Assembly: GCA_017945845.1 (NCBI GenBank)
Contig: CP072828.1
Span: 1,178,001-1,242,000 of the forward strand
DNA: 64,000 nucleotides
DNA from: Carnobacteriaceae bacterium zg-C25
GTDB taxonomy: Bacteria > Bacillota > Bacilli > Lactobacillales > Aerococcaceae
Direction of reading: 5' to 3'
Positions 1-64,000 of the stretch are shown here, piece by piece. The translations under genes were made by a program, and so were the position numbers. How positions within the stretch are numbered: the stretch's first letter is position 1; each line of letters starts with the position of its first letter. The notes beneath the pieces were generated by a model. It saw only the letters and a list, made by a program, of their open reading frames with translations. It ran no database searches and was not told the DNA's origin.

Positions 1-702
1 GCTTGCGGTTGCGTGTATGTATTTGTAAACGTTGGTACTGTTGCCACGTTATCGTACATGACATTTGCAACAAGTTGATTGTTGTCATCTTTTGTCACTT
101 CAACAAGCACGTGTTTTTCACTTGCATCATACGTTACATTAGCTTGGTTGTCGTTTTTCTCTGTGATGGTGTACGTGAATGCACCCACTTCGTTAAAGGT
201 TTGTGCATCAAACGTTACACTACCGTCTGCTTTATTCGTTGCCGTTGAGATAACTTGTCCGTTTTGTTTCAATTCGAATGTGAATTGGTCATTTGTTAAT
301 GCTTTGCCATTCAACACTTTTGTTGCTTGTAACGTCACTTGTACTGGTGTTGCTTGAGGTTGTGTATAGGTGTTTGTAAATGTTGGTACGGTTGCTGTGT
401 TATCGTACATCACGTTCGCAACAAGTTGGTTGTTGTCATCTTTTACAACTTCGACAAGCACGTGTTTTTCACTTGTGTCATACGTCACGTTCGCTTGATT
501 ATCGTTTTTCTCTGTGATGGTGTACGTGAATGCACCTACTTCGTTAAACGTTTGGGCATCAAACGTTACACTACCGTCGGCGTTATTCGTTGCCGTTGCG
601 ATAACTTGTCCGTTTTGTTTCAATTCAAATGTGAATTGGTCATTTGTTAACGCCTTGCCATTCAACACTTTTGTTGCTTGTAATACGACATCAACGGGTT
701 TG
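1..702 (-). repeat. 351-bp tandem repeat coding FctA-like domains
   Basis: Two adjacent units of 351 bp (117 codons) are nearly identical at DNA level; compare the stretch beginning near position 7 with that near 358. More copies may lie beyond the left edge. Such repeats change number easily by recombination and set the length of the surface stalk. Confidence 0.85.
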
Positions 703-2084
703 ACAGCTTCACCTTTTTTATTAGAGATATTCATTCGAACAGGCGTTTGCGCTTCTGTCATTTCAGCACGTTTTGGATTAACGTCTAAAACATACCCAGC
801 TTTCGCCTTTTTCTCAACAATGCTATATGTGCCGGGCGCTAATTTTGGCGTTGTTGCAACACCTTTACTATCCGTTGTAATTTCATAAGATACCGATGCA
901 TCGTCTTCTTTTGTAACGACGAATACGACACCTTCTAATAACGTTGTTGCATCATCAGCATCAAACTTTGTAATTTGAATTTTCCCCGCTAAATCAGATT
1001 CAATAGTTGCACCGGCTTTTTGAACCGCAACTTGTCCTATTGTATGCTCTGTTGCAGTGTTTTCACGACCGAGTTGAGATTCAAACGTTCTTTGCGCCTG
1101 ACCACCGACTAATAAAGATACTGCATTTTTAATTTCAGTTTGATCCCCTGGGTTAGTTGTACGATAATTTAAAAGGTAGCTGTTTGTCCCTACTGCATTT
1201 CCTAAGTTTAATTCAAACGCTGTTCCACCATTTTTAAACGTTAATAATGCCATTGTCCCAGCTGGTGCTGCATCAAATTCAGCGTTATTCATAGTTACAG
1301 CTATATTTTCTTCTGATACTGTATCTGGGAATAAAGATTCCGCATCATCAAAATCTACTTTTTTCAATACAAAAGAATCTTTTAAATACGTTGTTAGCGT
1401 ATTGTTTTCAATATTGATACCATCTTTTACCGTCACATTTAAGTCTTTATAATCGTGCTTTTTTCGATTAATCCGTACTTCCCACCCTAGTGATTCTTCA
1501 TTACTATTAGAAGTTACTTTATAAATACTTTCGCCTTTAATTTTAAATGAAGCATAAGGATCTTCCTCATACTTATACGTTACATTATACTCTGTACCAT
1601 CTGGAAATCTGAATGAATTATTTCCTTTTTGTAATCTCAATGTTGATTCAGCAGAAAAACCACCTCTTACATTTGCTTCGCTTTCAATATTCTCATTAAA
1701 TGTAAATGTTATTTTTCCAGTGGTTTCATCAGTTCGCATTGTTCCAAGTTGAACATTAGTGTCTGGATGCGTCAACGGATAAGTACCTGATACTAAATGA
1801 ATATAGTCTGGAACCGTTACCGTAAAATAATCTCCAGATACAAGCGTAGCACCGAATTTTGATAAATCGTACTTACCTGTAAAAAATGCCGTTACAGCTC
1901 TTTTTGTTCCTGCTGTCTCAGAATTTCCCGACAACGCTTTTGTCCCAGTTTCATCTTTCACCACGATATCACTGATTGCAACTTGATTCGTTAAATCTCT
2001 TCCTGCTGCAAAAGCAGATACACTCGGCATAAAGATGCTAACTAATAGTATCAAAACCGTTAAAATAATATTTTGTTTTTTCAT
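1..2084 (-). CDS. Cna/SpaA/FctA-type pilin or adhesin, 3' end outside window
   Basis: Read on the minus strand from ATG at 2084 (AAGGAAAA ribosome site upstream), the frame is open to the left edge: 694 codons, so the C-terminus and any LPxTG anchor are not seen. Residues 1-28 form a signal peptide (MKKQNIILTVLILLVSIF start). Residues about 30-310 resemble the two Ig-like adhesion domains of Cna/SdrG-type proteins, with a W-x-V-x-I-N strand near 200. Residues about 370-450 are a SpaA/Cna_B domain (KIQITKFDADD, later YSIVEKKAKAGY). From about 465 two FctA/Spy0128-like isopeptide domains follow with a period of 117 residues, each with KVLNGK lysine and YTITE glutamate motifs expected to form internal isopeptide bonds. 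Inferred role: covalently anchored surface adhesin or pilus subunit. Domain types are confident; ligand unknown. Confidence 0.88.
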   Translation of the reverse strand, partial: MKKQNIILTVLILLVSIFMPSVSAFAAGRDLTNQVAISDIVVKDETGTKALSGNSETAGTKRAVTAFFTGKYDLSKFGATLVSGDYFTVTVPDYIHLVSGTYPLTHPDTNVQLGTMRTDETTGKITFTFNENIESEANVRGGFSAESTLRLQKGNNSFRFPDGTEYNVTYKYEEDPYASFKIKGESIYKVTSNSNEESLGWEVRINRKKHDYKDLNVTVKDGINIENNTLTTYLKDSFVLKKVDFDDAESLFPDTVSEENIAVTMNNAEFDAAPAGTMALLTFKNGGTAFELNLGNAVGTNSYLLNYRTTNPGDQTEIKNAVSLLVGGQAQRTFESQLGRENTATEHTIGQVAVQKAGATIESDLAGKIQITKFDADDATTLLEGVVFVVTKEDDASVSYEITTDSKGVATTPKLAPGTYSIVEKKAKAGYVLDVNPKRAEMTEAQTPVRMNISNKKGEAVKPVDVVLQATKVLNGKALTNDQFTFELKQNGQVIATATNNADGSVTFDAQTFNEVGAFTYTITEKNDNQANVTYDTSEKHVLVEVVKDDNNQLVANVMYDNTATVPTFTNTYTQPQATPVQVTLQATKVLNGKALTNDQFTFELKQNGQVISTATNKADGSVTFDAQTFNEVGAFTYTITEKNDNQANVTYDASEKHVLVEVTKDDNNQLVANVMYDNVATVPTFTNTYTQPQ

Positions 2085-2135
2085 TAAATTTTTTCCTTCA
2101 CATTTTTTGCATGTACTTTAAAGCACAACACACCA

Positions 2136-2169
2136 TTTTACTGTATAAAAACAGTAAAAACAATAGCAA
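2136..2169 (-). promoter_or_regulatory. Adhesin promoter with inverted repeat over the -10 region
   Basis: Minus-strand TTGCTA (2164-2169), 16-bp spacer and TATACA (2142-2147) form a plausible sigma-A promoter about 55 bp upstream of the adhesin start. A perfect 9-bp inverted repeat, TTTTACTGT / ACAGTAAAA with a 6-bp centre (2136-2159), covers the -10 box, as expected for a repressor operator, although it could also be a hairpin. Confidence 0.5.
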
Positions 2170-2175
2170 ACACCT

Positions 2176-2189
2176 GCATCAAAAATTGA
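2176..2189. repeat. Left 14-bp target-site duplication of the IS30-family element
   Basis: GCATCAAAAATTGA is present here and again at 3246-3259, directly flanking the insertion sequence. It contains the short inverted repeat TCAA-AAA-TTGA. The exact border is uncertain by a few bases because the IS end may include TTGA. Confidence 0.75.
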
Positions 2190-3245
2190 AGTAAATTATA
2201 GAATTAAGTTAGCCAGTGATACAAAAAAAGCATCTCATAGGATATACTTTTAGTAACAACACAAAAAGGATACCTAGAGATGCAAGAACACTATAACACA
2301 AAAGGCAAACATATTACAGAAAAAGAGCGTTATTTAATTGAAAAATGGAAAAAAGAAGGAAAAAGCAACCGAGAAATTGGTAGATTATTAGGTAAAAATC
2401 ACCAAACGATTAATAACGAAATTAAACGCGGACTGATTGATTTATCTTTTCATGGTGGCACTATAGAATACTCTGCTCAAAAAGCACAGAACGATTATAA
2501 TCATTTACGTTTAGCCGTAGGTAGAACGGATACGTGGACTGTAGAAAAAGAAAATATCATCAGAGAAAAAATTATGCAGAAATATTCCCCTGAAATGATT
2601 AGTCAATTACCGGATATGCCGTCTTTTACGACAATTTACACATGGATATATAAAGGATGGATAGCAGGTATTTCACGCAAACATTTGATTTACCCTAGAA
2701 AAACTAAGCCAATAAAATCAAATGAAAAACGTCCACCAAGAAAAGCAAATGCTCTCTCTATTGAACAGCGTCCACAAGACATTAACGAACGAAAAGAAAT
2801 TGGGCATTTTGAAATTGATTTAGTCATTTTAAACAAGAACCGTGGACAACAGTTATTAACATTAACAGATAGAAAAACGCGATTTGAAATCATTCGTCTT
2901 ATTCCTGATAAAACTGCTCACAGCGTTAATACCGCTTTGACAGACATTCAACAAAATTACTTAATCCGCTCTTTAACAGCTGATAACGGTTCGGAGTTTT
3001 TAAAATTAGATGAAGCAGTCAATTGTCCTATTTATTACGCACATCCGTTCTCTTCTTATGAGCGTGGTAGTAATGAAAATTCAAATCGCTTGATTAGACG
3101 GTGGTTCCCAAAAGGCACAACAGCCGTTACTCCTAACGAAGTAACGGCTGTTGAACAATGGATAAATCGTTATCCACGTAAATTATTTAATTATGTATGT
3201 CCTTATGACTTGCCTGAAGTGGCTAACTTACTATTGTAATTTGCG
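2190..3245 (+). mobile_element. IS30-family insertion sequence, about 1056 bp, apparently intact
   Basis: The element has one transposase gene between imperfect terminal inverted repeats of about 27 bp. The left end is GTAAATTATAGAATTAAG and the complement of the right end GCAAATTACAATAGTAAG; both continue TTAGCC. It is bounded by a 14-bp direct repeat. IS30 elements usually make 2-3 bp duplications, but IS1630 of Mycoplasma fermentans is known to duplicate longer inverted-repeat targets, and this element behaves alike. It sits about 20 bp upstream of the adhesin -35 box, in the opposite orientation, between nspC and the adhesin. Confidence 0.9.
2280..3239 (+). CDS. IS30-family transposase
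   Basis: This 319-residue DDE transposase catalyses cutting and joining of the IS ends. Residues 1-60 form a helix-turn-helix region (SNREIGRLLGKNHQTINNEI) typical of IS30 N-termini. The catalytic core follows in the C-terminal half: first Asp in GHFEIDLV (near 176), second in TADNGSEF (near 232), Glu in SSYERGSNENSNRLIRRWFP. Length and motifs match full-length family members, with no frameshift. The start is ATG 2280 with AAGGA nine bases before it. The stop lies only about 6 bp from the right end of the IS, so the C-terminal codons form part of the inverted repeat. Confidence 0.93.
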   Translation: MQEHYNTKGKHITEKERYLIEKWKKEGKSNREIGRLLGKNHQTINNEIKRGLIDLSFHGGTIEYSAQKAQNDYNHLRLAVGRTDTWTVEKENIIREKIMQKYSPEMISQLPDMPSFTTIYTWIYKGWIAGISRKHLIYPRKTKPIKSNEKRPPRKANALSIEQRPQDINERKEIGHFEIDLVILNKNRGQQLLTLTDRKTRFEIIRLIPDKTAHSVNTALTDIQQNYLIRSLTADNGSEFLKLDEAVNCPIYYAHPFSSYERGSNENSNRLIRRWFPKGTTAVTPNEVTAVEQWINRYPRKLFNYVCPYDLPEVANLLL

Positions 3246-3259
3246 GCATCAAAAATTGA
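3246..3259. repeat. Right 14-bp target-site duplication of the IS30-family element
   Basis: Second copy of GCATCAAAAATTGA. Here the flank continues TATGC, so the uninterrupted target was a longer imperfect palindrome (GCAT-CAA ... TTG-ATATGC), perhaps the terminator hairpin of nspC, whose stop is at 3274. Confidence 0.75.
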
Positions 3260-3273
3260 TATGCATGCGTTTA

Positions 3274-4416
3274 TTAAGATAGTCGTTCTTTAAAATCGCT
3301 ATACCCAAATTCCTTAACCATATGCCAATTTCCCGCCATGTCAACAGCTGTTATACTTGGTAACGGCATACCGTTAAACGTATTTGTTTTTACCATTGAA
3401 TAAATTGCCATGTCCGTAAAGACAACACGATCACCAATTTGTAAAGGTTTTTCAAATGAATAATCTCCAATAACATCTCCCGCTAAACACGTTGGCCCAC
3501 CGAATCGATACGTATATGGTTTTTCATTTGCTTCATACGACCCAATAACATAAGGGCGATACGGCATTTCCAATACATCCGGCATATGTGTACTTGCTGA
3601 CGTATCTAAAATTGCTAAATTCATATCGTTATAATTAATGTCAATAACGGTCGCCACTAAAAATCCCGCATTTAACGCAACGGCTTCACCCGGTTCTAAA
3701 TAAACCGTTACACCATAAGTTTCTTGAACGCGTTTAATGACACGAATTAATCGTTCCACATCATAATCTTCACGCGTAATATGATGCCCACCGCCAAAAT
3801 TAATCCATTTCAAGTCGTGTAAATAGTTGCCAAATTTTTGCTCAAGCACTTCAACCGTTGCCTCTAAGTCGTCTGAATTTTGTTGGCATAACGTGTGAAA
3901 ATGAATTCCGTCTAAATACGGCACAATGGCTTCATCAAAATTTGATAACGTTGTCCCTAAACGTGAAAACGGCGCACTCGGATCATAAATCGCGTGTTCA
4001 TCTGGCTGGGTTGAAAACTGTGGATTCACTCGAATACCGATTTCAACACCATGCTCTTGCGCTTTCACCATATCTTTAAAACGCATTAACTGCGTTGGCG
4101 TATTAAACACAATATGCTCTACCATCGGCAAAATTTCTTCCATGTCTTTTTGTGTAAACGCTGGCGAAAAGACATGCGTTTCTCCACCAAATTCTTCGTA
4201 TCCTAATCTCGTTTCAAACAATCCGCTGGCTGTCGTTCCATCTAAATACTCACGCATGACCGGATAAAAATGAAACATTGAAAATCCTTTTTGTGCCAAT
4301 AAAATTTTGCATCCCGTCTGTTCTTTGACGTAACGCAACACCTCTAAATTTTTACGCAATAATCGCTCATCGACTACAAAACTTGGCGATGGCACTTCAT
4401 TAAATACTTTCTTCAA
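3274..4416 (-). CDS. nspC: Carboxynorspermidine/carboxyspermidine decarboxylase
   Basis: A 380-residue fold-III PLP decarboxylase that removes CO2 from carboxynorspermidine or carboxyspermidine, the last step of the alternative spermidine route. It opens with the family start PSPSFVVDE. The PLP-binding lysine is K43 in [10 protein letters not shown]. It has the glycine loop INFGGGHHI, the EPGEA phosphate/carboxyl region and the active-site cysteine in [12 protein letters not shown] near 310. It overlaps the end of trmD by 17 bp and so should be translated from the same mRNA. The partner carboxyspermidine dehydrogenase is not in the window. Placement behind tRNA/rRNA modification genes is unexpected. 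Confidence 0.9.
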
Positions 4417-5149
4417 TCTCTTTTTTCACTTCCTCAAATAATTTTTCTTGTCGTTTGGTTAATGTCAGTTTTTCAAACATGTCGGGACGCTTGAGATACG
4501 TCTTTTTCAAGCTCTCCTTTTCACGCCACTCCTCGATTAACTTGTGATTGCCACTCAACAACACATCCGGAACGCCCATTCCTTCAAATTCACGTGGTCG
4601 TGTATACTGCGGATGTTCGAGTAAGCCAGTCGCGTGCGAATCGGTAATGGCGGATTCATGATTACCTAAAACGTCGGGCAATAGTCGCGCAATCGCATCT
4701 ATCATGACCATTGCACCGAGTTCACCACCCGTTAAAACATAGTCTCCTAACGAAATTTCATCGGTAACAAAGTTTTTAATGCGTTCGTCATACCCTTCAT
4801 AATGTCCGCAAATAAAGGTAATTTCTTGAGCACTTGCTAAATCTTGTGCCAGTGCTTGTGTAAACGGCACACCAGCAGGATCTAATAAGACGACTCGTTG
4901 CTGTGGTTTTTGGGCGGGCAAATCCATAACGGAACGAAGCGCTAAAACAAGCGGTTCAATTTTTAAAAGCATACCTGCTCCACCACCAAAAGGATAATCA
5001 TCCACATGCTTTTGCGTATTAAATGCAAAATTTCGAAAATTAACAACGTTTAACGACAATAAATTTTTATCTAATGCTTTTCCAATTATCGAATGTTCCA
5101 ACGTTTGAAACATTTCAGGAAACAAACTCAATACATTAAACTTCATCAA
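4400..5149 (-). CDS. trmD: tRNA (guanine-N1)-methyltransferase TrmD
   Basis: This enzyme of 249 residues methylates G37 next to the anticodon using S-adenosylmethionine, which prevents +1 frameshifting. It is a SPOUT trefoil-knot dimer. The knot is seen as [12 protein letters not shown] followed by [20 protein letters not shown] at about 115-160. Length is normal. The start overlaps the rimM stop by 4 bp (ATGA-type coupling) and the end overlaps nspC by 17 bp. rimM-trmD is a conserved pair; here the usual rpsP upstream is absent. Confidence 0.97.
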
Positions 5150-5655
5150 TCTAACAACCCTTCAATATTTGCGACTTGTACACGATTGTTTGCAATATCG
5201 ACTTCTAAAACAACATCATGAATAAATGGAATTAGCGCATCTTTTTGTTTTTGGCGTTGTACAACCCACACATCATTGGAACCAAGTTCTAAAATTTCTT
5301 TCACTTTACCAATAAATTCATTTTCGACATAGACTTCTAAACCGATAATTTCGTGATAGTAATACGTATCGTCTTCTAAATCGGTCAAATAATTTTCATC
5401 AATGGCTAACATTAAACCTTTATACTGTTCCACATCATTAATCGATGGGTGTTGCTCAAATGTGACAATATCAAAGTTTTTATGTTTGCGATGACTTGAA
5501 ACAATCACATCTTTTATCCATTCCCCGTCTTTTAATAACGCTAATTTTTGCCCTTTTTGATAGCGCTCATCAGCAAAATCGGTAATGGAAATGATGCGCA
5601 CTTCTCCCTTTAATCCATGTGTGTTCACTAATTTTCCAACATTAAAATATGCCAT
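5146..5655 (-). CDS. rimM: Ribosome maturation factor RimM
   Basis: RimM (169 residues) assists late assembly of the 30S head by binding S19. The N-terminal RimM barrel ([18 protein letters not shown]) covers about 1-85 and a PRC-barrel ([12 protein letters not shown], then [18 protein letters not shown]) about 95-165. Both have normal length. It is translationally coupled to trmD by a 4-bp overlap and starts 1 bp after the stop of the upstream cyclotransferase gene, so the four genes form one operon. Confidence 0.96.
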
Positions 5656-5656
5656 T

Positions 5657-6100
5657 CTATTCTCCTTTTTCTATGTGTTGACTTGAGTGGTGTAAAGCTT
5701 TTTCTAATAATAAAGTGTCTAAATCGTACATGCAATACGCCGTTTGAATCATGTTATAATACGCATCATTTGGCACACCAAACGGTCGTTCATTCATCAT
5801 ATAAACCATTGCATCATATAACTGATTATCGACACTGACTGTTAAATGTTCTTTTTTGTATAACTTTGGATAATCTTCGTATGCATCTAAGGCAATTTCA
5901 TCACCTTTATTGATTTTCCATAATATAAATGGGACATATTCTCCTGCATATTTTTCAATCGTTGCATATACACCATTGTCTTGCCCTTTAAAAACAAGGT
6001 GATAATTTGGCAAATTGCCCTTACCAATCATTTGTACCGTCGGGCATAACTGTGCCATCCATTCACGATTCATATTACTCCCATAGGCTAAATAATACAT
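5657..6100 (-). CDS. Gamma-glutamylcyclotransferase-like (AIG2/GGCT) protein
   Basis: Starting at ATG 6100 gives 147 residues beginning MYYLAYGSNMN, the diagnostic substrate-binding loop of the GGCT/AIG2 fold. GGAGGG lies 4-5 bases before this ATG, and the longer in-frame reading to 6199 runs through the promoter. The expected acidic catalytic residue appears in LDAYEDYPKLY. Family members release 5-oxoproline from gamma-glutamyl amines or peptides; the substrate here is unknown. It is the first gene of the rimM-trmD-nspC operon. Gamma-glutamyl-amine cyclotransferases act on polyamine derivatives in some pathways, so a link to nspC is possible but only inferred. Confidence 0.85.
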   Translation of the reverse strand: MYYLAYGSNMNREWMAQLCPTVQMIGKGNLPNYHLVFKGQDNGVYATIEKYAGEYVPFILWKINKGDEIALDAYEDYPKLYKKEHLTVSVDNQLYDAMVYMMNERPFGVPNDAYYNMIQTAYCMYDLDTLLLEKALHHSSQHIEKGE

Positions 6101-6120
6101 ACGTCCCTCCAAAATAGCGA

Positions 6121-6145
6121 TGCCTTTGTCATTATAACAAAGGCA
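6121..6145 (-). promoter_or_regulatory. Promoter of the ggct-rimM-trmD-nspC operon inside an inverted repeat
   Basis: On the minus strand a perfect -10 box TATAAT (6131-6136) lies exactly between the arms of a 9-bp inverted repeat, TGCCTTTGT / ACAAAGGCA (6121-6129 and 6137-6145). No good -35 box is visible. This layout suits operator control, or the repeat could form a hairpin at the mRNA start. Confidence 0.5.
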
Positions 6146-6273
6146 CCGCGTTTTATCACGTTTAATTGATGCATTTGTCTGCATTTTCCTGATTTTCAAA
6201 CACTCATTTAAACAGATTTTATAGGATAGATACGCTTTGCTCCGATTAACTCATCGAACAAAGCATTAAAATT

Positions 6274-6305
6274 TTAGGGTTGATGGCATACGCCATCAAC
6301 CCTAA
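6274..6305. terminator. Perfect 14-bp hairpin after fruA; member of a dispersed repeat family
   Basis: TTAGGGTTGATGGC, loop ATAC, then the exact complement. It lies 37 bp after the fruA stop and probably ends that operon, though a clear T-run is missing. Related palindromes recur at 33610, 42079, 57474 and 58735, so it is also a dispersed element. Confidence 0.7.
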
Positions 6306-6341
6306 TGGCTACCTTATTTAAGATAACCCTTATTATTTTCA

Positions 6342-8276
6342 TTATTTTGCTTTTTTACCTAGTAACACAATTAACAATACTGCTCCGATTAAAGAACCAA
6401 TTAACCATGACACGATAAACATTGGCATGTTTACAATACCACCAACTAATGCCGCAAACAATCCACCGTGCGGTACTAAACTTGATGCACCAAATAGCAT
6501 ACTCAATGCACCACCAACACCTGCCCCAGTTGCTAAAGCAGGAATCACTTTAGCTGGATTTGACGCAGCAAATGGAATCGCACCTTCTGTAATGAACGCT
6601 GCACCCATCACAAAGTTCACTAATGCTGAATCGCGTTGAGACGCTGGCCATAAGTCACGTTTCATAATTGCTGACAAGAAAATAGCCATAGGCGGAACCA
6701 TACCACCAATCATAACCGCTGCCATGACGTCTGAACCAACACCTGTTGCCGCAGCCGTTACTAACGCTGTACCTGTTGCGTAAGCTGCTTTGTTAATTGG
6801 ACCACCCATATCAATAGACATCATCGCTCCAACAACAAAACCAACTAATGCTTTTGCTTCTTTTGGAATCGAATTGATAAATGACGTTAATCCTTCTGTA
6901 ATTGAAGCTAACGGTGCGCTCACTAAAATCATCACTAAACCAATTAATACAACCCCTAAAATTGGGAAAATAAAGATTGGTTTTAACCCTTCAAGTGATT
7001 TTGGTAACCAGCTAAATGCTTTACGTAAAGCGATAATGATACCACCTGCCGCAAAACCAGCAACTAATGCACCTAAAAATCCTGAAGACTGTAAACTTAA
7101 CACGTCTGCTAATGTCCCCGCGTCCCCAAATGCACCTGGGTTAGCTAACATACCACCGACAACCCCAACAACTAAACCGGGACGGTCTGCAATAGAATGT
7201 CCAATAAAACCAGCTAACATCGGTAACATCATCGCAAATGATAATTTACCTAATGTGAAAATAATTAATGCGATTTGATTGTATGTTGGATGTTTTGGGT
7301 CAAAAGCATTAATTCCCCAGAAGAATGAAATCGCAATCAAAATACCACCGGCTACAACAAACGGTAACATGTGAGAAATACCGTTCATTAAGTGTTTATA
7401 CGCTTTACGCCCTAATGATTCGTTTTCATCATCTTGGCTTTCCACAGAAACGGCACCTTCCGCTTTAAAAATTGGTGCATCGGCTTTTGAAGCTTTTTCA
7501 ACTAACTCATCTGCTTTATGAATACCGTCAGCAACTTTACGAATAATCACAGGTTTACCATCAAAACGTGCCATTTCTACATTTTTGTCGGCTGCGACAA
7601 TAATAGCTGTTGCACGTTCAATATCTTCTTTTGTTAAACGGTTTTCCACGCCACCTTGTCCATTTGTTTCCACTTTAATGGCAACGCCTGCTGCTTTAGC
7701 AGCTTGTTGTAATTTTTCAGCTGCCATAAAGGTGTGTGCAATTCCTGTTGGACATGCCGTTACCGCTAAAATGTAAGCGTCTTTTGATGAAGTGTTTTCT
7801 TCAACAGCTTCTTTTTCTTCTTTTTCTTCAAATTGTTCAATAACACTTACAACTTCTTCAGGTGTGTTAGACGCCAATAGTGCTTGTTTAGCATCAGGAT
7901 TCATCAAAACTTTTGATAAGCTGGCTAACGCTTTTAAATGCTCGCCACCTGCTCCAGCTGGTGCAGCAATCATAAAAATTAATTTTGCTTTTTGTCCGTC
8001 AAACGATGCCCATTCCACACCTTGCGTTGAACGCGCAAAAACAATGGCTGGTTGTGTAATCGATTCGTGTTGTGCATGTGGAATCGCGATTTCATCACCA
8101 ACACCTGTTGTTGATTGCGCTTCACGATTTGTTAAATTGGTTACGTAACCGTCAACATCACTCACTCCACCAATTTGTGCAAAACGATTTGCTAAAATAG
8201 ATAACGTTTCTTCTTTTGTTTCAACTTGTAATGACAAGTCCATTGCATCTTTTAAAAATAAACTTGATAATTTCAT
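6342..8276 (-). CDS. fruA: PTS fructose transporter EIIABC
   Basis: A 644-residue fused permease that takes up fructose and phosphorylates it to fructose 1-phosphate. Domains in order: EIIA (1-150) with phospho-His67 in DEIAIPHAQ; an acidic linker; EIIB (165-265) with phospho-Cys175 in VTACPTGIAHT; EIIC (about 295-640), a chain of hydrophobic helices containing MSIDMGGPINKAAYA. It is the last gene of fruR-fruK-fruA, 14 bp after fruK. Expression is expected to be controlled by FruR. All active residues are present and length is normal. Confidence 0.96.
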   Translation of the reverse strand: MKLSSLFLKDAMDLSLQVETKEETLSILANRFAQIGGVSDVDGYVTNLTNREAQSTTGVGDEIAIPHAQHESITQPAIVFARSTQGVEWASFDGQKAKLIFMIAAPAGAGGEHLKALASLSKVLMNPDAKQALLASNTPEEVVSVIEQFEEKEEKEAVEENTSSKDAYILAVTACPTGIAHTFMAAEKLQQAAKAAGVAIKVETNGQGGVENRLTKEDIERATAIIVAADKNVEMARFDGKPVIIRKVADGIHKADELVEKASKADAPIFKAEGAVSVESQDDENESLGRKAYKHLMNGISHMLPFVVAGGILIAISFFWGINAFDPKHPTYNQIALIIFTLGKLSFAMMLPMLAGFIGHSIADRPGLVVGVVGGMLANPGAFGDAGTLADVLSLQSSGFLGALVAGFAAGGIIIALRKAFSWLPKSLEGLKPIFIFPILGVVLIGLVMILVSAPLASITEGLTSFINSIPKEAKALVGFVVGAMMSIDMGGPINKAAYATGTALVTAAATGVGSDVMAAVMIGGMVPPMAIFLSAIMKRDLWPASQRDSALVNFVMGAAFITEGAIPFAASNPAKVIPALATGAGVGGALSMLFGASSLVPHGGLFAALVGGIVNMPMFIVSWLIGSLIGAVLLIVLLGKKAK

Positions 8277-8290
8277 GATATCTTTCCTTT

Positions 8291-9211
8291 CTATTGCAAT
8301 TGTTCCACTTTAATTTGTGGTAATACACTATCAATTTTTTCTTTCGTCGCAATTCCGACACTAAATGCCGTTGCTGATCCGGTTGCCGTTCCCATTTTTA
8401 ACGCATCTGCATAACTTTGTGTTCGCATATACTCACTTAAAAATCCAGCAAGCATTGAATCTCCGGCACCTACCGAGTTTACTAACTCACCTTTAGGTAC
8501 ATTTACCGCGTACACTTGATTATCTTCACTCACCAATACGGCACCATCACCACCACGAGAAACTAAAACGTTCGTTGCACCCATATCTTGCAATTGGTGA
8601 ACATACGTTAAAATATCATCAACCGATTGAATGGCTACGTTAAAAATTTCACCTAATTCATGATGATTCGGTTTAATTAAAAACGGACGATAGGGCAAAC
8701 AAGCTGTTAATAATTCTTTAGTCGTATCCAACACTAATTTTGCACCTGTTTCTTGGCAAACCATCGCCACACGCACATAATCATCTTTTGACATGCCCGG
8801 TGCTTTATTCCCCGCTAACATGACTACGTCTTTATCACATAAATTATCTTTTAAATAAGTGATTAGCGTATTCATATTTTCAGCAGACACATACGCCCCT
8901 TGTGCATTGATTTCTGTTTCTTGTTTACTTTTTAGTTTTAAGTTGATTCGCGTAATACCCTCTACTGCAATTTTATGTACCGGAATATTGTCCAAAGCGA
9001 GTTGTTGCACAATATACTCGCCACTAAATCCACCTAAAAAAGCAATCGCTGTATTTTCGACGCCTAATCGTTGTAAAACGACTGACATATTGATACCTTT
9101 TCCACCGGCAACGTAATCTTCGCCCGTCGACCGATTCAAATCACCCAACTGAACATCGTCCACTTTAACGACCAAATCAACTGCGGGATTAAATGTAATC
9201 GTATAAATCAT
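8291..9211 (-). CDS. fruK: 1-phosphofructokinase
   Basis: This 306-residue PfkB/ribokinase-family kinase converts fructose 1-phosphate from FruA into fructose 1,6-bisphosphate. It starts MIYTITFNPAVDLVV. The sugar-binding GGKGINMSVVLQRLG motif is near 37-51, and the PfkB anion-hole signature NSVGAGDSMLAGFL is near 245 with Asp251 as likely base. It lies 2 bp after fruR and 14 bp before fruA, so the three genes are co-transcribed. Tagatose-6-phosphate kinases are close relatives, but the fruA partner decides the call. Confidence 0.95.
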   Translation of the reverse strand: MIYTITFNPAVDLVVKVDDVQLGDLNRSTGEDYVAGGKGINMSVVLQRLGVENTAIAFLGGFSGEYIVQQLALDNIPVHKIAVEGITRINLKLKSKQETEINAQGAYVSAENMNTLITYLKDNLCDKDVVMLAGNKAPGMSKDDYVRVAMVCQETGAKLVLDTTKELLTACLPYRPFLIKPNHHELGEIFNVAIQSVDDILTYVHQLQDMGATNVLVSRGGDGAVLVSEDNQVYAVNVPKGELVNSVGAGDSMLAGFLSEYMRTQSYADALKMGTATGSATAFSVGIATKEKIDSVLPQIKVEQLQ

Positions 9212-9213
9212 TT

Positions 9214-9942
9214 TTAAATAATCCTTTCTACTGTGGTGTAATCCATTGGCGCATTGTCGGTAACAATAACAACATCATCTAACGTTGCAAATGCAAAATG
9301 CGTTTGTGTATTGAATTTTGTCTCATCAACCATAACAATCGCTTGTTTCGACCTAACGCGTGCTTTCCGTTTGAGTATTGCTTCGCGTTCATCTGGTGTT
9401 GAACAACCAATAGATAAATCGACACAGTTACTTCCTAAAATGGCAACATCAAAATGGTAATGATCTAACTGCTCACTGGCTGCAGAACCGACAACCGCTA
9501 GCGTATTATGCTTGATATGTCCGCCAAGCAAAATGCTGGATATGCCATTTGCGATTAGCGCATCAATATGATGCACACCATTCGTGACGACCGTAATATG
9601 ACGATTGGTTAAATAGGGAATTAACGCATGTGTTGTTGAACCGGCATCCAAATAAATGAGTGTGTCATCTTGAATATATTTATCGCTCACATATTGCGCA
9701 ATACGTTGTTTAGGTAACACTTGATAAGCTGCTTTTTCAGATACGGATAATTCTAACGTGTTTTGGCGACGCACTGCACCCCCGTGGACACGCGTCAATA
9801 ATCCGTGGTCTTCTAAATGTTGTAAATCACGACGAATAGTAGCCGTTGAACTATTTAACACTTTTGTTAAATGCGTCAGTAGCACACTACCTTTTGTCTG
9901 CACTTCATTTAAAATATAATCATGTCTTTGTTTTGCTAACAT
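9214..9942 (-). CDS. fruR: DeoR-family fructose operon repressor FruR
   Basis: From ATG 9942 the product has 242 residues: an N-terminal DeoR helix-turn-helix (QRHDYILNEVQTKGSVLL, then SSTATIRRDLQHLEDHGLL) and a C-terminal DeoRC sensor domain that binds a phosphosugar, with IYLDAGSTTHAL and VTNGVHH signatures. The shorter start is chosen because AAGGAAGG precedes it, while the longer reading to 9999 crosses the -10 box. It is first in the fruRKA operon and probably represses its own promoter until fructose 1-phosphate accumulates. Confidence 0.93.
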   Translation of the reverse strand: MLAKQRHDYILNEVQTKGSVLLTHLTKVLNSSTATIRRDLQHLEDHGLLTRVHGGAVRRQNTLELSVSEKAAYQVLPKQRIAQYVSDKYIQDDTLIYLDAGSTTHALIPYLTNRHITVVTNGVHHIDALIANGISSILLGGHIKHNTLAVVGSAASEQLDHYHFDVAILGSNCVDLSIGCSTPDEREAILKRKARVRSKQAIVMVDETKFNTQTHFAFATLDDVVIVTDNAPMDYTTVERII

Positions 9943-9966
9943 CACACATTCCTTCCTTACGCCGTC

Positions 9967-10035
9967 ATTATAGCGTATCTCAAAAACAATTTCAATCAAA
10001 ATCGCTCAAAATCGCTCAATAAAAATCAAAATACC
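9967..10035 (-). promoter_or_regulatory. fruRKA promoter with four 10-bp phased repeats (FruR operator candidate)
   Basis: Minus-strand TTGAAA (9990-9995), 17-bp spacer and TATAAT (9967-9972) form a strong promoter. Directly next to the -35 box are four 10-bp units, written on the plus strand as TCAAAATCGC (9996), TCAAAATCGC (10006), TCAATAAAAA (10016) and TCAAAATACC (10026). Repeats spaced by one helical turn suit binding of a FruR oligomer on one DNA face. Confidence 0.7.
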
Positions 10036-10117
10036 ACTTGTTTTTTAAATTTTCTTTAACAACATTTACTTTTTAATGAAAACTACGTAAACTGATGTCG
10101 TTATAAAGGAGTATTCT

Positions 10118-11062
10118 ATGCTAATTTCAAAACAAACATCAACCGCTACTACCGGAGTAGCTAGTGGTAAAATCATTTTAATCGGTGAACATTCTGCCGT
10201 TTACGCCAAACCAGCCATTGCCATGGCATGTTCTGCGGTAAACGTGACCACAACCATTACCCCATCAAACCGTGGGATTTATCTTTATTGTGATTTATAT
10301 GAAGGATTATTGGATGATATTCCCGAATTGTTAAGTAGTTTAAACGTTGTTGTACACGAAACACTTTTATATTTGAAGCAGTATCAACCGAATCTTCACA
10401 TTAAAATTGACAGTAACATTCCATTGGAAAGAGGGATGGGCTCTAGTGCTGCGGTCAGCATTTCCGTTATTAAAGCACTCTTTGCCTATTACAAGCGCAT
10501 TCCAACACAACAAGAATTATTCAACTTATCTGAACTTTCCGAAAAACTGATTCATGGCAACCCTAGCGGGTTAGACGCGTCAACGATCATTTCACAAAAA
10601 GCGATGTGGTTTCAAAAAGGTACCACCTCTCAAGAAATCGACATGAACGTCAACGCTTATTTAGTGATTGCCGATTCAGGCATTACCGGACAAACTAAAT
10701 TAGCCATTGAAAAAGTGGCTCACTTGCAAAACACTCATCCAGAGTTGCACAATAAATTGATGCTCTCATTGGAAAGCTTAACGTACCAAACACGTGATGC
10801 TTTATTGACAAAAGATGTTCACGCATTAGGTGCTATTTTTAATGAAGCCCATGACACGTTGCGTTTATTAGGGGTGTCACACCCAACGGTAGATCATTTA
10901 GTTGCTATTGCACAAACTAATGGCGCATTGGGTGCAAAAATGACGGGTGGCGGTTTAGGCGGTTGTTTATTCGCGTTATGCGACACACAACATAACGCCC
11001 AACAAATTGCACAATTGTTTAAACAATATGGCGCCTACCAAACGTTTATTCAATCGATTTGA
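10118..11062 (+). CDS. mvk: Mevalonate kinase
   Basis: A 314-residue GHMP kinase that phosphorylates mevalonate to 5-phosphomevalonate in isoprenoid synthesis. GHMP motifs are in order: ASGKIILIGEHSAVY (about 16-30), the ATP loop LERGMGSSAAVSIS (about 108-121) and GAKMTGGGLGGCLFA (about 271-285). AAAGGAG lies 7 bases before the ATG. It is transcribed divergently from fruR and stands alone, whereas in many Lactobacillales mvk, mvaD and mvaK2 are clustered. A terminator follows it. Confidence 0.95.
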   Translation: MLISKQTSTATTGVASGKIILIGEHSAVYAKPAIAMACSAVNVTTTITPSNRGIYLYCDLYEGLLDDIPELLSSLNVVVHETLLYLKQYQPNLHIKIDSNIPLERGMGSSAAVSISVIKALFAYYKRIPTQQELFNLSELSEKLIHGNPSGLDASTIISQKAMWFQKGTTSQEIDMNVNAYLVIADSGITGQTKLAIEKVAHLQNTHPELHNKLMLSLESLTYQTRDALLTKDVHALGAIFNEAHDTLRLLGVSHPTVDHLVAIAQTNGALGAKMTGGGLGGCLFALCDTQHNAQQIAQLFKQYGAYQTFIQSI

Positions 11063-11089
11063 CACAAATCAAAAATACAATCACAAAAA

Positions 11090-11155
11090 AACAGCGAACA
11101 CCGACTGTTCACTGTTTATAGACTGTTGACACTTTAACGGGTCAGCAGTCTTTTT
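11090..11155 (+). terminator. Double hairpin terminator after mvk
   Basis: A first hairpin pairs AACAG-C-GAACA with TGTTC-A-CTGTT (11090-11116). A second pairs AGACTGTTGAC with GTCAGCAGTCT (11120-11151) and runs into TTTTT. Confidence 0.8.
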
Positions 11156-11180
11156 ATATGATTCGTTAATGTATACGACA

Positions 11181-11804
11181 TTATTTATCATATTCATACA
11201 ATTTATACTGTTCAATCATTTGAATAATTTTACTGGCGTAATTCGGGTCTGTTGCATAACCACCACTGACTAATCCAATAGCGGCATCGTGATAATTTTT
11301 AGCAATAATCACGTCACGATACAATTGATTATTCCAATTCGTTCCGTTATATAACAATTGCCCGTGCGCCACAATAGAGGCATCCCACGAAGGATAGACA
11401 ACAAAATAATCTTTTATTTCAACATATTGGCCATTCAAAAATTCTAACGTAGGCAATAACACGCCATTTTCTGCATTACCTTTTACACCAAATAAATTGT
11501 AATATTCTGATGCCAAGCCACTCGTTCCAAAATTAGACTCTAGCGCCGCTTGAGCCATGGTAATGCTGGCAAACACACCATAATCGCGTTGATTTTGTTG
11601 AGAAGCAGCACGAATTTTATCAAAAAATGCAAGTCGTTGACTTTCTGGAATTTGAGCAACAGTTGTATTGGACGCATCATCTGTATTTTGCTGACTTTTC
11701 ACAATCATCAAAAGCGCAAAAACAAATCCTACCAATACAATCATAAAAAACAAGCCACTATGTTGTACCGTACGAACAAGTTTTTTCTTCGTTTTTTTCT
11801 TCAT
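11181..11804 (-). CDS. Membrane-anchored GH73 N-acetylglucosaminidase
   Basis: A 207-residue peptidoglycan hydrolase. A basic N-terminus and one membrane helix (about 18-38, FFMIVLVGFVFALLMIV) anchor it outside the cell. The GH73/FlgJ-like domain (about 55-205) has the catalytic Glu in QAALESNFGTSGLA and the later YPSWDASIVAHGQLL and YATDPNYASKI motifs. The start at 11804 is preferred: AGGAA sits 6 bases before it but touches the earlier ATG at 11810. It cleaves GlcNAc-MurNAc bonds during growth or separation; the exact role is unknown. Confidence 0.9.
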   Translation of the reverse strand: MKKKTKKKLVRTVQHSGLFFMIVLVGFVFALLMIVKSQQNTDDASNTTVAQIPESQRLAFFDKIRAASQQNQRDYGVFASITMAQAALESNFGTSGLASEYYNLFGVKGNAENGVLLPTLEFLNGQYVEIKDYFVVYPSWDASIVAHGQLLYNGTNWNNQLYRDVIIAKNYHDAAIGLVSGGYATDPNYASKIIQMIEQYKLYEYDK

Positions 11805-11876
11805 TTTCATTTCCTACAATATTTTTATACTTTATGTTACAATGTTAGTAATTATTATAACACATTTGGAGGACGC

Positions 11877-12746
11877 ATGATAAAACTGATTGTATCGGAT
11901 ATGGACGGAACACTTATCGGGAAGGACATGCTCATTTCTCAAAAAAATAAAGACGCTATTGCGTACGCCACTGACAAAGGTATCCCCTTTGCGATTGCAA
12001 CTGGTCGACATTTAAATGAAGCTGCTAGCGTATTGGATAGCGCGAATATTTCTTGTCCACTCATTACGGCAAACGGTGCGGCGGTTTATGATACCAATAG
12101 ACAATTAACAGATGTATTTGCCCTTTCTCAGCAAGTGTCCAAAAGCATTTTAACAATCGCTCGACAATTCGAAGACGAACTCGCCATTGAAATCACGACT
12201 GTTCAAAGTGTCACAACCGATAATAGAGAAAAACGCCAATTCATGTTACAACGCTTTGCAAAAAGTCATTTGCCCGGCGCAACACAAGAAACCATTCAAG
12301 AAGCCGTAAACAATTTAATGGATACATTACACATTGAATTTGTTGACAGTCTTGAAAATCTCATCGCACAATCAGATGACCGTACCATTTTAAAATTTTT
12401 CATGACAACATTAACGGATGAGTCCGTTTTAATAAAACTAAAGCAAGCTCTTTCATCTATTGATAATGTCGTCATTACATCCAGTCATCCAACAAACATT
12501 GAAATTACGTCTATTGACGCTACTAAAGGTCACGCCGTTAGCGCATTGGCAGCACAAATAAGCGTTCCATTGGAAAATATTATGGCATTAGGCGATAATA
12601 TGAATGATTTGTCGATAATAGAAAGTGTTGGGTATGGCGTGGCAATGGACAATGCTGTACAACACATCAAAGACGTCGCAAAATACACAACATTATCAAA
12701 CGTAGACGATGGTGTAGCGCATGCCATTTATCACTTTGTGAAATAA
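11877..12746 (+). CDS. Cof-type HAD-IIB phosphatase
   Basis: ATG 11877, preceded by GGAGG, gives 289 residues of a Cof/YkrA-type haloacid dehalogenase hydrolase. Motif I is DMDGTL with Asp8 nucleophile and Asp10 acid. Motif II is IATGRH, the motif III lysine is in DATKGHAV, and motif IV is LGDNMNDLSII. The capped domain lies between about 85 and 190. Family enzymes dephosphorylate sugar phosphates, FMN or PLP; no substrate can be assigned. It is transcribed divergently from the GH73 gene and followed 9 bp later by a small membrane protein gene. Confidence 0.92.
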   Translation: MIKLIVSDMDGTLIGKDMLISQKNKDAIAYATDKGIPFAIATGRHLNEAASVLDSANISCPLITANGAAVYDTNRQLTDVFALSQQVSKSILTIARQFEDELAIEITTVQSVTTDNREKRQFMLQRFAKSHLPGATQETIQEAVNNLMDTLHIEFVDSLENLIAQSDDRTILKFFMTTLTDESVLIKLKQALSSIDNVVITSSHPTNIEITSIDATKGHAVSALAAQISVPLENIMALGDNMNDLSIIESVGYGVAMDNAVQHIKDVAKYTTLSNVDDGVAHAIYHFVK

Positions 12747-12755
12747 GGAGAAATC

Positions 12756-13001
12756 ATGTCAGCAAAACGAACACTCAAAAAAATAAACGCTCTATTTACG
12801 CAACTAAGCTGGTTGTACTTAATCATTATTAGTTTATTTGTATTACTCATTATTCAAGTTTATATCGGTACGATTCAGCCGAACAATCGTATCAACTCTC
12901 AACAAAAACAACAACTTAGTCAACTTGAAATGAGCCTACAACAGCAACAACAAACCATCGAAAGCATGCAAAAAGAAATTGATGCCTTAAAAAAGAGATA
13001 G
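12756..13001 (+). CDS. Small membrane protein with coiled-coil tail
   Basis: An 81-residue protein of unknown function. Residues about 18-38 form one membrane helix (WLYLIIISLFVLLIIQVYIG). Residues 45-81 are Gln-rich with heptad spacing (QQLSQLEMSLQQQQQTIESM), suggesting an outward coiled coil. AAGGAG precedes the ATG, and it lies 9 bp after the HAD gene and just before a strong terminator, so it ends that operon. The topology recalls small divisome-type proteins, but nothing identifies it further. Confidence 0.75.
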   Translation: MSAKRTLKKINALFTQLSWLYLIIISLFVLLIIQVYIGTIQPNNRINSQQKQQLSQLEMSLQQQQQTIESMQKEIDALKKR

Positions 13002-13014
13002 CCAAAAATGAACG

Positions 13015-13048
13015 CCCCCAAAATTAGACTCAAATCTAACTTTGGGGG
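13015..13048. terminator. Bidirectional terminator between convergent genes
   Basis: CCCCCAAAATTAGA pairs with TCTAACTTTGGGGG around a short CTCAAA loop, with one mismatch. It serves the small coiled-coil gene (plus) and the gtrA-like gene (minus). Confidence 0.8.
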
Positions 13049-13060
13049 ATGCTCAAACGG

Positions 13061-13516
13061 TTATCTCTTTTTAAATATAAACGCTGAAAAAACGTAATTG
13101 GCAATCAAGACAATGACGTTAATACCGATTTTAGAAATGGTTGCATCGCTGTGTAATGTGTCCACTAAAAAACTAACACCAAATAATTCTAATAAAAGCG
13201 TACTTAATCGCGCGCCAATAAATTTTCCCATTTCTTGTAAAATTGGTATAAAGCCTGTCGTTTTCGATTCAAAAACAAACCGCGCATTGACAACATACGC
13301 AAATAATACCGCACACGAAATTGACGTTAAGTTAGCAGGAAAAACTTCCCAACCGATCATTTTATGCAACACATAAAAAATGCCGAAGTTTACTAGTGTG
13401 GACAAAACACCAAAAAATATATATTTGACTACCGCATTGCCATATAACGATACAATCAATTGCTTTATATTTTTATTTTTCAAAAACGTGTGAATAATGT
13501 CTTTTAATTCTTTCAT
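13061..13516 (-). CDS. GtrA-family membrane protein
   Basis: A 151-residue protein with four predicted membrane helices (about 28-50, 56-78, 95-115 and 125-147) and the family pattern FFGVLSTLVNFGIFYVLHK plus NARFVFES. GtrA proteins are thought to flip or present undecaprenyl-linked sugars for wall polysaccharide decoration. No glycosyltransferase partner is nearby, so its glycan is unknown. It starts after the rpmG terminator and so probably has its own promoter or uses read-through. Confidence 0.9.
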   Translation of the reverse strand: MKELKDIIHTFLKNKNIKQLIVSLYGNAVVKYIFFGVLSTLVNFGIFYVLHKMIGWEVFPANLTSISCAVLFAYVVNARFVFESKTTGFIPILQEMGKFIGARLSTLLLELFGVSFLVDTLHSDATISKIGINVIVLIANYVFSAFIFKKR

Positions 13517-13534
13517 ACTAATCCTTCAATAAAA

Positions 13535-13556
13535 AAGTGCCTTAAAAAAGGCACTT
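13535..13556 (-). terminator. rpmG terminator
   Basis: A 9-bp stem AAGTGCCTT / AAGGCACTT is followed on the minus strand by a run of T. It lies 8 bp after the rpmG stop. Confidence 0.85.
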
Positions 13557-13563
13557 GCAATGA

Positions 13564-13713
13564 TTATTTAGTTTCACGGTGTAACGTACGCTTACGTAAT
13601 TTTGGACAATATTTCATCACTTCAATACGTTCTGGGTTGTTACGTTTGTTTTTAGTGGTGATGTAGTTACGTTCACCTGATTCTGTACATTCTAATGTAA
13701 TGTTTACGCGCAT
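13564..13713 (-). CDS. rpmG: 50S ribosomal protein L33, zinc-free (C-minus) form
   Basis: A 49-residue ribosomal protein starting [17 protein letters not shown], with GGAGG upstream; the longer in-frame reading extends through the promoter. Classical L33 binds zinc with two CxxC pairs. Here each pair keeps only its first Cys (ECTESG and YCPKLR), so no zinc site can form. Such C-minus paralogues are known to replace the zinc form when zinc is scarce. A TATAAT box lies at 13766-13771 on the minus strand. Confidence 0.94.
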
Positions 13714-13869
13714 CTTCTTCCCTCCAAACATTCTAACTATTGAAGATATTTCTTCAGACTTGACCATTATAGCATTTCATCTATTGAAAATCTACAATTT
13801 TTTTACATAATATTTTTTAATTTTTAATTATCGCATAACGCATCGCCGTCAAGTAGGCGGAGAAACGTT

Positions 13870-14217
13870 TTATTGCTGATTCATTTGACGAATTAACTCT
13901 TCGATTCGATTTCCGTAATCAACAGATTCATCACGTTTAAAAGTCAATTCAGGAATTTTGTAAATGGATAAGCGATTGCCTAACTCTTTACGTACAATTC
14001 CTTTAGCTTTATCTAGTCCTGTTTGCTCTGCTTGTCTAGCACTTGCCAGTTCAGACAAACTACTATAATAAATTGTCGCTTGTTGTAAGTCACCTGTTAA
14101 AGATACACCTGTAATGGTGACCCCTTCAACACGCGGATCTTTTACAACCGTTCTTAAAATTTCTGTTACATCACGGAAAATTTCTTGTTGCACTCGTTCT
14201 ACTCTAAAGTTTGCCAT
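13870..14217 (-). CDS. rbfA: Ribosome-binding factor A
   Basis: RbfA (115 residues) binds pre-30S particles and helps mature the 16S 5' end and central pseudoknot. The single KH-like domain spans nearly the whole protein: VERVQQEIFRDVTEIL at the start, VTITGVSLTGDLQQATIYYS in the middle and IPELTFKRDESVDYGNRIEE at the end. It is the last gene of the rimP-nusA-rnpM-ylxQ-infB-rbfA operon, 15 bp after infB. Confidence 0.97.
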   Translation of the reverse strand: MANFRVERVQQEIFRDVTEILRTVVKDPRVEGVTITGVSLTGDLQQATIYYSSLSELASARQAEQTGLDKAKGIVRKELGNRLSIYKIPELTFKRDESVDYGNRIEELIRQMNQQ

Positions 14218-14232
14218 CTATTTTCCTCCTGA

Positions 14233-17085
14233 CTAACGTTTAATTTCAACCATCACGTATGGCTCAATCACATCGTCCACTTCAATATCGTTGAAGTTTT
14301 CAATCATTAAACCACACTCAAATCCAAGTTTCACTTCTTTAACATCGTCTTTAAAACGTTTCAAGCTTGCTAATTCACCGTCAAAAATAACGATACTGTC
14401 ACGAATGACACGTACTTTACAGTTACGTTCAATATGACCTGAAACAACATACGCCCCGGCAATTGTTCCGACTTTAGACACTTTATACGTTTCACGAACT
14501 AACACTTCACCGATTACTTTTTCTTCGTATTCAGGATCTAACAACCCTTTCATCGCCGTTTCAATTTCTTCAATCACACGATAAATGATGTTGTGTAAAC
14601 GAATATCCACTTGTTCTGCTTCTGCTTGTACTTTTGCTTGTGGTGTCGGGCGCACATTAAAACCAACTAAAATCGCATTACTTGCTGCGGCTAATGTCAC
14701 ATCACTTTCGTTAATCGCTCCAACTGCAGAGTGCACAATACGAACACGTACACCTTCAACTTCAATTTTTTGTAAACTTGAAGCCAAGGCTTCTGCTGAA
14801 CCTTGTACATCGGCTTTAATGATGACGTTAACATCTTTTAATTCGCCCTCTTTTAATGATGCGAATAAATTGTCTAATGTCACACGTTGACGTAAATTAC
14901 GTTGCTCAACTTGTGCGTTTTTAGCACGTTGTTCACCAGCTGCACGAGCTGTTTTCTCATCTTCAAACACTACAAAGCGATCTCCGGCTTGTGGTGCTTC
15001 ATTCAAACCAGTAATTTCTACTGGTGATGATGGATTAGCATTTTTCACGCGACGTCCGTGGTCATTGACCATTGTCCGTACACGTCCAAACGTATTTCCG
15101 ACAACAATCGGGTCTCCGACATGTAATGTTCCGTGTTGTACTAATAACGTTGCAATAGCACCACGACTTGGATCTAAACGCGCTTCAATAACGGTACCTA
15201 ACGCTAAACGATCTGGACTTGCTTTCAACTCTTGGATTTCTGCCACTAAAAGAATCATTTCTAACAATTCTTCGATGTTTTGACCAAATTTAGCTGAAAT
15301 TTCAACGAATGGAACGTCTCCACCCCAAGATTCTGCAATAACGCCGTGTTCAGATAACTCTTGCATCACACGTTGTGGGTTTGCTGCTGGTTTGTCAATT
15401 TTATTCACCGCTACAATAATTGGTAAGTCTGCTGCTTTAGCGTGGTTAATCGCTTCAATTGTTTGTGGCATCACACCATCATCTGCGGCAACAACAATAA
15501 TGGTAATATCCGTTACGTCTGCACCACGAGCACGCATTGCTGAGAAGGCCGCATGCCCCGGAGTATCCAAGAACGTTACCGGTTTGCCGTTTACATCGAC
15601 TTGATAAGCACCGATATGTTGCGTAATACCACCTGCTTCTGTATCAATAACAGAAGATTTACGTAAGTAGTCTAATAGCGTTGTTTTACCGTGGTCAACG
15701 TGACCCATAATCGTAACAACTGGTGCACGTTCAATTAATGTTGATTCATCAATTTCAGCATCAAAGAAACTATCTAAGTCTGTATTATCGACAACTACTT
15801 TTGCTTCTGCTTCAATACCGTAGTCTGCGGCTAACAATTCAATGGCATCTGCACTTAATCCTTGGTTTAATGTTGCCATAACTCCCATCATAAATAATTT
15901 TTTAATAATTTCTGACGGTTCACGATAAATACGTTTTGAAATTTCCGCAACTGTCATACCATCTGTATACACTAACACTTCTGGTAATTCACGGAATTTA
16001 CGTTGTGGCAATTCTTTTTTCGTTTCAACTTTTTTAGCTGGGCGTTTTTTACCATTTCGAACGCGATCATCTCCATAACGGTCGTCTTGGCGACGGTCAT
16101 TACGACGATTATTATTCTTTTTACTGTAATCATTATCACGATTTGGTGATTTTGGTTTATCTTGGAAACGACGTGATTGTGGTTTACGCGTATCTACTAC
16201 CGGCACATCGCCACTAACACGTGATTGACGTGGTTGACTAGGACGTGATTGTGGTCTCACATCATCACTGTCTTTATCAAACGCATTGAATTGCGGACGT
16301 GGCCCACGCGCTTGTCCACCTTGACGATTGTCTCGTTGTTGGTATCCACCTTGACGGTTGCCTCCTTCGCCTTGTTGACGATTACCTTGGTATCCGCCTT
16401 GGCGATTGTCTCGTTGTTGGTACCCACCTTGACGGTTACCTCCTTCGCCTTGTTGACGATTACCTTGGTATCCGCCTTGGCGATTGTCTCGTTGTTGGTA
16501 CCCACCTTGGCGATTACCCCCTTCACCTTGTTGACGATTACCTTGGTATCCGCCTTGGCGATTGTCTCGTTGTTGGTACCCACCTTGACGGTTACCACCT
16601 TCACCTTGTTGACGGTTGCCTTGGTATCCACCTTGACGATTGTCTCGTTGTTGGTACCCACCTTGGCGGTTACCTCCTTCGCCTTGTTGACGATTACCTT
16701 GGTATCCGCCTTGGCGATTATCTCGTTGTTGGTACCCACCTTGACGGTTACCACCTTCACCTTGTTGACGATTATTTTGGTATCCGCCTTGACGATTGTC
16801 TCGTTGTTGGTACCCACCTTGACGGTTATCCGTTGCTCCATTTGGACGCGGACGATTGTCTTTGGCTTGAGATTGTTGCGCCTTAACAACCATCGGATTT
16901 TTATCTTTATGCACGACTGTCGGCGCTACCTTTTGTGCTGGCTTGGATAATTTTTCGATATCCGCATCACTCATTGTTGACATATGACTTTGAAACGAAA
17001 TGCCCAACGATTTGGCACGTTCCATCACTTCTTTACTCGTCAATCCTTTTTCTTTGGCAAATTCATAAACGCGTTTTTTACTCAT
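14233..17085 (-). CDS. infB: Translation initiation factor IF-2 with long repetitive N-terminal region
   Basis: IF-2 (950 residues) brings fMet-tRNA to the 30S subunit and drives GTP-dependent subunit joining. An IF2_N domain sits at 1-50 ([19 protein letters not shown]). A disordered Gln/Gly/Arg-rich region follows (about 70-370), holding six copies and part of a seventh of a 26-residue unit (87-258). A second IF2_N lies near 375-425. The G domain from about 455 has [17 protein letters not shown] and NKID, followed by domains II-IV. The core is canonical; only the linker is unusually long. It overlaps ylxQ by 4 bp. Confidence 0.97.
16312..16827 (-). repeat. 78-bp tandem repeat in infB, 6.6 copies
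   Basis: Each 26-codon unit starts [10 protein letters not shown] and ends NRQQGEGG. Copies differ only by a few silent changes and one N/G change, which indicates recent expansion. Because units are in frame and lack stop codons, several other frames also look open here; those are shadows. Confidence 0.95.
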
Positions 17086-17423
17086 CCAATACCTCCTTTT
17101 TCATTTTCATCTATTGTGTTAATATGTGCTAATTTTTTAAAACTATTGGCAAAGCCATTGTCCGTAAACGCCAAAATAGAGCGTTTTTTTCCAATCGCTT
17201 GGCTCATTTCAATTGTCGTGAATTGCTCAATACAATCCACTTTATAATAATGACATTTATCCGTCATTTTCTTTTTCGTATTCTCACTTAAATCATTGGC
17301 GATAACGACTAATTTCGCTTTATTTTTCTTCACTTCTGATAACACCGTTTCTTCACCAGAAACCAGCATCCCAGCACGCGTCGCCAAACCAAATAAATTT
17401 AACTGCTTTTGACTATTCAACAT
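17082..17423 (-). CDS. ylxQ: L7Ae-family RNA-binding protein YlxQ
   Basis: A 113-residue protein of the L7Ae/L30e/S12e/Gadd45 fold, which binds kink-turn RNA. Signatures are [19 protein letters not shown] near 10-28 and [17 protein letters not shown] near 37-53. It is the conserved neighbour of rnpM and infB in Firmicutes. The start overlaps the rnpM end by 11 bp and the end overlaps infB by 4 bp. The RNA target is not known for this protein. Confidence 0.92.
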
Positions 17424-17709
17424 ACTCCAATAAACTCCTTGCTTTTTTATGTTCTAAATAAGCAAACAATTCATCGTAAAACGCTTCGTCAATTTTAACG
17501 TCTAATTGACGCTCAAATACATTTGATTTTTTCGCTTTTTCAACCAAACTTGGATTGAGTGAAATATAAGCACCACGACCATTCAATCGTCCCGTTGCAT
17601 CAATCACTACCGTTCCATCTGGCTGTCTAACAATGCGTGTCAACTCTTTTTTCGGAAACATCTCTCCAGATACCACGCATTTACGCATCGGTATTTTTCT
17701 TGTTTTCAT
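17413..17709 (-). CDS. rnpM: RNase P modulator RnpM (YlxR)
   Basis: A 98-residue YlxR-family protein, reported in Firmicutes to bind RNase P RNA and modulate its activity. It has the family signature KIPMRKCVVSGEMFPKKEL and the GRLNGRGAYIS loop near 40-50 that forms the RNA-binding surface. It starts 1 bp after the nusA stop and overlaps ylxQ by 11 bp. Size and context are normal. Confidence 0.93.
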   Translation of the reverse strand: MKTRKIPMRKCVVSGEMFPKKELTRIVRQPDGTVVIDATGRLNGRGAYISLNPSLVEKAKKSNVFERQLDVKIDEAFYDELFAYLEHKKARSLLEYVE

Positions 17710-17710
17710 C

Positions 17711-18838
17711 TTATTCCTCTGTTGCTGTTTCTTCTAACGCTAATTCTTCAATCGAAAACGTTTCTTCTTCAACTGTTGGGTTTTCTAATGCATACAAATA
17801 GTCTTCGTATGCTGATTCAGATTTAATATCAATTTTTTTACCCGTTAAACGTGCCGCTAAACGTACATTTTGTCCACGTTTTCCAATCGCTAATGATAAT
17901 TGAGAATCTGGTACAACAACAATACAGCTTGTTTGTTCTTCATCCAAGAAAATAACATCGCTCACTTGCGCAGGATTTAATGCGTTGGCAATATATATTG
18001 CTGGATCACTATTATAAGAGACAATATCCATATTTTCGCCACCCAATTCGTCTACAATCGCCTGCACACGTTGACCCTTAGGTCCAACACAGGTCCCTAC
18101 TGGATCAATATACGGATCACTTGTTTTAACCGCAACTTTTGAACGATCCCCTGCTTCACGTGAAATTGAAACAATCTCTACAACACCGTCATAAATTTCA
18201 GGAACTTCTTGTTCAAATAAACGTTTCACCAAATCCGGATGTGAACGACTAACGAACACTTGAGGGCCTTTTGTCGTGTTTTCCACTTTAGACACATACA
18301 CTTTAATGCGGTCGTGTGATTCGTACGTTTCATTTGGCATTTGATCTTGTTTCGATAATACTGCTTCAATTTTTCCAAGATTCACATAAATGTAACGTGC
18401 ATCCGAACGTTCAACAATCCCTGTCAAAATATCGGATTCATATTGAATATATTCGTTATAAATAATTTCACGTTCCACTTCACGAATACGTTGCATAATG
18501 ACTTGTTTAGCCGTTTGTGCAGCAATACGTCCAAAGTCTTTTGGTGTTACTTCGTAACGAATTTTATCACCAACTTCATACGCTTTATTTTTTTGTAACG
18601 CATCTTCTAAACTCACTTCAAGCGTTGAATCAAATACGTATTCAACAACTTCTTTAACCGCATAAACGTGAATGTTACCTTTCTTTTGATCAAATGTAAC
18701 TTCTACATTTTGCGCTTGGCCATAATGACGCTTATAAGCAGACACTAACGCCAATTCTAATGCTTCAATAACAATTTCTCTTGAAATGCCTTTTTCAGTT
18801 TCTAAAACATCTAAGGCACGTAGCATTTCTTTACTCAT
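17711..18838 (-). CDS. nusA: Transcription termination/antitermination factor NusA
   Basis: NusA (375 residues) binds RNA polymerase and nascent RNA and tunes pausing and termination. The N-terminal polymerase-binding domain spans 1-125, S1 about 135-200 (ILTGIVERSDARYIYVNLG) and two KH domains about 205-345 (VGTCVGPKGQRVQAI and LAIGKRGQNVRLAARL). As usual in Firmicutes, it lacks the C-terminal acidic repeats of the E. coli protein; only a short acidic tail is present. It lies 21 bp after rimP. Confidence 0.97.
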   Translation of the reverse strand: MSKEMLRALDVLETEKGISREIVIEALELALVSAYKRHYGQAQNVEVTFDQKKGNIHVYAVKEVVEYVFDSTLEVSLEDALQKNKAYEVGDKIRYEVTPKDFGRIAAQTAKQVIMQRIREVEREIIYNEYIQYESDILTGIVERSDARYIYVNLGKIEAVLSKQDQMPNETYESHDRIKVYVSKVENTTKGPQVFVSRSHPDLVKRLFEQEVPEIYDGVVEIVSISREAGDRSKVAVKTSDPYIDPVGTCVGPKGQRVQAIVDELGGENMDIVSYNSDPAIYIANALNPAQVSDVIFLDEEQTSCIVVVPDSQLSLAIGKRGQNVRLAARLTGKKIDIKSESAYEDYLYALENPTVEEETFSIEELALEETATEE

Positions 18839-18859
18839 GATTGACTCCTTGGTTTTCTA

Positions 18860-19333
18860 TTAAAATTCAATAGCTAATCGTAATTTTGCAACTGACTCAC
18901 GTGGAATAACGACTTGCTTACGACGCGTTTTGTCTTTTACAGACAACGTTAATTGATTATTTTCAAATGATTCTAAAAAACCTTCAATGAATTTTTGTCC
19001 ATCTCGTGCTTGATAGAATGATGCATGAATATATTTGCCAATTGCTTGCTCAATATCCTTTTCCGTTTTCAATGGACGTTCCGCACCCGGTGACGACACT
19101 TCTAAAAAGTACGCTTGCGGAATAGGATCCGGGTTCATGCTATCCAATCGTTCACTTAATCGCTCACTAATTAATGCACAATCATCAAGATCAATACCCT
19201 CTGGTTTGTCCGCAAAAATACGTAAAAACCAAGATTGCCCCTCTTTGACAAATTCTACATCGACTAACTCAAATGTGTTCTCAGTGTTGATGTCATGAAA
19301 TAATTGTGTTACCAATTCAACTACTTTACTCAT
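18860..19333 (-). CDS. rimP: Ribosome maturation factor RimP
   Basis: RimP (157 residues) is needed for early 30S assembly. The N-terminal alpha/beta domain includes ELVDVEFVKEGQSWFLRIF and IDLDDCALISERLSERLD. The family signature YFLEVSSPGAERPLKTEKD is near 78-96. A C-terminal SH3-like barrel ends the protein. It is the first gene of the nusA-infB operon; GGTAGGAGG precedes the ATG. A strong hairpin stands between its promoter and this start. Confidence 0.96.
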   Translation of the reverse strand: MSKVVELVTQLFHDINTENTFELVDVEFVKEGQSWFLRIFADKPEGIDLDDCALISERLSERLDSMNPDPIPQAYFLEVSSPGAERPLKTEKDIEQAIGKYIHASFYQARDGQKFIEGFLESFENNQLTLSVKDKTRRKQVVIPRESVAKLRLAIEF

Positions 19334-19363
19334 CTTACCTCCTACCGTATCATACGATAAAAC

Positions 19364-19439
19364 AAAGGAGTAAACAGCCGTTTACTCCTTTCCATCATTT
19401 TTATACTACTATAATAGCATACAAATCGCGCTAAATCAA
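19364..19439 (-). promoter_or_regulatory. rimP-nusA operon promoter and leader hairpin
   Basis: Minus-strand TTGATT (19434-19439), 17-bp spacer and TATTAT (19411-19416) form the promoter. The leader then folds into a perfect 12-bp stem, AAAGGAGTAAAC / GTTTACTCCTTT with a 4-base loop (19364-19391), followed by TTTGTTTTATC. It looks like an intrinsic terminator inside the leader, so the operon may be attenuated. Confidence 0.65.
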
Positions 19440-19495
19440 TTGATATAGCCACTTTTTTGTGCAATTTCACGCATAAAACCATGCATTTTACGACA

Positions 19496-19518
19496 CTTTG
19501 TCGTAAAACACGACAATT
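19496..19518. repeat. Perfect inverted repeat downstream of prfB
   Basis: TTTTACGACA and TGTCGTAAAA flank a 3-base loop. It lies about 120 bp after the prfB stop. It lacks a T-run on either strand, so it is a weak terminator candidate. Nothing gene-like is seen between 19440 and 19635. Confidence 0.45.
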
Positions 19519-19635
19519 AATCTAATTTACTGACTAAACTGCCTTTTTACGATGATACATGCTTATCGTTTTATCCGTTTGCAACTGACTCAACTGCTCA
19601 GCGTAAAACGTCATACAATTGACAATAAACAGACA

Positions 19636-20758
19636 TTAGTCATCTTGACGAACACTTTGACCGATTTGTTGTTTTAAATAGGCATCAATGAAAATGGACA
19701 AGTCACCATCCATAACTTGTGACGTTTGCCCAACCGATACATTCGTTCGATGGTCTTTTACCATGGCATACGGATGAAAAACGTATGATCGAATTTGTGA
19801 ACCCCAACCAATTTCTTTTTGTTCTCCACGAATAGCATTCATTTCATCCATGCGTGACGCTTCTTCCAATTGATACAACTTCGCTTGTAACATTTTCATC
19901 GCTTGATCGCGGTTTTGAAATTGTGAACGTTGCGATTGACTTTGCACAACAATACCTGTCGGAATATGCGTAATCCGAATAGCCGAAGACGTTTTATTAA
20001 TGTGTTGCCCACCCGCACCACTTGCACGGAACGTATCAATGCGTAAATCATCTGCATTGATAGTCACTTCTAACTCGTCCGTAATTTCCGGCATCACATC
20101 AACCGACGCAAAGGACGTATGGCGTTTTTTTGCAGCATCAAATGGTGAAATGCGCACTAAACGATGCACACCACGTTCCGCTTTTAAGTAGCCATACGCA
20201 TTGACGCCTTTAATCAGCAGCGTCACACTCTTAATCCCCGCTTCCTCACCATCTTGGTAATCTAACGTTTCTACACTAAATCCTTGTTTATCTGCCCAAC
20301 GCATATACATCCGCAACAGCATGCTTCCCCAATCTTGCGATTCCGTCCCACCAGCTCCGGGATGTATTTCTAAAATGGCGTTATGTTTATCGTGTGGCCC
20401 ATCAAGCAGCATATTTAATTCATATTGTGCCAATTTTTCATCCAACAATTCAATCATTTGAACCATATCATCTGCATACGATTCATCATACTCTTCTTTT
20501 AGCATGTCGTATAAATCTGACACATCCGATAAATCGGTTTGCAACTGTTGAAACGTATCAAAAACAAATTTGTGCTCATTGAGTTGGGCAATTGTTTTTT
20601 GTGCTTCCTCATTATTGTCCCAAAAATTAGGGTGCAACATATCATTTTCTAAAGACGCAATGGTCATCTCTAAATGTTCTAAGTCAAAGAGAGTGCCCAA
20701 ACGTCACTAATTTTTGTGTTGCCGTCTCAATAAATTGTCTAACTTCTGCTAGTTCCAT
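19636..20758 (-). CDS. prfB: Peptide chain release factor 2, with programmed +1 frameshift
   Basis: RF2 reads UGA and UAA stop codons. Translation starts at ATG 20758 and meets an in-frame TGA (20684-20686) after 24 codons, at the classical CTT-TGA-C slip site. Shifting +1 resumes at GAC (20685) and gives a 373-residue product ending at 19636. The stop-recognition tripeptide SPF lies in [15 protein letters not shown] and the peptidyl-transfer GGQ in [12 protein letters not shown]. The Shine-Dalgarno-like stimulator is only GGG followed by CAC, weaker than the usual AGGGGG. Frameshifting lets RF2 control its own level. ftsEX, a frequent downstream neighbour, is absent. Confidence 0.96.
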
Positions 20759-20851
20759 ATTTTCCCTTTCTCTTTTACAGTATCACTCAAATACAAAGCA
20801 CGTTTCAAAACTATTTTATAATGCTCTGTTACCTTTTAATTCTCATTAACA

Positions 20852-20886
20852 TAAAATCGCATAAAACAATGTTTTACGCGATTTTA
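20852..20886 (-). terminator. secA terminator
   Basis: TAAAATCGC-A-TAAAAC pairs with GTTTTA-C-GCGATTTTA around AAT. It lies 12 bp after the secA stop, before prfB. Confidence 0.8.
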
Positions 20887-20897
20887 TTTAGTCTTTA

Positions 20898-23267
20898 TTA
20901 CTCCACGTTACTACGTAAGTTGGCTTTTAACATAATACGAGACACTTCATATTCAATGGAATGAATCATTTCATTAAAGCGTTCAAAACCTTCTTTTTGA
21001 TATTCTGTTAATGGATTAGTTTGTGCATACGAACGTAAACCAACGCCCGTACGTAAATGATCCATTTCATCAATATGCGTTGTCCATTCTTCATCAACTG
21101 AACGAATAATCAACAATTGTTGGAATTGTAACACATATTCAGGTGAACTTAACAATTGTACTTTTTCGTCGTAAACAGCCATTGCACGATTTAATAAATC
21201 CGCTTTAATTTGTTCTACTGTTTTACCTTCAAATTGCTCAACTGAAACAGTGTCAGGGTGTACGAGAACGGCACCTGCAAATTTCACTAAACCTGCTAAG
21301 TTCCAATTCTTTTTATCACCATTTGTATACGCATCAACTTCACGATCAATTGTTCGTGAAATCATACCTTTCACAACATCTTCTAAAGATTCTGTTTCTT
21401 GAATAACTTGTTGACGTTGTGCATAAATAATTTCACGTTGTTCACGCATGACTTCATCATACTCTAAAACGTTTTTACGCGCATCGTAGTTATTTCCTTC
21501 AACACGTTTTTGAGCAGACTCAACTTGTTTCGTAAACATTTTACTTTGAATCACTTCAACGTTGTCGCCATCGCCTTGAGCTAATTTTGCTAAAAACTCA
21601 CGTGTGCGATCATTACCAAAACGTTTCATTAAGTCATCTTGTAACGATAAATAAAATTGGCTACCACCAACATCACCTTGACGACCAGAACGTCCACGTA
21701 ACTGATTATCAATACGACGTGACTCATGACGTTCCGTACCAATAACGTATAAACCGCCTAATTCTTTAACGCCTTTACCTAATTTGATATCCGTTCCACG
21801 ACCTGCCATGTTCGTTGCAATCGTTACCGCTCCGCGTTGACCAGCACTCATAATGATTTCTGCTTCTTTAGCATGATTTTTCGCATTTAACACTTCGTGC
21901 GGAACGCCCGCTTTTACAAGTAGGTTAGATAATAATTCTGACGTTTCAACCGCAACTGTACCAACTAAGATTGGTTGTCCTTTTTCATGACGTTCTTTAA
22001 TATCTGCTACAACCGCTTTAAATTTACTTTCTAACGTTGGATATAGCACATCCGCTGCATCAATACGTTTAATCGGTTTATTCGTTGGAATTGACGTTAC
22101 TTGCATATTGTAAATTTCACGCAATTCTTCCTCTTCTGTTTTCGCAGTACCTGTACATCCAGATAATTTTTTGTACATACGGAAGTAGTTCTGGAATGTA
22201 ATGGTTGCCATTGTTTTAGATTCGTTTTGAACCTCAACACCCTCTTTTGCTTCAATGGCTTGGTGTAAACCTTCTGAATAACGACGACCTTCCATCATAC
22301 GTCCAGTAAACGGATCAACAATCATAATCTCGCCTTCGTGAACAACATAGTCAATATCACGAATCATAATATAGTTGGCACGTAACGCCTGATCAATATG
22401 ATGCACTAACAATGTATTATCTACAGAATACAAGTTGTCCGTATGGAAAACAGATTCTGCACGTGTAATACCTTCTTCTGTTAAAGATACCGATTTAGAT
22501 TGAACATCAATTTCATAATCAACATCTTCTTTTAACCCTTTTACAAAAAAGTCAGCACGTAAATATAACGCGTTAGCACGTTCATCCGCACCACCGGAAA
22601 TGATTAATGGTGTACGTGACTCATCAATTAAAATAGAGTCTACTTCATCGACAACGGCATAATTTAATTTGCGTTGTACCATTTGTTCTTTTTCAGTCAC
22701 CATATTGTCGCGCAAGTAGTCAAAACCTAATTCACTATTTGTACTATATGTAATATCGCAAGCATATGCTTGTCGTTTTTCGTCTGATGACATACCACTC
22801 GTATTCAACCCAACCGTTAAGCCTAAAAAGTTATACAATTCACCCATCTCTTTAGCATCACGTGCAGATAAATACTCGTTTACCGTAATCACATGGACAC
22901 CTTCACCAGAAAGTGCATTTAAATATACCGGCATTGTCGCTGTTAACGTTTTACCTTCACCAGTACGCATTTCAGCAACGTTACCCTCGTGTAACGTCAC
23001 ACCACCCATGACCTGTACTTTATACGGGAAAAGGCCTAGTACACGTTTTGCTGCTTCACGTACAACCGCAAACGCTTCAGGCAATAAATCATCTAGTGAT
23101 GTTCCTGCTTGGTAACGTGATTTAAACGTTTCCGTCATACCGCTTAACTCAGCGTCAGATTTTTGAGCCATTGCATCTTCAAAACTTAACACTTTATCAG
23201 CAATTTTTTCTAAACGTTTCAATTCACGTTTTTCATTTTCAATAAATTTTTTCAATAAGTTTGCCAT
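20898..23267 (-). CDS. secA: Preprotein translocase ATPase SecA
   Basis: SecA (789 residues) powers export through SecYEG. The DEAD motor has Walker [15 protein letters not shown] near 100, the DEVDS Walker B region in [16 protein letters not shown] near 207, and [14 protein letters not shown] and the [11 protein letters not shown] arginine finger in NBD2. The preprotein crosslinking and helical wing domains follow. It ends at KANLRSNVE without the C-terminal Cys-rich zinc motif found in longer SecA proteins, as in several lactobacilli. It is monocistronic, with a terminator at 20852; an IS fragment lies just upstream. Confidence 0.97.
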
Positions 23268-23366
23268 ATATAAATTTTCCTCTACCTCAAAATTGTATAA
23301 AACATCATTGTTATCATATCATTTTTAGACTATTTTGAAAAGTAGTTAGTATATTAAAGCAATTTG

Positions 23367-23452
23367 AAGTAAATTATAGAATTAAGTTAGCCAGTGATAC
23401 AAAAAAAGCATCTCATAGGATATACTTTTAATAACTACACAAAAAAGGTAAC
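23367..23452 (+). mobile_element. Solo left end of the IS30-family element
   Basis: About 60 bp from AGTAAATTATAGAATTAAGT to TATACTTTTA are identical to the left end of the intact element at 2190-2249, and similarity fades over the next 25 bp. No transposase or right end follows. It sits about 100 bp upstream of the secA start, in the stretch 23268-23597 that otherwise holds only the secA promoter and a terminator. Confidence 0.85.
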
Positions 23453-23524
23453 GAAAATAAACACGCATTGAACACTTATTTTCAGTACGCAATAACATAC
23501 AAATCACTTTGTGACTTAAAACGA

Positions 23525-23562
23525 AAAGATAGTGACTTAACATCTGTTAAATCACTATCTTT
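23525..23562. terminator. Terminator of the rapZ-yvcK-whiA operon
   Basis: AAAGATAGTGA-C-TTAAC pairs with GTTAA-A-TCACTATCTTT around ATCT. On the minus strand TCGTTTTAAG follows the stem. It lies 36 bp after the stop of the 51-aa gene. Confidence 0.75.
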
Positions 23563-23566
23563 ATAA

Positions 23567-23593
23567 GTCATCAACCCTATTTGACATAGAACC
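23567..23593. repeat. Half-copy of the dispersed palindrome
   Basis: GTCATCAACCCTATTTGACA resembles the right half of the copy at 33610-33657 (GTCATCAACTCTAATCGACA). The left arm is missing, so this is a remnant at best. Confidence 0.4.
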
Positions 23594-23597
23594 AATT

Positions 23598-23753
23598 TTA
23601 TTCAGACGCCTCTTCATCTGCGGTTTCGTCTTTATCAGTAGCGTCATCTTTTTTGAATAAGTTGACTAATTCGGATGGATCGATGAATTTAGCCAATCCT
23701 TTTCCCAACGTTTCAACTTGTTGTTTAATAAAATCTTCGTCTTTAATCGCCAT
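23598..23753 (-). CDS. 51-residue acidic-tail protein after whiA
   Basis: ATG 23753 with AAGGAG 7-8 bases upstream gives 51 residues: an amphipathic start (MAIKDEDFIKQQVETLGKGL), then FIDPSELVNLF and a highly acidic tail (DDATDKDETADEEASE). The ribosome site overlaps the whiA stop, which indicates translational coupling, and a terminator follows. The opening helix weakly recalls small DUF6483-type proteins, but this cannot be confirmed here. Function unknown; its conservation behind whiA should be tested. Confidence 0.7.
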   Translation of the reverse strand: MAIKDEDFIKQQVETLGKGLAKFIDPSELVNLFKKDDATDKDETADEEASE

Positions 23754-23754
23754 G

Positions 23755-24690
23755 CTATACTCCTTTTTTCTTCAACTCATCAGCAAAAGCTACAATTTTT
23801 CGCAAACGATGATTCACACCCGATTTGGATACGGCACCACCGCTCAACATTTCTCCAATTTCAATTAAACTGGATTCTGGATTTTGCAAACGCAATTGGG
23901 CAACTTCTTGTAACTTTTCAGGCAACTCACTAAGCCCTACCGTACGATCAATATACTCAATCGCTTCAATTTGCTTGCTCGATGCGTTAATCACTTTACT
24001 CAAATTGGCATTTTCACAATTTACGATTCGATTGACGGAATTACGCATATCGCGCACAATTCGAACATCTTCAAACTTCATCATACCACCGAACGCACCA
24101 ATCAAAACAAGAAAATCTGCAATTTTTTCCGCTTCTTTAATGTAGGTGATGTAGCCATTCCGTCGTTCAATAATTCGTGCATTCATCCCAAATTGATTCA
24201 TCATTTCACAAATATCTTCATTATGATCTTCATAATTTGAATAAATTTCTAAATGATAACTACTCGTTTCCGGATTATTGACCGAACCACCCGCTAAAAA
24301 CGCACCACGTAAATACGAACGCATTTTGTCTTTATTGTCTTTAATCTCGGATGACACGTGTGATCTAAAAAATAACCCATCCATAATACGCAAATCGTTC
24401 AACACTTCTGTTGTCCCACTTTTTAGACGTACAATATACACGTTATTTTTCTTTAATTTCATCTTTCTTCGCACCAGCAATTCACTTTCTACTGCGTAAT
24501 GCTCTTTAAGTAACGAATACATTCGTCGTGCAATCGCCGCATTTTCCGTTTGGACGTTCAACACAAATTTTTGTTGTTGCAAAGTCACTGCCCCATTCAT
24601 ACGAATTAGCGCAGACAATTCTGCTTTGGCATGTTCTTTATGAACCGTCAACGTCGTTAATTCTTTTTTGATGTCCGCTGCGTATGACAT
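23755..24690 (-). CDS. whiA: DNA-binding protein WhiA
   Basis: WhiA (311 residues) is a sporulation/division regulator homologue conserved in Gram-positive bacteria including non-sporeformers, where it influences division and chromosome segregation. The N-terminal half has a LAGLIDADG homing-endonuclease fold ([20 protein letters not shown]-like, near 128) without nuclease residues expected. The C-terminal helix-turn-helix is at about 255-300 ([20 protein letters not shown]). It follows yvcK by 12 bp in the rapZ-yvcK-whiA operon. Confidence 0.96.
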
Positions 24691-24702
24691 GAAGCCCCTC
24701 CT

Positions 24703-25683
24703 TTACATTCTTGGACGATTTAATAATCCAATCAATTCTTCTACTACTTTTTTGCCGTCGTGGAAAGCACCATTATCACGCATTTCTAAAAAGTTTGTAG
24801 AAATAACATGGCACCCTTCTCCACGTAAACCATCAAAATTATGGCGGACTTGGAAAAGATACTCTTCACCTTTTTGTTGATTCAAATAATCATCGGGAAC
24901 AGTAGCATTATTAACAAGTACCGTATCAATGCACATTGCTTTTAAGTGTCGATGTAGCACGCGTACATGATCGGCATCTGAAAATGATTCCGTCTCACCT
25001 AACTGTGTCATAATGTTACAAATGTAAACAACATGTGCTTTTGTATCTAATAACGCTTGCTTAACATTTGGAATCATCAAGTTTGGTAAAATACTTGTAA
25101 ATAAACTCCCCGGCCCTAACACAATCATATCCGCATCCATAATGGCATCAATCACTTCCGGTCTTGCCGTGGCGTCTTCGATCCTATTGTTTCGATGGGT
25201 GACGTAAACTTCTTTAATGCGTTTACGGTGTTTTGCAATTTCAGATTCGCCAACCGCACTGGTGCCATCCATAAAATTGGCATGTAGCACTAACGGCTCA
25301 TCAGAAGCAGCATACACTTTCCCATTGACACGCATAATGTTACTTAACGTTGTAATGGCATCGAAAATATTTCCTTTCATTTCCGTTAGTGCTGCAATAA
25401 TTAAATTACCAATCGCATGCCCAGCAAAAAAGTTATCATCGGTATGAAAACGGTATTGAAAAATATCACGATAAATATCGGGTATATCCGACAAGGCAAC
25501 TAAGCAGTTCCGTATATCTCCCGGTGGCACAATATTAATGTAATCACGCAATACACCACTGCTACCCCCGTCGTCTGCGACAGTTACAACCGCCGTTATA
25601 TCAATAGGATAGTTCTTTAATTCATTGAGCAATACGGGAATCCCCGTACCACCACCTATAATGGTTACTTTTTTACGTCTCAT
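24703..25683 (-). CDS. yvcK: YvcK-family gluconeogenesis/cell-shape factor
   Basis: A 326-residue CofD-like protein. In Firmicutes YvcK (GlmR) binds UDP-GlcNAc and is needed for normal envelope synthesis on gluconeogenic carbon; enzyme activity is not established. Motifs: [18 protein letters not shown] (6-23), [15 protein letters not shown] (33-47), [12 protein letters not shown] (53-64) and [14 protein letters not shown] near 195. It overlaps rapZ by 4 bp. Confidence 0.95.
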
Positions 25684-26552
25684 GAGCGATTTACCGTCTC
25701 TTTTCGTTTATTGATGTCACGATGTGTCATTTGTACATCATATCCATCAGTTAATAGCGTTTTACCTAAACGTTCTGCTAATGCTACTGAACGATGCTGA
25801 CCACCTGTACACCCAATGGCAATAACAATATTGGTTTTACCTTCTTTTTTGTATCCGGGTAAAGTAAATTGAATTAAATCTTTTAGTTTTTCAAAAAAGA
25901 GTTGTGTTTGCTCTTGCTCCATAACGTAGTCATAAACCGGTTTATCTAACCCTGTTTGAGGACGCAATTCACTGACATAATGCGGATTTGGTAAAAAACG
26001 AACATCCATGACAATATCACTTTCGATGGGTAATCCATATTTAAAACCAAACGACATGACATTCACTTGGAAAAGTTGGCTATCGGCAGCGCTAAACTCT
26101 GCAATAATGCGCTCACGCAACGTGCGTGGAGAAATTTCAGACGTATCAATGACACTTTGTGAACGTCTTTTTAAATCACTTAATAAAAAGCGCTCTTGAG
26201 CAATGGCTTGTGTCAAAGTGACACCACCTCGTGCTAGAGGGTGTTGTCGGCGCGTTTCTTTATAGCGAGAGACTAGTACACTATCGCTACTTTCTAAAAA
26301 TAAAATGCGTGTATTGTCCACATCGTCTACTGTTTCAATCACTTCATTAAAAAACTCACGCGTACGAACATCAACTACCAACGCAATACGTTTAATGTTT
26401 CCGGTTTGTTTCACTAATTCCCAAAAACCCGTTAATAATCTAGGTGGCATATTATCGATACAAAAATATCCTAAATCTTCTAAACTTTGTACCGCTACTG
26501 TTTTACCAGCACCCGACATTCCCGAAACAATGACTAGTTCTATATTTTCCAT
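25680..26552 (-). CDS. rapZ: RNase adapter / nucleotide-binding protein RapZ (YvcJ)
   Basis: From ATG 26552, with AGAGGTG upstream, the protein has 290 residues. The P-loop is [14 protein letters not shown] near 8-21. The C-terminal half has the RapZ signature [17 protein letters not shown] near 253. In E. coli RapZ senses GlcN6P and adapts an sRNA to RNase E; the Firmicutes homologue YvcJ binds nucleotides and its role is less clear. It is first in the rapZ-yvcK-whiA operon. An upstream in-frame ATG at 26588 lacks a ribosome site. Confidence 0.94.
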
Positions 26553-26616
26553 AAACACACCTCTTTGCATGCACTTTCTTATAAACAAGAGTATCTAAAA
26601 CCTACCAAAAAGTCAA

Positions 26617-27789
26617 TTAAGCAACTACTTTTACAACAAACACTTTTAAATATTGTGTAGACGGTAATGTTTTAAGCGTTGTAAAATCGGTTGGCTGTTT
26701 AAATTCAGCGTTAATCGCATATTTTCGATTCAAACGGGTAAACGTTTCATCAATCATTCGCAACACATCATCTCGTTTCCAATTCGACGCATTTGTCGAA
26801 ACGATAATTTCACCGCCTACATTCGTCAAATGAATGGCGTCTTCTAACAATTCTCCATAATTTTTTAATACGGAAAACGTTCGTTTTTTTGTACGCGCAA
26901 AACTTGGTGGATCTAAAACGACCATATCAAACATTTCACCTTTTTTACGTGCGTATTTAAAATAGTCAAATACATCCATGACATAAAAGGCGTGATTTTC
27001 TAACAACAAGGCATTGACATTAAATTGCTGGGTTGATAATTCAATACTTCGTTTTGCTACGTCCACACTTACCGTTTTTAACGCACCACCAAGTGCAGCT
27101 GCAACGGAAAACGCTGCGGTATAACTAAACGTATTGAGTACCGTTTTATTTTTTGCATGACGTCTAACGTAATCACGGACATCCCGTTGATCTAAAAAAA
27201 CACCCGTCATTAACCCATCATTTAAATGAACGTTAAATCGACTTTCATTTTCTTGAATGATGAATTGTTCATTATTATCGCCAAATACATGATTAGTGTC
27301 ATAAGGCGCTTGCTCAAATCGGCATTTTTCAAAAATGGAATAGCCACTCATCACTATTTTTAGCGCATCAAAAATGAATTGGCGATACGTAAAAATAGCT
27401 TGCGAATAAAAAGAAATGACGAGAGCGTGTTTATAAACATCAATCGTTAGACCACCTAAACCGTCACTTTCACCATTAAATAGACGAAACGCATCAATTT
27501 TTGACGATGCAAAAAACAATTGACGCTTTTGCTTGGCGTTTGTCAATAATCGTTCTAAAAATTTAGCATCTAGCGTTTCAGATGATTTTGTTGTAAACAT
27601 CCAACCCACACCTTTATTTTGCTGACCCAATAGCGCTTTACCTAAAAAAGCTCCATTTTTTGCATCAACCACTTCAACGATTTCTCCAAACACAATATCT
27701 TTTGTATTTAAAATATCCCCCTCTATTAACAGTGGATTTCCTGATTTAACGTGTTGTACGGCACGTTGTTTTAATTTAATGGTTTTCAT
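26617..27789 (-). CDS. Class I SAM-dependent 23S rRNA (cytosine-5)-methyltransferase, RlmI-like
   Basis: From ATG 27789 (AGAGGG 6 bases upstream) the product has 390 residues. An N-terminal PUA domain (about 1-75) is followed by an RlmI-like middle region and a Rossmann methyltransferase domain with VLNTFSYTAAFSVAAA (SAM loop), SVDVAKRSIEL and the catalytic region VVLDPPSFARTKK. E. coli RlmI methylates C1962 of 23S rRNA; the site here is inferred. Longer readings run into the SRP RNA terminator. Confidence 0.9.
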   Translation of the reverse strand: MKTIKLKQRAVQHVKSGNPLLIEGDILNTKDIVFGEIVEVVDAKNGAFLGKALLGQQNKGVGWMFTTKSSETLDAKFLERLLTNAKQKRQLFFASSKIDAFRLFNGESDGLGGLTIDVYKHALVISFYSQAIFTYRQFIFDALKIVMSGYSIFEKCRFEQAPYDTNHVFGDNNEQFIIQENESRFNVHLNDGLMTGVFLDQRDVRDYVRRHAKNKTVLNTFSYTAAFSVAAALGGALKTVSVDVAKRSIELSTQQFNVNALLLENHAFYVMDVFDYFKYARKKGEMFDMVVLDPPSFARTKKRTFSVLKNYGELLEDAIHLTNVGGEIIVSTNASNWKRDDVLRMIDETFTRLNRKYAINAEFKQPTDFTTLKTLPSTQYLKVFVVKVVA

Positions 27790-27841
27790 CATTTCCCTCT
27801 TTACTTTATGCGTGTCCAATTCATACAATTTATCACAATAT

Positions 27842-27869
27842 AAAAAAAGGTGTTTACCTGCGTAAACAC
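27842..27869 (-). terminator. SRP RNA terminator
   Basis: GTGTTTAC / GTAAACAC with a GCAG loop, then CTTTTTTT on the minus strand. Confidence 0.9.
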
Positions 27870-27870
27870 T

Positions 27871-27955
27871 AAATGTACAGCACATAGACTTTCTACTTAG
27901 AGCTGCTTACTTCCGTATCTGACCCGGTTCATAGAAATTCTATTGCCGTACATTT
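27871..27955 (-). ncRNA. ffs: Signal recognition particle RNA (4.5S/scRNA type)
   Basis: The minus strand carries the conserved SRP domain IV: GAACCGGGTCAG, a short apical loop, then CGGAAGTAAGCAGC, the Ffh-binding symmetric and asymmetric loops. The outer ends pair (AAATGTAC with GTACATTT), giving one long hairpin of about 85 nt. An extended -10 box, TGATATAAT (27958-27966), lies just upstream and a strong terminator just downstream. Exact ends are approximate by about 5 nt. It pairs with Ffh to target membrane proteins; ffh is not in the window. Confidence 0.93.
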
Positions 27956-28019
27956 GAATTATATCAAACTTTTTATTTTTTGGCTATCTTTTCACATCGA
28001 AAAAATAACAACTCACACG

Positions 28020-29762
28020 CTATGCTTTACCTGATTGTAATCGGTACATATCGTAATATTGTCCTTGCAACGCTAATAATTCTTCGTGTGTCCCTTGTTC
28101 GACGATACGCCCTTTATCCAATACGTAGATGCAGTTAGCATCTTGAATTGTTGATAAGCGGTGCGCAATAGCGATCGTTGTACGTCCTTGTCGCATTTTA
28201 TGTAGCGATCGTTGAATCATCTCTTCTGTTTCAGAATCAATATTCGCCGTCGCCTCATCTAAAATTAAAACTTTAGGATTTAGTGCAATGGTTCGCGCAA
28301 AAGCAATTAACTGACGTTGTCCACTTGATAAAGTGCTACCTCTTTCGGCAACTGGTGCATCGTATCCGTTATCGAGTTTTGAAATAAATTCATCGGCGTC
28401 TACGAATTTTGCCGCATCAATGACTTGTTGTCGTGTTAAGTGCTGATACATTTGAATATTATCGGCAATTGTTCCGTGGAATAAAAATGGTTCTTGCAAA
28501 ACCAATCCAATATTATCGCGAATCACTTGTTGTGGATATTCTTTAATATTGACGCCATCAATTGTAACACTACCTTTAGAAAACTCATAAAAACGCATCA
28601 ATACATTAATAATGGATGATTTCCCGCTACCTGTATGCCCAACAAATGCAATTGTTTCACCTTTTTTGACGGTAAAACTAATGTCATTCAATACATTGTT
28701 TACCCCATCATAACTAAATGAAACGTGTTCAAAAACAACATCTCCATTTTCAATCGCAGCATGTGTTGCATTTAACTGTTCTGGTTCATACACATCTTCA
28801 TCGATTAAGTCAAATACACGACTTGCCGATACCATAGACGTTTGTAGTGTGGCAAAATCTTGCGTCACTTGAATCAACGGGTTGAACAAACGATTGACAT
28901 ATTGAATAAACGCATACATTAAGCCTGCCGTTAAACCGGCATCTTTAAAGGTTAATCCAAAATAGGTCGCCAATAACGCATACGCCAATAACTGTAAAAG
29001 AGACATCGCTGGACGTAAGAAAATGCTATCGATATTAATTGAACGATTAGCCGACACTAAGTGTTCTTCATTTAATTGGTCAAATTCGTCAAATATACGT
29101 TCTTCTTGATTAAACGCTTGAATAACACGCATACCCTCAATACTTTCGGATAATTTGGCATTCAATTCACCTAGTTTGGCACGTGTATTCATAATGATTG
29201 GCGCAGATAAGCGACGATACATCGTCATAGACAACATAATGACGGGTAAAAATAGGACAATAATCGCCGTTAATTTAGCATCTAACCAAATCATTGTATA
29301 CAACGTGGCAGAAAATAGAAAAATTGCACGAATCATATTGGTTAATAACCCATTGAACATTACCGCAACCGTTTCGGTATCGTTCGTAATTCGGGATACA
29401 ACCGTCCCGTTTGCTGACTGGTCAAAATAACGCATGCCAAGACGTTGAACGTTATCAAAAACGTCTTGCCGCATATCCCGTACAACACCATACGAAATTT
29501 TTGCAAACAATAGCGTACCCACATAACCTAAAATGATATGCATTAAGTAAATGAGGTAATACCCAGCAATGACCCATAACCCCGATGTAATTTGATTTGT
29601 TGTAATGTACGCATCAATATAGTAGCGCGCAACTAACGGAATAACACTTTCTGTAACCGTGAAGGCAACTAAAAATAAAATCGATAAAAAAGTTAATCCT
29701 TTATACCGTTTCAAATACCCGATTAAACGTTTAAAAAGCGCCCATTGTGATGTTTTCATCAT
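28020..29762 (-). CDS. Heterodimeric ABC multidrug exporter, catalytically competent half (LmrD/BmrD-like)
   Basis: A 580-residue half-transporter: six membrane helices (about 15-310) and an ATPase domain from about 345. Walker A is VGHTGSGKSSIINV, the signature LSSGQRQ, and Walker B LILDEAT with the catalytic Glu present, then AHRLSTI. It overlaps its partner by 4 bp, so the two are made together. Family pairs export drugs or lipids; the substrate is unknown. Confidence 0.9.
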   Translation of the reverse strand: MMKTSQWALFKRLIGYLKRYKGLTFLSILFLVAFTVTESVIPLVARYYIDAYITTNQITSGLWVIAGYYLIYLMHIILGYVGTLLFAKISYGVVRDMRQDVFDNVQRLGMRYFDQSANGTVVSRITNDTETVAVMFNGLLTNMIRAIFLFSATLYTMIWLDAKLTAIIVLFLPVIMLSMTMYRRLSAPIIMNTRAKLGELNAKLSESIEGMRVIQAFNQEERIFDEFDQLNEEHLVSANRSINIDSIFLRPAMSLLQLLAYALLATYFGLTFKDAGLTAGLMYAFIQYVNRLFNPLIQVTQDFATLQTSMVSASRVFDLIDEDVYEPEQLNATHAAIENGDVVFEHVSFSYDGVNNVLNDISFTVKKGETIAFVGHTGSGKSSIINVLMRFYEFSKGSVTIDGVNIKEYPQQVIRDNIGLVLQEPFLFHGTIADNIQMYQHLTRQQVIDAAKFVDADEFISKLDNGYDAPVAERGSTLSSGQRQLIAFARTIALNPKVLILDEATANIDSETEEMIQRSLHKMRQGRTTIAIAHRLSTIQDANCIYVLDKGRIVEQGTHEELLALQGQYYDMYRLQSGKA

Positions 29763-31495
29763 AAAACCTCCTCGCTTTCTAACTGTTGTGATTGATACGT
29801 TGTTGCATACCAGCCACCTTGAGCAATCAATTCATCGTGAGTACCACGTTCTACAATTTGACCGTTATCCACGACTAAAATTAAGTCAGCATGATTTACC
29901 GCACTTAAACGATGTGCCGTAATGATGGTCGTTTTATCTTTTCGACTGGATTTTAAATTATCTACAATAATGTGCTCTGTTTTCGCATCAACGGCACTTA
30001 ATGAATCGTCTAAAATCAACACTGGCGGGTTCATAATCAAGGCACGCGCAATCGCAATGCGTTGTTTCTGTCCCCCTGATAAAGACACCCCGCGCTCTCC
30101 AATAATGGTGTTGTATTGGTCGTTCATGCTTTCAATGTCGTTTGCTACACACGACAACCTCGCCGCCTGCTTAACATCTTCAATCGAGTATTCGGGATTA
30201 GCAAAACGGATGTTTTCCAAAATAGACGTCGCAAACAGCATTTGATCTTGTGGCACGTAGCCGATATGACTTCTCAAAGCGTTCAAACTCATCGTTTTAA
30301 TATCGCTACCGCCAAATGTGATACTCCCGTTCGTCACATCAAACTCACGAAGCAGTAATTTGATAAGTGTTGTTTTACCGCTTCCCGTTGGACCGACAAT
30401 GCCTAACGTTTGACCGCTAAACAGTGTAAAGTGAATATCGCGCAATGTTTCTGAATGGTCGTATTGAAAACTATCAATAGCGTAAACTAAATCGGCATGA
30501 TCAAACGTCATGTGAGTATCTGCTTCATTAAACACATCGCTTTCTTGGGATAATAAATTTTCAATGCGTTCATACGCCACGTTCCCACGTTGAATCATAT
30601 TCACTAAAAAACTCCACGCTTTTAGTGGCCAAACTAACATATCCAAATACGTTACAAAAGTAATCATATTCCCTAACGTTAATTGATTTTGAGAAATGAG
30701 ATAACCACCAAACCATAACGTAATCGCGTAACTTGCCGCAATACAAACACCTGTTACTGGATCATATAGTGCTTGATAACGCGTCATTTTCATATTTGTC
30801 ATGTATGCTGCGTCATTGACTTTTTCAAAATCTGCCATCTCACTGTGTTGGTATCCAAATGATTTAATAACTTTAATACCCGAAATATTTTCTTGCACTT
30901 TATTGTTTAATTGCGAAAACATTTCTTGCGATTCCAATACACTTTTATATGAACGACGACTCACAAAAGTTGTTAATACGGTCATAATTGGTAGTGGCAA
31001 AATGGCTAATAGCGTTAATTGCCATGACAATCCAAAAAACATTGTCATTAAGGTTACTAACGCGGTAACCGATGCATCAACCGCGGACATAACACCGGGT
31101 CCGGCTAACATATTCACGACACGAACGTCATTTGTTGCGTGTGCCATCAAATCACCTGTTCGATGTTTTTGAAAAAATGACGGTGACATTTTTGTAAATT
31201 GTTTAAATAAGCGAGAACGTAATAATCGTCCTAATTTATTTGAGGTTCCAATAATGAATTGACGCCAAATAAATCGGAGTGCGTACATCGAAAAAGCAGC
31301 TGCTACTAACATTGCAACATTTTGGACAAGTTGACCTGTCGTTAAATCGCCTATTGCAATGTGGTCGATGACATTTCCCATCATCATTGGTGGAATTAAA
31401 TTTAACACACTGACGAGTATTAAAGATATAACTCCGATTAAATAACGTTTCCATTCTAATTTAAAAAACCATCCGAGTTTTTTGATAACCGACAT
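29759..31495 (-). CDS. Heterodimeric ABC multidrug exporter, degenerate-site half (LmrC/BmrC-like)
   Basis: A 578-residue half-transporter: membrane domain about 15-315, ATPase from about 350 with VGPTGSGKTTLIKL, LSGGQKQ and AHRLSAV. The residue after Walker B is Asp (LILDDSLSAVD) instead of the catalytic Glu, which marks the degenerate nucleotide site of heterodimeric exporters such as BmrC. Together with the other half one ATP site is expected to hydrolyse and the other mainly to bind. Confidence 0.9.
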   Translation of the reverse strand: MSVIKKLGWFFKLEWKRYLIGVISLILVSVLNLIPPMMMGNVIDHIAIGDLTTGQLVQNVAMLVAAAFSMYALRFIWRQFIIGTSNKLGRLLRSRLFKQFTKMSPSFFQKHRTGDLMAHATNDVRVVNMLAGPGVMSAVDASVTALVTLMTMFFGLSWQLTLLAILPLPIMTVLTTFVSRRSYKSVLESQEMFSQLNNKVQENISGIKVIKSFGYQHSEMADFEKVNDAAYMTNMKMTRYQALYDPVTGVCIAASYAITLWFGGYLISQNQLTLGNMITFVTYLDMLVWPLKAWSFLVNMIQRGNVAYERIENLLSQESDVFNEADTHMTFDHADLVYAIDSFQYDHSETLRDIHFTLFSGQTLGIVGPTGSGKTTLIKLLLREFDVTNGSITFGGSDIKTMSLNALRSHIGYVPQDQMLFATSILENIRFANPEYSIEDVKQAARLSCVANDIESMNDQYNTIIGERGVSLSGGQKQRIAIARALIMNPPVLILDDSLSAVDAKTEHIIVDNLKSSRKDKTTIITAHRLSAVNHADLILVVDNGQIVERGTHDELIAQGGWYATTYQSQQLESEEVL

Positions 31496-31512
31496 ATACT
31501 TCCTTTCCGTAT

Positions 31513-31552
31513 AAAGACAAGGCTAGGGAAAGTCTTCCCAAGCCTTGTCTTT
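31513..31552 (-). terminator. typA terminator
   Basis: AAAGACAAGGCT pairs with AGCCTTGTCTTT around a 16-base loop, 25 bp after the typA stop and before the ABC exporter genes. Confidence 0.75.
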
Positions 31553-31577
31553 ATCTATTCACAAAGTGCATAATATC

Positions 31578-33428
31578 TTATTGTGCACTTTCTTCAGCTT
31601 TTTTCTTACGTTTAGCAACGCGATCGCGTTCGCCTTTATCTAAAATTTGTTTTCTTAAACGAATGCTTTCTGGTGTTACTTCACAGTATTCATCGTCACT
31701 CATAAATTCAATAGACTCTTCTAATGATAAAATGCGTGGACGTTTAATAACTGCTGTTTGGTCTTTTGTTGCTGAACGGATATTTGTCATTTGTTTTGCA
31801 CGTGTCACATTTACGGCTAGGTCATTTTCACGAGAATGTTCACCAACAACCATACCTTCGTACACTTCTGTTCCCGGCTCCACAAAAATAACACCACGAT
31901 CTTCAACACCCATAATTGCATACGTTGTTGCTTTTCCTGATTCAGTCGCAACTAACGCACCGTTATGGCGTCCACCAATTTTAGCTTTAATTTCTGGTAA
32001 GTAGCAATCGAATGTGTGATTTAAAATACCGTATCCGCGTGTCATTGATAAAAATTCTGTTGAATAACCAATTAACCCACGCGCTGGCACTAAGAAAATC
32101 AAACGGATTTGTCCATTACCCGTATGTACCATTTCTTGCATTTCACCTTTACGCAAGCTCAATGTTTCAATGATTGAACCCATGTATTCTTCAGGCGAAT
32201 CAATTTGAACACGCTCATATGGTTCACAACGGACACCATCCACTTCGCGAATAATCACTTCGGGACGAGACACTTGTAATTCATAGCCTTCACGACGCAT
32301 CGTTTCAATTAAGATGGCTAAATGCAACTCTCCACGTCCAGATACAATCCATGCATCTGGCGAATCTGTTGGATCAACACGTAATGAAACGTCTGTTTGT
32401 AATTCGGCTAATAAACGTTCTTCAATTTTACGTGATGTCACGTGTTTTCCTTCACGACCAGCAAATGGCGAATTGTTCGTTAAAAACGTCATTTGTAAAG
32501 TTGGCTCATCAATATGTAAAATTGGTAACGCTTCTTGTACGTCTACTGGTGTTACCGTTTCACCAACGAAAATATCTTCCATACCAGAAACGGCAATTAA
32601 ATCACCCGCTTTTGCTTCTTGAATTTCAACACGATCCAAACCAAAGAAGCCGAATAATTTCGTCACACGGAAGTTTTTCGTTGATCCGTCAATTTTTAAT
32701 ACGGAAACGGAATCTCCAACTTTAATTGTCCCTCTAAACACACGTCCAATACCAATACGACCAACATAATCGTTATAATCTAATAAAGACACTTGGAATT
32801 GTAACGGTTCAGCACTATTGTCAACAGGTGCTGGAATATGTTCAATAATCGTATTAAAAATATGATCCATTGTTGGCTCTTGATCAACTGGGTTATCCGA
32901 TAAACTAGATGTTCCACCAATAGCTGAAGCGTAAATAATCGGGAACTCTAATTGATCGTCATCTGCACCTAATTCGATAAATAACTCTAACACTTCATCC
33001 ACAACTTCTGCTGGACGTGCTGTATCTTTATCAATTTTATTTACCACAACAATAGGTGTTAAATGTTGCTCTAACGCTTTTTTCAACACAAAACGTGTTT
33101 GTGGCATTGTACCTTCATACGCATCGACAACTAAAACAACACCGTCTACCATTTTCATGATACGCTCTACTTCTCCACCGAAGTCAGCGTGTCCTGGTGT
33201 ATCCATGATGTTAATACGTGTATCGTGGTATTGTACTGCTGTATTTTTAGCTAAAATCGTAATACCGCGCTCTTTTTCAATATCATTTGAGTCCATCGCA
33301 CGATCTTCAATATTTGCGCGCGCATCTAACGTGTGCGATTGTTTCAATAACTCATTGACTAATGTCGTTTTTCCGTGGTCAACGTGCGCAATAATCGCTA
33401 CGTTACGAATATCTTCTCTTTTTTTCAT
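31578..33428 (-). CDS. typA: Ribosome-associated GTPase TypA/BipA
   Basis: TypA (616 residues) is an EF-G-like GTPase needed for 50S assembly and stress growth, notably in the cold. The G domain is at the N-terminus ([29 protein letters not shown]), followed by beta-barrel domain II, EF-G-like III and V domains, and the BipA-specific C-terminal domain (about 480-616, with GVIFVEPGTEVYEGM). Length is normal. It is monocistronic, with a terminator on each side. Confidence 0.97.
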   Translation of the reverse strand: MKKREDIRNVAIIAHVDHGKTTLVNELLKQSHTLDARANIEDRAMDSNDIEKERGITILAKNTAVQYHDTRINIMDTPGHADFGGEVERIMKMVDGVVLVVDAYEGTMPQTRFVLKKALEQHLTPIVVVNKIDKDTARPAEVVDEVLELFIELGADDDQLEFPIIYASAIGGTSSLSDNPVDQEPTMDHIFNTIIEHIPAPVDNSAEPLQFQVSLLDYNDYVGRIGIGRVFRGTIKVGDSVSVLKIDGSTKNFRVTKLFGFFGLDRVEIQEAKAGDLIAVSGMEDIFVGETVTPVDVQEALPILHIDEPTLQMTFLTNNSPFAGREGKHVTSRKIEERLLAELQTDVSLRVDPTDSPDAWIVSGRGELHLAILIETMRREGYELQVSRPEVIIREVDGVRCEPYERVQIDSPEEYMGSIIETLSLRKGEMQEMVHTGNGQIRLIFLVPARGLIGYSTEFLSMTRGYGILNHTFDCYLPEIKAKIGGRHNGALVATESGKATTYAIMGVEDRGVIFVEPGTEVYEGMVVGEHSRENDLAVNVTRAKQMTNIRSATKDQTAVIKRPRILSLEESIEFMSDDEYCEVTPESIRLRKQILDKGERDRVAKRKKKAEESAQ

Positions 33429-33609
33429 ATTTCCTCCGCGCTTTCGCTTAATAACTTTGTTATTTTATCACTATCGCTGTCCTTTGCCTAGTCAAAAACA
33501 CCTATTTTCAAAATGTAAACGTTACAACTTCTATTAACGTTCTAAATTTGATTTGATTGCACACTTTTTAAGAATGACGGTATGCGTTGTTACCTTTACG
33601 GCTTTATCA

Positions 33610-33657
33610 TTTTTAGCGCTGATTGTATACGTCATCAACTCTAATCGACATAACCCT
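33610..33657. repeat. Diverged copy of the dispersed palindrome
   Basis: TTTTTAGCGCTGATTG, TATAC, then GTCATCAACTCTAAT. It aligns along its length with the copy at 6270-6306 but the arms have diverged, and it is intergenic between typA and the GH20 gene. The rest of 33429-33670 shows no gene. Confidence 0.55.
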
Positions 33658-33670
33658 TTGATTTCCACAC

Positions 33671-33702
33671 AAAAAAGCCGATGATAAAATCACCAGCTTT
33701 TT
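33671..33702 (-). terminator. Terminator of the GH20 surface protein gene
   Basis: AAAAAGC-CGA-TGAT pairs with ATCA-CCA-GCTTTTT around AAA, 13 bp after the stop, with T-run on the minus strand. Confidence 0.75.
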
Positions 33703-33714
33703 GCGTCACTTTGA

Positions 33715-36402
33715 CTATTTCATTTCATCTTTTTTAGCACGTACTTGCCATACGATACCACTTAAAATCACAAACGCTACACCGATGAACAGGTAATCAT
33801 TTGCTGCTGTTCCAGTTTCTGGTAACAACATCATTTTTGATGTATCTTTTTGTTCATTTGATTGTGTTTGCATATTTGTCATGTTATCTGTTGATGATGT
33901 TGACATATTTGTCATGTTATTTGTTGGTTGTTTTGACGTATTTGCCATTTCGCTTGTTGGCGGTGTTGGCATATTTGTCATGTTATTTGTTGGTTGTGTT
34001 GTTGTATTTGCCATTTCATCTGTTGGTGGTGTTGGTTTTTCTGTTGGTGGCGTTGGCATTGTTGTAGATGCCTCTGCTTTATAAACAACCGCATACACAC
34101 TAAAGTGTTCTACTTCAAATACAACTGTATTGCCTTCACGTGTGAAAGGAATCGCTTCTTTATTGTCACCGTTAATATAGAATACACCGTCTACTTCTTT
34201 TGTAGCTGGTAACACAACACGAACAGGTGCACTTGGTTGTACCACATCACCTTTTTCGTTAACTAATGTAATGTCGTATGCATTATACTCGTTTGTTACA
34301 TTAGCTAATGTTTTTGGCTCAACAACTAATGCTGTTGCATCTTTTAATGATACGCTTGTTCCCATAACGCTAACGTCGGTTGGAGTGTTGCTTAACACTT
34401 TATCGGTTACAACTTCATAACGGTGTGTGGTTACATCATCTGCGACTGTTGTTTCTACGAATGTATAACCATCAATCACTTTTTTATCTGCAAATTCACG
34501 ACCCACTACTTGTGTATCAATATCTGCGTTTTGTTCATCTACAAATTTTGTTGTTTTGTTTTTGTAGTAAACATGTGTTGTCACATCATCGGCAACTGTT
34601 GTTTCTACAAATGTGTAACCGTCAATATCTTTTTGAGCTGCAAATTCACGACCTACAACTTGTGTATCAACGTCTGCGTTTTGTTCGTCTACAAATTTTG
34701 TTGTTTTATTTTTGTAGTAAACATGTGTTGTCACATCATCGGCAACTGTTGTTTCTACAAATGTGTAACCATCGATATCTTTTTGAGCTGCAAATTCACG
34801 ACCCACTACTTGTGTATCAACATCTGCGTTTTGTTCGTCTACAAATTTTGTTGTTTTATTTTTGTAGTAAACATGTGTTGTCACTTCTTCTCCAAGTCTT
34901 GTTTCAACAAATGTATACCCTGGGAACTCTTTATTTGTAGCAAATTCACGTTGTTTAACAACTTCAAGTTCTTCATCGTTTACATCAACATATTTAGTTG
35001 TTAATTTTTTAGCGTATTTGTATTTTATACCGAATTCAGTGTCTTCACTACTTACAAATTCATAATCATCAAATGTTTTTGCTGATTGTTTTTCATCGTT
35101 AATCGTAGATGGTTCAATTTCTACACCGTCAGTTGTTACATATTCTGTAATGTAACGACGGTTGAAATATTGATTATGTTGTTGCGCATATTTATCTAAA
35201 AAGGCAAATGGTACACTTGCATCGTAAGTGTTTGATGGGTAATCCGCCCACATACAAACGATTGCCCCTAATACGGGTTCACCACGACCACCTGGTAATC
35301 CAGTAAATTGGATTCTTGGTAAACGCTCATGCGCTTTAGGTCCAGTATATGGGTTATTGTGTGTGCTGTCTGTATACTCATCTAAACCGACAACATAGTA
35401 CCAACCATCATTTGTATTTAATAATTTATGACCTTTTCTATTTAAATAGAATGGTTTAGCCACATCATAGCCGTTCCATCCAGCAATCCAGTAAGCTACA
35501 ATAATGTCTGAATCAAATGTCCCGAAACGATCAGTAGATTTATAGTAAATTCCATCGTTAAACGCCACTGGTTTCATACCATTGTCTTTAATCACTTGAG
35601 CAATACTATTAATATAATCGATAAACAATGTATATTTATATTTTTGATAATCTTTTGTTCGACGTGATTGTAAATAAGCAAAACCTGAACCTGTATCGTT
35701 AGCGTATTCGTCTGCACCAAGGTTAAAGAATTCTGCTTTGCCGTTAAAGAACGCTACGTAACGACTAATCAACGCTCTTGTAAATTCTACGGCTTTCGTA
35801 TTTTCTAATTCAACCGTTGTTTTAGACGTTTTAGAACCATTAACAACACGCGTATTTGTAATACCCAACTCTTCCATTGCATTTAAAATGGTATCCATAT
35901 GTCCTGGAGAGTTTAAACCAGGAATCACTTTAATGCCACGTGATTGTGCATGTGCTAAAATTTCTTCCATTTGTGCTTGTGTTAAAGCGTTACCGTTTGG
36001 ATCGTCGTAGTAACGTCTATTTCCATTTTCAATGGCTGTTTTAACACGTTCGTGGCTATATTCTTCGCCACCTGCACTCACTGATAAATCATCTAACACA
36101 AGACGTAATCCGTCATTACCGAATAATAATTGCAAATGTGAAAATCCGAGCGTAGCGATTTTATCAATAATCTGTTTAATTTGATCGACTGAAAAATATT
36201 TACGTCCGGCATCAACAGAATACACTTTCATGTAGCCCGCATCTTCCTGTGTTGTTGTATCGCCTTGTGCATTGATTACCGTTCTTGGTAATACTGTAGC
36301 ACCTACCATTGCCAAACACGTTACTAGTACAAAAAAGACTTTTCTAATTTTACTCATCATATTTGACATCTTTTTTATTGTATAACACCAACCGTTATAC
36401 AT
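33715..36402 (-). CDS. LPxTG-anchored GH20 beta-N-acetylhexosaminidase (StrH-like)
   Basis: An 895-residue surface enzyme that removes terminal beta-linked GlcNAc (or releases related units) from host glycans. Signal peptide about 15-46 (RKVFFVLVTCLAMVGATVL). GH20 barrel about 55-440, with the catalytic Asp-Glu pair in FNLGADEYAND. Four MucBP-like 50-residue repeats follow (about 470-670), three nearly identical, then an Ig-like domain, a Thr/Pro/Met/Asn spacer and the sortase signal LPETG plus membrane helix and Lys tail. Start ATG 36402 has AAGGGGGG just upstream; an alternative is 36369. A cre site overlaps the promoter. Confidence 0.93.
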   Translation of the reverse strand: MYNGWCYTIKKMSNMMSKIRKVFFVLVTCLAMVGATVLPRTVINAQGDTTTQEDAGYMKVYSVDAGRKYFSVDQIKQIIDKIATLGFSHLQLLFGNDGLRLVLDDLSVSAGGEEYSHERVKTAIENGNRRYYDDPNGNALTQAQMEEILAHAQSRGIKVIPGLNSPGHMDTILNAMEELGITNTRVVNGSKTSKTTVELENTKAVEFTRALISRYVAFFNGKAEFFNLGADEYANDTGSGFAYLQSRRTKDYQKYKYTLFIDYINSIAQVIKDNGMKPVAFNDGIYYKSTDRFGTFDSDIIVAYWIAGWNGYDVAKPFYLNRKGHKLLNTNDGWYYVVGLDEYTDSTHNNPYTGPKAHERLPRIQFTGLPGGRGEPVLGAIVCMWADYPSNTYDASVPFAFLDKYAQQHNQYFNRRYITEYVTTDGVEIEPSTINDEKQSAKTFDDYEFVSSEDTEFGIKYKYAKKLTTKYVDVNDEELEVVKQREFATNKEFPGYTFVETRLGEEVTTHVYYKNKTTKFVDEQNADVDTQVVGREFAAQKDIDGYTFVETTVADDVTTHVYYKNKTTKFVDEQNADVDTQVVGREFAAQKDIDGYTFVETTVADDVTTHVYYKNKTTKFVDEQNADIDTQVVGREFADKKVIDGYTFVETTVADDVTTHRYEVVTDKVLSNTPTDVSVMGTSVSLKDATALVVEPKTLANVTNEYNAYDITLVNEKGDVVQPSAPVRVVLPATKEVDGVFYINGDNKEAIPFTREGNTVVFEVEHFSVYAVVYKAEASTTMPTPPTEKPTPPTDEMANTTTQPTNNMTNMPTPPTSEMANTSKQPTNNMTNMSTSSTDNMTNMQTQSNEQKDTSKMMLLPETGTAANDYLFIGVAFVILSGIVWQVRAKKDEMK
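34424..34857 (-). repeat. 150-bp tandem repeats coding MucBP-like units
   Basis: Three 50-codon units (each with KTTKFVDEQNAD and ending TTHVYYKN) are almost identical in DNA; the last is slightly trimmed, and an older diverged copy lies at about 34870-35000. Confidence 0.9.
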
Positions 36403-36477
36403 TTCCCCCCTTATTTATTTTTTAATCGTTGCGCTATGGTTGGTAAACGTCCCTTCGTTTCATAGCGTTGTAGAACA

Positions 36478-36506
36478 ATTTTACACTAAGTTAACAGCGC
36501 TTTCAA
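36478..36506 (-). promoter_or_regulatory. GH20 promoter with overlapping cre site
   Basis: Minus-strand TTGAAA (36501-36506), 17-bp spacer and TAAAAT (36478-36483). TGAAAGCGCTGTTA (36492-36505) matches the CcpA cre consensus TGWAANCGNTNWCA at all but one position and overlaps the -35 box, so glucose repression is likely. Confidence 0.7.
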
Positions 36507-36573
36507 TGAATATACCTAGTTATCTTAGCTTTTTTTAATGTTTTCATTTATAATAAAATGCATAGGAGGTTGT

Positions 36574-37494
36574 ATGAAAAAAATCATTCATTTTACAAAA
36601 TATTTTTCATTAAAACTAAAGACGAGTAATTCATCGTTCGCCGCTACCTTTTTGGCGTATCATCTTATCTTGTCATTTATTCCATTACTTGTCTTTTTAC
36701 TTCAAATGCTTTCATTTGTTGCGCCTGGATTCGATCAACTGATTTTGAAAACGTTAAATACATTACCTAAAGATATTCAGCAAGTTTTCTCAACTGTTGT
36801 CGAAAATGTTTTTCACGTATCGTCCTCATTGTCCATCGTTGCACTATTTTCTGCGCTTTGGATAGGATCACAAGGTTTTTTAGGCTTAACGCTTACATTA
36901 AATAGTATTTTTGAAATTCCATCGAACGATAAAATTGATTTTTTCAAAAAAATTCCTTTTTTCGATCGTATTTTCTCTGTTTTTTATACTATCGCCTTTT
37001 TAGTGGTAATGGCATCGTTACTCATTTTTAATATTTTTACTAACGAAATCATCTCCCTAATTCAAAACATTTCGGAACAGTTCGGTACACCGTTATTAAA
37101 AGATTTATCAGACGGTTTAATTTTTATGATGAGTTTAATACTTCCATTTTTATTATCGATTGGTGTGTTCATGTTCTTTTATAAATTTTCGAGCATTTTT
37201 TATAAGCATCACTACATGCCATTTGACGCGTTATTTATTGGATCCCTCGTTGTAACGATTGCGATTTTTTTACTATCTCTTTTCTACAAAATATCCAATG
37301 CACTCTTTTCAAGCGGTGGCAATCCCGTATACGGTTCTCTAGGTAGTGTGATGGTCGCTTTCGTTTGGTTAATGACAGTTTGTCAATGTATTGTTTTAGG
37401 TGGTGTATTCATTAAAACGTATATTGACGTCGTCAAACATAAAAAAACGTATACGCAATTACTTTTAGAACCGCTCGCCAAACAACAACGATAA
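36574..37494 (+). CDS. YihY/BrkB-family integral membrane protein
   Basis: From ATG 36574 with AGGAGG four bases before it, the protein has 306 residues. It has the BrkB/YihY fold: SFAATFLAYHLILSFIPLLVF in helix 1, then WIGSQGFLGLTLTLNSIF and about six helices in total, ending YGSLGSVMVAFVWLMTVCQ. The family was once called RNase BN by mistake. Function is unknown; transport or envelope roles have been proposed. It is convergent with ung. Confidence 0.9.
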   Translation: MKKIIHFTKYFSLKLKTSNSSFAATFLAYHLILSFIPLLVFLLQMLSFVAPGFDQLILKTLNTLPKDIQQVFSTVVENVFHVSSSLSIVALFSALWIGSQGFLGLTLTLNSIFEIPSNDKIDFFKKIPFFDRIFSVFYTIAFLVVMASLLIFNIFTNEIISLIQNISEQFGTPLLKDLSDGLIFMMSLILPFLLSIGVFMFFYKFSSIFYKHHYMPFDALFIGSLVVTIAIFLLSLFYKISNALFSSGGNPVYGSLGSVMVAFVWLMTVCQCIVLGGVFIKTYIDVVKHKKTYTQLLLEPLAKQQR

Positions 37495-37540
37495 GACTTC
37501 TGTTAGTTTCGATACCTTTTAACATCAACCTATACCAAAC

Positions 37541-37606
37541 AAAAAACACGCAACCCAGCGTGTTTTTTTGGCGTGTTTTTTGGCGTGTTTTTTTGGCGTG
37601 TTTTTT
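37541..37606 (+). terminator. Terminator with its 3' arm and T-run repeated four times
   Basis: AAAAAACACGC pairs with GCGTGTTTTTT around AACCCA. The 3' arm plus T-run is then repeated three more times as GGCGTG followed by 6-7 T (units at about 37570, 37582 and 37595). The last unit runs into the ung stop codon. Confidence 0.85.
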
Positions 37607-38273
37607 AGTTCTCTTTTATTGCCCAATCGATCGGTTGTTGATTAGACGCTATTAAATAATGATTAACGGTAGAATAAGGGCGACTACCAAAAAATCCACG
37701 ATAGCTTGATAAGGGACTAGGGTGCGGCGATTGCACAATATAATGCTTTGAATTTGTAATGAGCGTTTGTTTTTTCTGTGCTTGTGCACCCCACAACACA
37801 AACACAATCGAACGTTCTTGCTCATTTAACAAACGAATCGCATTATCCGTAAACGTCTCCCAACCTAAGTTTTTGTGACTGTTCGCCTTGCCTTCATCCA
37901 CGCTCAAGACGGTATTCAACAAAAGCACCCCTTGTTTTGCCCAATGCGTTAAATCGCCATGCGTTGACACATCGCAACCAATATCATCGGCCAATTCGAT
38001 AAACATATTGCGTAAAGAAGGGGGCAACTTAACGCCTTTATTCACTGAAAAACTTAATCCATTGGCTTGTCCTTTTTGATGATATGGATCTTGCCCAAGA
38101 ATCACCACTTTAACCTGTTCTAGCGGCGTCATGTCAAAAGCGTTAAACAGTTGATTTTCAGGGGGAAAAACATTCCCGAGTATTCGTCGCTGATTGACTT
38201 CATGCATTAATTTCACATAGTAGGGTTGCAGACGTTCCTGTTCGATAAACGCTTGCCAATTATGAATCATCAT
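37605..38273 (-). CDS. ung: Uracil-DNA glycosylase
   Basis: Family-1 UDG (222 residues) removes uracil from DNA to start base-excision repair. The catalytic water-activating motif is VVILGQDPYHQKGQANGLSFS near 62-82 and the minor-groove intercalation loop is HPSPLSSYRGFFG near 185. AAGGAG precedes the ATG. Its stop codon overlaps the tandem terminator repeat. It is downstream of the EIIA gene but separated by a hairpin. Confidence 0.97.
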   Translation of the reverse strand: MMIHNWQAFIEQERLQPYYVKLMHEVNQRRILGNVFPPENQLFNAFDMTPLEQVKVVILGQDPYHQKGQANGLSFSVNKGVKLPPSLRNMFIELADDIGCDVSTHGDLTHWAKQGVLLLNTVLSVDEGKANSHKNLGWETFTDNAIRLLNEQERSIVFVLWGAQAQKKQTLITNSKHYIVQSPHPSPLSSYRGFFGSRPYSTVNHYLIASNQQPIDWAIKEN

Positions 38274-38293
38274 AGTATCTCCTTTTTAACACT

Positions 38294-38326
38294 AAAGACA
38301 ACGCATGTTTTTCACACGTTGTCTTT
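38294..38326 (-). terminator. Hairpin between the EIIA gene and ung
   Basis: AAAGACAACG pairs with CGTTGTCTTT around 13 bases. It begins 5 bp after the EIIA stop. The T-run is short, so some read-through into ung is possible. Confidence 0.65.
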
Positions 38327-38330
38327 ATTT

Positions 38331-38822
38331 TTATTTTTCAATTGTCAATAATTCATCACCAGAAACGACTTGTTGTGAAAGTGTTGATTTCACATCAACA
38401 AAATTAGCTGTGTTTGTGACAACCACTGGCGTTACGGTTGAATACCCTGATGATTTAACAAATTCTAAATCTACCGTAATTAATTTTTGACCAACAGAAA
38501 CGGTATCTCCTTCTTTAACGTGTGCCGTAAAACCTTCTCCATTCAATTGAACCGTATCCATTCCAATATGAATTAACACTTCAATCCCACTTTGTGACGT
38601 CAAGCCTACAGCGTGTCCAGTTGGAAAAATAGTCGTTACCGTCCCATTAACCGGAGAAACGACTTCTTTAGAACTTGGGTCAATGGCAATCCCTTTTCCT
38701 AACAATAACCCAGAAAATACTGGATCGTTCACATCACTTAGCGGTACTACACGTCCACTTAGTGGTGATTTTACGGTAAAGTCATTGCTACTATCATTTT
38801 TCTTTTTAAATAAATTAAACAT
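38331..38822 (-). CDS. Stand-alone PTS EIIA, glucose/beta-glucoside type
   Basis: A 163-residue Crr-like EIIA that carries phosphate from HPr to an EIIB. After a basic leader (MFNLFKKKN) it has the PTS_EIIA_1 domain; the phospho-histidine is in [17 protein letters not shown]. It is strikingly similar to the EIIA end of BglP at 50805 (shared [27 protein letters not shown] and [14 protein letters not shown]), so it probably arose from it or a close relative. It may serve EIIBC permeases without their own EIIA. Confidence 0.92.
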   Translation of the reverse strand: MFNLFKKKNDSSNDFTVKSPLSGRVVPLSDVNDPVFSGLLLGKGIAIDPSSKEVVSPVNGTVTTIFPTGHAVGLTSQSGIEVLIHIGMDTVQLNGEGFTAHVKEGDTVSVGQKLITVDLEFVKSSGYSTVTPVVVTNTANFVDVKSTLSQQVVSGDELLTIEK

Positions 38823-38825
38823 TGT

Positions 38826-38875
38826 TATCCCCCCTTATTTAAGGGTATCATAACAAGTTCAAATAAAAACTGCAA
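38826..38875 (-). promoter_or_regulatory. EIIA promoter and hairpin-embedded ribosome site
   Basis: Minus-strand TTGCAG (38870-38875), 17-bp spacer, TATGAT (38847-38852). The short leader holds CCCTTA-AA-TAAGGG, whose 3' arm runs into the GGGGGG ribosome site, so folding could mask initiation. Confidence 0.6.
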
Positions 38876-38890
38876 GAACTGTGATATAAA

Positions 38891-39502
38891 TTATCTTTCT
38901 AAAATGTCATATTTCACATTGGCATTTAAAACATCAATTAATTCAATAAAATAAAATTGACCATCTTCATACTCTAAATGCATCACACAACAATTTGGAT
39001 ATGGCGGTTTAGGGATACGATCAATATTAGCCGTTAAAGCAAACGCCCACATCGCACCACCGTGTGATACGGCTAAAATCGTATCGCCTTTACTTTGAGC
39101 AATTTCACATAACGCACGTTCCATACGTTCCCCAACGCTTTGACGAGATTCCCCACCAAAAGCCACTAAACTATCTTCATACGACAATTTTTTCGGATCA
39201 CGAACACCATTTTTTAAATGTTCGGGATATGCTTCAAATACGCCAAAATCCCACTCTTTCAACCCTTTTAATCGCGTATACGGCATACCGCCACTCATAA
39301 TTTCTGCCGTATCACAAGCACGCTCTTGCGTTGAACTATATACCGCATCAAAGGTAATTCCTTTTTCAATAAAAAAATCTCTTACTTTTTGCGCTTGTTC
39401 AATACCTAAAGGCGTCAACGGCGAATCACTCGAACCTTGCGTGCGATTTTCAACATTAAAAATCGTCTGCCCGTGTCGCGTCAAATAAATCGTCTTTCTC
39501 AT
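38891..39502 (-). CDS. Histidine phosphatase family protein
   Basis: A 203-residue phosphoglycerate-mutase-like phosphatase. Start ATG 39502 has AGGAGG seven bases upstream, which is better than the ATG at 39508. The catalytic histidine is in TIYLTRHGQTIFN, a second conserved Arg in STQERACDTAEIM, the acid Glu in LKEWDFGVFEAYPE, and the second His in AVSHGGAMWAF. Substrates of such enzymes range from sugar phosphates to nucleotides. It lies at the end of a unit with the upstream HAD phosphatase (39544), whose end abuts it. Confidence 0.88.
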   Translation of the reverse strand: MRKTIYLTRHGQTIFNVENRTQGSSDSPLTPLGIEQAQKVRDFFIEKGITFDAVYSSTQERACDTAEIMSGGMPYTRLKGLKEWDFGVFEAYPEHLKNGVRDPKKLSYEDSLVAFGGESRQSVGERMERALCEIAQSKGDTILAVSHGGAMWAFALTANIDRIPKPPYPNCCVMHLEYEDGQFYFIELIDVLNANVKYDILER

Positions 39503-39543
39503 CTTCATTCCTCCTATACGCTGAATTGTGGTGTTTACGCACC

Positions 39544-40368
39544 TCAAATTAAATTAAAATGCTGAAACGCATTGTAAATACCATTATCATCTACGGCATC
39601 GGTAATGTAATCTGCTGCCGCTTTAGCTTCATCACCGCCACTAGCTACAGCAACGGCAACTTCACAAATGTCAAACATTGGAATATCAATTTTTGCATCT
39701 CCAAATGCAAACGTATCTTTAATATCCGCTTTTAAAAAATCTAATAATTTATAAATCGCCACTGCCTTATCAATCCCTTTGACACCCAAATCTCCAAACA
39801 ACGCAATTTCTCCAGCGCCACCCCACGTATTAGCGACTAAATCAGTGAATATTGCTTTTGAGTCTAAATGGTCTTGATAAGTGCTTAAAATAAAACTAAT
39901 TTTATTCACATCATCACGATAAAGGTTTGTTTCATCATAAATCATTCCGTGAATCTCATGCACTTCTTTCGGTTGTCTACCTTTACGACGTTCGTATTCA
40001 CGCATGACAGGTTGCGATTTTTCTTTAAAGTTTTCACTGGCATATAAGCCACTATTGGCTTCAAGGTAAAACTCTAAACCACGCTCATGTAACCAATCGA
40101 CAACGCGTTGGCATTGTTCCTTTGTTAACGTTTGGTGAAAAAGCACTTTGCCATGATGTTCAATATAACTACCATTCCCGCCAATCATGCCATCAATCCC
40201 CATATTCCAAATACGATCCGGCATTTCAGCACGACTTCGTCCGGTACAAGCGTAGACCTTATGCCCATTTTGACGTGCCAATTTAATGGCTTTACCCGTA
40301 GATTCTGGAATTTCACCAGAATAATTGGTCATCGTTCCATCAACATCTAAAAATAAAATTTTACTCAA
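39544..40368 (-). CDS. Cof-type HAD-IIB phosphatase
   Basis: A 274-residue HAD hydrolase with motif I LFLDVDGTM, motif II ACTGRSRAEMP, a C2 cap (about 85-190) and motif IV FGDAKIDIPMFD; the conserved Lys is in GVKGIDKAVAIY. It lies next to GH1 genes in a sugar island, so a sugar phosphate substrate is plausible but unproven. It shares a transcript direction with GH1 gene 40435 upstream, 66 bp away, and with the histidine phosphatase downstream. Confidence 0.9.
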   Translation of the reverse strand: MSKILFLDVDGTMTNYSGEIPESTGKAIKLARQNGHKVYACTGRSRAEMPDRIWNMGIDGMIGGNGSYIEHHGKVLFHQTLTKEQCQRVVDWLHERGLEFYLEANSGLYASENFKEKSQPVMREYERRKGRQPKEVHEIHGMIYDETNLYRDDVNKISFILSTYQDHLDSKAIFTDLVANTWGGAGEIALFGDLGVKGIDKAVAIYKLLDFLKADIKDTFAFGDAKIDIPMFDICEVAVAVASGGDEAKAAADYITDAVDDNGIYNAFQHFNLI

Positions 40369-40434
40369 TTTTCATGTCCTCCTACACAACAACAAATTGG
40401 GTAATCAAATCTTTTTAGTTCCTTTTGAACGCTT

Positions 40435-41934
<1,500 letters not shown>

Positions 41935-41968
41935 TTATCTCCTTTAATCTGTTTTAATATATAGTTAG

Positions 41969-41981
41969 TGTAACGCTTACA
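41969..41981 (-). promoter_or_regulatory. cre-like palindrome upstream of GH1 paralogue 1
   Basis: TGTAAGCGTTACA on the minus strand is a near-palindrome related to CcpA sites but one base shorter than the consensus, 38 bp before the start codon. Confidence 0.4.
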
Positions 41982-42015
41982 GTCTGTTTTTTCTTGTTGT
42001 TTTGTATTAAAAAAT

Positions 42016-42055
42016 AATACTATTCTATTGTTTAACAAACAAATAGAATAGTATT
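42016..42055. promoter_or_regulatory. Palindromic pair of the 17-bp AraC-box candidate
   Basis: ATACTATTCTATTGTTT (42017-42033) and its inverted copy AAACAAATAGAATAGTAT (42037-42054, one extra A) are separated by 3 bp. The same 17 bp occur at 49857 beside araC. The near arm lies 86 bp upstream of GH1 paralogue 1. Confidence 0.7.
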
Positions 42056-42078
42056 ATGATGATTTTATAGTTGTATTA

Positions 42079-42114
42079 TTTTTAAGGTTGATGGTATTCG
42101 CCATAAAGTTTAAC
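42079..42114. repeat. Diverged copy of the dispersed palindrome
   Basis: TTTTTAAGGTTGATGG, TATTC, then GCCATAAAGTTTAAC: clearly related to the copies at 6270 and 57474, but the right arm has decayed. No gene is seen in 41932-42229. Confidence 0.55.
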
Positions 42115-42229
42115 TCCATTAAAGAACGGGTCTATCAGACATTCTATAAGTCTTATTTTTTTGACTTTATACACATCACAAAACAAATTCGCCAATCATA
42201 AATAACACATCTGCTTAAAGGTGCACAAA

Positions 42230-45232
<3,003 letters not shown>

Positions 45233-45262
45233 TTATATTTTACTATTACATAGTAAACGAAA

Positions 45263-45341
45263 AAAACGACCATTTCTTATATTTTCATATGAAAAACCGA
45301 TACTATACTCTGTTTATACCATGAAAAATAAGGGTCGTTTT
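45263..45341. terminator. Long inverted repeat between capA-like gene and GH1 paralogue 3, containing an AraC-box candidate
   Basis: AAAACGACC (45263-45271) pairs with GGTCGTTTT (45333-45341), and similarity of the arms continues inward (CTTAT, TTTTCAT). It can end transcription from the capA-like gene. Its loop carries ATACTATACTCTGTTT (45300-45315), a variant of the 17-bp motif. Confidence 0.6.
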
Positions 45342-45377
45342 ATTGATTATGTTTTAATATCTATGTCATTTTTTAAT

Positions 45378-46589
45378 CTATTCATCAAGCAATTGTAATC
45401 CCGATGAACTAAACACTGTTTTCATTTGATTTTTAATCCATTCGTAATTAAAGTCTGCATTATATATCGCTTGAGTGTGTTTAGCGGCCATTTCTTGATT
45501 ATAGTCTTTTAAAGGCACCAATTGATAATTCGTATCGCCTTTTTCAAAATGATTGACAATAGGAATGATTTTTACATTTTCAAACTGGTAACGACTGTCT
45601 TTTTTGACAATATCCAGATTCACTAACGCACCAATGTGATACAGCACTTGGAAATCTGGCGTTGCACGACTGACTTGAACATCTGATGAAACGGTATTAC
45701 CAAGTGAATAAAAAACTAAGGTGTGATACCCGTTGGCATTCGTTTTTTGTTCTGCTTTTTGAACGGTATGCGGATGATTTCCAATAACTAAATCAACTTC
45801 TTGTTCATTTAAAAATGTAGCCACTTCTTTTTGTGTTTCAGTCAACTCATATGTGAATTCCGTACCCCAGTGCATCGCAACAAACACTAAATCGGATTGC
45901 GCTTTTGCTTTTTTAATGTCTGCTTTTAATTTTTCTCGATGCGCTGCATCAAAGGTTAAATTTTCTGATAAAAAGTATGAGACATGATTTCCCTCAATTC
46001 TAGGTACATTCGTATCATACGTATAGGCTAAAATTGCTATTTTAATACCTTTAACATCAACAACTTTGATTTTATCAGCGTCATCCGCATTACGATACGC
46101 TCCAGTATGTGCAATACCTGCTTCATCTAAAAATTGCAACGTATTATTTAACCCTTTTAAGCCCATATCTAACGTATGGTTGTTAGCTAATGTTGCAAAA
46201 TTGATACCGATACTTGGTAATTGTTGTGCAATTTGTTTTGGTGCATTAAACGTAAACTCCGTTCCAGAAATGCCCAATTCTTCACCACCGATAGGCACTT
46301 CATGGTTTGCTATTGTCAAATCAGATTGCAAATACGGTTTAACTTTATCAAAGTAAGTACCAAATTGATAATGATCCATCCAATCGTAAAGCCCTTGCTC
46401 CCACAAAAAATCACCTGTTAAAGCAACCCGAACACGTTCATTAGGTTGAGTTGTTTCAGCGGTCGTATTTGGTGTCGTTGTTGGAGGTGTCGTTTGCATT
46501 AAACCAAAAATACAAACTAAGTAGATAATCAATAGAACAACAGCAACCCCTATTTTATTTTTCGAATCAACATGCACTCTTCTTTTCAT
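45378..46589 (-). CDS. CapA-family (poly-gamma-glutamate capsule type) surface metallophosphatase-like protein
   Basis: From ATG 46589 (AAAGGAG upstream) the protein has 403 residues: a basic start, one membrane anchor (about 15-35), then a PGA_cap/CapA calcineurin-like domain. Motifs: ALTGDFLWEQG, IANHEVPIGG, FATLANNHTLDMG, VAMHWGTEF and LVIGNHPHTVQ, with the metal-binding His/Asp pattern of the family. CapA proteins take part in poly-gamma-glutamate export or act as uncharacterised surface hydrolases. No capBC partners are nearby, so capsule synthesis is not implied. Its leader has riboswitch-like architecture. Confidence 0.87.
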   Translation of the reverse strand: MKRRVHVDSKNKIGVAVVLLIIYLVCIFGLMQTTPPTTTPNTTAETTQPNERVRVALTGDFLWEQGLYDWMDHYQFGTYFDKVKPYLQSDLTIANHEVPIGGEELGISGTEFTFNAPKQIAQQLPSIGINFATLANNHTLDMGLKGLNNTLQFLDEAGIAHTGAYRNADDADKIKVVDVKGIKIAILAYTYDTNVPRIEGNHVSYFLSENLTFDAAHREKLKADIKKAKAQSDLVFVAMHWGTEFTYELTETQKEVATFLNEQEVDLVIGNHPHTVQKAEQKTNANGYHTLVFYSLGNTVSSDVQVSRATPDFQVLYHIGALVNLDIVKKDSRYQFENVKIIPIVNHFEKGDTNYQLVPLKDYNQEMAAKHTQAIYNADFNYEWIKNQMKTVFSSSGLQLLDE

Positions 46590-46788
46590 ATCTTCTCCTT
46601 TACAACTTAAACCCATCACACATCAAACTACTTTGAATAAAAAGCGACTCACACCTTGTGAGCCGCTTTTAGTCGGTTAATTTTGGCCTCTATCACAGAT
46701 TTATTTTACTTTAAAATTTGCAGTAGATGCCCCTTGAGCCGATGACTCATTACAAAATCATTATATCGGCAAATAGTTGTTTTTACAA
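46590..46788 (-). promoter_or_regulatory. Structured leader with own promoter and internal terminator before the CapA gene (riboswitch or sRNA candidate)
   Basis: A strong minus-strand promoter, TTGTAA (46783-46788), 17 bp, TATAAT (46760-46765), starts a transcript near 46753. About 80 nt can fold (GGCTC with GAGGCC, TCTA with TAGA, ATTTTA-AAG-TAAAAT) and end at an intrinsic terminator, AAAAGCG-A-CTCACA / TGTGAG-C-CGCTTTT (46640-46670) plus T-run. The CapA start follows 50 bp later. CGGCTC near 46738 could pair with GAGTCG of the terminator arm as antiterminator. It matches no riboswitch class I recognise. Confidence 0.6.
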
Positions 46789-46803
46789 GAAATACATAGT
46801 ACC

Positions 46804-48267
<1,464 letters not shown>

Positions 48268-48361
48268 TCATTTCACCAATTATACCAACAACACACATAC
48301 ATCGTATCGCATTGTCGTCTATTCTCATCTTCAATATAAAGTTCGTTTCATTACACTACTT

Positions 48362-49774
<1,413 letters not shown>

Positions 49775-49809
49775 TTATTTATACCTCTTTCATTTTTTGC
49801 ACCTATATG

Positions 49810-49873
49810 ATACTATTCTTTTTTATAAAATACTGTTACAATACTCTTAACATCTTATACTATTCTATTGTTT
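49810..49873. promoter_or_regulatory. araC / GH1 divergent promoter region with two AraC-box candidates
   Basis: ATACTATTCTATTGTTT (49857-49873) is identical to the motif at 42017; ATACTATTCTT (49810-49820) is a shorter copy. The first abuts the GGAGG ribosome site of araC, suggesting autorepression as well as control of GH1 paralogue 5. Confidence 0.7.
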
Positions 49874-49883
49874 GGAGGTTACT

Positions 49884-50783
49884 GTGAGTACATACAATTT
49901 GCGTGAACACATTGAATATCACCACTCCCTATTACCTTATTCGTATTCCAAAATTGAAATGCGAAACGGAAAACCCGATGTTTTATTTCATTGGCATCCC
50001 GAATGTGAATTTATCTTTGTCGAAAAAGGCTCTGCACGTTTTCATATTGACAATCACATCTTTTATAGTAATGCAGGCGACATTATTTTAATTCACCCGA
50101 ATGCATTGCACTCTATTCACCCAGTTGATGATAAAACACCACATGTTTATCAATCGTTTAACGTCCATTTAGATTTAATCGGCTTATCCATTGATGATTA
50201 CAGTGGTATTCGCTATTTAAAAACACTTCAAAACGGACTAACCGAATTTATTGTGCATATTCGCCCAACACACCCAGCGTATGTGATGTTGTATAAAACG
50301 TTGCACAAGATATTTGCGTGTATCGAACATAAAGAACCGTTCCATTCATTGCTTCTCAAATCTTTAGTCAATGAATTGTTTTATCACATTTATTCGTCAT
50401 CACTCACACAAACACGTGCTGAACATCCCGACGCCTATCGCCGTGAAGAAAAAATCCGATTAGTCATCGACTATATGAACAAACATTTTGATGAACCGTT
50501 AACGATTGATACGTTGTCTCAAGTCTGTGGATATAGCCAGTCACATTTTATGAATTTTTTCAAGCAAAATGTTGGTGTCAGTGCCATTGATTACCTCATT
50601 CAAACCCGTTTAAAACATGTCGTCACACGATTAAAAGATAGTAACGACTCAATATTAACCATCGCAACAGAATGCGGTTTTTCAAATTTAGCACATTTCA
50701 ATCGACAATTTAAAAAATTGTTCAATTGTTCTCCAAGAATGTATCGCAAATTGCATCATCAACAAACAAAGGAGTTGGACTAA
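49884..50783 (+). CDS. AraC-family regulator of the beta-glucoside island
   Basis: The start is GTG 49884, with GGAGG five bases before it; 299 residues. An N-terminal cupin sensor (HWHPECEFIFVEKGSARFHI and GDIILIHPNALHSI near 35-85) presumably binds a sugar. The C-terminal DNA-binding domain has two helix-turn-helix units (about 195-295: LTIDTLSQVCGYSQSHFMNF and ILTIATECGFSNLAHFNRQF). It sits between the GH1 genes and bglP-licT. Likely an activator of GH1 genes through the 17-bp motif; ligand unknown. Confidence 0.93.
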   Translation: MSTYNLREHIEYHHSLLPYSYSKIEMRNGKPDVLFHWHPECEFIFVEKGSARFHIDNHIFYSNAGDIILIHPNALHSIHPVDDKTPHVYQSFNVHLDLIGLSIDDYSGIRYLKTLQNGLTEFIVHIRPTHPAYVMLYKTLHKIFACIEHKEPFHSLLLKSLVNELFYHIYSSSLTQTRAEHPDAYRREEKIRLVIDYMNKHFDEPLTIDTLSQVCGYSQSHFMNFFKQNVGVSAIDYLIQTRLKHVVTRLKDSNDSILTIATECGFSNLAHFNRQFKKLFNCSPRMYRKLHHQQTKELD

Positions 50784-50798
50784 GTCCAACTCCTTTTT
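50768..50798. terminator. Bidirectional terminator with the araC stop codon in its loop
   Basis: AAAGGAGTTGGAC / GTCCAACTCCTTT, a perfect 13-bp stem, with loop TAA that is the araC stop codon (50781-50783), then TTTTT. It also serves bglP from the other side. Confidence 0.9.
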
Positions 50799-50804
50799 AA
50801 CGTC

Positions 50805-52847
<2,043 letters not shown>

Positions 52848-52860
52848 TATGTTGGATTGG

Positions 52861-53688
52861 TTATTTATTCATTAATTTTTGGATGTGAATGGTCAAGTAA
52901 ACTTGTTCATCACGTCCCATTGCAAAGTGATGTGCTTCTTCGGCATACACTTTGATTTTATCCGTACACGCAAACGCCTCGGGGTAGTTCGCACGTACTT
53001 GTTCAAACAAGAATGAATCATTCGTTCCTTGCATCGTTTTGGTTACGATACGTTGTGCAAAATATTGTAAATGTGTTGTAAAGCGATTGTATGATACATC
53101 ACTTTCATCTAATTCCCGACCATAATGTAGTCGTACCACATCCATAATTTCTTGTACAATGCGCGTAATTTGAACGGTGCGTTCTAATAACGGTCCATCC
53201 TTTTCAGCATTCACAATATGTAATGCAATTGCCGTCGCTTCGCTTTCATCCAACGTCACATTTAAACGCTCTTTCACAAGCGCAAGTGCTTGTCTGCCGA
53301 GTTCATGTTCAACGGGATAAAATTTTTTCACTTCATAGGAAAGTGGATTTTTAACGACTAGTCCTTTTTTCACTCTTTCAAACGCAAATTTTAAGTGATC
53401 TGCCAAAGTAATGTAGAGATTTGACTGAAATGATTCTTGCAAAGTCGCCTCTGCTAATTTAATAATAGCTAATACAACATCAATCTCTTCTTCGGGCATG
53501 TCCACATACACTTGCGAAATCATTGCGGTGTCGTTATCTTGTAAAACAAATGTTTTTTCAATTAACGCGGCATCTAGTTCATCGCCGACTTTCTTTTGAA
53601 AGCCAATACCTTTTCCCATGACAACAATTTCTTGTTGATTGGACAGCGCTAACACAATATTATTGTTAAACACTTTTTGAATCTGCAT
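52861..53688 (-). CDS. licT: BglG/LicT-family transcription antiterminator
   Basis: A 275-residue RNA-binding antiterminator. The N-terminal CAT domain (1-55: VFNNNIVLALSNQQEIVVMG) binds the RAT hairpin. PRD1 (about 65-170) and PRD2 (about 172-275) carry phosphorylatable histidines, for example in FKFAF/ADHLKFAF, ATAIALHIVNAE and FTTHLQYFAQRI. Phosphorylation by BglP without substrate turns it off; by HPr turns it on. It lies upstream of bglP, and its own leader also has a RAT, so it is autoregulated. Confidence 0.95.
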   Translation of the reverse strand: MQIQKVFNNNIVLALSNQQEIVVMGKGIGFQKKVGDELDAALIEKTFVLQDNDTAMISQVYVDMPEEEIDVVLAIIKLAEATLQESFQSNLYITLADHLKFAFERVKKGLVVKNPLSYEVKKFYPVEHELGRQALALVKERLNVTLDESEATAIALHIVNAEKDGPLLERTVQITRIVQEIMDVVRLHYGRELDESDVSYNRFTTHLQYFAQRIVTKTMQGTNDSFLFEQVRANYPEAFACTDKIKVYAEEAHHFAMGRDEQVYLTIHIQKLMNK

Positions 53689-53730
53689 AGGTGTTCTCCT
53701 TTCACAATTTACACTGCAAAAATAAAAAAT

Positions 53731-53860
53731 ACCTAAACAGATACCAAAAGAAGTTACTTTCGTAAGTCCCCCTCGTATCTATTTAGGTCTTGCCTGCCAC
53801 CCAGTAACAATCCTTATGTGGTTATATTACCACATAAAAAATAAAATGCAAGCGTTTTAT
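53731..53860 (-). promoter_or_regulatory. licT promoter with cre site and RAT/terminator leader
   Basis: TTGCAT (53846-53851), 16 bp, TAATAT (53824-53829) on the minus strand. ATGCAAGCGTTTTAT on the plus strand (53846-53860) matches WTGNAANCGNWNNCW with one mismatch and covers the -35 box, predicting CcpA repression. The leader has RAT GGATTGTTACTGGGTGGCAG (53785-53813) and terminator ACCTAAACAGATAC / GTATCTATTTAGGT (53731-53788). Confidence 0.88.
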
Positions 53861-53910
53861 AAAAATTTTTTTGCAAAAATTTATACCACCCATTACTGAG
53901 TGGTATATCG

Positions 53911-54747
53911 CTATTTTTTATATTGTTGTAACGCCTCTTCACCATGTTCTAGTAACTCATCTAACAACTTTAACACGCTTTGTTCGTTGTTTGTACCAAT
54001 TTGGTACGTACAGAATTCACTTAACTGTGGATCGGCATTGCCCATCGCGACACTAATACCTACGCTTTTCATCATGGATACATCGTTTAAACTATCGCCA
54101 AAAGCAATGCATTCTTGTGGGTGAATACCAAACTGTTGTTGTAAATATATAATGGCAGAGCCTTTTCCACCACCGACACGAAAAATATCCAGCCACTGCT
54201 CACCACTCGTTACAGCGTTTAACTCGGGGAAACGTTTCACAAGTTTTTGAGCAAAGTCTTTTGTATGTTCGAGCGTCCCTCTAAAGTAGACGGCAACATT
54301 TAATAGTGGTGCATCAAGTGGTAAGTCCTCAATAGTCGATAACTCTGTTACAGAAACGTTATAGCGATAAAACGCATCAAGTGCATCTTCTGGATTATTG
54401 GGGCAAATGTAATTGGTTTGCGTGCTATTAATGATGGGATAATACCCTTCTTGTGTCATTAAAAATTGTACCAAATCAATTACGGTTGTACGCTCAATAC
54501 CGTGAACTTTTATGAGATTATCCCGATATTGAATGTGATTGCCGTTATCTCCTGCAAAAATAATATGTTTTTTATCCTCATCGTCAAACGATGTTTCTAA
54601 TTTGCTCACGCCATTGCCACTGGCAACAACAAATCGAACATGGCGTTCTTTTAAACGCGAAAATACTTTTTTAAACAATGGCACATCGTATGTTTTATCG
54701 TCTTTCAAAAAAGTGGCATCCATGTCCACCGCAACTAATCGTATCAT
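53911..54747 (-). CDS. Cof-type HAD-IIB phosphatase
   Basis: A 278-residue HAD hydrolase: motif I VAVDMDATFL (Thr-Phe variant of the usual Gly-Thr after the second Asp), motif II VASGNGVSKL, cap about 85-185, Lys in GGGKGSAIIYLQ, motif IV FGDSLNDVSMMKS. The DMDAT loop in place of DxDGT is typical of a YidA/YkrA-like subset. It is divergent from dedA with a shared 80-bp promoter region. Substrate unknown. Confidence 0.9.
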   Translation of the reverse strand: MIRLVAVDMDATFLKDDKTYDVPLFKKVFSRLKERHVRFVVASGNGVSKLETSFDDEDKKHIIFAGDNGNHIQYRDNLIKVHGIERTTVIDLVQFLMTQEGYYPIINSTQTNYICPNNPEDALDAFYRYNVSVTELSTIEDLPLDAPLLNVAVYFRGTLEHTKDFAQKLVKRFPELNAVTSGEQWLDIFRVGGGKGSAIIYLQQQFGIHPQECIAFGDSLNDVSMMKSVGISVAMGNADPQLSEFCTYQIGTNNEQSVLKLLDELLEHGEEALQQYKK

Positions 54748-54827
54748 CTAATTTCTCCTTTAGCCTGATAGCATCTTTCGCCATTTTAATGTATAATGCC
54801 TATTATGTCTAGAATAAGGAGGTTGCT

Positions 54828-55448
54828 ATGGAAAACTTTATTTCGCAATTTATGAGTCAGTATGGCTATTTAGCGATTTTTTTACTTGTCGCTTTAGAAA
54901 ATGTATTTCCGCCGATTCCGTCAGAAATCATTTTAACATTTGCGGGATTTTTAATTGCATCGACACCACTTTCATTTTTAGGTGTCCTTATCGCTTCAAC
55001 AGGCGGTTCCGTTGTGGGTGCCTTAATTTTATACCTACTCGGTGCAAAATTAAAAAAAGAAACCATTGAAAATATTTTAGATGGAAAAATTGGAAAAATA
55101 CTCGGGTTTAAACGTACCGATGTAGACAAAGCTATTGGCTGGTTCCAAAAACACGGCGCATTCACCGTACTATTTACACGTTGCGTTCCCGTTGTTCGTA
55201 GTTTAATTTCTATTCCAGCAGGAATGAGCCAAATGAACATGGTACCTTTTACCATTTATACAACGATTGGCACAACCATTTGGAATGCGCTATTAGTTTG
55301 GCTAGGTCATCAAGCTGGTGAAAACTGGCATTCAGCTGCCGATTCTGTAAACGGTCTGTCACGTATTTTTTACGTCATTTTACTAATTGCGCTAATTGGA
55401 CTAATCGTCTACTTTATCATTAAAAAGAAAAAATCTAAAAAGGTATAG
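54828..55448 (+). CDS. DedA-family membrane protein
   Basis: A 206-residue DedA/SNARE-associated (VTT) protein. Signatures are LENVFPPIPSEIILTFAGFL near 22-41 (with the conserved acidic residue) and FTRCVPVVRSLISIPAGMSQM near 120-140, with five or six hydrophobic segments. Family members act as lipid-carrier flippases (for example of undecaprenyl phosphate or phosphatidylethanolamine) and affect proton-motive-force balance. AAGGAGG precedes the start. Confidence 0.93.
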   Translation: MENFISQFMSQYGYLAIFLLVALENVFPPIPSEIILTFAGFLIASTPLSFLGVLIASTGGSVVGALILYLLGAKLKKETIENILDGKIGKILGFKRTDVDKAIGWFQKHGAFTVLFTRCVPVVRSLISIPAGMSQMNMVPFTIYTTIGTTIWNALLVWLGHQAGENWHSAADSVNGLSRIFYVILLIALIGLIVYFIIKKKKSKKV

Positions 55449-55472
55449 CCGTTTATCGTGGCTGTACCTTTT
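55438..55472 (+). terminator. dedA terminator overlapping its stop codon
   Basis: AAAAGGTATAGCC pairs with GGCTGTACCTTTT (one mismatch) around a 9-base loop; the TAG stop is in the 5' arm. Confidence 0.8.
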
Positions 55473-55568
55473 CTTTATACGTAGATGATTTTAACAACGT
55501 GATGCATCGCATTTTGTATTTCAATCATCCATGTTACAATAGACGTATCAAACTTTTGCGAGGACACT

Positions 55569-56408
55569 ATGGCAAAAATTACAACCATTGAAGTGCAACA
55601 AAACAATAAGCACCGTTTCAATATTTTTATCGATGACCAATTTGCTTTTGGTGTTAGTGAGCAAACACTCTTATTTTTTACTTTACATAAGGGCATGGAA
55701 ATTACACCACAACAACAAACTAAAATTTTGAAATATGATCATTTTCAACGCTTGTACAGTGCGGGGGTAAATTATATTTCCTATCGCATGCGGAGCGAAA
55801 AAGAGGTTCGTGACAAATTGGCTAAACTGTTGGATGTGAGCGAAGATGAAACGGTCATAAATACGCAACAAAAAATGATTGAATTGGCGATTAAGCAATT
55901 AAAAAGTGATGGGTATATTAACGACACGCTTTATGCACAGGCGTTTGTTGAGGAATCTTTAAACGTTAGTGGGAAAGGTGAGTTTCACATTCGTCGAAAA
56001 CTGAAAGAAAAAGGGATTGCGCAAGAGATTGTTGCTCAAGTGCTCAACGAAATAGACGACGATACACAAAACGACACTGCGTTACAAGTTGCAACGGCAT
56101 TTATAAAACGTCAAGACGTCATTTCATCCAATGCGTTACGACAAAAATTGTCTAACCATTTAATGCAACGCGGGTTTTCAATCCAGACGGTACAGACGAT
56201 TTTAAATCAAATGGATACATCAACGATTACTAAAAACGAAAATAAAAACGCCATTACAATTGCTCAAAAGGCGTATAATACTTATCACAATCGATATAGC
56301 GGATATGACTTATGGTCTAAAATTAAGACGTATTTACTGCAAAAAGGCTATTCGTTTGATGCAATTGATAGAGCAATAAAAAAATTAAAGGAAGACTATG
56401 ACTCATAA
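55569..56408 (+). CDS. recX: Regulatory protein RecX
   Basis: A 279-residue RecX built of three-helix repeats that binds RecA filaments and limits recombination. Signatures: YISYRMRSEKEVRDKLAKL near 64-82, LKSDGYINDTLYAQAFVEE near 106-124, GKGEFHIRRKLKEKGI near 130-145. Long Firmicutes form. It overlaps mutY by 11 bp, an unusual pairing that should couple their translation. Confidence 0.94.
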   Translation: MAKITTIEVQQNNKHRFNIFIDDQFAFGVSEQTLLFFTLHKGMEITPQQQTKILKYDHFQRLYSAGVNYISYRMRSEKEVRDKLAKLLDVSEDETVINTQQKMIELAIKQLKSDGYINDTLYAQAFVEESLNVSGKGEFHIRRKLKEKGIAQEIVAQVLNEIDDDTQNDTALQVATAFIKRQDVISSNALRQKLSNHLMQRGFSIQTVQTILNQMDTSTITKNENKNAITIAQKAYNTYHNRYSGYDLWSKIKTYLLQKGYSFDAIDRAIKKLKEDYDS

Positions 56409-57444
56409 ATTATTAAATGATAACGGCATTACTTTGTGGAACGACGATAAAATCAATCGTTTTAGAGCCACACTTTTAGAATGGTACGACGCCAACAAGC
56501 GCGACCTGCCTTGGAGACAAACAAAAGACCCGTATGCAATTTGGGTATCCGAAATTATGTTGCAACAAACGCAAGTTGTAACGGTTATCCCCTATTTCAA
56601 AAATTTTATGCATCAATTTCCGACAATTTCCGCTTTAGCCAATGCACCTGAACAGCAATTGCTTAAAGCTTGGGAAGGTTTAGGGTATTACTCACGCGTG
56701 CGCAATATGCAAATAGCAGCACAACAAATTATGAATCATTACAACGGTGTCATGCCGAACACTTATGACGAATTACTAAAATTAAAAGGCATTGGTAACT
56801 ATACCGCTGGTGCAATTGCAAGTATTGCATTTGGCGAACCAGTTGGGGCAGTTGACGGAAACGTCATGCGCGTAATGGCACGTTTATTTGAAATCAATTT
56901 AGATATTGGCGAACCAAAAAACCGAAAAGTATTTGAATACTTAACAAATGTATTAATTGACCCTGACCGTCCGGGCGATTTCAACCAAGCACTGATGGAT
57001 TTAGGAAGTGATATTTGCTCAGCTAAAAATCCCAAACCTGAAATTAGTCCCATTCGTGCATTTAATCAAGCTTATATACATGGGACAATGGATAAATATC
57101 CCATTAAACGTCCAAAAGCTAAACAACAACACGTTTTTTATGATGCACTTGTCATTGAAAATGACAAAGGCGAATTTTTATTACAACAACGTCAAAATAA
57201 GGGGCTATTAGCAAACATGTGGACATTCCCACTAATTGAAATTGGAAAAGATGTCTTCGAATCGAACGAAGACGTACAAAGTCTTGGACAAGTAACCCAT
57301 TTATTTAGCCATTTAAAATGGCATATTCGTGTCATTTCGTCAAACGATACGTCGCTATCTGGACAATGGGTGCACCCAAAACAGTTTGATGCATTTCCGA
57401 TGCCTACTCCACAACTAAAAATGCTTGCATTAATTAAACGCTAA
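56398..57444 (+). CDS. mutY: A/G-specific adenine glycosylase MutY lacking most Fe-S cysteines
   Basis: MutY (348 residues) removes adenine paired with 8-oxoguanine. The catalytic domain has WVSEIMLQQTQVVTVIPYF (catalytic Glu), HhH LKGIGNYTAGAIASIAF with Asp in AVDGNVMRVMAR, and a C-terminal NUDIX-like 8-oxoG recognition domain (about 240-348, LLQQRQNKGLLANMWTFPLI). The family's C-x6-C-x2-C-x5-C cluster site is reduced to one Cys (SDICSAKNPKPEISPIRAF), so no [4Fe-4S] can form; cluster-less MutY proteins are known elsewhere. Confidence 0.94.
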   Translation: MTHKLLNDNGITLWNDDKINRFRATLLEWYDANKRDLPWRQTKDPYAIWVSEIMLQQTQVVTVIPYFKNFMHQFPTISALANAPEQQLLKAWEGLGYYSRVRNMQIAAQQIMNHYNGVMPNTYDELLKLKGIGNYTAGAIASIAFGEPVGAVDGNVMRVMARLFEINLDIGEPKNRKVFEYLTNVLIDPDRPGDFNQALMDLGSDICSAKNPKPEISPIRAFNQAYIHGTMDKYPIKRPKAKQQHVFYDALVIENDKGEFLLQQRQNKGLLANMWTFPLIEIGKDVFESNEDVQSLGQVTHLFSHLKWHIRVISSNDTSLSGQWVHPKQFDAFPMPTPQLKMLALIKR

Positions 57445-57473
57445 TTTAATCATAACGACATCAAGAATATACA

Positions 57474-57509
57474 TTTTTAGGGTTGACGGCATAAGCCATC
57501 AACCCTATT
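57474..57509. repeat. Copy of the dispersed palindrome after mutY
   Basis: AGGGTTGACGGC, loop ATAA, GCCATCAACCCT (57479-57506) with one mismatch; almost the same as the hairpin at 6274. It may also end the recX-mutY transcript. Confidence 0.8.
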
Positions 57510-57524
57510 TAATCAATTAACAAA

Positions 57525-57605
57525 AAAGTAATGGATACGCCTGCGCTCACATTTCAACGTTACCGTACTTAACTTGATATGCGATATGTAAGTAACCATT
57601 ACTTT
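57525..57605 (-). terminator. Terminator of the acetyltransferase gene
   Basis: AAAGTAATGG (57525-57534) pairs with CCATTACTTT (57596-57605) across a loop of about 60 bases, followed on the minus strand by a T-run. Confidence 0.6.
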
Positions 57606-57610
57606 ATTTT

Positions 57611-58123
57611 TTATGAAATATTCAACACTTTTTCATACGCCAAACGGGCGTCTTGTGATGGATTATTTAAATAAATAATGCCACAATACGCGTAATTTAA
57701 CGTTTTAAGTAGTTGTTGCATCACTTGATTATCTTCATGTGTATCAATTTTAATCGAATGTATTCCCATAGATTCAACATATTTTTCAATTTCTAAAAAC
57801 AATTGTTTACCAAGTTGTTTCCCCCGCTCACCTCGTTCAATCGCACAACGATGCACCGTTACATAGTCACCTTGTGTTAGCCAACGCCCTTCAATTGTAT
57901 CGTACGTGTCTTCTTTCAACGTTTGAATAACGCTCATTCCGACAACTTTACCGAAATGTTCCATAACGTATAGGTGCTGTTTTTCAATATCATCTCTTAA
58001 GACCTTCTCATTTGGGTACCCATCTTGCCATTGATTGACTCCGCTACTTTTTAAATACGCAATCGCGTCATCTATAATTTTTAATAAAATTGGCATATCG
58101 TTAAAAGTTGCTAATCGTAACAT
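57611..58123 (-). CDS. GNAT-family N-acetyltransferase
   Basis: A 170-residue GNAT protein. The acetyl-CoA pyrophosphate loop is RGERGKQLGKQLFLEIE near 96-112, preceded by the central strand YVTVHRCAIE, and the late strand SIKIDTHEDNQVMQQLLKTL matches motif B. The start LRLATFNDMPILLKIIDDAI is typical. Substrate unknown. Transcribed divergently from the cupin gene. Confidence 0.88.
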   Translation of the reverse strand: MLRLATFNDMPILLKIIDDAIAYLKSSGVNQWQDGYPNEKVLRDDIEKQHLYVMEHFGKVVGMSVIQTLKEDTYDTIEGRWLTQGDYVTVHRCAIERGERGKQLGKQLFLEIEKYVESMGIHSIKIDTHEDNQVMQQLLKTLNYAYCGIIYLNNPSQDARLAYEKVLNIS

Positions 58124-58191
58124 ATTCCCACCTCAAATCAATAGGTGTATTGTATAATAGAGTTATTATAAAAACAAGAAGAGGTGCTTTC

Positions 58192-58689
58192 ATGAATGCT
58201 ATGGACTGGGTAAAACGACTAGATTTACAACCACATCAAGAAGGGGGATACTTTCGACAAACGTACGCTAGCCCTGAAACGACAACACACAATGGGCAAG
58301 ATCGTTTTTTTGCTACATCTATTTTATTTTTATTAACGGCAAATAATCCATCCCACTTACACCGTTTATCTAACGATGAAATTTGGTACTATCACACTGG
58401 ACATAGTTTAACGATTCATTTACTTTATCCCGATGGAACATACGAAGCCATTCGCCTAGGTTTAGAACCGGGGGAACATTTGCAATATACGGTTCCGCGT
58501 GGTGTTATTTTTGGCTCAAGCATTGACAGTGACAACCCCGAAGATTTTGCACTCGTGAGTTGTGGTGTGACACCGGGGTTCGATTATCGCGATTTCGAAT
58601 TATTTACACAAGAACAATTATTGAAAGACTACCCACAACACGAAGAGATGATTAGACGCATGGCATTTGAAACGTTGGATAACGCATAA
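58192..58689 (+). CDS. Cupin protein of the DUF985/YML079-like family
   Basis: From ATG 58192 (AAGAGGTG upstream) 165 residues, a single cupin barrel. Family signatures: LQPHQEGGYFRQTY near 14-27, LTANNPSHLHRLSNDEIWYYH near 46-66 and VPRGVIFGSSID near 101-112; the last part is GVTPGFDYRDFELF. Structures of relatives show a sugar- or nucleotide-epimerase-like pocket, but function is not established. An ATG at 58201 is an alternative start. Confidence 0.9.
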   Translation: MNAMDWVKRLDLQPHQEGGYFRQTYASPETTTHNGQDRFFATSILFLLTANNPSHLHRLSNDEIWYYHTGHSLTIHLLYPDGTYEAIRLGLEPGEHLQYTVPRGVIFGSSIDSDNPEDFALVSCGVTPGFDYRDFELFTQEQLLKDYPQHEEMIRRMAFETLDNA

Positions 58690-58734
58690 TGCGTTAGTTA
58701 AATTCACAACGCTAATTTCTCACTATTTAAAGAA

Positions 58735-58770
58735 TTTTAGGGTTGACGGTATACCCGCCAACCCAATTTT
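58735..58770. repeat. Copy of the dispersed palindrome after the cupin gene
   Basis: TTTTAGGGTTGACGG, TATA, CCCGCCAACCCAATTTTA. It follows the cupin stop by about 45 bp. Apart from this, the stretch 58690-58838 shows nothing gene-like. Confidence 0.7.
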
Positions 58771-58838
58771 ATTAAGTATCCGCCCAATGTAAAAACCTAT
58801 ATTCCATTTATGCTCTATACACATTTGGAACACGACAC

Positions 58839-58886
58839 AAAAACAGACACTTCTAAATCTTATTTTTAAAAGCTCCTGTCTTTTTT
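58839..58886 (-). terminator. Terminator of the 43-residue membrane peptide gene
   Basis: AGACA (58845-58849 region, preceded by AAAAAC) pairs with TGTCT followed by TTTTT; on the minus strand the stem ends in TGTCTGTTTTTG. Moderate hairpin with a long internal loop. Confidence 0.55.
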
Positions 58887-58952
58887 ATAACTGATGTTGG
58901 TAAATCGTACACCTAAAAAATTTAAATATTTTTAAAAGTGTTCGATGCTCTT

Positions 58953-59084
58953 TTAACCAAAAATAGCTTTTAATAGTTCATATACCATTCGTGACGGCCA
59001 TGGAAACACAGGCACTAGAACAAATAAACAAAATAAAACAACTAAAATATTTACTATGATTTTTTTCTTTTTATTGGTTTTCAT
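58953..59084 (-). CDS. 43-residue small membrane peptide
   Basis: ATG 59084 to TAA 58953 gives a basic start (MKTNKKKK), one hydrophobic helix (IIVNILVVLFCLFVLVPVF) and a short tail PWPSRMVYELLKAIFG. The composition and topology are those of a real small membrane protein rather than chance reading. The ribosome site is weak (GTGTGG). A terminator candidate follows. Upstream on the same strand lie two tiny ORFs and an inverted repeat (59211-59235). Function unknown. Confidence 0.6.
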   Translation of the reverse strand: MKTNKKKKIIVNILVVLFCLFVLVPVFPWPSRMVYELLKAIFG

Positions 59085-59210
59085 ATTAGCCACACTTTCT
59101 AAACTGACCCATTACAAAATTTAAACACTACGCAATTTTTTCTAAATTTTGAGGACGATTGAACTTTTTACACATCCATCTTCCCCCAAAAAACTTGTCA
59201 TTTCATGCTC

Positions 59211-59235
59211 TTTATATCACATTATTTGATATAAA
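59211..59235. promoter_or_regulatory. Perfect inverted repeat upstream of the small membrane peptide gene
   Basis: TTTATATCA and TGATATAAA separated by 7 bp. AT-rich and perfectly symmetric, with a size typical of dimeric repressor operators. A TATAAA-like box is within it. It lies about 130 bp before the 43-aa gene. Confidence 0.45.
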
Positions 59236-59292
59236 AACAGTCTAAAAATACATCTTTTTTTATGGTATAATAAACATAATTTGTTACAAATT

Positions 59293-59327
59293 AATCTAGG
59301 GGAACGCCAAAAGCGTTCCCCTAGATT
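59293..59327 (-). terminator. dnaD-nth operon terminator
   Basis: Perfect 15-bp stem AATCTAGGGGAACGC / GCGTTCCCCTAGATT with loop CAAAA, 9 bp after the nth stop. Confidence 0.88.
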
Positions 59328-59335
59328 ATATTTAA

Positions 59336-59983
59336 TTATTCATCTGATTTACTTTTCTTGACTTCTTTTAAAAGTGCCTGACATGCTGGGCAATTGTGAT
59401 TTCGCTTCGAACGTGTACAACGATACCTACCCCAAAAAATCAATAAGTGATGTGTTTGACTCCATTTTGTTTTAGGTACTTTTTTCATGAGCATTTCTTC
59501 TACTTCTAAAGGCGTGGCATCTTCATGTATGGCACCTAAACATTTACTAACGCGTTCCACATGTGTATCCACCGCAATGGCCGGTTTGTTAAAGCCTACA
59601 CTTAAAACAACATTGGCTGTTTTACGCCCAACGCCCGCTAAAGACGTTAAATCTTCAAACGTATCCGGTACACAACCATCATACACATCAATTAACCGTT
59701 GGCAGCACTGTTGAATATGGACGGCTTTATTACGATACAATCCGATTGTGTTAATATCTTCCATCAACTCTTCAACGTCTACTGCTATAAAATGTTCTGG
59801 CGTGGGATACTTTTTAAATAATCGTGGCGTTATTTTATTCACCGCTTTATCTGTTGTACGGGCACTTAACAACACCGCAATAAGCAACTCAAACGTATTT
59901 GTAAACGTGAGTTCGCACCACGCGTTCGGAAATTCGTTTGCCATTAAGTCAAGTACGGCATTCAATTTTTTTGAACTCAGCAT
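59336..59983 (-). CDS. nth: Endonuclease III with an incomplete Fe-S cysteine motif
   Basis: Nth (215 residues) removes oxidised pyrimidines and cuts the abasic site. HhH-GPD core: LLIAVLLSARTTDKAVNKIT near 30-49, HhH LTSLAGVGRKTANVVLSVGF with catalytic Lys in GVGRKTA, and Asp in AVDTHVERVSKCLG. The C-terminal cluster motif, normally C-x6-C-x2-C-x5-C, here reads C-x8-C-x2-C with no fourth Cys (RCTRSKRNHNCPACQALL), so cluster binding is doubtful. It lies 7 bp after dnaD. Confidence 0.94.
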   Translation of the reverse strand: MLSSKKLNAVLDLMANEFPNAWCELTFTNTFELLIAVLLSARTTDKAVNKITPRLFKKYPTPEHFIAVDVEELMEDINTIGLYRNKAVHIQQCCQRLIDVYDGCVPDTFEDLTSLAGVGRKTANVVLSVGFNKPAIAVDTHVERVSKCLGAIHEDATPLEVEEMLMKKVPKTKWSQTHHLLIFWGRYRCTRSKRNHNCPACQALLKEVKKSKSDE

Positions 59984-59990
59984 AATGTAC

Positions 59991-60653
59991 CTACTTTGTA
60001 TGATTCATCGTCAAAACGTTTACGGTTTTTTCATCTAACGGTAACAGTTGATCTTGCGCAAGCGATTGACGGTATTTTCGCGTTTCTTGTTGTACTTGTT
60101 GCGCCGTTTTAATGTTTTTCTGACGCCAGTTTAACAAAATGCGCTCAATATACCTTAAATTTACTGCTTGTGAAATAACCGCCTCTTTTAGCGCCATTAA
60201 AATGAGACTTTCTTCAAATTGATCCTCTTTAACCCAGCCGATAATCGTTTCTAATTCTATGCTTGAAAAAGCCCGACCAAATTCCTGCTCAAATGTTGTA
60301 ATTAAATCTTGGGTGTTGGCTTGTTGTGTTGGTGTTTCTTGCAATAAAAGTGTCGCTAATTTTTGATAAATTGGCTCCATAGAATAAACGACATCTATTT
60401 TTCCATCACTTGTTGTTGTCGTTTCCATTGTAATGTGCTGTTTTTCAAGTAAAGCATTAATCATTTTAGCCAATTGGTTATCATTCAAATGCATTTGCTT
60501 GGCAACACGTTCCATATCGCCATCTTCAATAGCATACTGCACCAATAACATCACTTCTTCACTCGTCAAATTCAACGTTTGATAGTGTTGAAATAACGCA
60601 CTCGGTAATGGCGTACTGGTCTGTTTCAATAAATTTACAATTTTTTCTCTCAT
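59991..60653 (-). CDS. dnaD: DNA replication protein DnaD
   Basis: DnaD (220 residues) helps DnaB load the replicative helicase at oriC and at stalled forks. It has an N-terminal winged-helix oligomerisation domain (about 1-100) and a C-terminal DnaB_2 domain (about 125-200) ending with the YxxxIxxxW-type motif in LRYIERILLNWRQKNI. It is located between asnS and nth as in Bacillus and many Lactobacillales. Confidence 0.94.
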   Translation of the reverse strand: MREKIVNLLKQTSTPLPSALFQHYQTLNLTSEEVMLLVQYAIEDGDMERVAKQMHLNDNQLAKMINALLEKQHITMETTTTSDGKIDVVYSMEPIYQKLATLLLQETPTQQANTQDLITTFEQEFGRAFSSIELETIIGWVKEDQFEESLILMALKEAVISQAVNLRYIERILLNWRQKNIKTAQQVQQETRKYRQSLAQDQLLPLDEKTVNVLTMNHTK

Positions 60654-60705
60654 AGCATCTCCTAATCAACATGAGCTTATCGTATAAATGCGTCAAACAA
60701 TACGT

Positions 60706-60734
60706 TAAAAACGGTTGTTTACATGAAACAACCG
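60706..60734 (-). terminator. asnS terminator
   Basis: CGGTTGTTT / AAACAACCG with a 5-base loop, followed on the minus strand by TTTTTAACG, 9 bp after the asnS stop. Confidence 0.88.
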
Positions 60735-60742
60735 CCTTAACA

Positions 60743-62053
60743 TTAAGGATAAATACGATTTAATAAGCGTGGGAATGGACTAGATTCACGAATGTGCTCT
60801 GTACCACAAATAAATGTTACGGCACGTTCTAACCCTAAACCAAAACCAGAATGTGGCACACCACCATACTTGCTCAAATCTAAATACCATGCATAGTCAT
60901 CCATGCTCAATCCAAGGTCTTGAATTTTTTGTTGTAAAGCGCCGTAATCAACACTACGCTCACTACCACCAATAATTTCACCATAACCTTCTGGTGCAAT
61001 TAAATCGGCACAAATGACAACATCTTCACGTTCTGGGTGTTCTTTCATATAGAACGCCTTAATTGCTTTTGGATAATTCATAATGAATGTTGGTACACCA
61101 TAGTAATTAGAAATAAATGTTTCATGCGGTGAACCAAAATCATCGCCCCATGTAATTGGTTCATAATCATTTTCAGCTTGTTTTTCTTGCAATAATGCAA
61201 TCGCATCATCATAAGTTACTCGTTTAAATGGTTCGTTTACGTATTTTTGTAACAAATCAACATCACGCTCTAATACACCTAGCGCATAACGTTGATTATC
61301 TAAAACCGCTTGAATTAAATATTTGACATAGGCTTCTTGAACGTCTAACGATTCGTCGTGCTCTACAAATGCCATTTCCGGCTCAATCATCCAAAACTCT
61401 GTCAAATGACGGCGTGTTTTAGATTTTTCAGCACGAAACGTTGGGCCAAACGTAAAAATTTTACCAAATGCCATCGCTGCCGCTTCACCGTATAATTGTC
61501 CTGTTTGACTCAAGTATGCCGGTGTCCCAAAATAATCGGTTTCAAATAATTCTGTCGTACCTTCCGGTGAACTTGACGTTAAAATAGGTGCGTCAATTTT
61601 AATAAATCCTTCTTTATTAAAAAACTCGTACGTCGCACGAATAATTTCGTTACGCACTTGCATAATGGCATGTTGTTTACTTGAACGTAACCATAAATGA
61701 CGATGATCCATTAAAAAGTCTGTTCCATGTTCTTTTGGTGTAATCGGGTAATCGTGACTTTCGCCCACTACCGTTAAATCGGTCACCAATAGTTCATACC
61801 CCAATTTTGAACGTGTATCTTCTTGTACAATACCGCGCACAAGAACAGAACTTTCTTGACCTAAACTTTTTGCCGCTTCAAATGTTTCTTCACTCACATC
61901 ATTTTTAACAACAATTGCTTGAAAGTGAACTTTACCATCTCGTAATTGTAAAAAAGCGATTTTCCCACTCGAACGTTTGTTTGCAACCCACGCACCAATG
62001 GTCACTTCTTGTCCAACAAACTTTTTGGCTTGATCCATTGTGATTCTTTTCAT
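60743..62053 (-). CDS. asnS: Asparaginyl-tRNA synthetase
   Basis: AsnRS (436 residues) charges tRNA-Asn. The N-terminal OB fold (about 1-110, [20 protein letters not shown]) binds the anticodon. The class II core has motif 1 around [20 protein letters not shown], motif 2 [20 protein letters not shown] and motif 3 [13 protein letters not shown]. The start follows a region too short for a T-box (66 bp after ypmB), so no tRNA-sensing leader is present. Confidence 0.97.
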
Positions 62054-62119
62054 AATTTTCTCCGTTATTCAAATAGTAATATCATTGTATCATATCTATT
62101 AAAAGACAACAAACACGAG

Positions 62120-62599
62120 TTATTCATTTGTTGCATTTTTGATTTCATGTAAAACGCTACCTGTTTTGGCATCAAAGACGATATAACTGTACTGACCATT
62201 TAATCGATACGTCAATTCCCATATAACGCGATCATTTTCCAATCCCAATACCACACGACGAACCGTTGCACTAGGATATTGATTTAATGCACGTTGCATT
62301 ACCGCATCACGAGATATAATTTCAGCATCATGATATACGTAACCGCGGTTTTGTTTCACATCCATCACAATATACACCAGCTGATTATCATTATTTCGAC
62401 CGTATAATGTATACGTTTCGGTTTGACCACGGTACCAGTAAAACTCTTCTACTTGTTTTAACACATTGTATTCGGATACTAAACTAATTGCTTGCTGACG
62501 CGCATGCTCTTCTTTTGAAAAACTTTTTTCTAAAACTCCAATTGTCAACAGTAATAAAACGACAAACACGCTTGACAAATAGATTAAAATTTTCTTCAT
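62120..62599 (-). CDS. ypmB: YpmB-like membrane-anchored PepSY/DUF5590 protein
   Basis: A 159-residue protein with one N-terminal membrane helix (about 4-24, ILIYLSSVFVVLLLLTIGVL) and an outside PepSY-like part (about 75-155: YVYHDAEIISRDAVMQRALN, VIWELTYRLNGQYSYIVFDA). PepSY domains are suspected protease inhibitors. The place between dinG and asnS matches ypmB of Bacillus. Function unknown. Confidence 0.88.
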   Translation of the reverse strand: MKKILIYLSSVFVVLLLLTIGVLEKSFSKEEHARQQAISLVSEYNVLKQVEEFYWYRGQTETYTLYGRNNDNQLVYIVMDVKQNRGYVYHDAEIISRDAVMQRALNQYPSATVRRVVLGLENDRVIWELTYRLNGQYSYIVFDAKTGSVLHEIKNATNE

Positions 62600-62648
62600 G
62601 AATGCCTCTTTTCAATCTTTGTACCTATTGATTTTAATGGTTTTTCGC

Positions 62649-64000
62649 CTACACTTCAACTATTTTCACTATTTGGGATAACCCCTCCATGAAGACATGT
62701 CCGTAAGAATCGTGAAAAATGCGTTCATCCCATAACGTGATAGAACCTTTTTCATGTCGTGAAATAACCACTTGACTCATATCTAATAGCACCGAAACTA
62801 CATCAATCGTTGTAAAATAATGTTGTCGTTTCGGTAAAAAATCTTTACTTGCTTGTACGTGTAAACTATCGGGTGTCGTAAAAGGTAGTTTAACAACAAT
62901 TATCTCCATAGCATTTGTTAAATTCGTGTACTGTTCCGAAAATAAATGCCACGTTATTACCGCACTATTGTTTGATAACACACCGTCATTGTAACGATCA
63001 ATACTTCTTTCGTCATTGAGTATTGCCGTATCGCTACATTCACCAAGTGCTTGTGCAATTTGTTGATTCGGTACGACAATTAACGTTTTGTCATTCACCG
63101 TTTTAATGTACTGCGCTATTTTTTTGACCATTAAGTTGTCTTTCCAGTTTTGCGAATGATGTGCGCGTGATACACGTAATTCGCCATGTATCATCTCTTC
63201 GCCACTTGCCACATCGCACGCTAGATCAATCATGTTTGCCACATACGTTTTCACAGAACTTGTGTGCGGAATCGCATCTAAAAAAACAACTTTACGAAAC
63301 GCTTCAAAAACGTTGCGCGTTAAATACTCCGCCACAGAAAAAGGTTGTATCACAATTGTATAAAACGTTATCGCGTCCGTTTTGTGTACATTAACCCCGA
63401 CATAATCGACCGGAGACGGTTGCGTCAAGCACTCTTTAATATGCGCGATGAGTTCGTCCAACTCACTTTGATACCCACTACTCACTAAAGTCTTCATGTT
63501 TTCTAGCATGTTTTTCAATCGAATGAAAACATACCCGTCCATTTCCGATACTTTCGACAAGTAGTACTCTATCATACTACTTTGCTCCATTTTTTCAAGA
63601 CGTGTTGTTTGACCATTTTTCAAGAAATCCACAACCCAAAACAAATCCATTAATACATTATCAATGCTTTGTGTATCTTTCGATTGTTGTGTCCATTCTG
63701 ATTTTAAAGCAAATAGATGTGAAATCCATGTCGACAAAGACAGTCTTTTCGTTTGAACACGACGTGCGACACGTTGCAAAGCGTTGCGTTCATAAACCTG
63801 TAATGTTAGTTTAGAAACGTCAAAATGTTGTTGTAAACACGAAAAATATTTAATGAAATCGTAGTATGTGATATAAACATTTTCTTGTTTTCTCAACTGA
63901 TTAATCTGTTTTTGATAATAGGGGTTATTTGCATCTTTTGCGCCTAATTTTTTAAATAATTTTTGAGGCAGTTGCAACTCATTTAAATTCCCTGTTGCGT
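62649..64000 (-). CDS. dinG: DinG-family helicase-like protein with degenerate motifs, 5' end outside window
   Basis: The frame is open to the right edge (ATGNLNELQLPQKLF is the first visible part), so the start, any DnaQ exonuclease domain and Walker A lie outside. Gene order dinG-ypmB-asnS-dnaD-nth and the C-terminal pattern (VVKLPFTTPDSLHVQASK, ITLWDERIFHDSYGHVFMEG) identify it as DinG. The region where DEAH should be reads KLTLQVYERNALQRVARR, and motif VI, normally QxxGRxIR, reads MSQVVISRHEKG. Both ATPase motifs seem lost although the frame is intact. Confidence 0.8.
   Translation of the reverse strand, partial: ATGNLNELQLPQKLFKKLGAKDANNPYYQKQINQLRKQENVYITYYDFIKYFSCLQQHFDVSKLTLQVYERNALQRVARRVQTKRLSLSTWISHLFALKSEWTQQSKDTQSIDNVLMDLFWVVDFLKNGQTTRLEKMEQSSMIEYYLSKVSEMDGYVFIRLKNMLENMKTLVSSGYQSELDELIAHIKECLTQPSPVDYVGVNVHKTDAITFYTIVIQPFSVAEYLTRNVFEAFRKVVFLDAIPHTSSVKTYVANMIDLACDVASGEEMIHGELRVSRAHHSQNWKDNLMVKKIAQYIKTVNDKTLIVVPNQQIAQALGECSDTAILNDERSIDRYNDGVLSNNSAVITWHLFSEQYTNLTNAMEIIVVKLPFTTPDSLHVQASKDFLPKRQHYFTTIDVVSVLLDMSQVVISRHEKGSITLWDERIFHDSYGHVFMEGLSQIVKIVEV

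Follow-up and report, generated by a model that had tools for sequence, protein, structure and literature searches.

The closest described systems to the element analyzed here are the type III toxin-antitoxin (TA) systems ToxIN, CptIN, and TenpIN, whose tandem-repeat structured RNA, intrinsic terminator, and small endoribonuclease gene, located on plasmids, in prophages, and on chromosomes, all have likenesses in the intact loci described below, where the endoribonuclease is a predicted one. The AbiF RNA-dependent systems, which are used against phage, likewise consist of an RNA and an adjacent toxin gene; they differ in their protein family, and the RNA described here has no Rfam match. For type III loci, the accessible text of PMC5086642 gives as a criterion a terminator preceded by a tandem array. 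On the protein side, Iyer et al. 2017 (PMC5512222) described the PBECR domains of polyvalent proteins together with stand-alone forms in phages and mobile elements; the accessible portion of that work places the active site at a histidine and a C-terminal threonine or serine and names no RNA partner. We report here on a minus-strand segment (46788-46639) of a 64,000-nucleotide stretch of the chromosome of Carnobacteriaceae bacterium zg-C25 (the window), which we interpret, with a probability of about 0.7, as the degenerate remains of a mobile RNA element from type III-like modules that join such an RNA to a PBECR4 gene and in which the RNA is predicted from sequence to neutralize the protein.

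The initial annotation of this segment had proposed a near-consensus promoter driving a foldable RNA that closes at a strong intrinsic terminator, with the start of a CapA gene about 50 bp beyond, and all of these components are indeed present (Table 1). The promoter is the top minus-strand site within 45400-48400, an interval that holds 8 promoter-like sites against 10.1 expected by chance and thus no excess. The 122-nt transcript folds with a z score of -4.43. Its terminator hairpin, which is absent from the list of a simple terminator scan, has a stability of -19.6 kcal/mol (z = -7.06; 0 of 200 shuffles equally stable). With the terminator removed, the z score of the transcript is only -1.99 and 8 of 200 shuffles are at least as stable, so the fold signal of the window RNA is mostly that of the terminator. 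The ATG of capA follows 49 bp after the T-run. A short leader peptide (ATGAGTCATCGG..., 14 codons to TAA) was considered and rejected, as no ribosome site precedes it and, by eye, the same bases form a conserved hairpin.

Table 1. Features of the window copy, its neighboring genes, and two PBECR4 loci flanked by known Rfam RNAs
Feature	Coordinates	Strand	Basis
RNA-element promoter TTGTAA-17-TATAAT	46760..46788	-	10/12 consensus matches
5' hairpin P1 TGAG-TCATCGG-CTCA	46735..46749	-	Alignment with L006, L111, and L164; loop is one pseudoknot half
Repeat-part remnant, A/T-rich	46677..46734	-	Alignment with L006; stem 2 judged by eye
CCGACT, pseudoknot 3' half	46671..46676	-	Pairs with loop CATCGG
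Intrinsic terminator AAAAGCGGCTCACA-AGG-TGTGAGTCGCTTTTT	46639..46670	-	Hairpin and T-run; same place in other loci
capA-like gene (PGA_cap, PF09587)	45378..46589	-	Pfam E 4e-66; located where other copies have PBECR4
GH1 (6-phospho-beta-glucosidase-like) gene, upstream, outside the element	46804..48237	-	Gene list and Pfam
Bacilli-1/PBECR4/skipping-rope locus, L157	1414-2181	-	Rfam
Bacilli-1/PBECR4/skipping-rope locus, L161	1304-2091	+	Rfam

A DNA search recovered a 47-nt match to the window copy elsewhere in the same genome. This second copy (L006) lies, by eye, directly 3' of the end of the clpX gene, with a convergent gene on its other side; it has the same start and end as the window copy and, between them, two tandem units. 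Both units are kept in L006, and the PBECR4 gene is reduced to a short stub. A model of the RNA built without this genome (R1) matches L006 at 125.4 bits (E 6.8e-29). A search for further copies in the genome gave 15 other weak matches, mostly in coding sequence, all of them judged to be chance. L006 led to L111 and L125 in another genus and thence to a small downstream gene coding for a PBECR4 protein; a BOX-like dispersed repeat, the first idea after the clpX copy, was dropped once copies in other genera proved to precede PBECR4 genes. In the window itself, R1 misses the element and has a single, weak match (20.1 bits), which falls within capA, so the membership of the window copy rests on pairwise alignment. 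End to end, the window copy aligns with L006 at a score of 78.6, against a mean of 20.0 (sd 3.55, maximum 37.2) in 2000 dinucleotide shuffles. The scores with L111 (79.4), L164 (74.8), L173 (50.4), and L165 (43.2) each exceed all 2000 shuffles; that with L125 (29.4) falls within them, 15 of 2000 reaching it. The co-linear similarity to L006, L111, and L164 runs from promoter to T-run, far beyond the shuffles, and it makes it extremely improbable that the segment is a mere terminator of the upstream glucosidase gene with chance similarity, a reading otherwise in keeping with a strong hairpin placed 3' of that gene.

The small gene downstream of the RNA belongs to PBECR4 (PF18813; E 8.1e-25 and 9.4e-22 for two intact genes), the only Pfam family that the partner gene reaches at gathering score. 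Its alignment contains an invariant H62 and S154, in agreement with membership in the family whose active-site residues are given in the accessible portion of PMC5512222. By sequence, the PBECR4 alignment (A2) showed no detectable homology to a ToxN (hhalign probability, 0.4), and no match was found in the PDB. An AlphaFold model of middling confidence (pLDDT 71.3) gave nothing at E below 0.001 in Foldseek; with the same middling model, VIA gave a best Z of 4.1, with MazF at 2.4 among unrelated rows and no ToxN, an absence that is uninformative. Across the order, PF18813 is found in 31 of 295 genomes at 38 places, 30 of which were taken as loci. The RNA, which we define in this analysis as the type-A PBECR4-associated RNA, precedes the gene in 12 of the 30 (L138, L140, L142-L148, L150, L155, and L160). 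Seven others have the domain inside frames of more than 1000 aa and carry no type-A RNA (the upstream sequence having been read for L134, L135, L139, and L141), and L137, with PBECR4 in a 619-aa frame, is also without it. At the remaining 10 loci the gene is short, the leaders are unmatched by R1, and other RNA types or none were recognized. On plasmids and in phages, the RNA precedes the gene at a further set of loci (L162, L163, L164 from a Streptococcus phage, L166 from an L. plantarum plasmid, L168, L169, and L173-L175; more weakly L170-L172), and a DNA search with the Enterococcus faecium RNA and gene start retrieved 79 plasmid records with a segment of at least 95% identity, 77 of them from Enterococcus.

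Intact type-A RNAs come from phages, plasmids, and chromosomes and share a common order: a promoter, with a TATAAT-like box visible by eye shortly upstream of the 5' hairpin, that hairpin (P1), one or two two-stem units of about 50 nt, an intrinsic terminator, and usually the small PBECR4 gene. P1 comprises five covarying pairs; within each unit, stem 1 has five pairs around a loop of about nine bases, typically ACATAAGGG, and stem 2 has four pairs around a GCNRR-like loop. We collected 21 copies by anchors, excluded L006 and the single-unit copies L143 and L160, and aligned the 18 two-unit copies (A5). Pairing holds in 96.1% of 411 cells, and two-sided changes are seen at 18 of 23 pairs (87 cells versus 25.3 in shuffles), giving a covariation score of 0.596 against 0.176 in shuffled and at most 0.097 in slid versions. 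Further, the P1 loop pairs with six bases after the last unit to form a pseudoknot, with 75 of 78 pairs realized over 13 distinct loop/partner sets. In 10000 partner swaps the mean was 53.2 and the maximum 69, a margin that is somewhat flattering since the partner had been picked as the best site within the final 24 bases, a selection that the swaps did not repeat; the chosen position is nearly constant, at an offset of 10 to 13. Terminators were located by script, except that in L006 the script took another hairpin and the true one (seven pairs) was found by eye.

The initial annotation had regarded the RNA as untyped and outside the known classes, and in this it was borne out: no Rfam family was found for the window copy at gathering score, with no meaningful match when E values up to 10 were admitted, nor at curated score in Rfam 15 for the intact members L111, L112, L125, L170, L172, L175, and L204. 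RatA and BsrG matches in L111 were rejected, being below gathering score and away from the element. The same annotation had also read the complementarity of CGGCTC in the 5' part and GAGTCG in the terminator arm as a termination switch. The complementarity is real, and the switch does not hold as a feature of the family: over 19 loci, the longest pairing between the 5' hairpin and the terminator arm averages 5.42 with a locus's own terminator and 5.26 with those of other loci, and the pairing in the window is attributable to hairpin and terminator sharing letters in some members.

These observations bear on whether the RNA acts in cis. In one alternative, it would be a leader that governs read-through into PBECR4 in response to the protein or to some other signal, with no neutralization in trans. 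At most places the RNA immediately precedes the gene and is separated from it by a terminator, as such a leader would be; against this, a conserved alternative pairing with the terminator is absent over the 19 loci, and the RNA is found in arrangements that a leader does not readily account for. R1 matches 24 of the 295 genomes at 29 places, and a protein profile detects PBECR4 frames directly 3' of 19 of these, 10 intact and 9 broken. The other 10 are without PBECR4 (L178, L180, L181, L183, L194, L197, L198, L200, L204, and L206), L194 being the clpX copy of the present genome and L200 lying at a contig end. Nine are clear gene-less RNAs, found in genomes G000, G062, G161, G227, G278, G281, and G288, none of which is among the 31 with PBECR4. 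Four (L178, L180, L181, and L183) score 138.7 to 146.1 bits with R1, equal to RNAs paired with the gene, a height that partly reflects closeness to the training set, which included streptococcus-like copies; the conserved score of orphan RNAs might alternatively reflect a gene lost only recently. On a Ligilactobacillus plasmid (L167), a 55.9-bit RNA and the gene are convergent, the RNA being encoded on the other strand with its terminator adjoining the 3' end of PBECR4. Together, the gene-less intact RNAs and the convergent RNA argue for action of the type-A RNA in trans, and we consider a purely cis-acting leader unlikely. Scans of additional viral contigs gained no further loci.

Two unusual arrangements were encountered among these loci. 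In G278 (L204/L197, G278:C80), a ToxN gene (PF13958, E 6.9e-39, with a PDB match to ToxN/AbiQ) and its pair of ToxI-like repeats are immediately preceded by a tandem of two type-A RNAs, an arrangement that would put two types of RNA antitoxin next to each other. The contig IMGVR_UViG_2548877064_000002 (L165, 1-910) carries an intact orphan type-A RNA, then a second, diverged tandem RNA, and then a PBECR4-like frame that is cut by the contig end.

To return to the reading of neutralization in trans, the arrangement of RNA and PBECR4 looks like an undescribed kind of RNA-controlled TA system. In such a system, one promoter would make much RNA, and the terminator would let a minority of polymerases pass into the PBECR4 gene; the RNA would bind the PBECR4 protein and hold the predicted nuclease inactive, and the protein would be set free once the RNA or the mobile element is lost. 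With respect to the criterion in the accessible text of PMC5086642, the intact loci agree with type III apart from the toxin family. The differences are that the partner is PBECR4, with no ToxN-, CptN-, or TenpN-type toxin by sequence; that the type-A units are about 50 nt long and number only one or two; and that the 5' hairpin joins the 3' end by a pseudoknot spanning the whole array. Since ToxN homology is not detectable and the structure model is too weak to place the protein, we call these loci type III-like rather than members. We know of no ToxI in which a pseudoknot between a 5' hairpin and the 3' end spans the whole array. On balance, we lean toward a separately evolved class in which a BECR-fold nuclease, PBECR4, is neutralized by an RNA whose one or two units are closed off by the pseudoknot between the 5' hairpin loop and the 3' end. 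This class would be mobile on Enterococcus plasmids, in phages, and on chromosomes, its orphan RNAs may immunize their hosts, and its sister versions would use other RNAs, such as Bacilli-1, for related PBECR4 proteins. If this is confirmed, type III-like control would no longer be confined to ToxN-like toxins and would include a second nuclease family, one present on many E. faecium plasmids; orphan RNAs would then permit a direct test of RNA-based anti-addiction. It also gives a likely partner and purpose both to solo PBECR4 proteins, so far annotated by domain only, and to a structured RNA missing from Rfam. A search of the literature on PBECR4, PBECR, type III systems, and Bacilli-1/skipping-rope, with subscription journals and preprints (bioRxiv) outside its scope, found neither an RNA partner of PBECR4 nor the name PBECR4. 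Ern0160 of E. faecium was considered and set aside: in the accessible text of PMC8631354, type III appears in the reference list only, and no link was found.

Compared with this intact form, the window copy is much eroded. P1 retains four of four pairs, and the pseudoknot has four of six, against five or six of six in the 21 other copies. Relative to L006, most of unit 1 is gone, as is a 20-nt block of unit 2 with the 3' part of its stem 1, and by eye the pairing of stem 2 in unit 2 is lost. Two features that define an intact type-A copy are thus lacking, namely at least one intact two-stem unit and a PBECR4 gene 3' of the terminator, where capA is found instead, and the window copy is therefore a remnant rather than a full member; no PBECR4 gene was found in this genome at E 1e-8. 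Having lost its toxin gene and the bulk of its repeats, this copy would be unable to neutralize. The retained strong promoter and terminator, along with the intact orphan RNAs of other genomes, might suggest a working orphan that guards the cell against incoming PBECR4 modules by anti-addiction; given that both unit stems are lost and the pseudoknot is incomplete, we regard this as improbable for the window copy; such a role would suit the clpX copy better.

The decay appears to have spared a promoter and a leaky terminator, which now precede capA. No minus-strand promoter-like site is listed between the terminator and capA, and with promoter and terminator kept, leakage past the terminator would be the simplest account of how capA is read; the window copy is now probably only a promoter and attenuator for that gene. 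It illustrates, on a small scale, how the promoter and terminator of such a module can stay behind and come to precede a different gene. That the RNA belongs to CapA or to a sugar island, as first supposed, is contradicted by its distribution: R1 has no match at any of 20 loci that carry CapA relatives (15 of 56 loci from one search and 5 family loci), and the same RNA precedes PBECR4 genes in unrelated contexts. A ligand-binding riboswitch for CapA or sugar genes, to which the promoter, fold, and terminator upstream of capA would be suited and for which the tandem units, reminiscent of tandem aptamers, could also be counted, has accordingly very little to recommend it, as copies elsewhere, on plasmids and in phages, are partnered by a nuclease-like gene and the conserved stems are broken in the window copy.

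Around the element, five GH1 glucosidase-like genes, one of them Pfam confirmed, lie near one another on the minus strand of the window (40435-49774), and capA is flanked by two of these. Among the CapA relatives recovered, those of Erysipelotrichaceae were nearest (51% identity), which suggests transfer. The sole Rfam match of the window is a Bacterial small SRP RNA at 27864-27959 on the minus strand.

Other RNAs accompany PBECR4 at some of the loci with a short gene and no type-A RNA. In L157 and L161, the Rfam family Bacilli-1 (RF02931) lies directly before PBECR4 and skipping-rope (RF02924) directly after it. Both differ from the type-A RNA in sequence and structure, and R1 is unmatched at these loci. 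Their flanking position indicates that they may be counterparts of the type-A RNA, and it suggests that both orphan Rfam candidates are components of PBECR4 loci, which would offer a use for Bacilli-1. L149, L158, and L159 have leaders assigned to no type. In L151-L154 and L156, by eye, the sequence upstream of position 1501 shows another common leader motif, GCCTGACAGAGGC...GATCGTTGGTC, before a PBECR4 of the HLLG type; this leader matches neither R1 nor Rfam. Finally, in L111 (1674-2648), the PBECR4 frame ends at 74 codons and is followed by two short open reading frames that, by eye, resemble a RelB/ParE-type pair.
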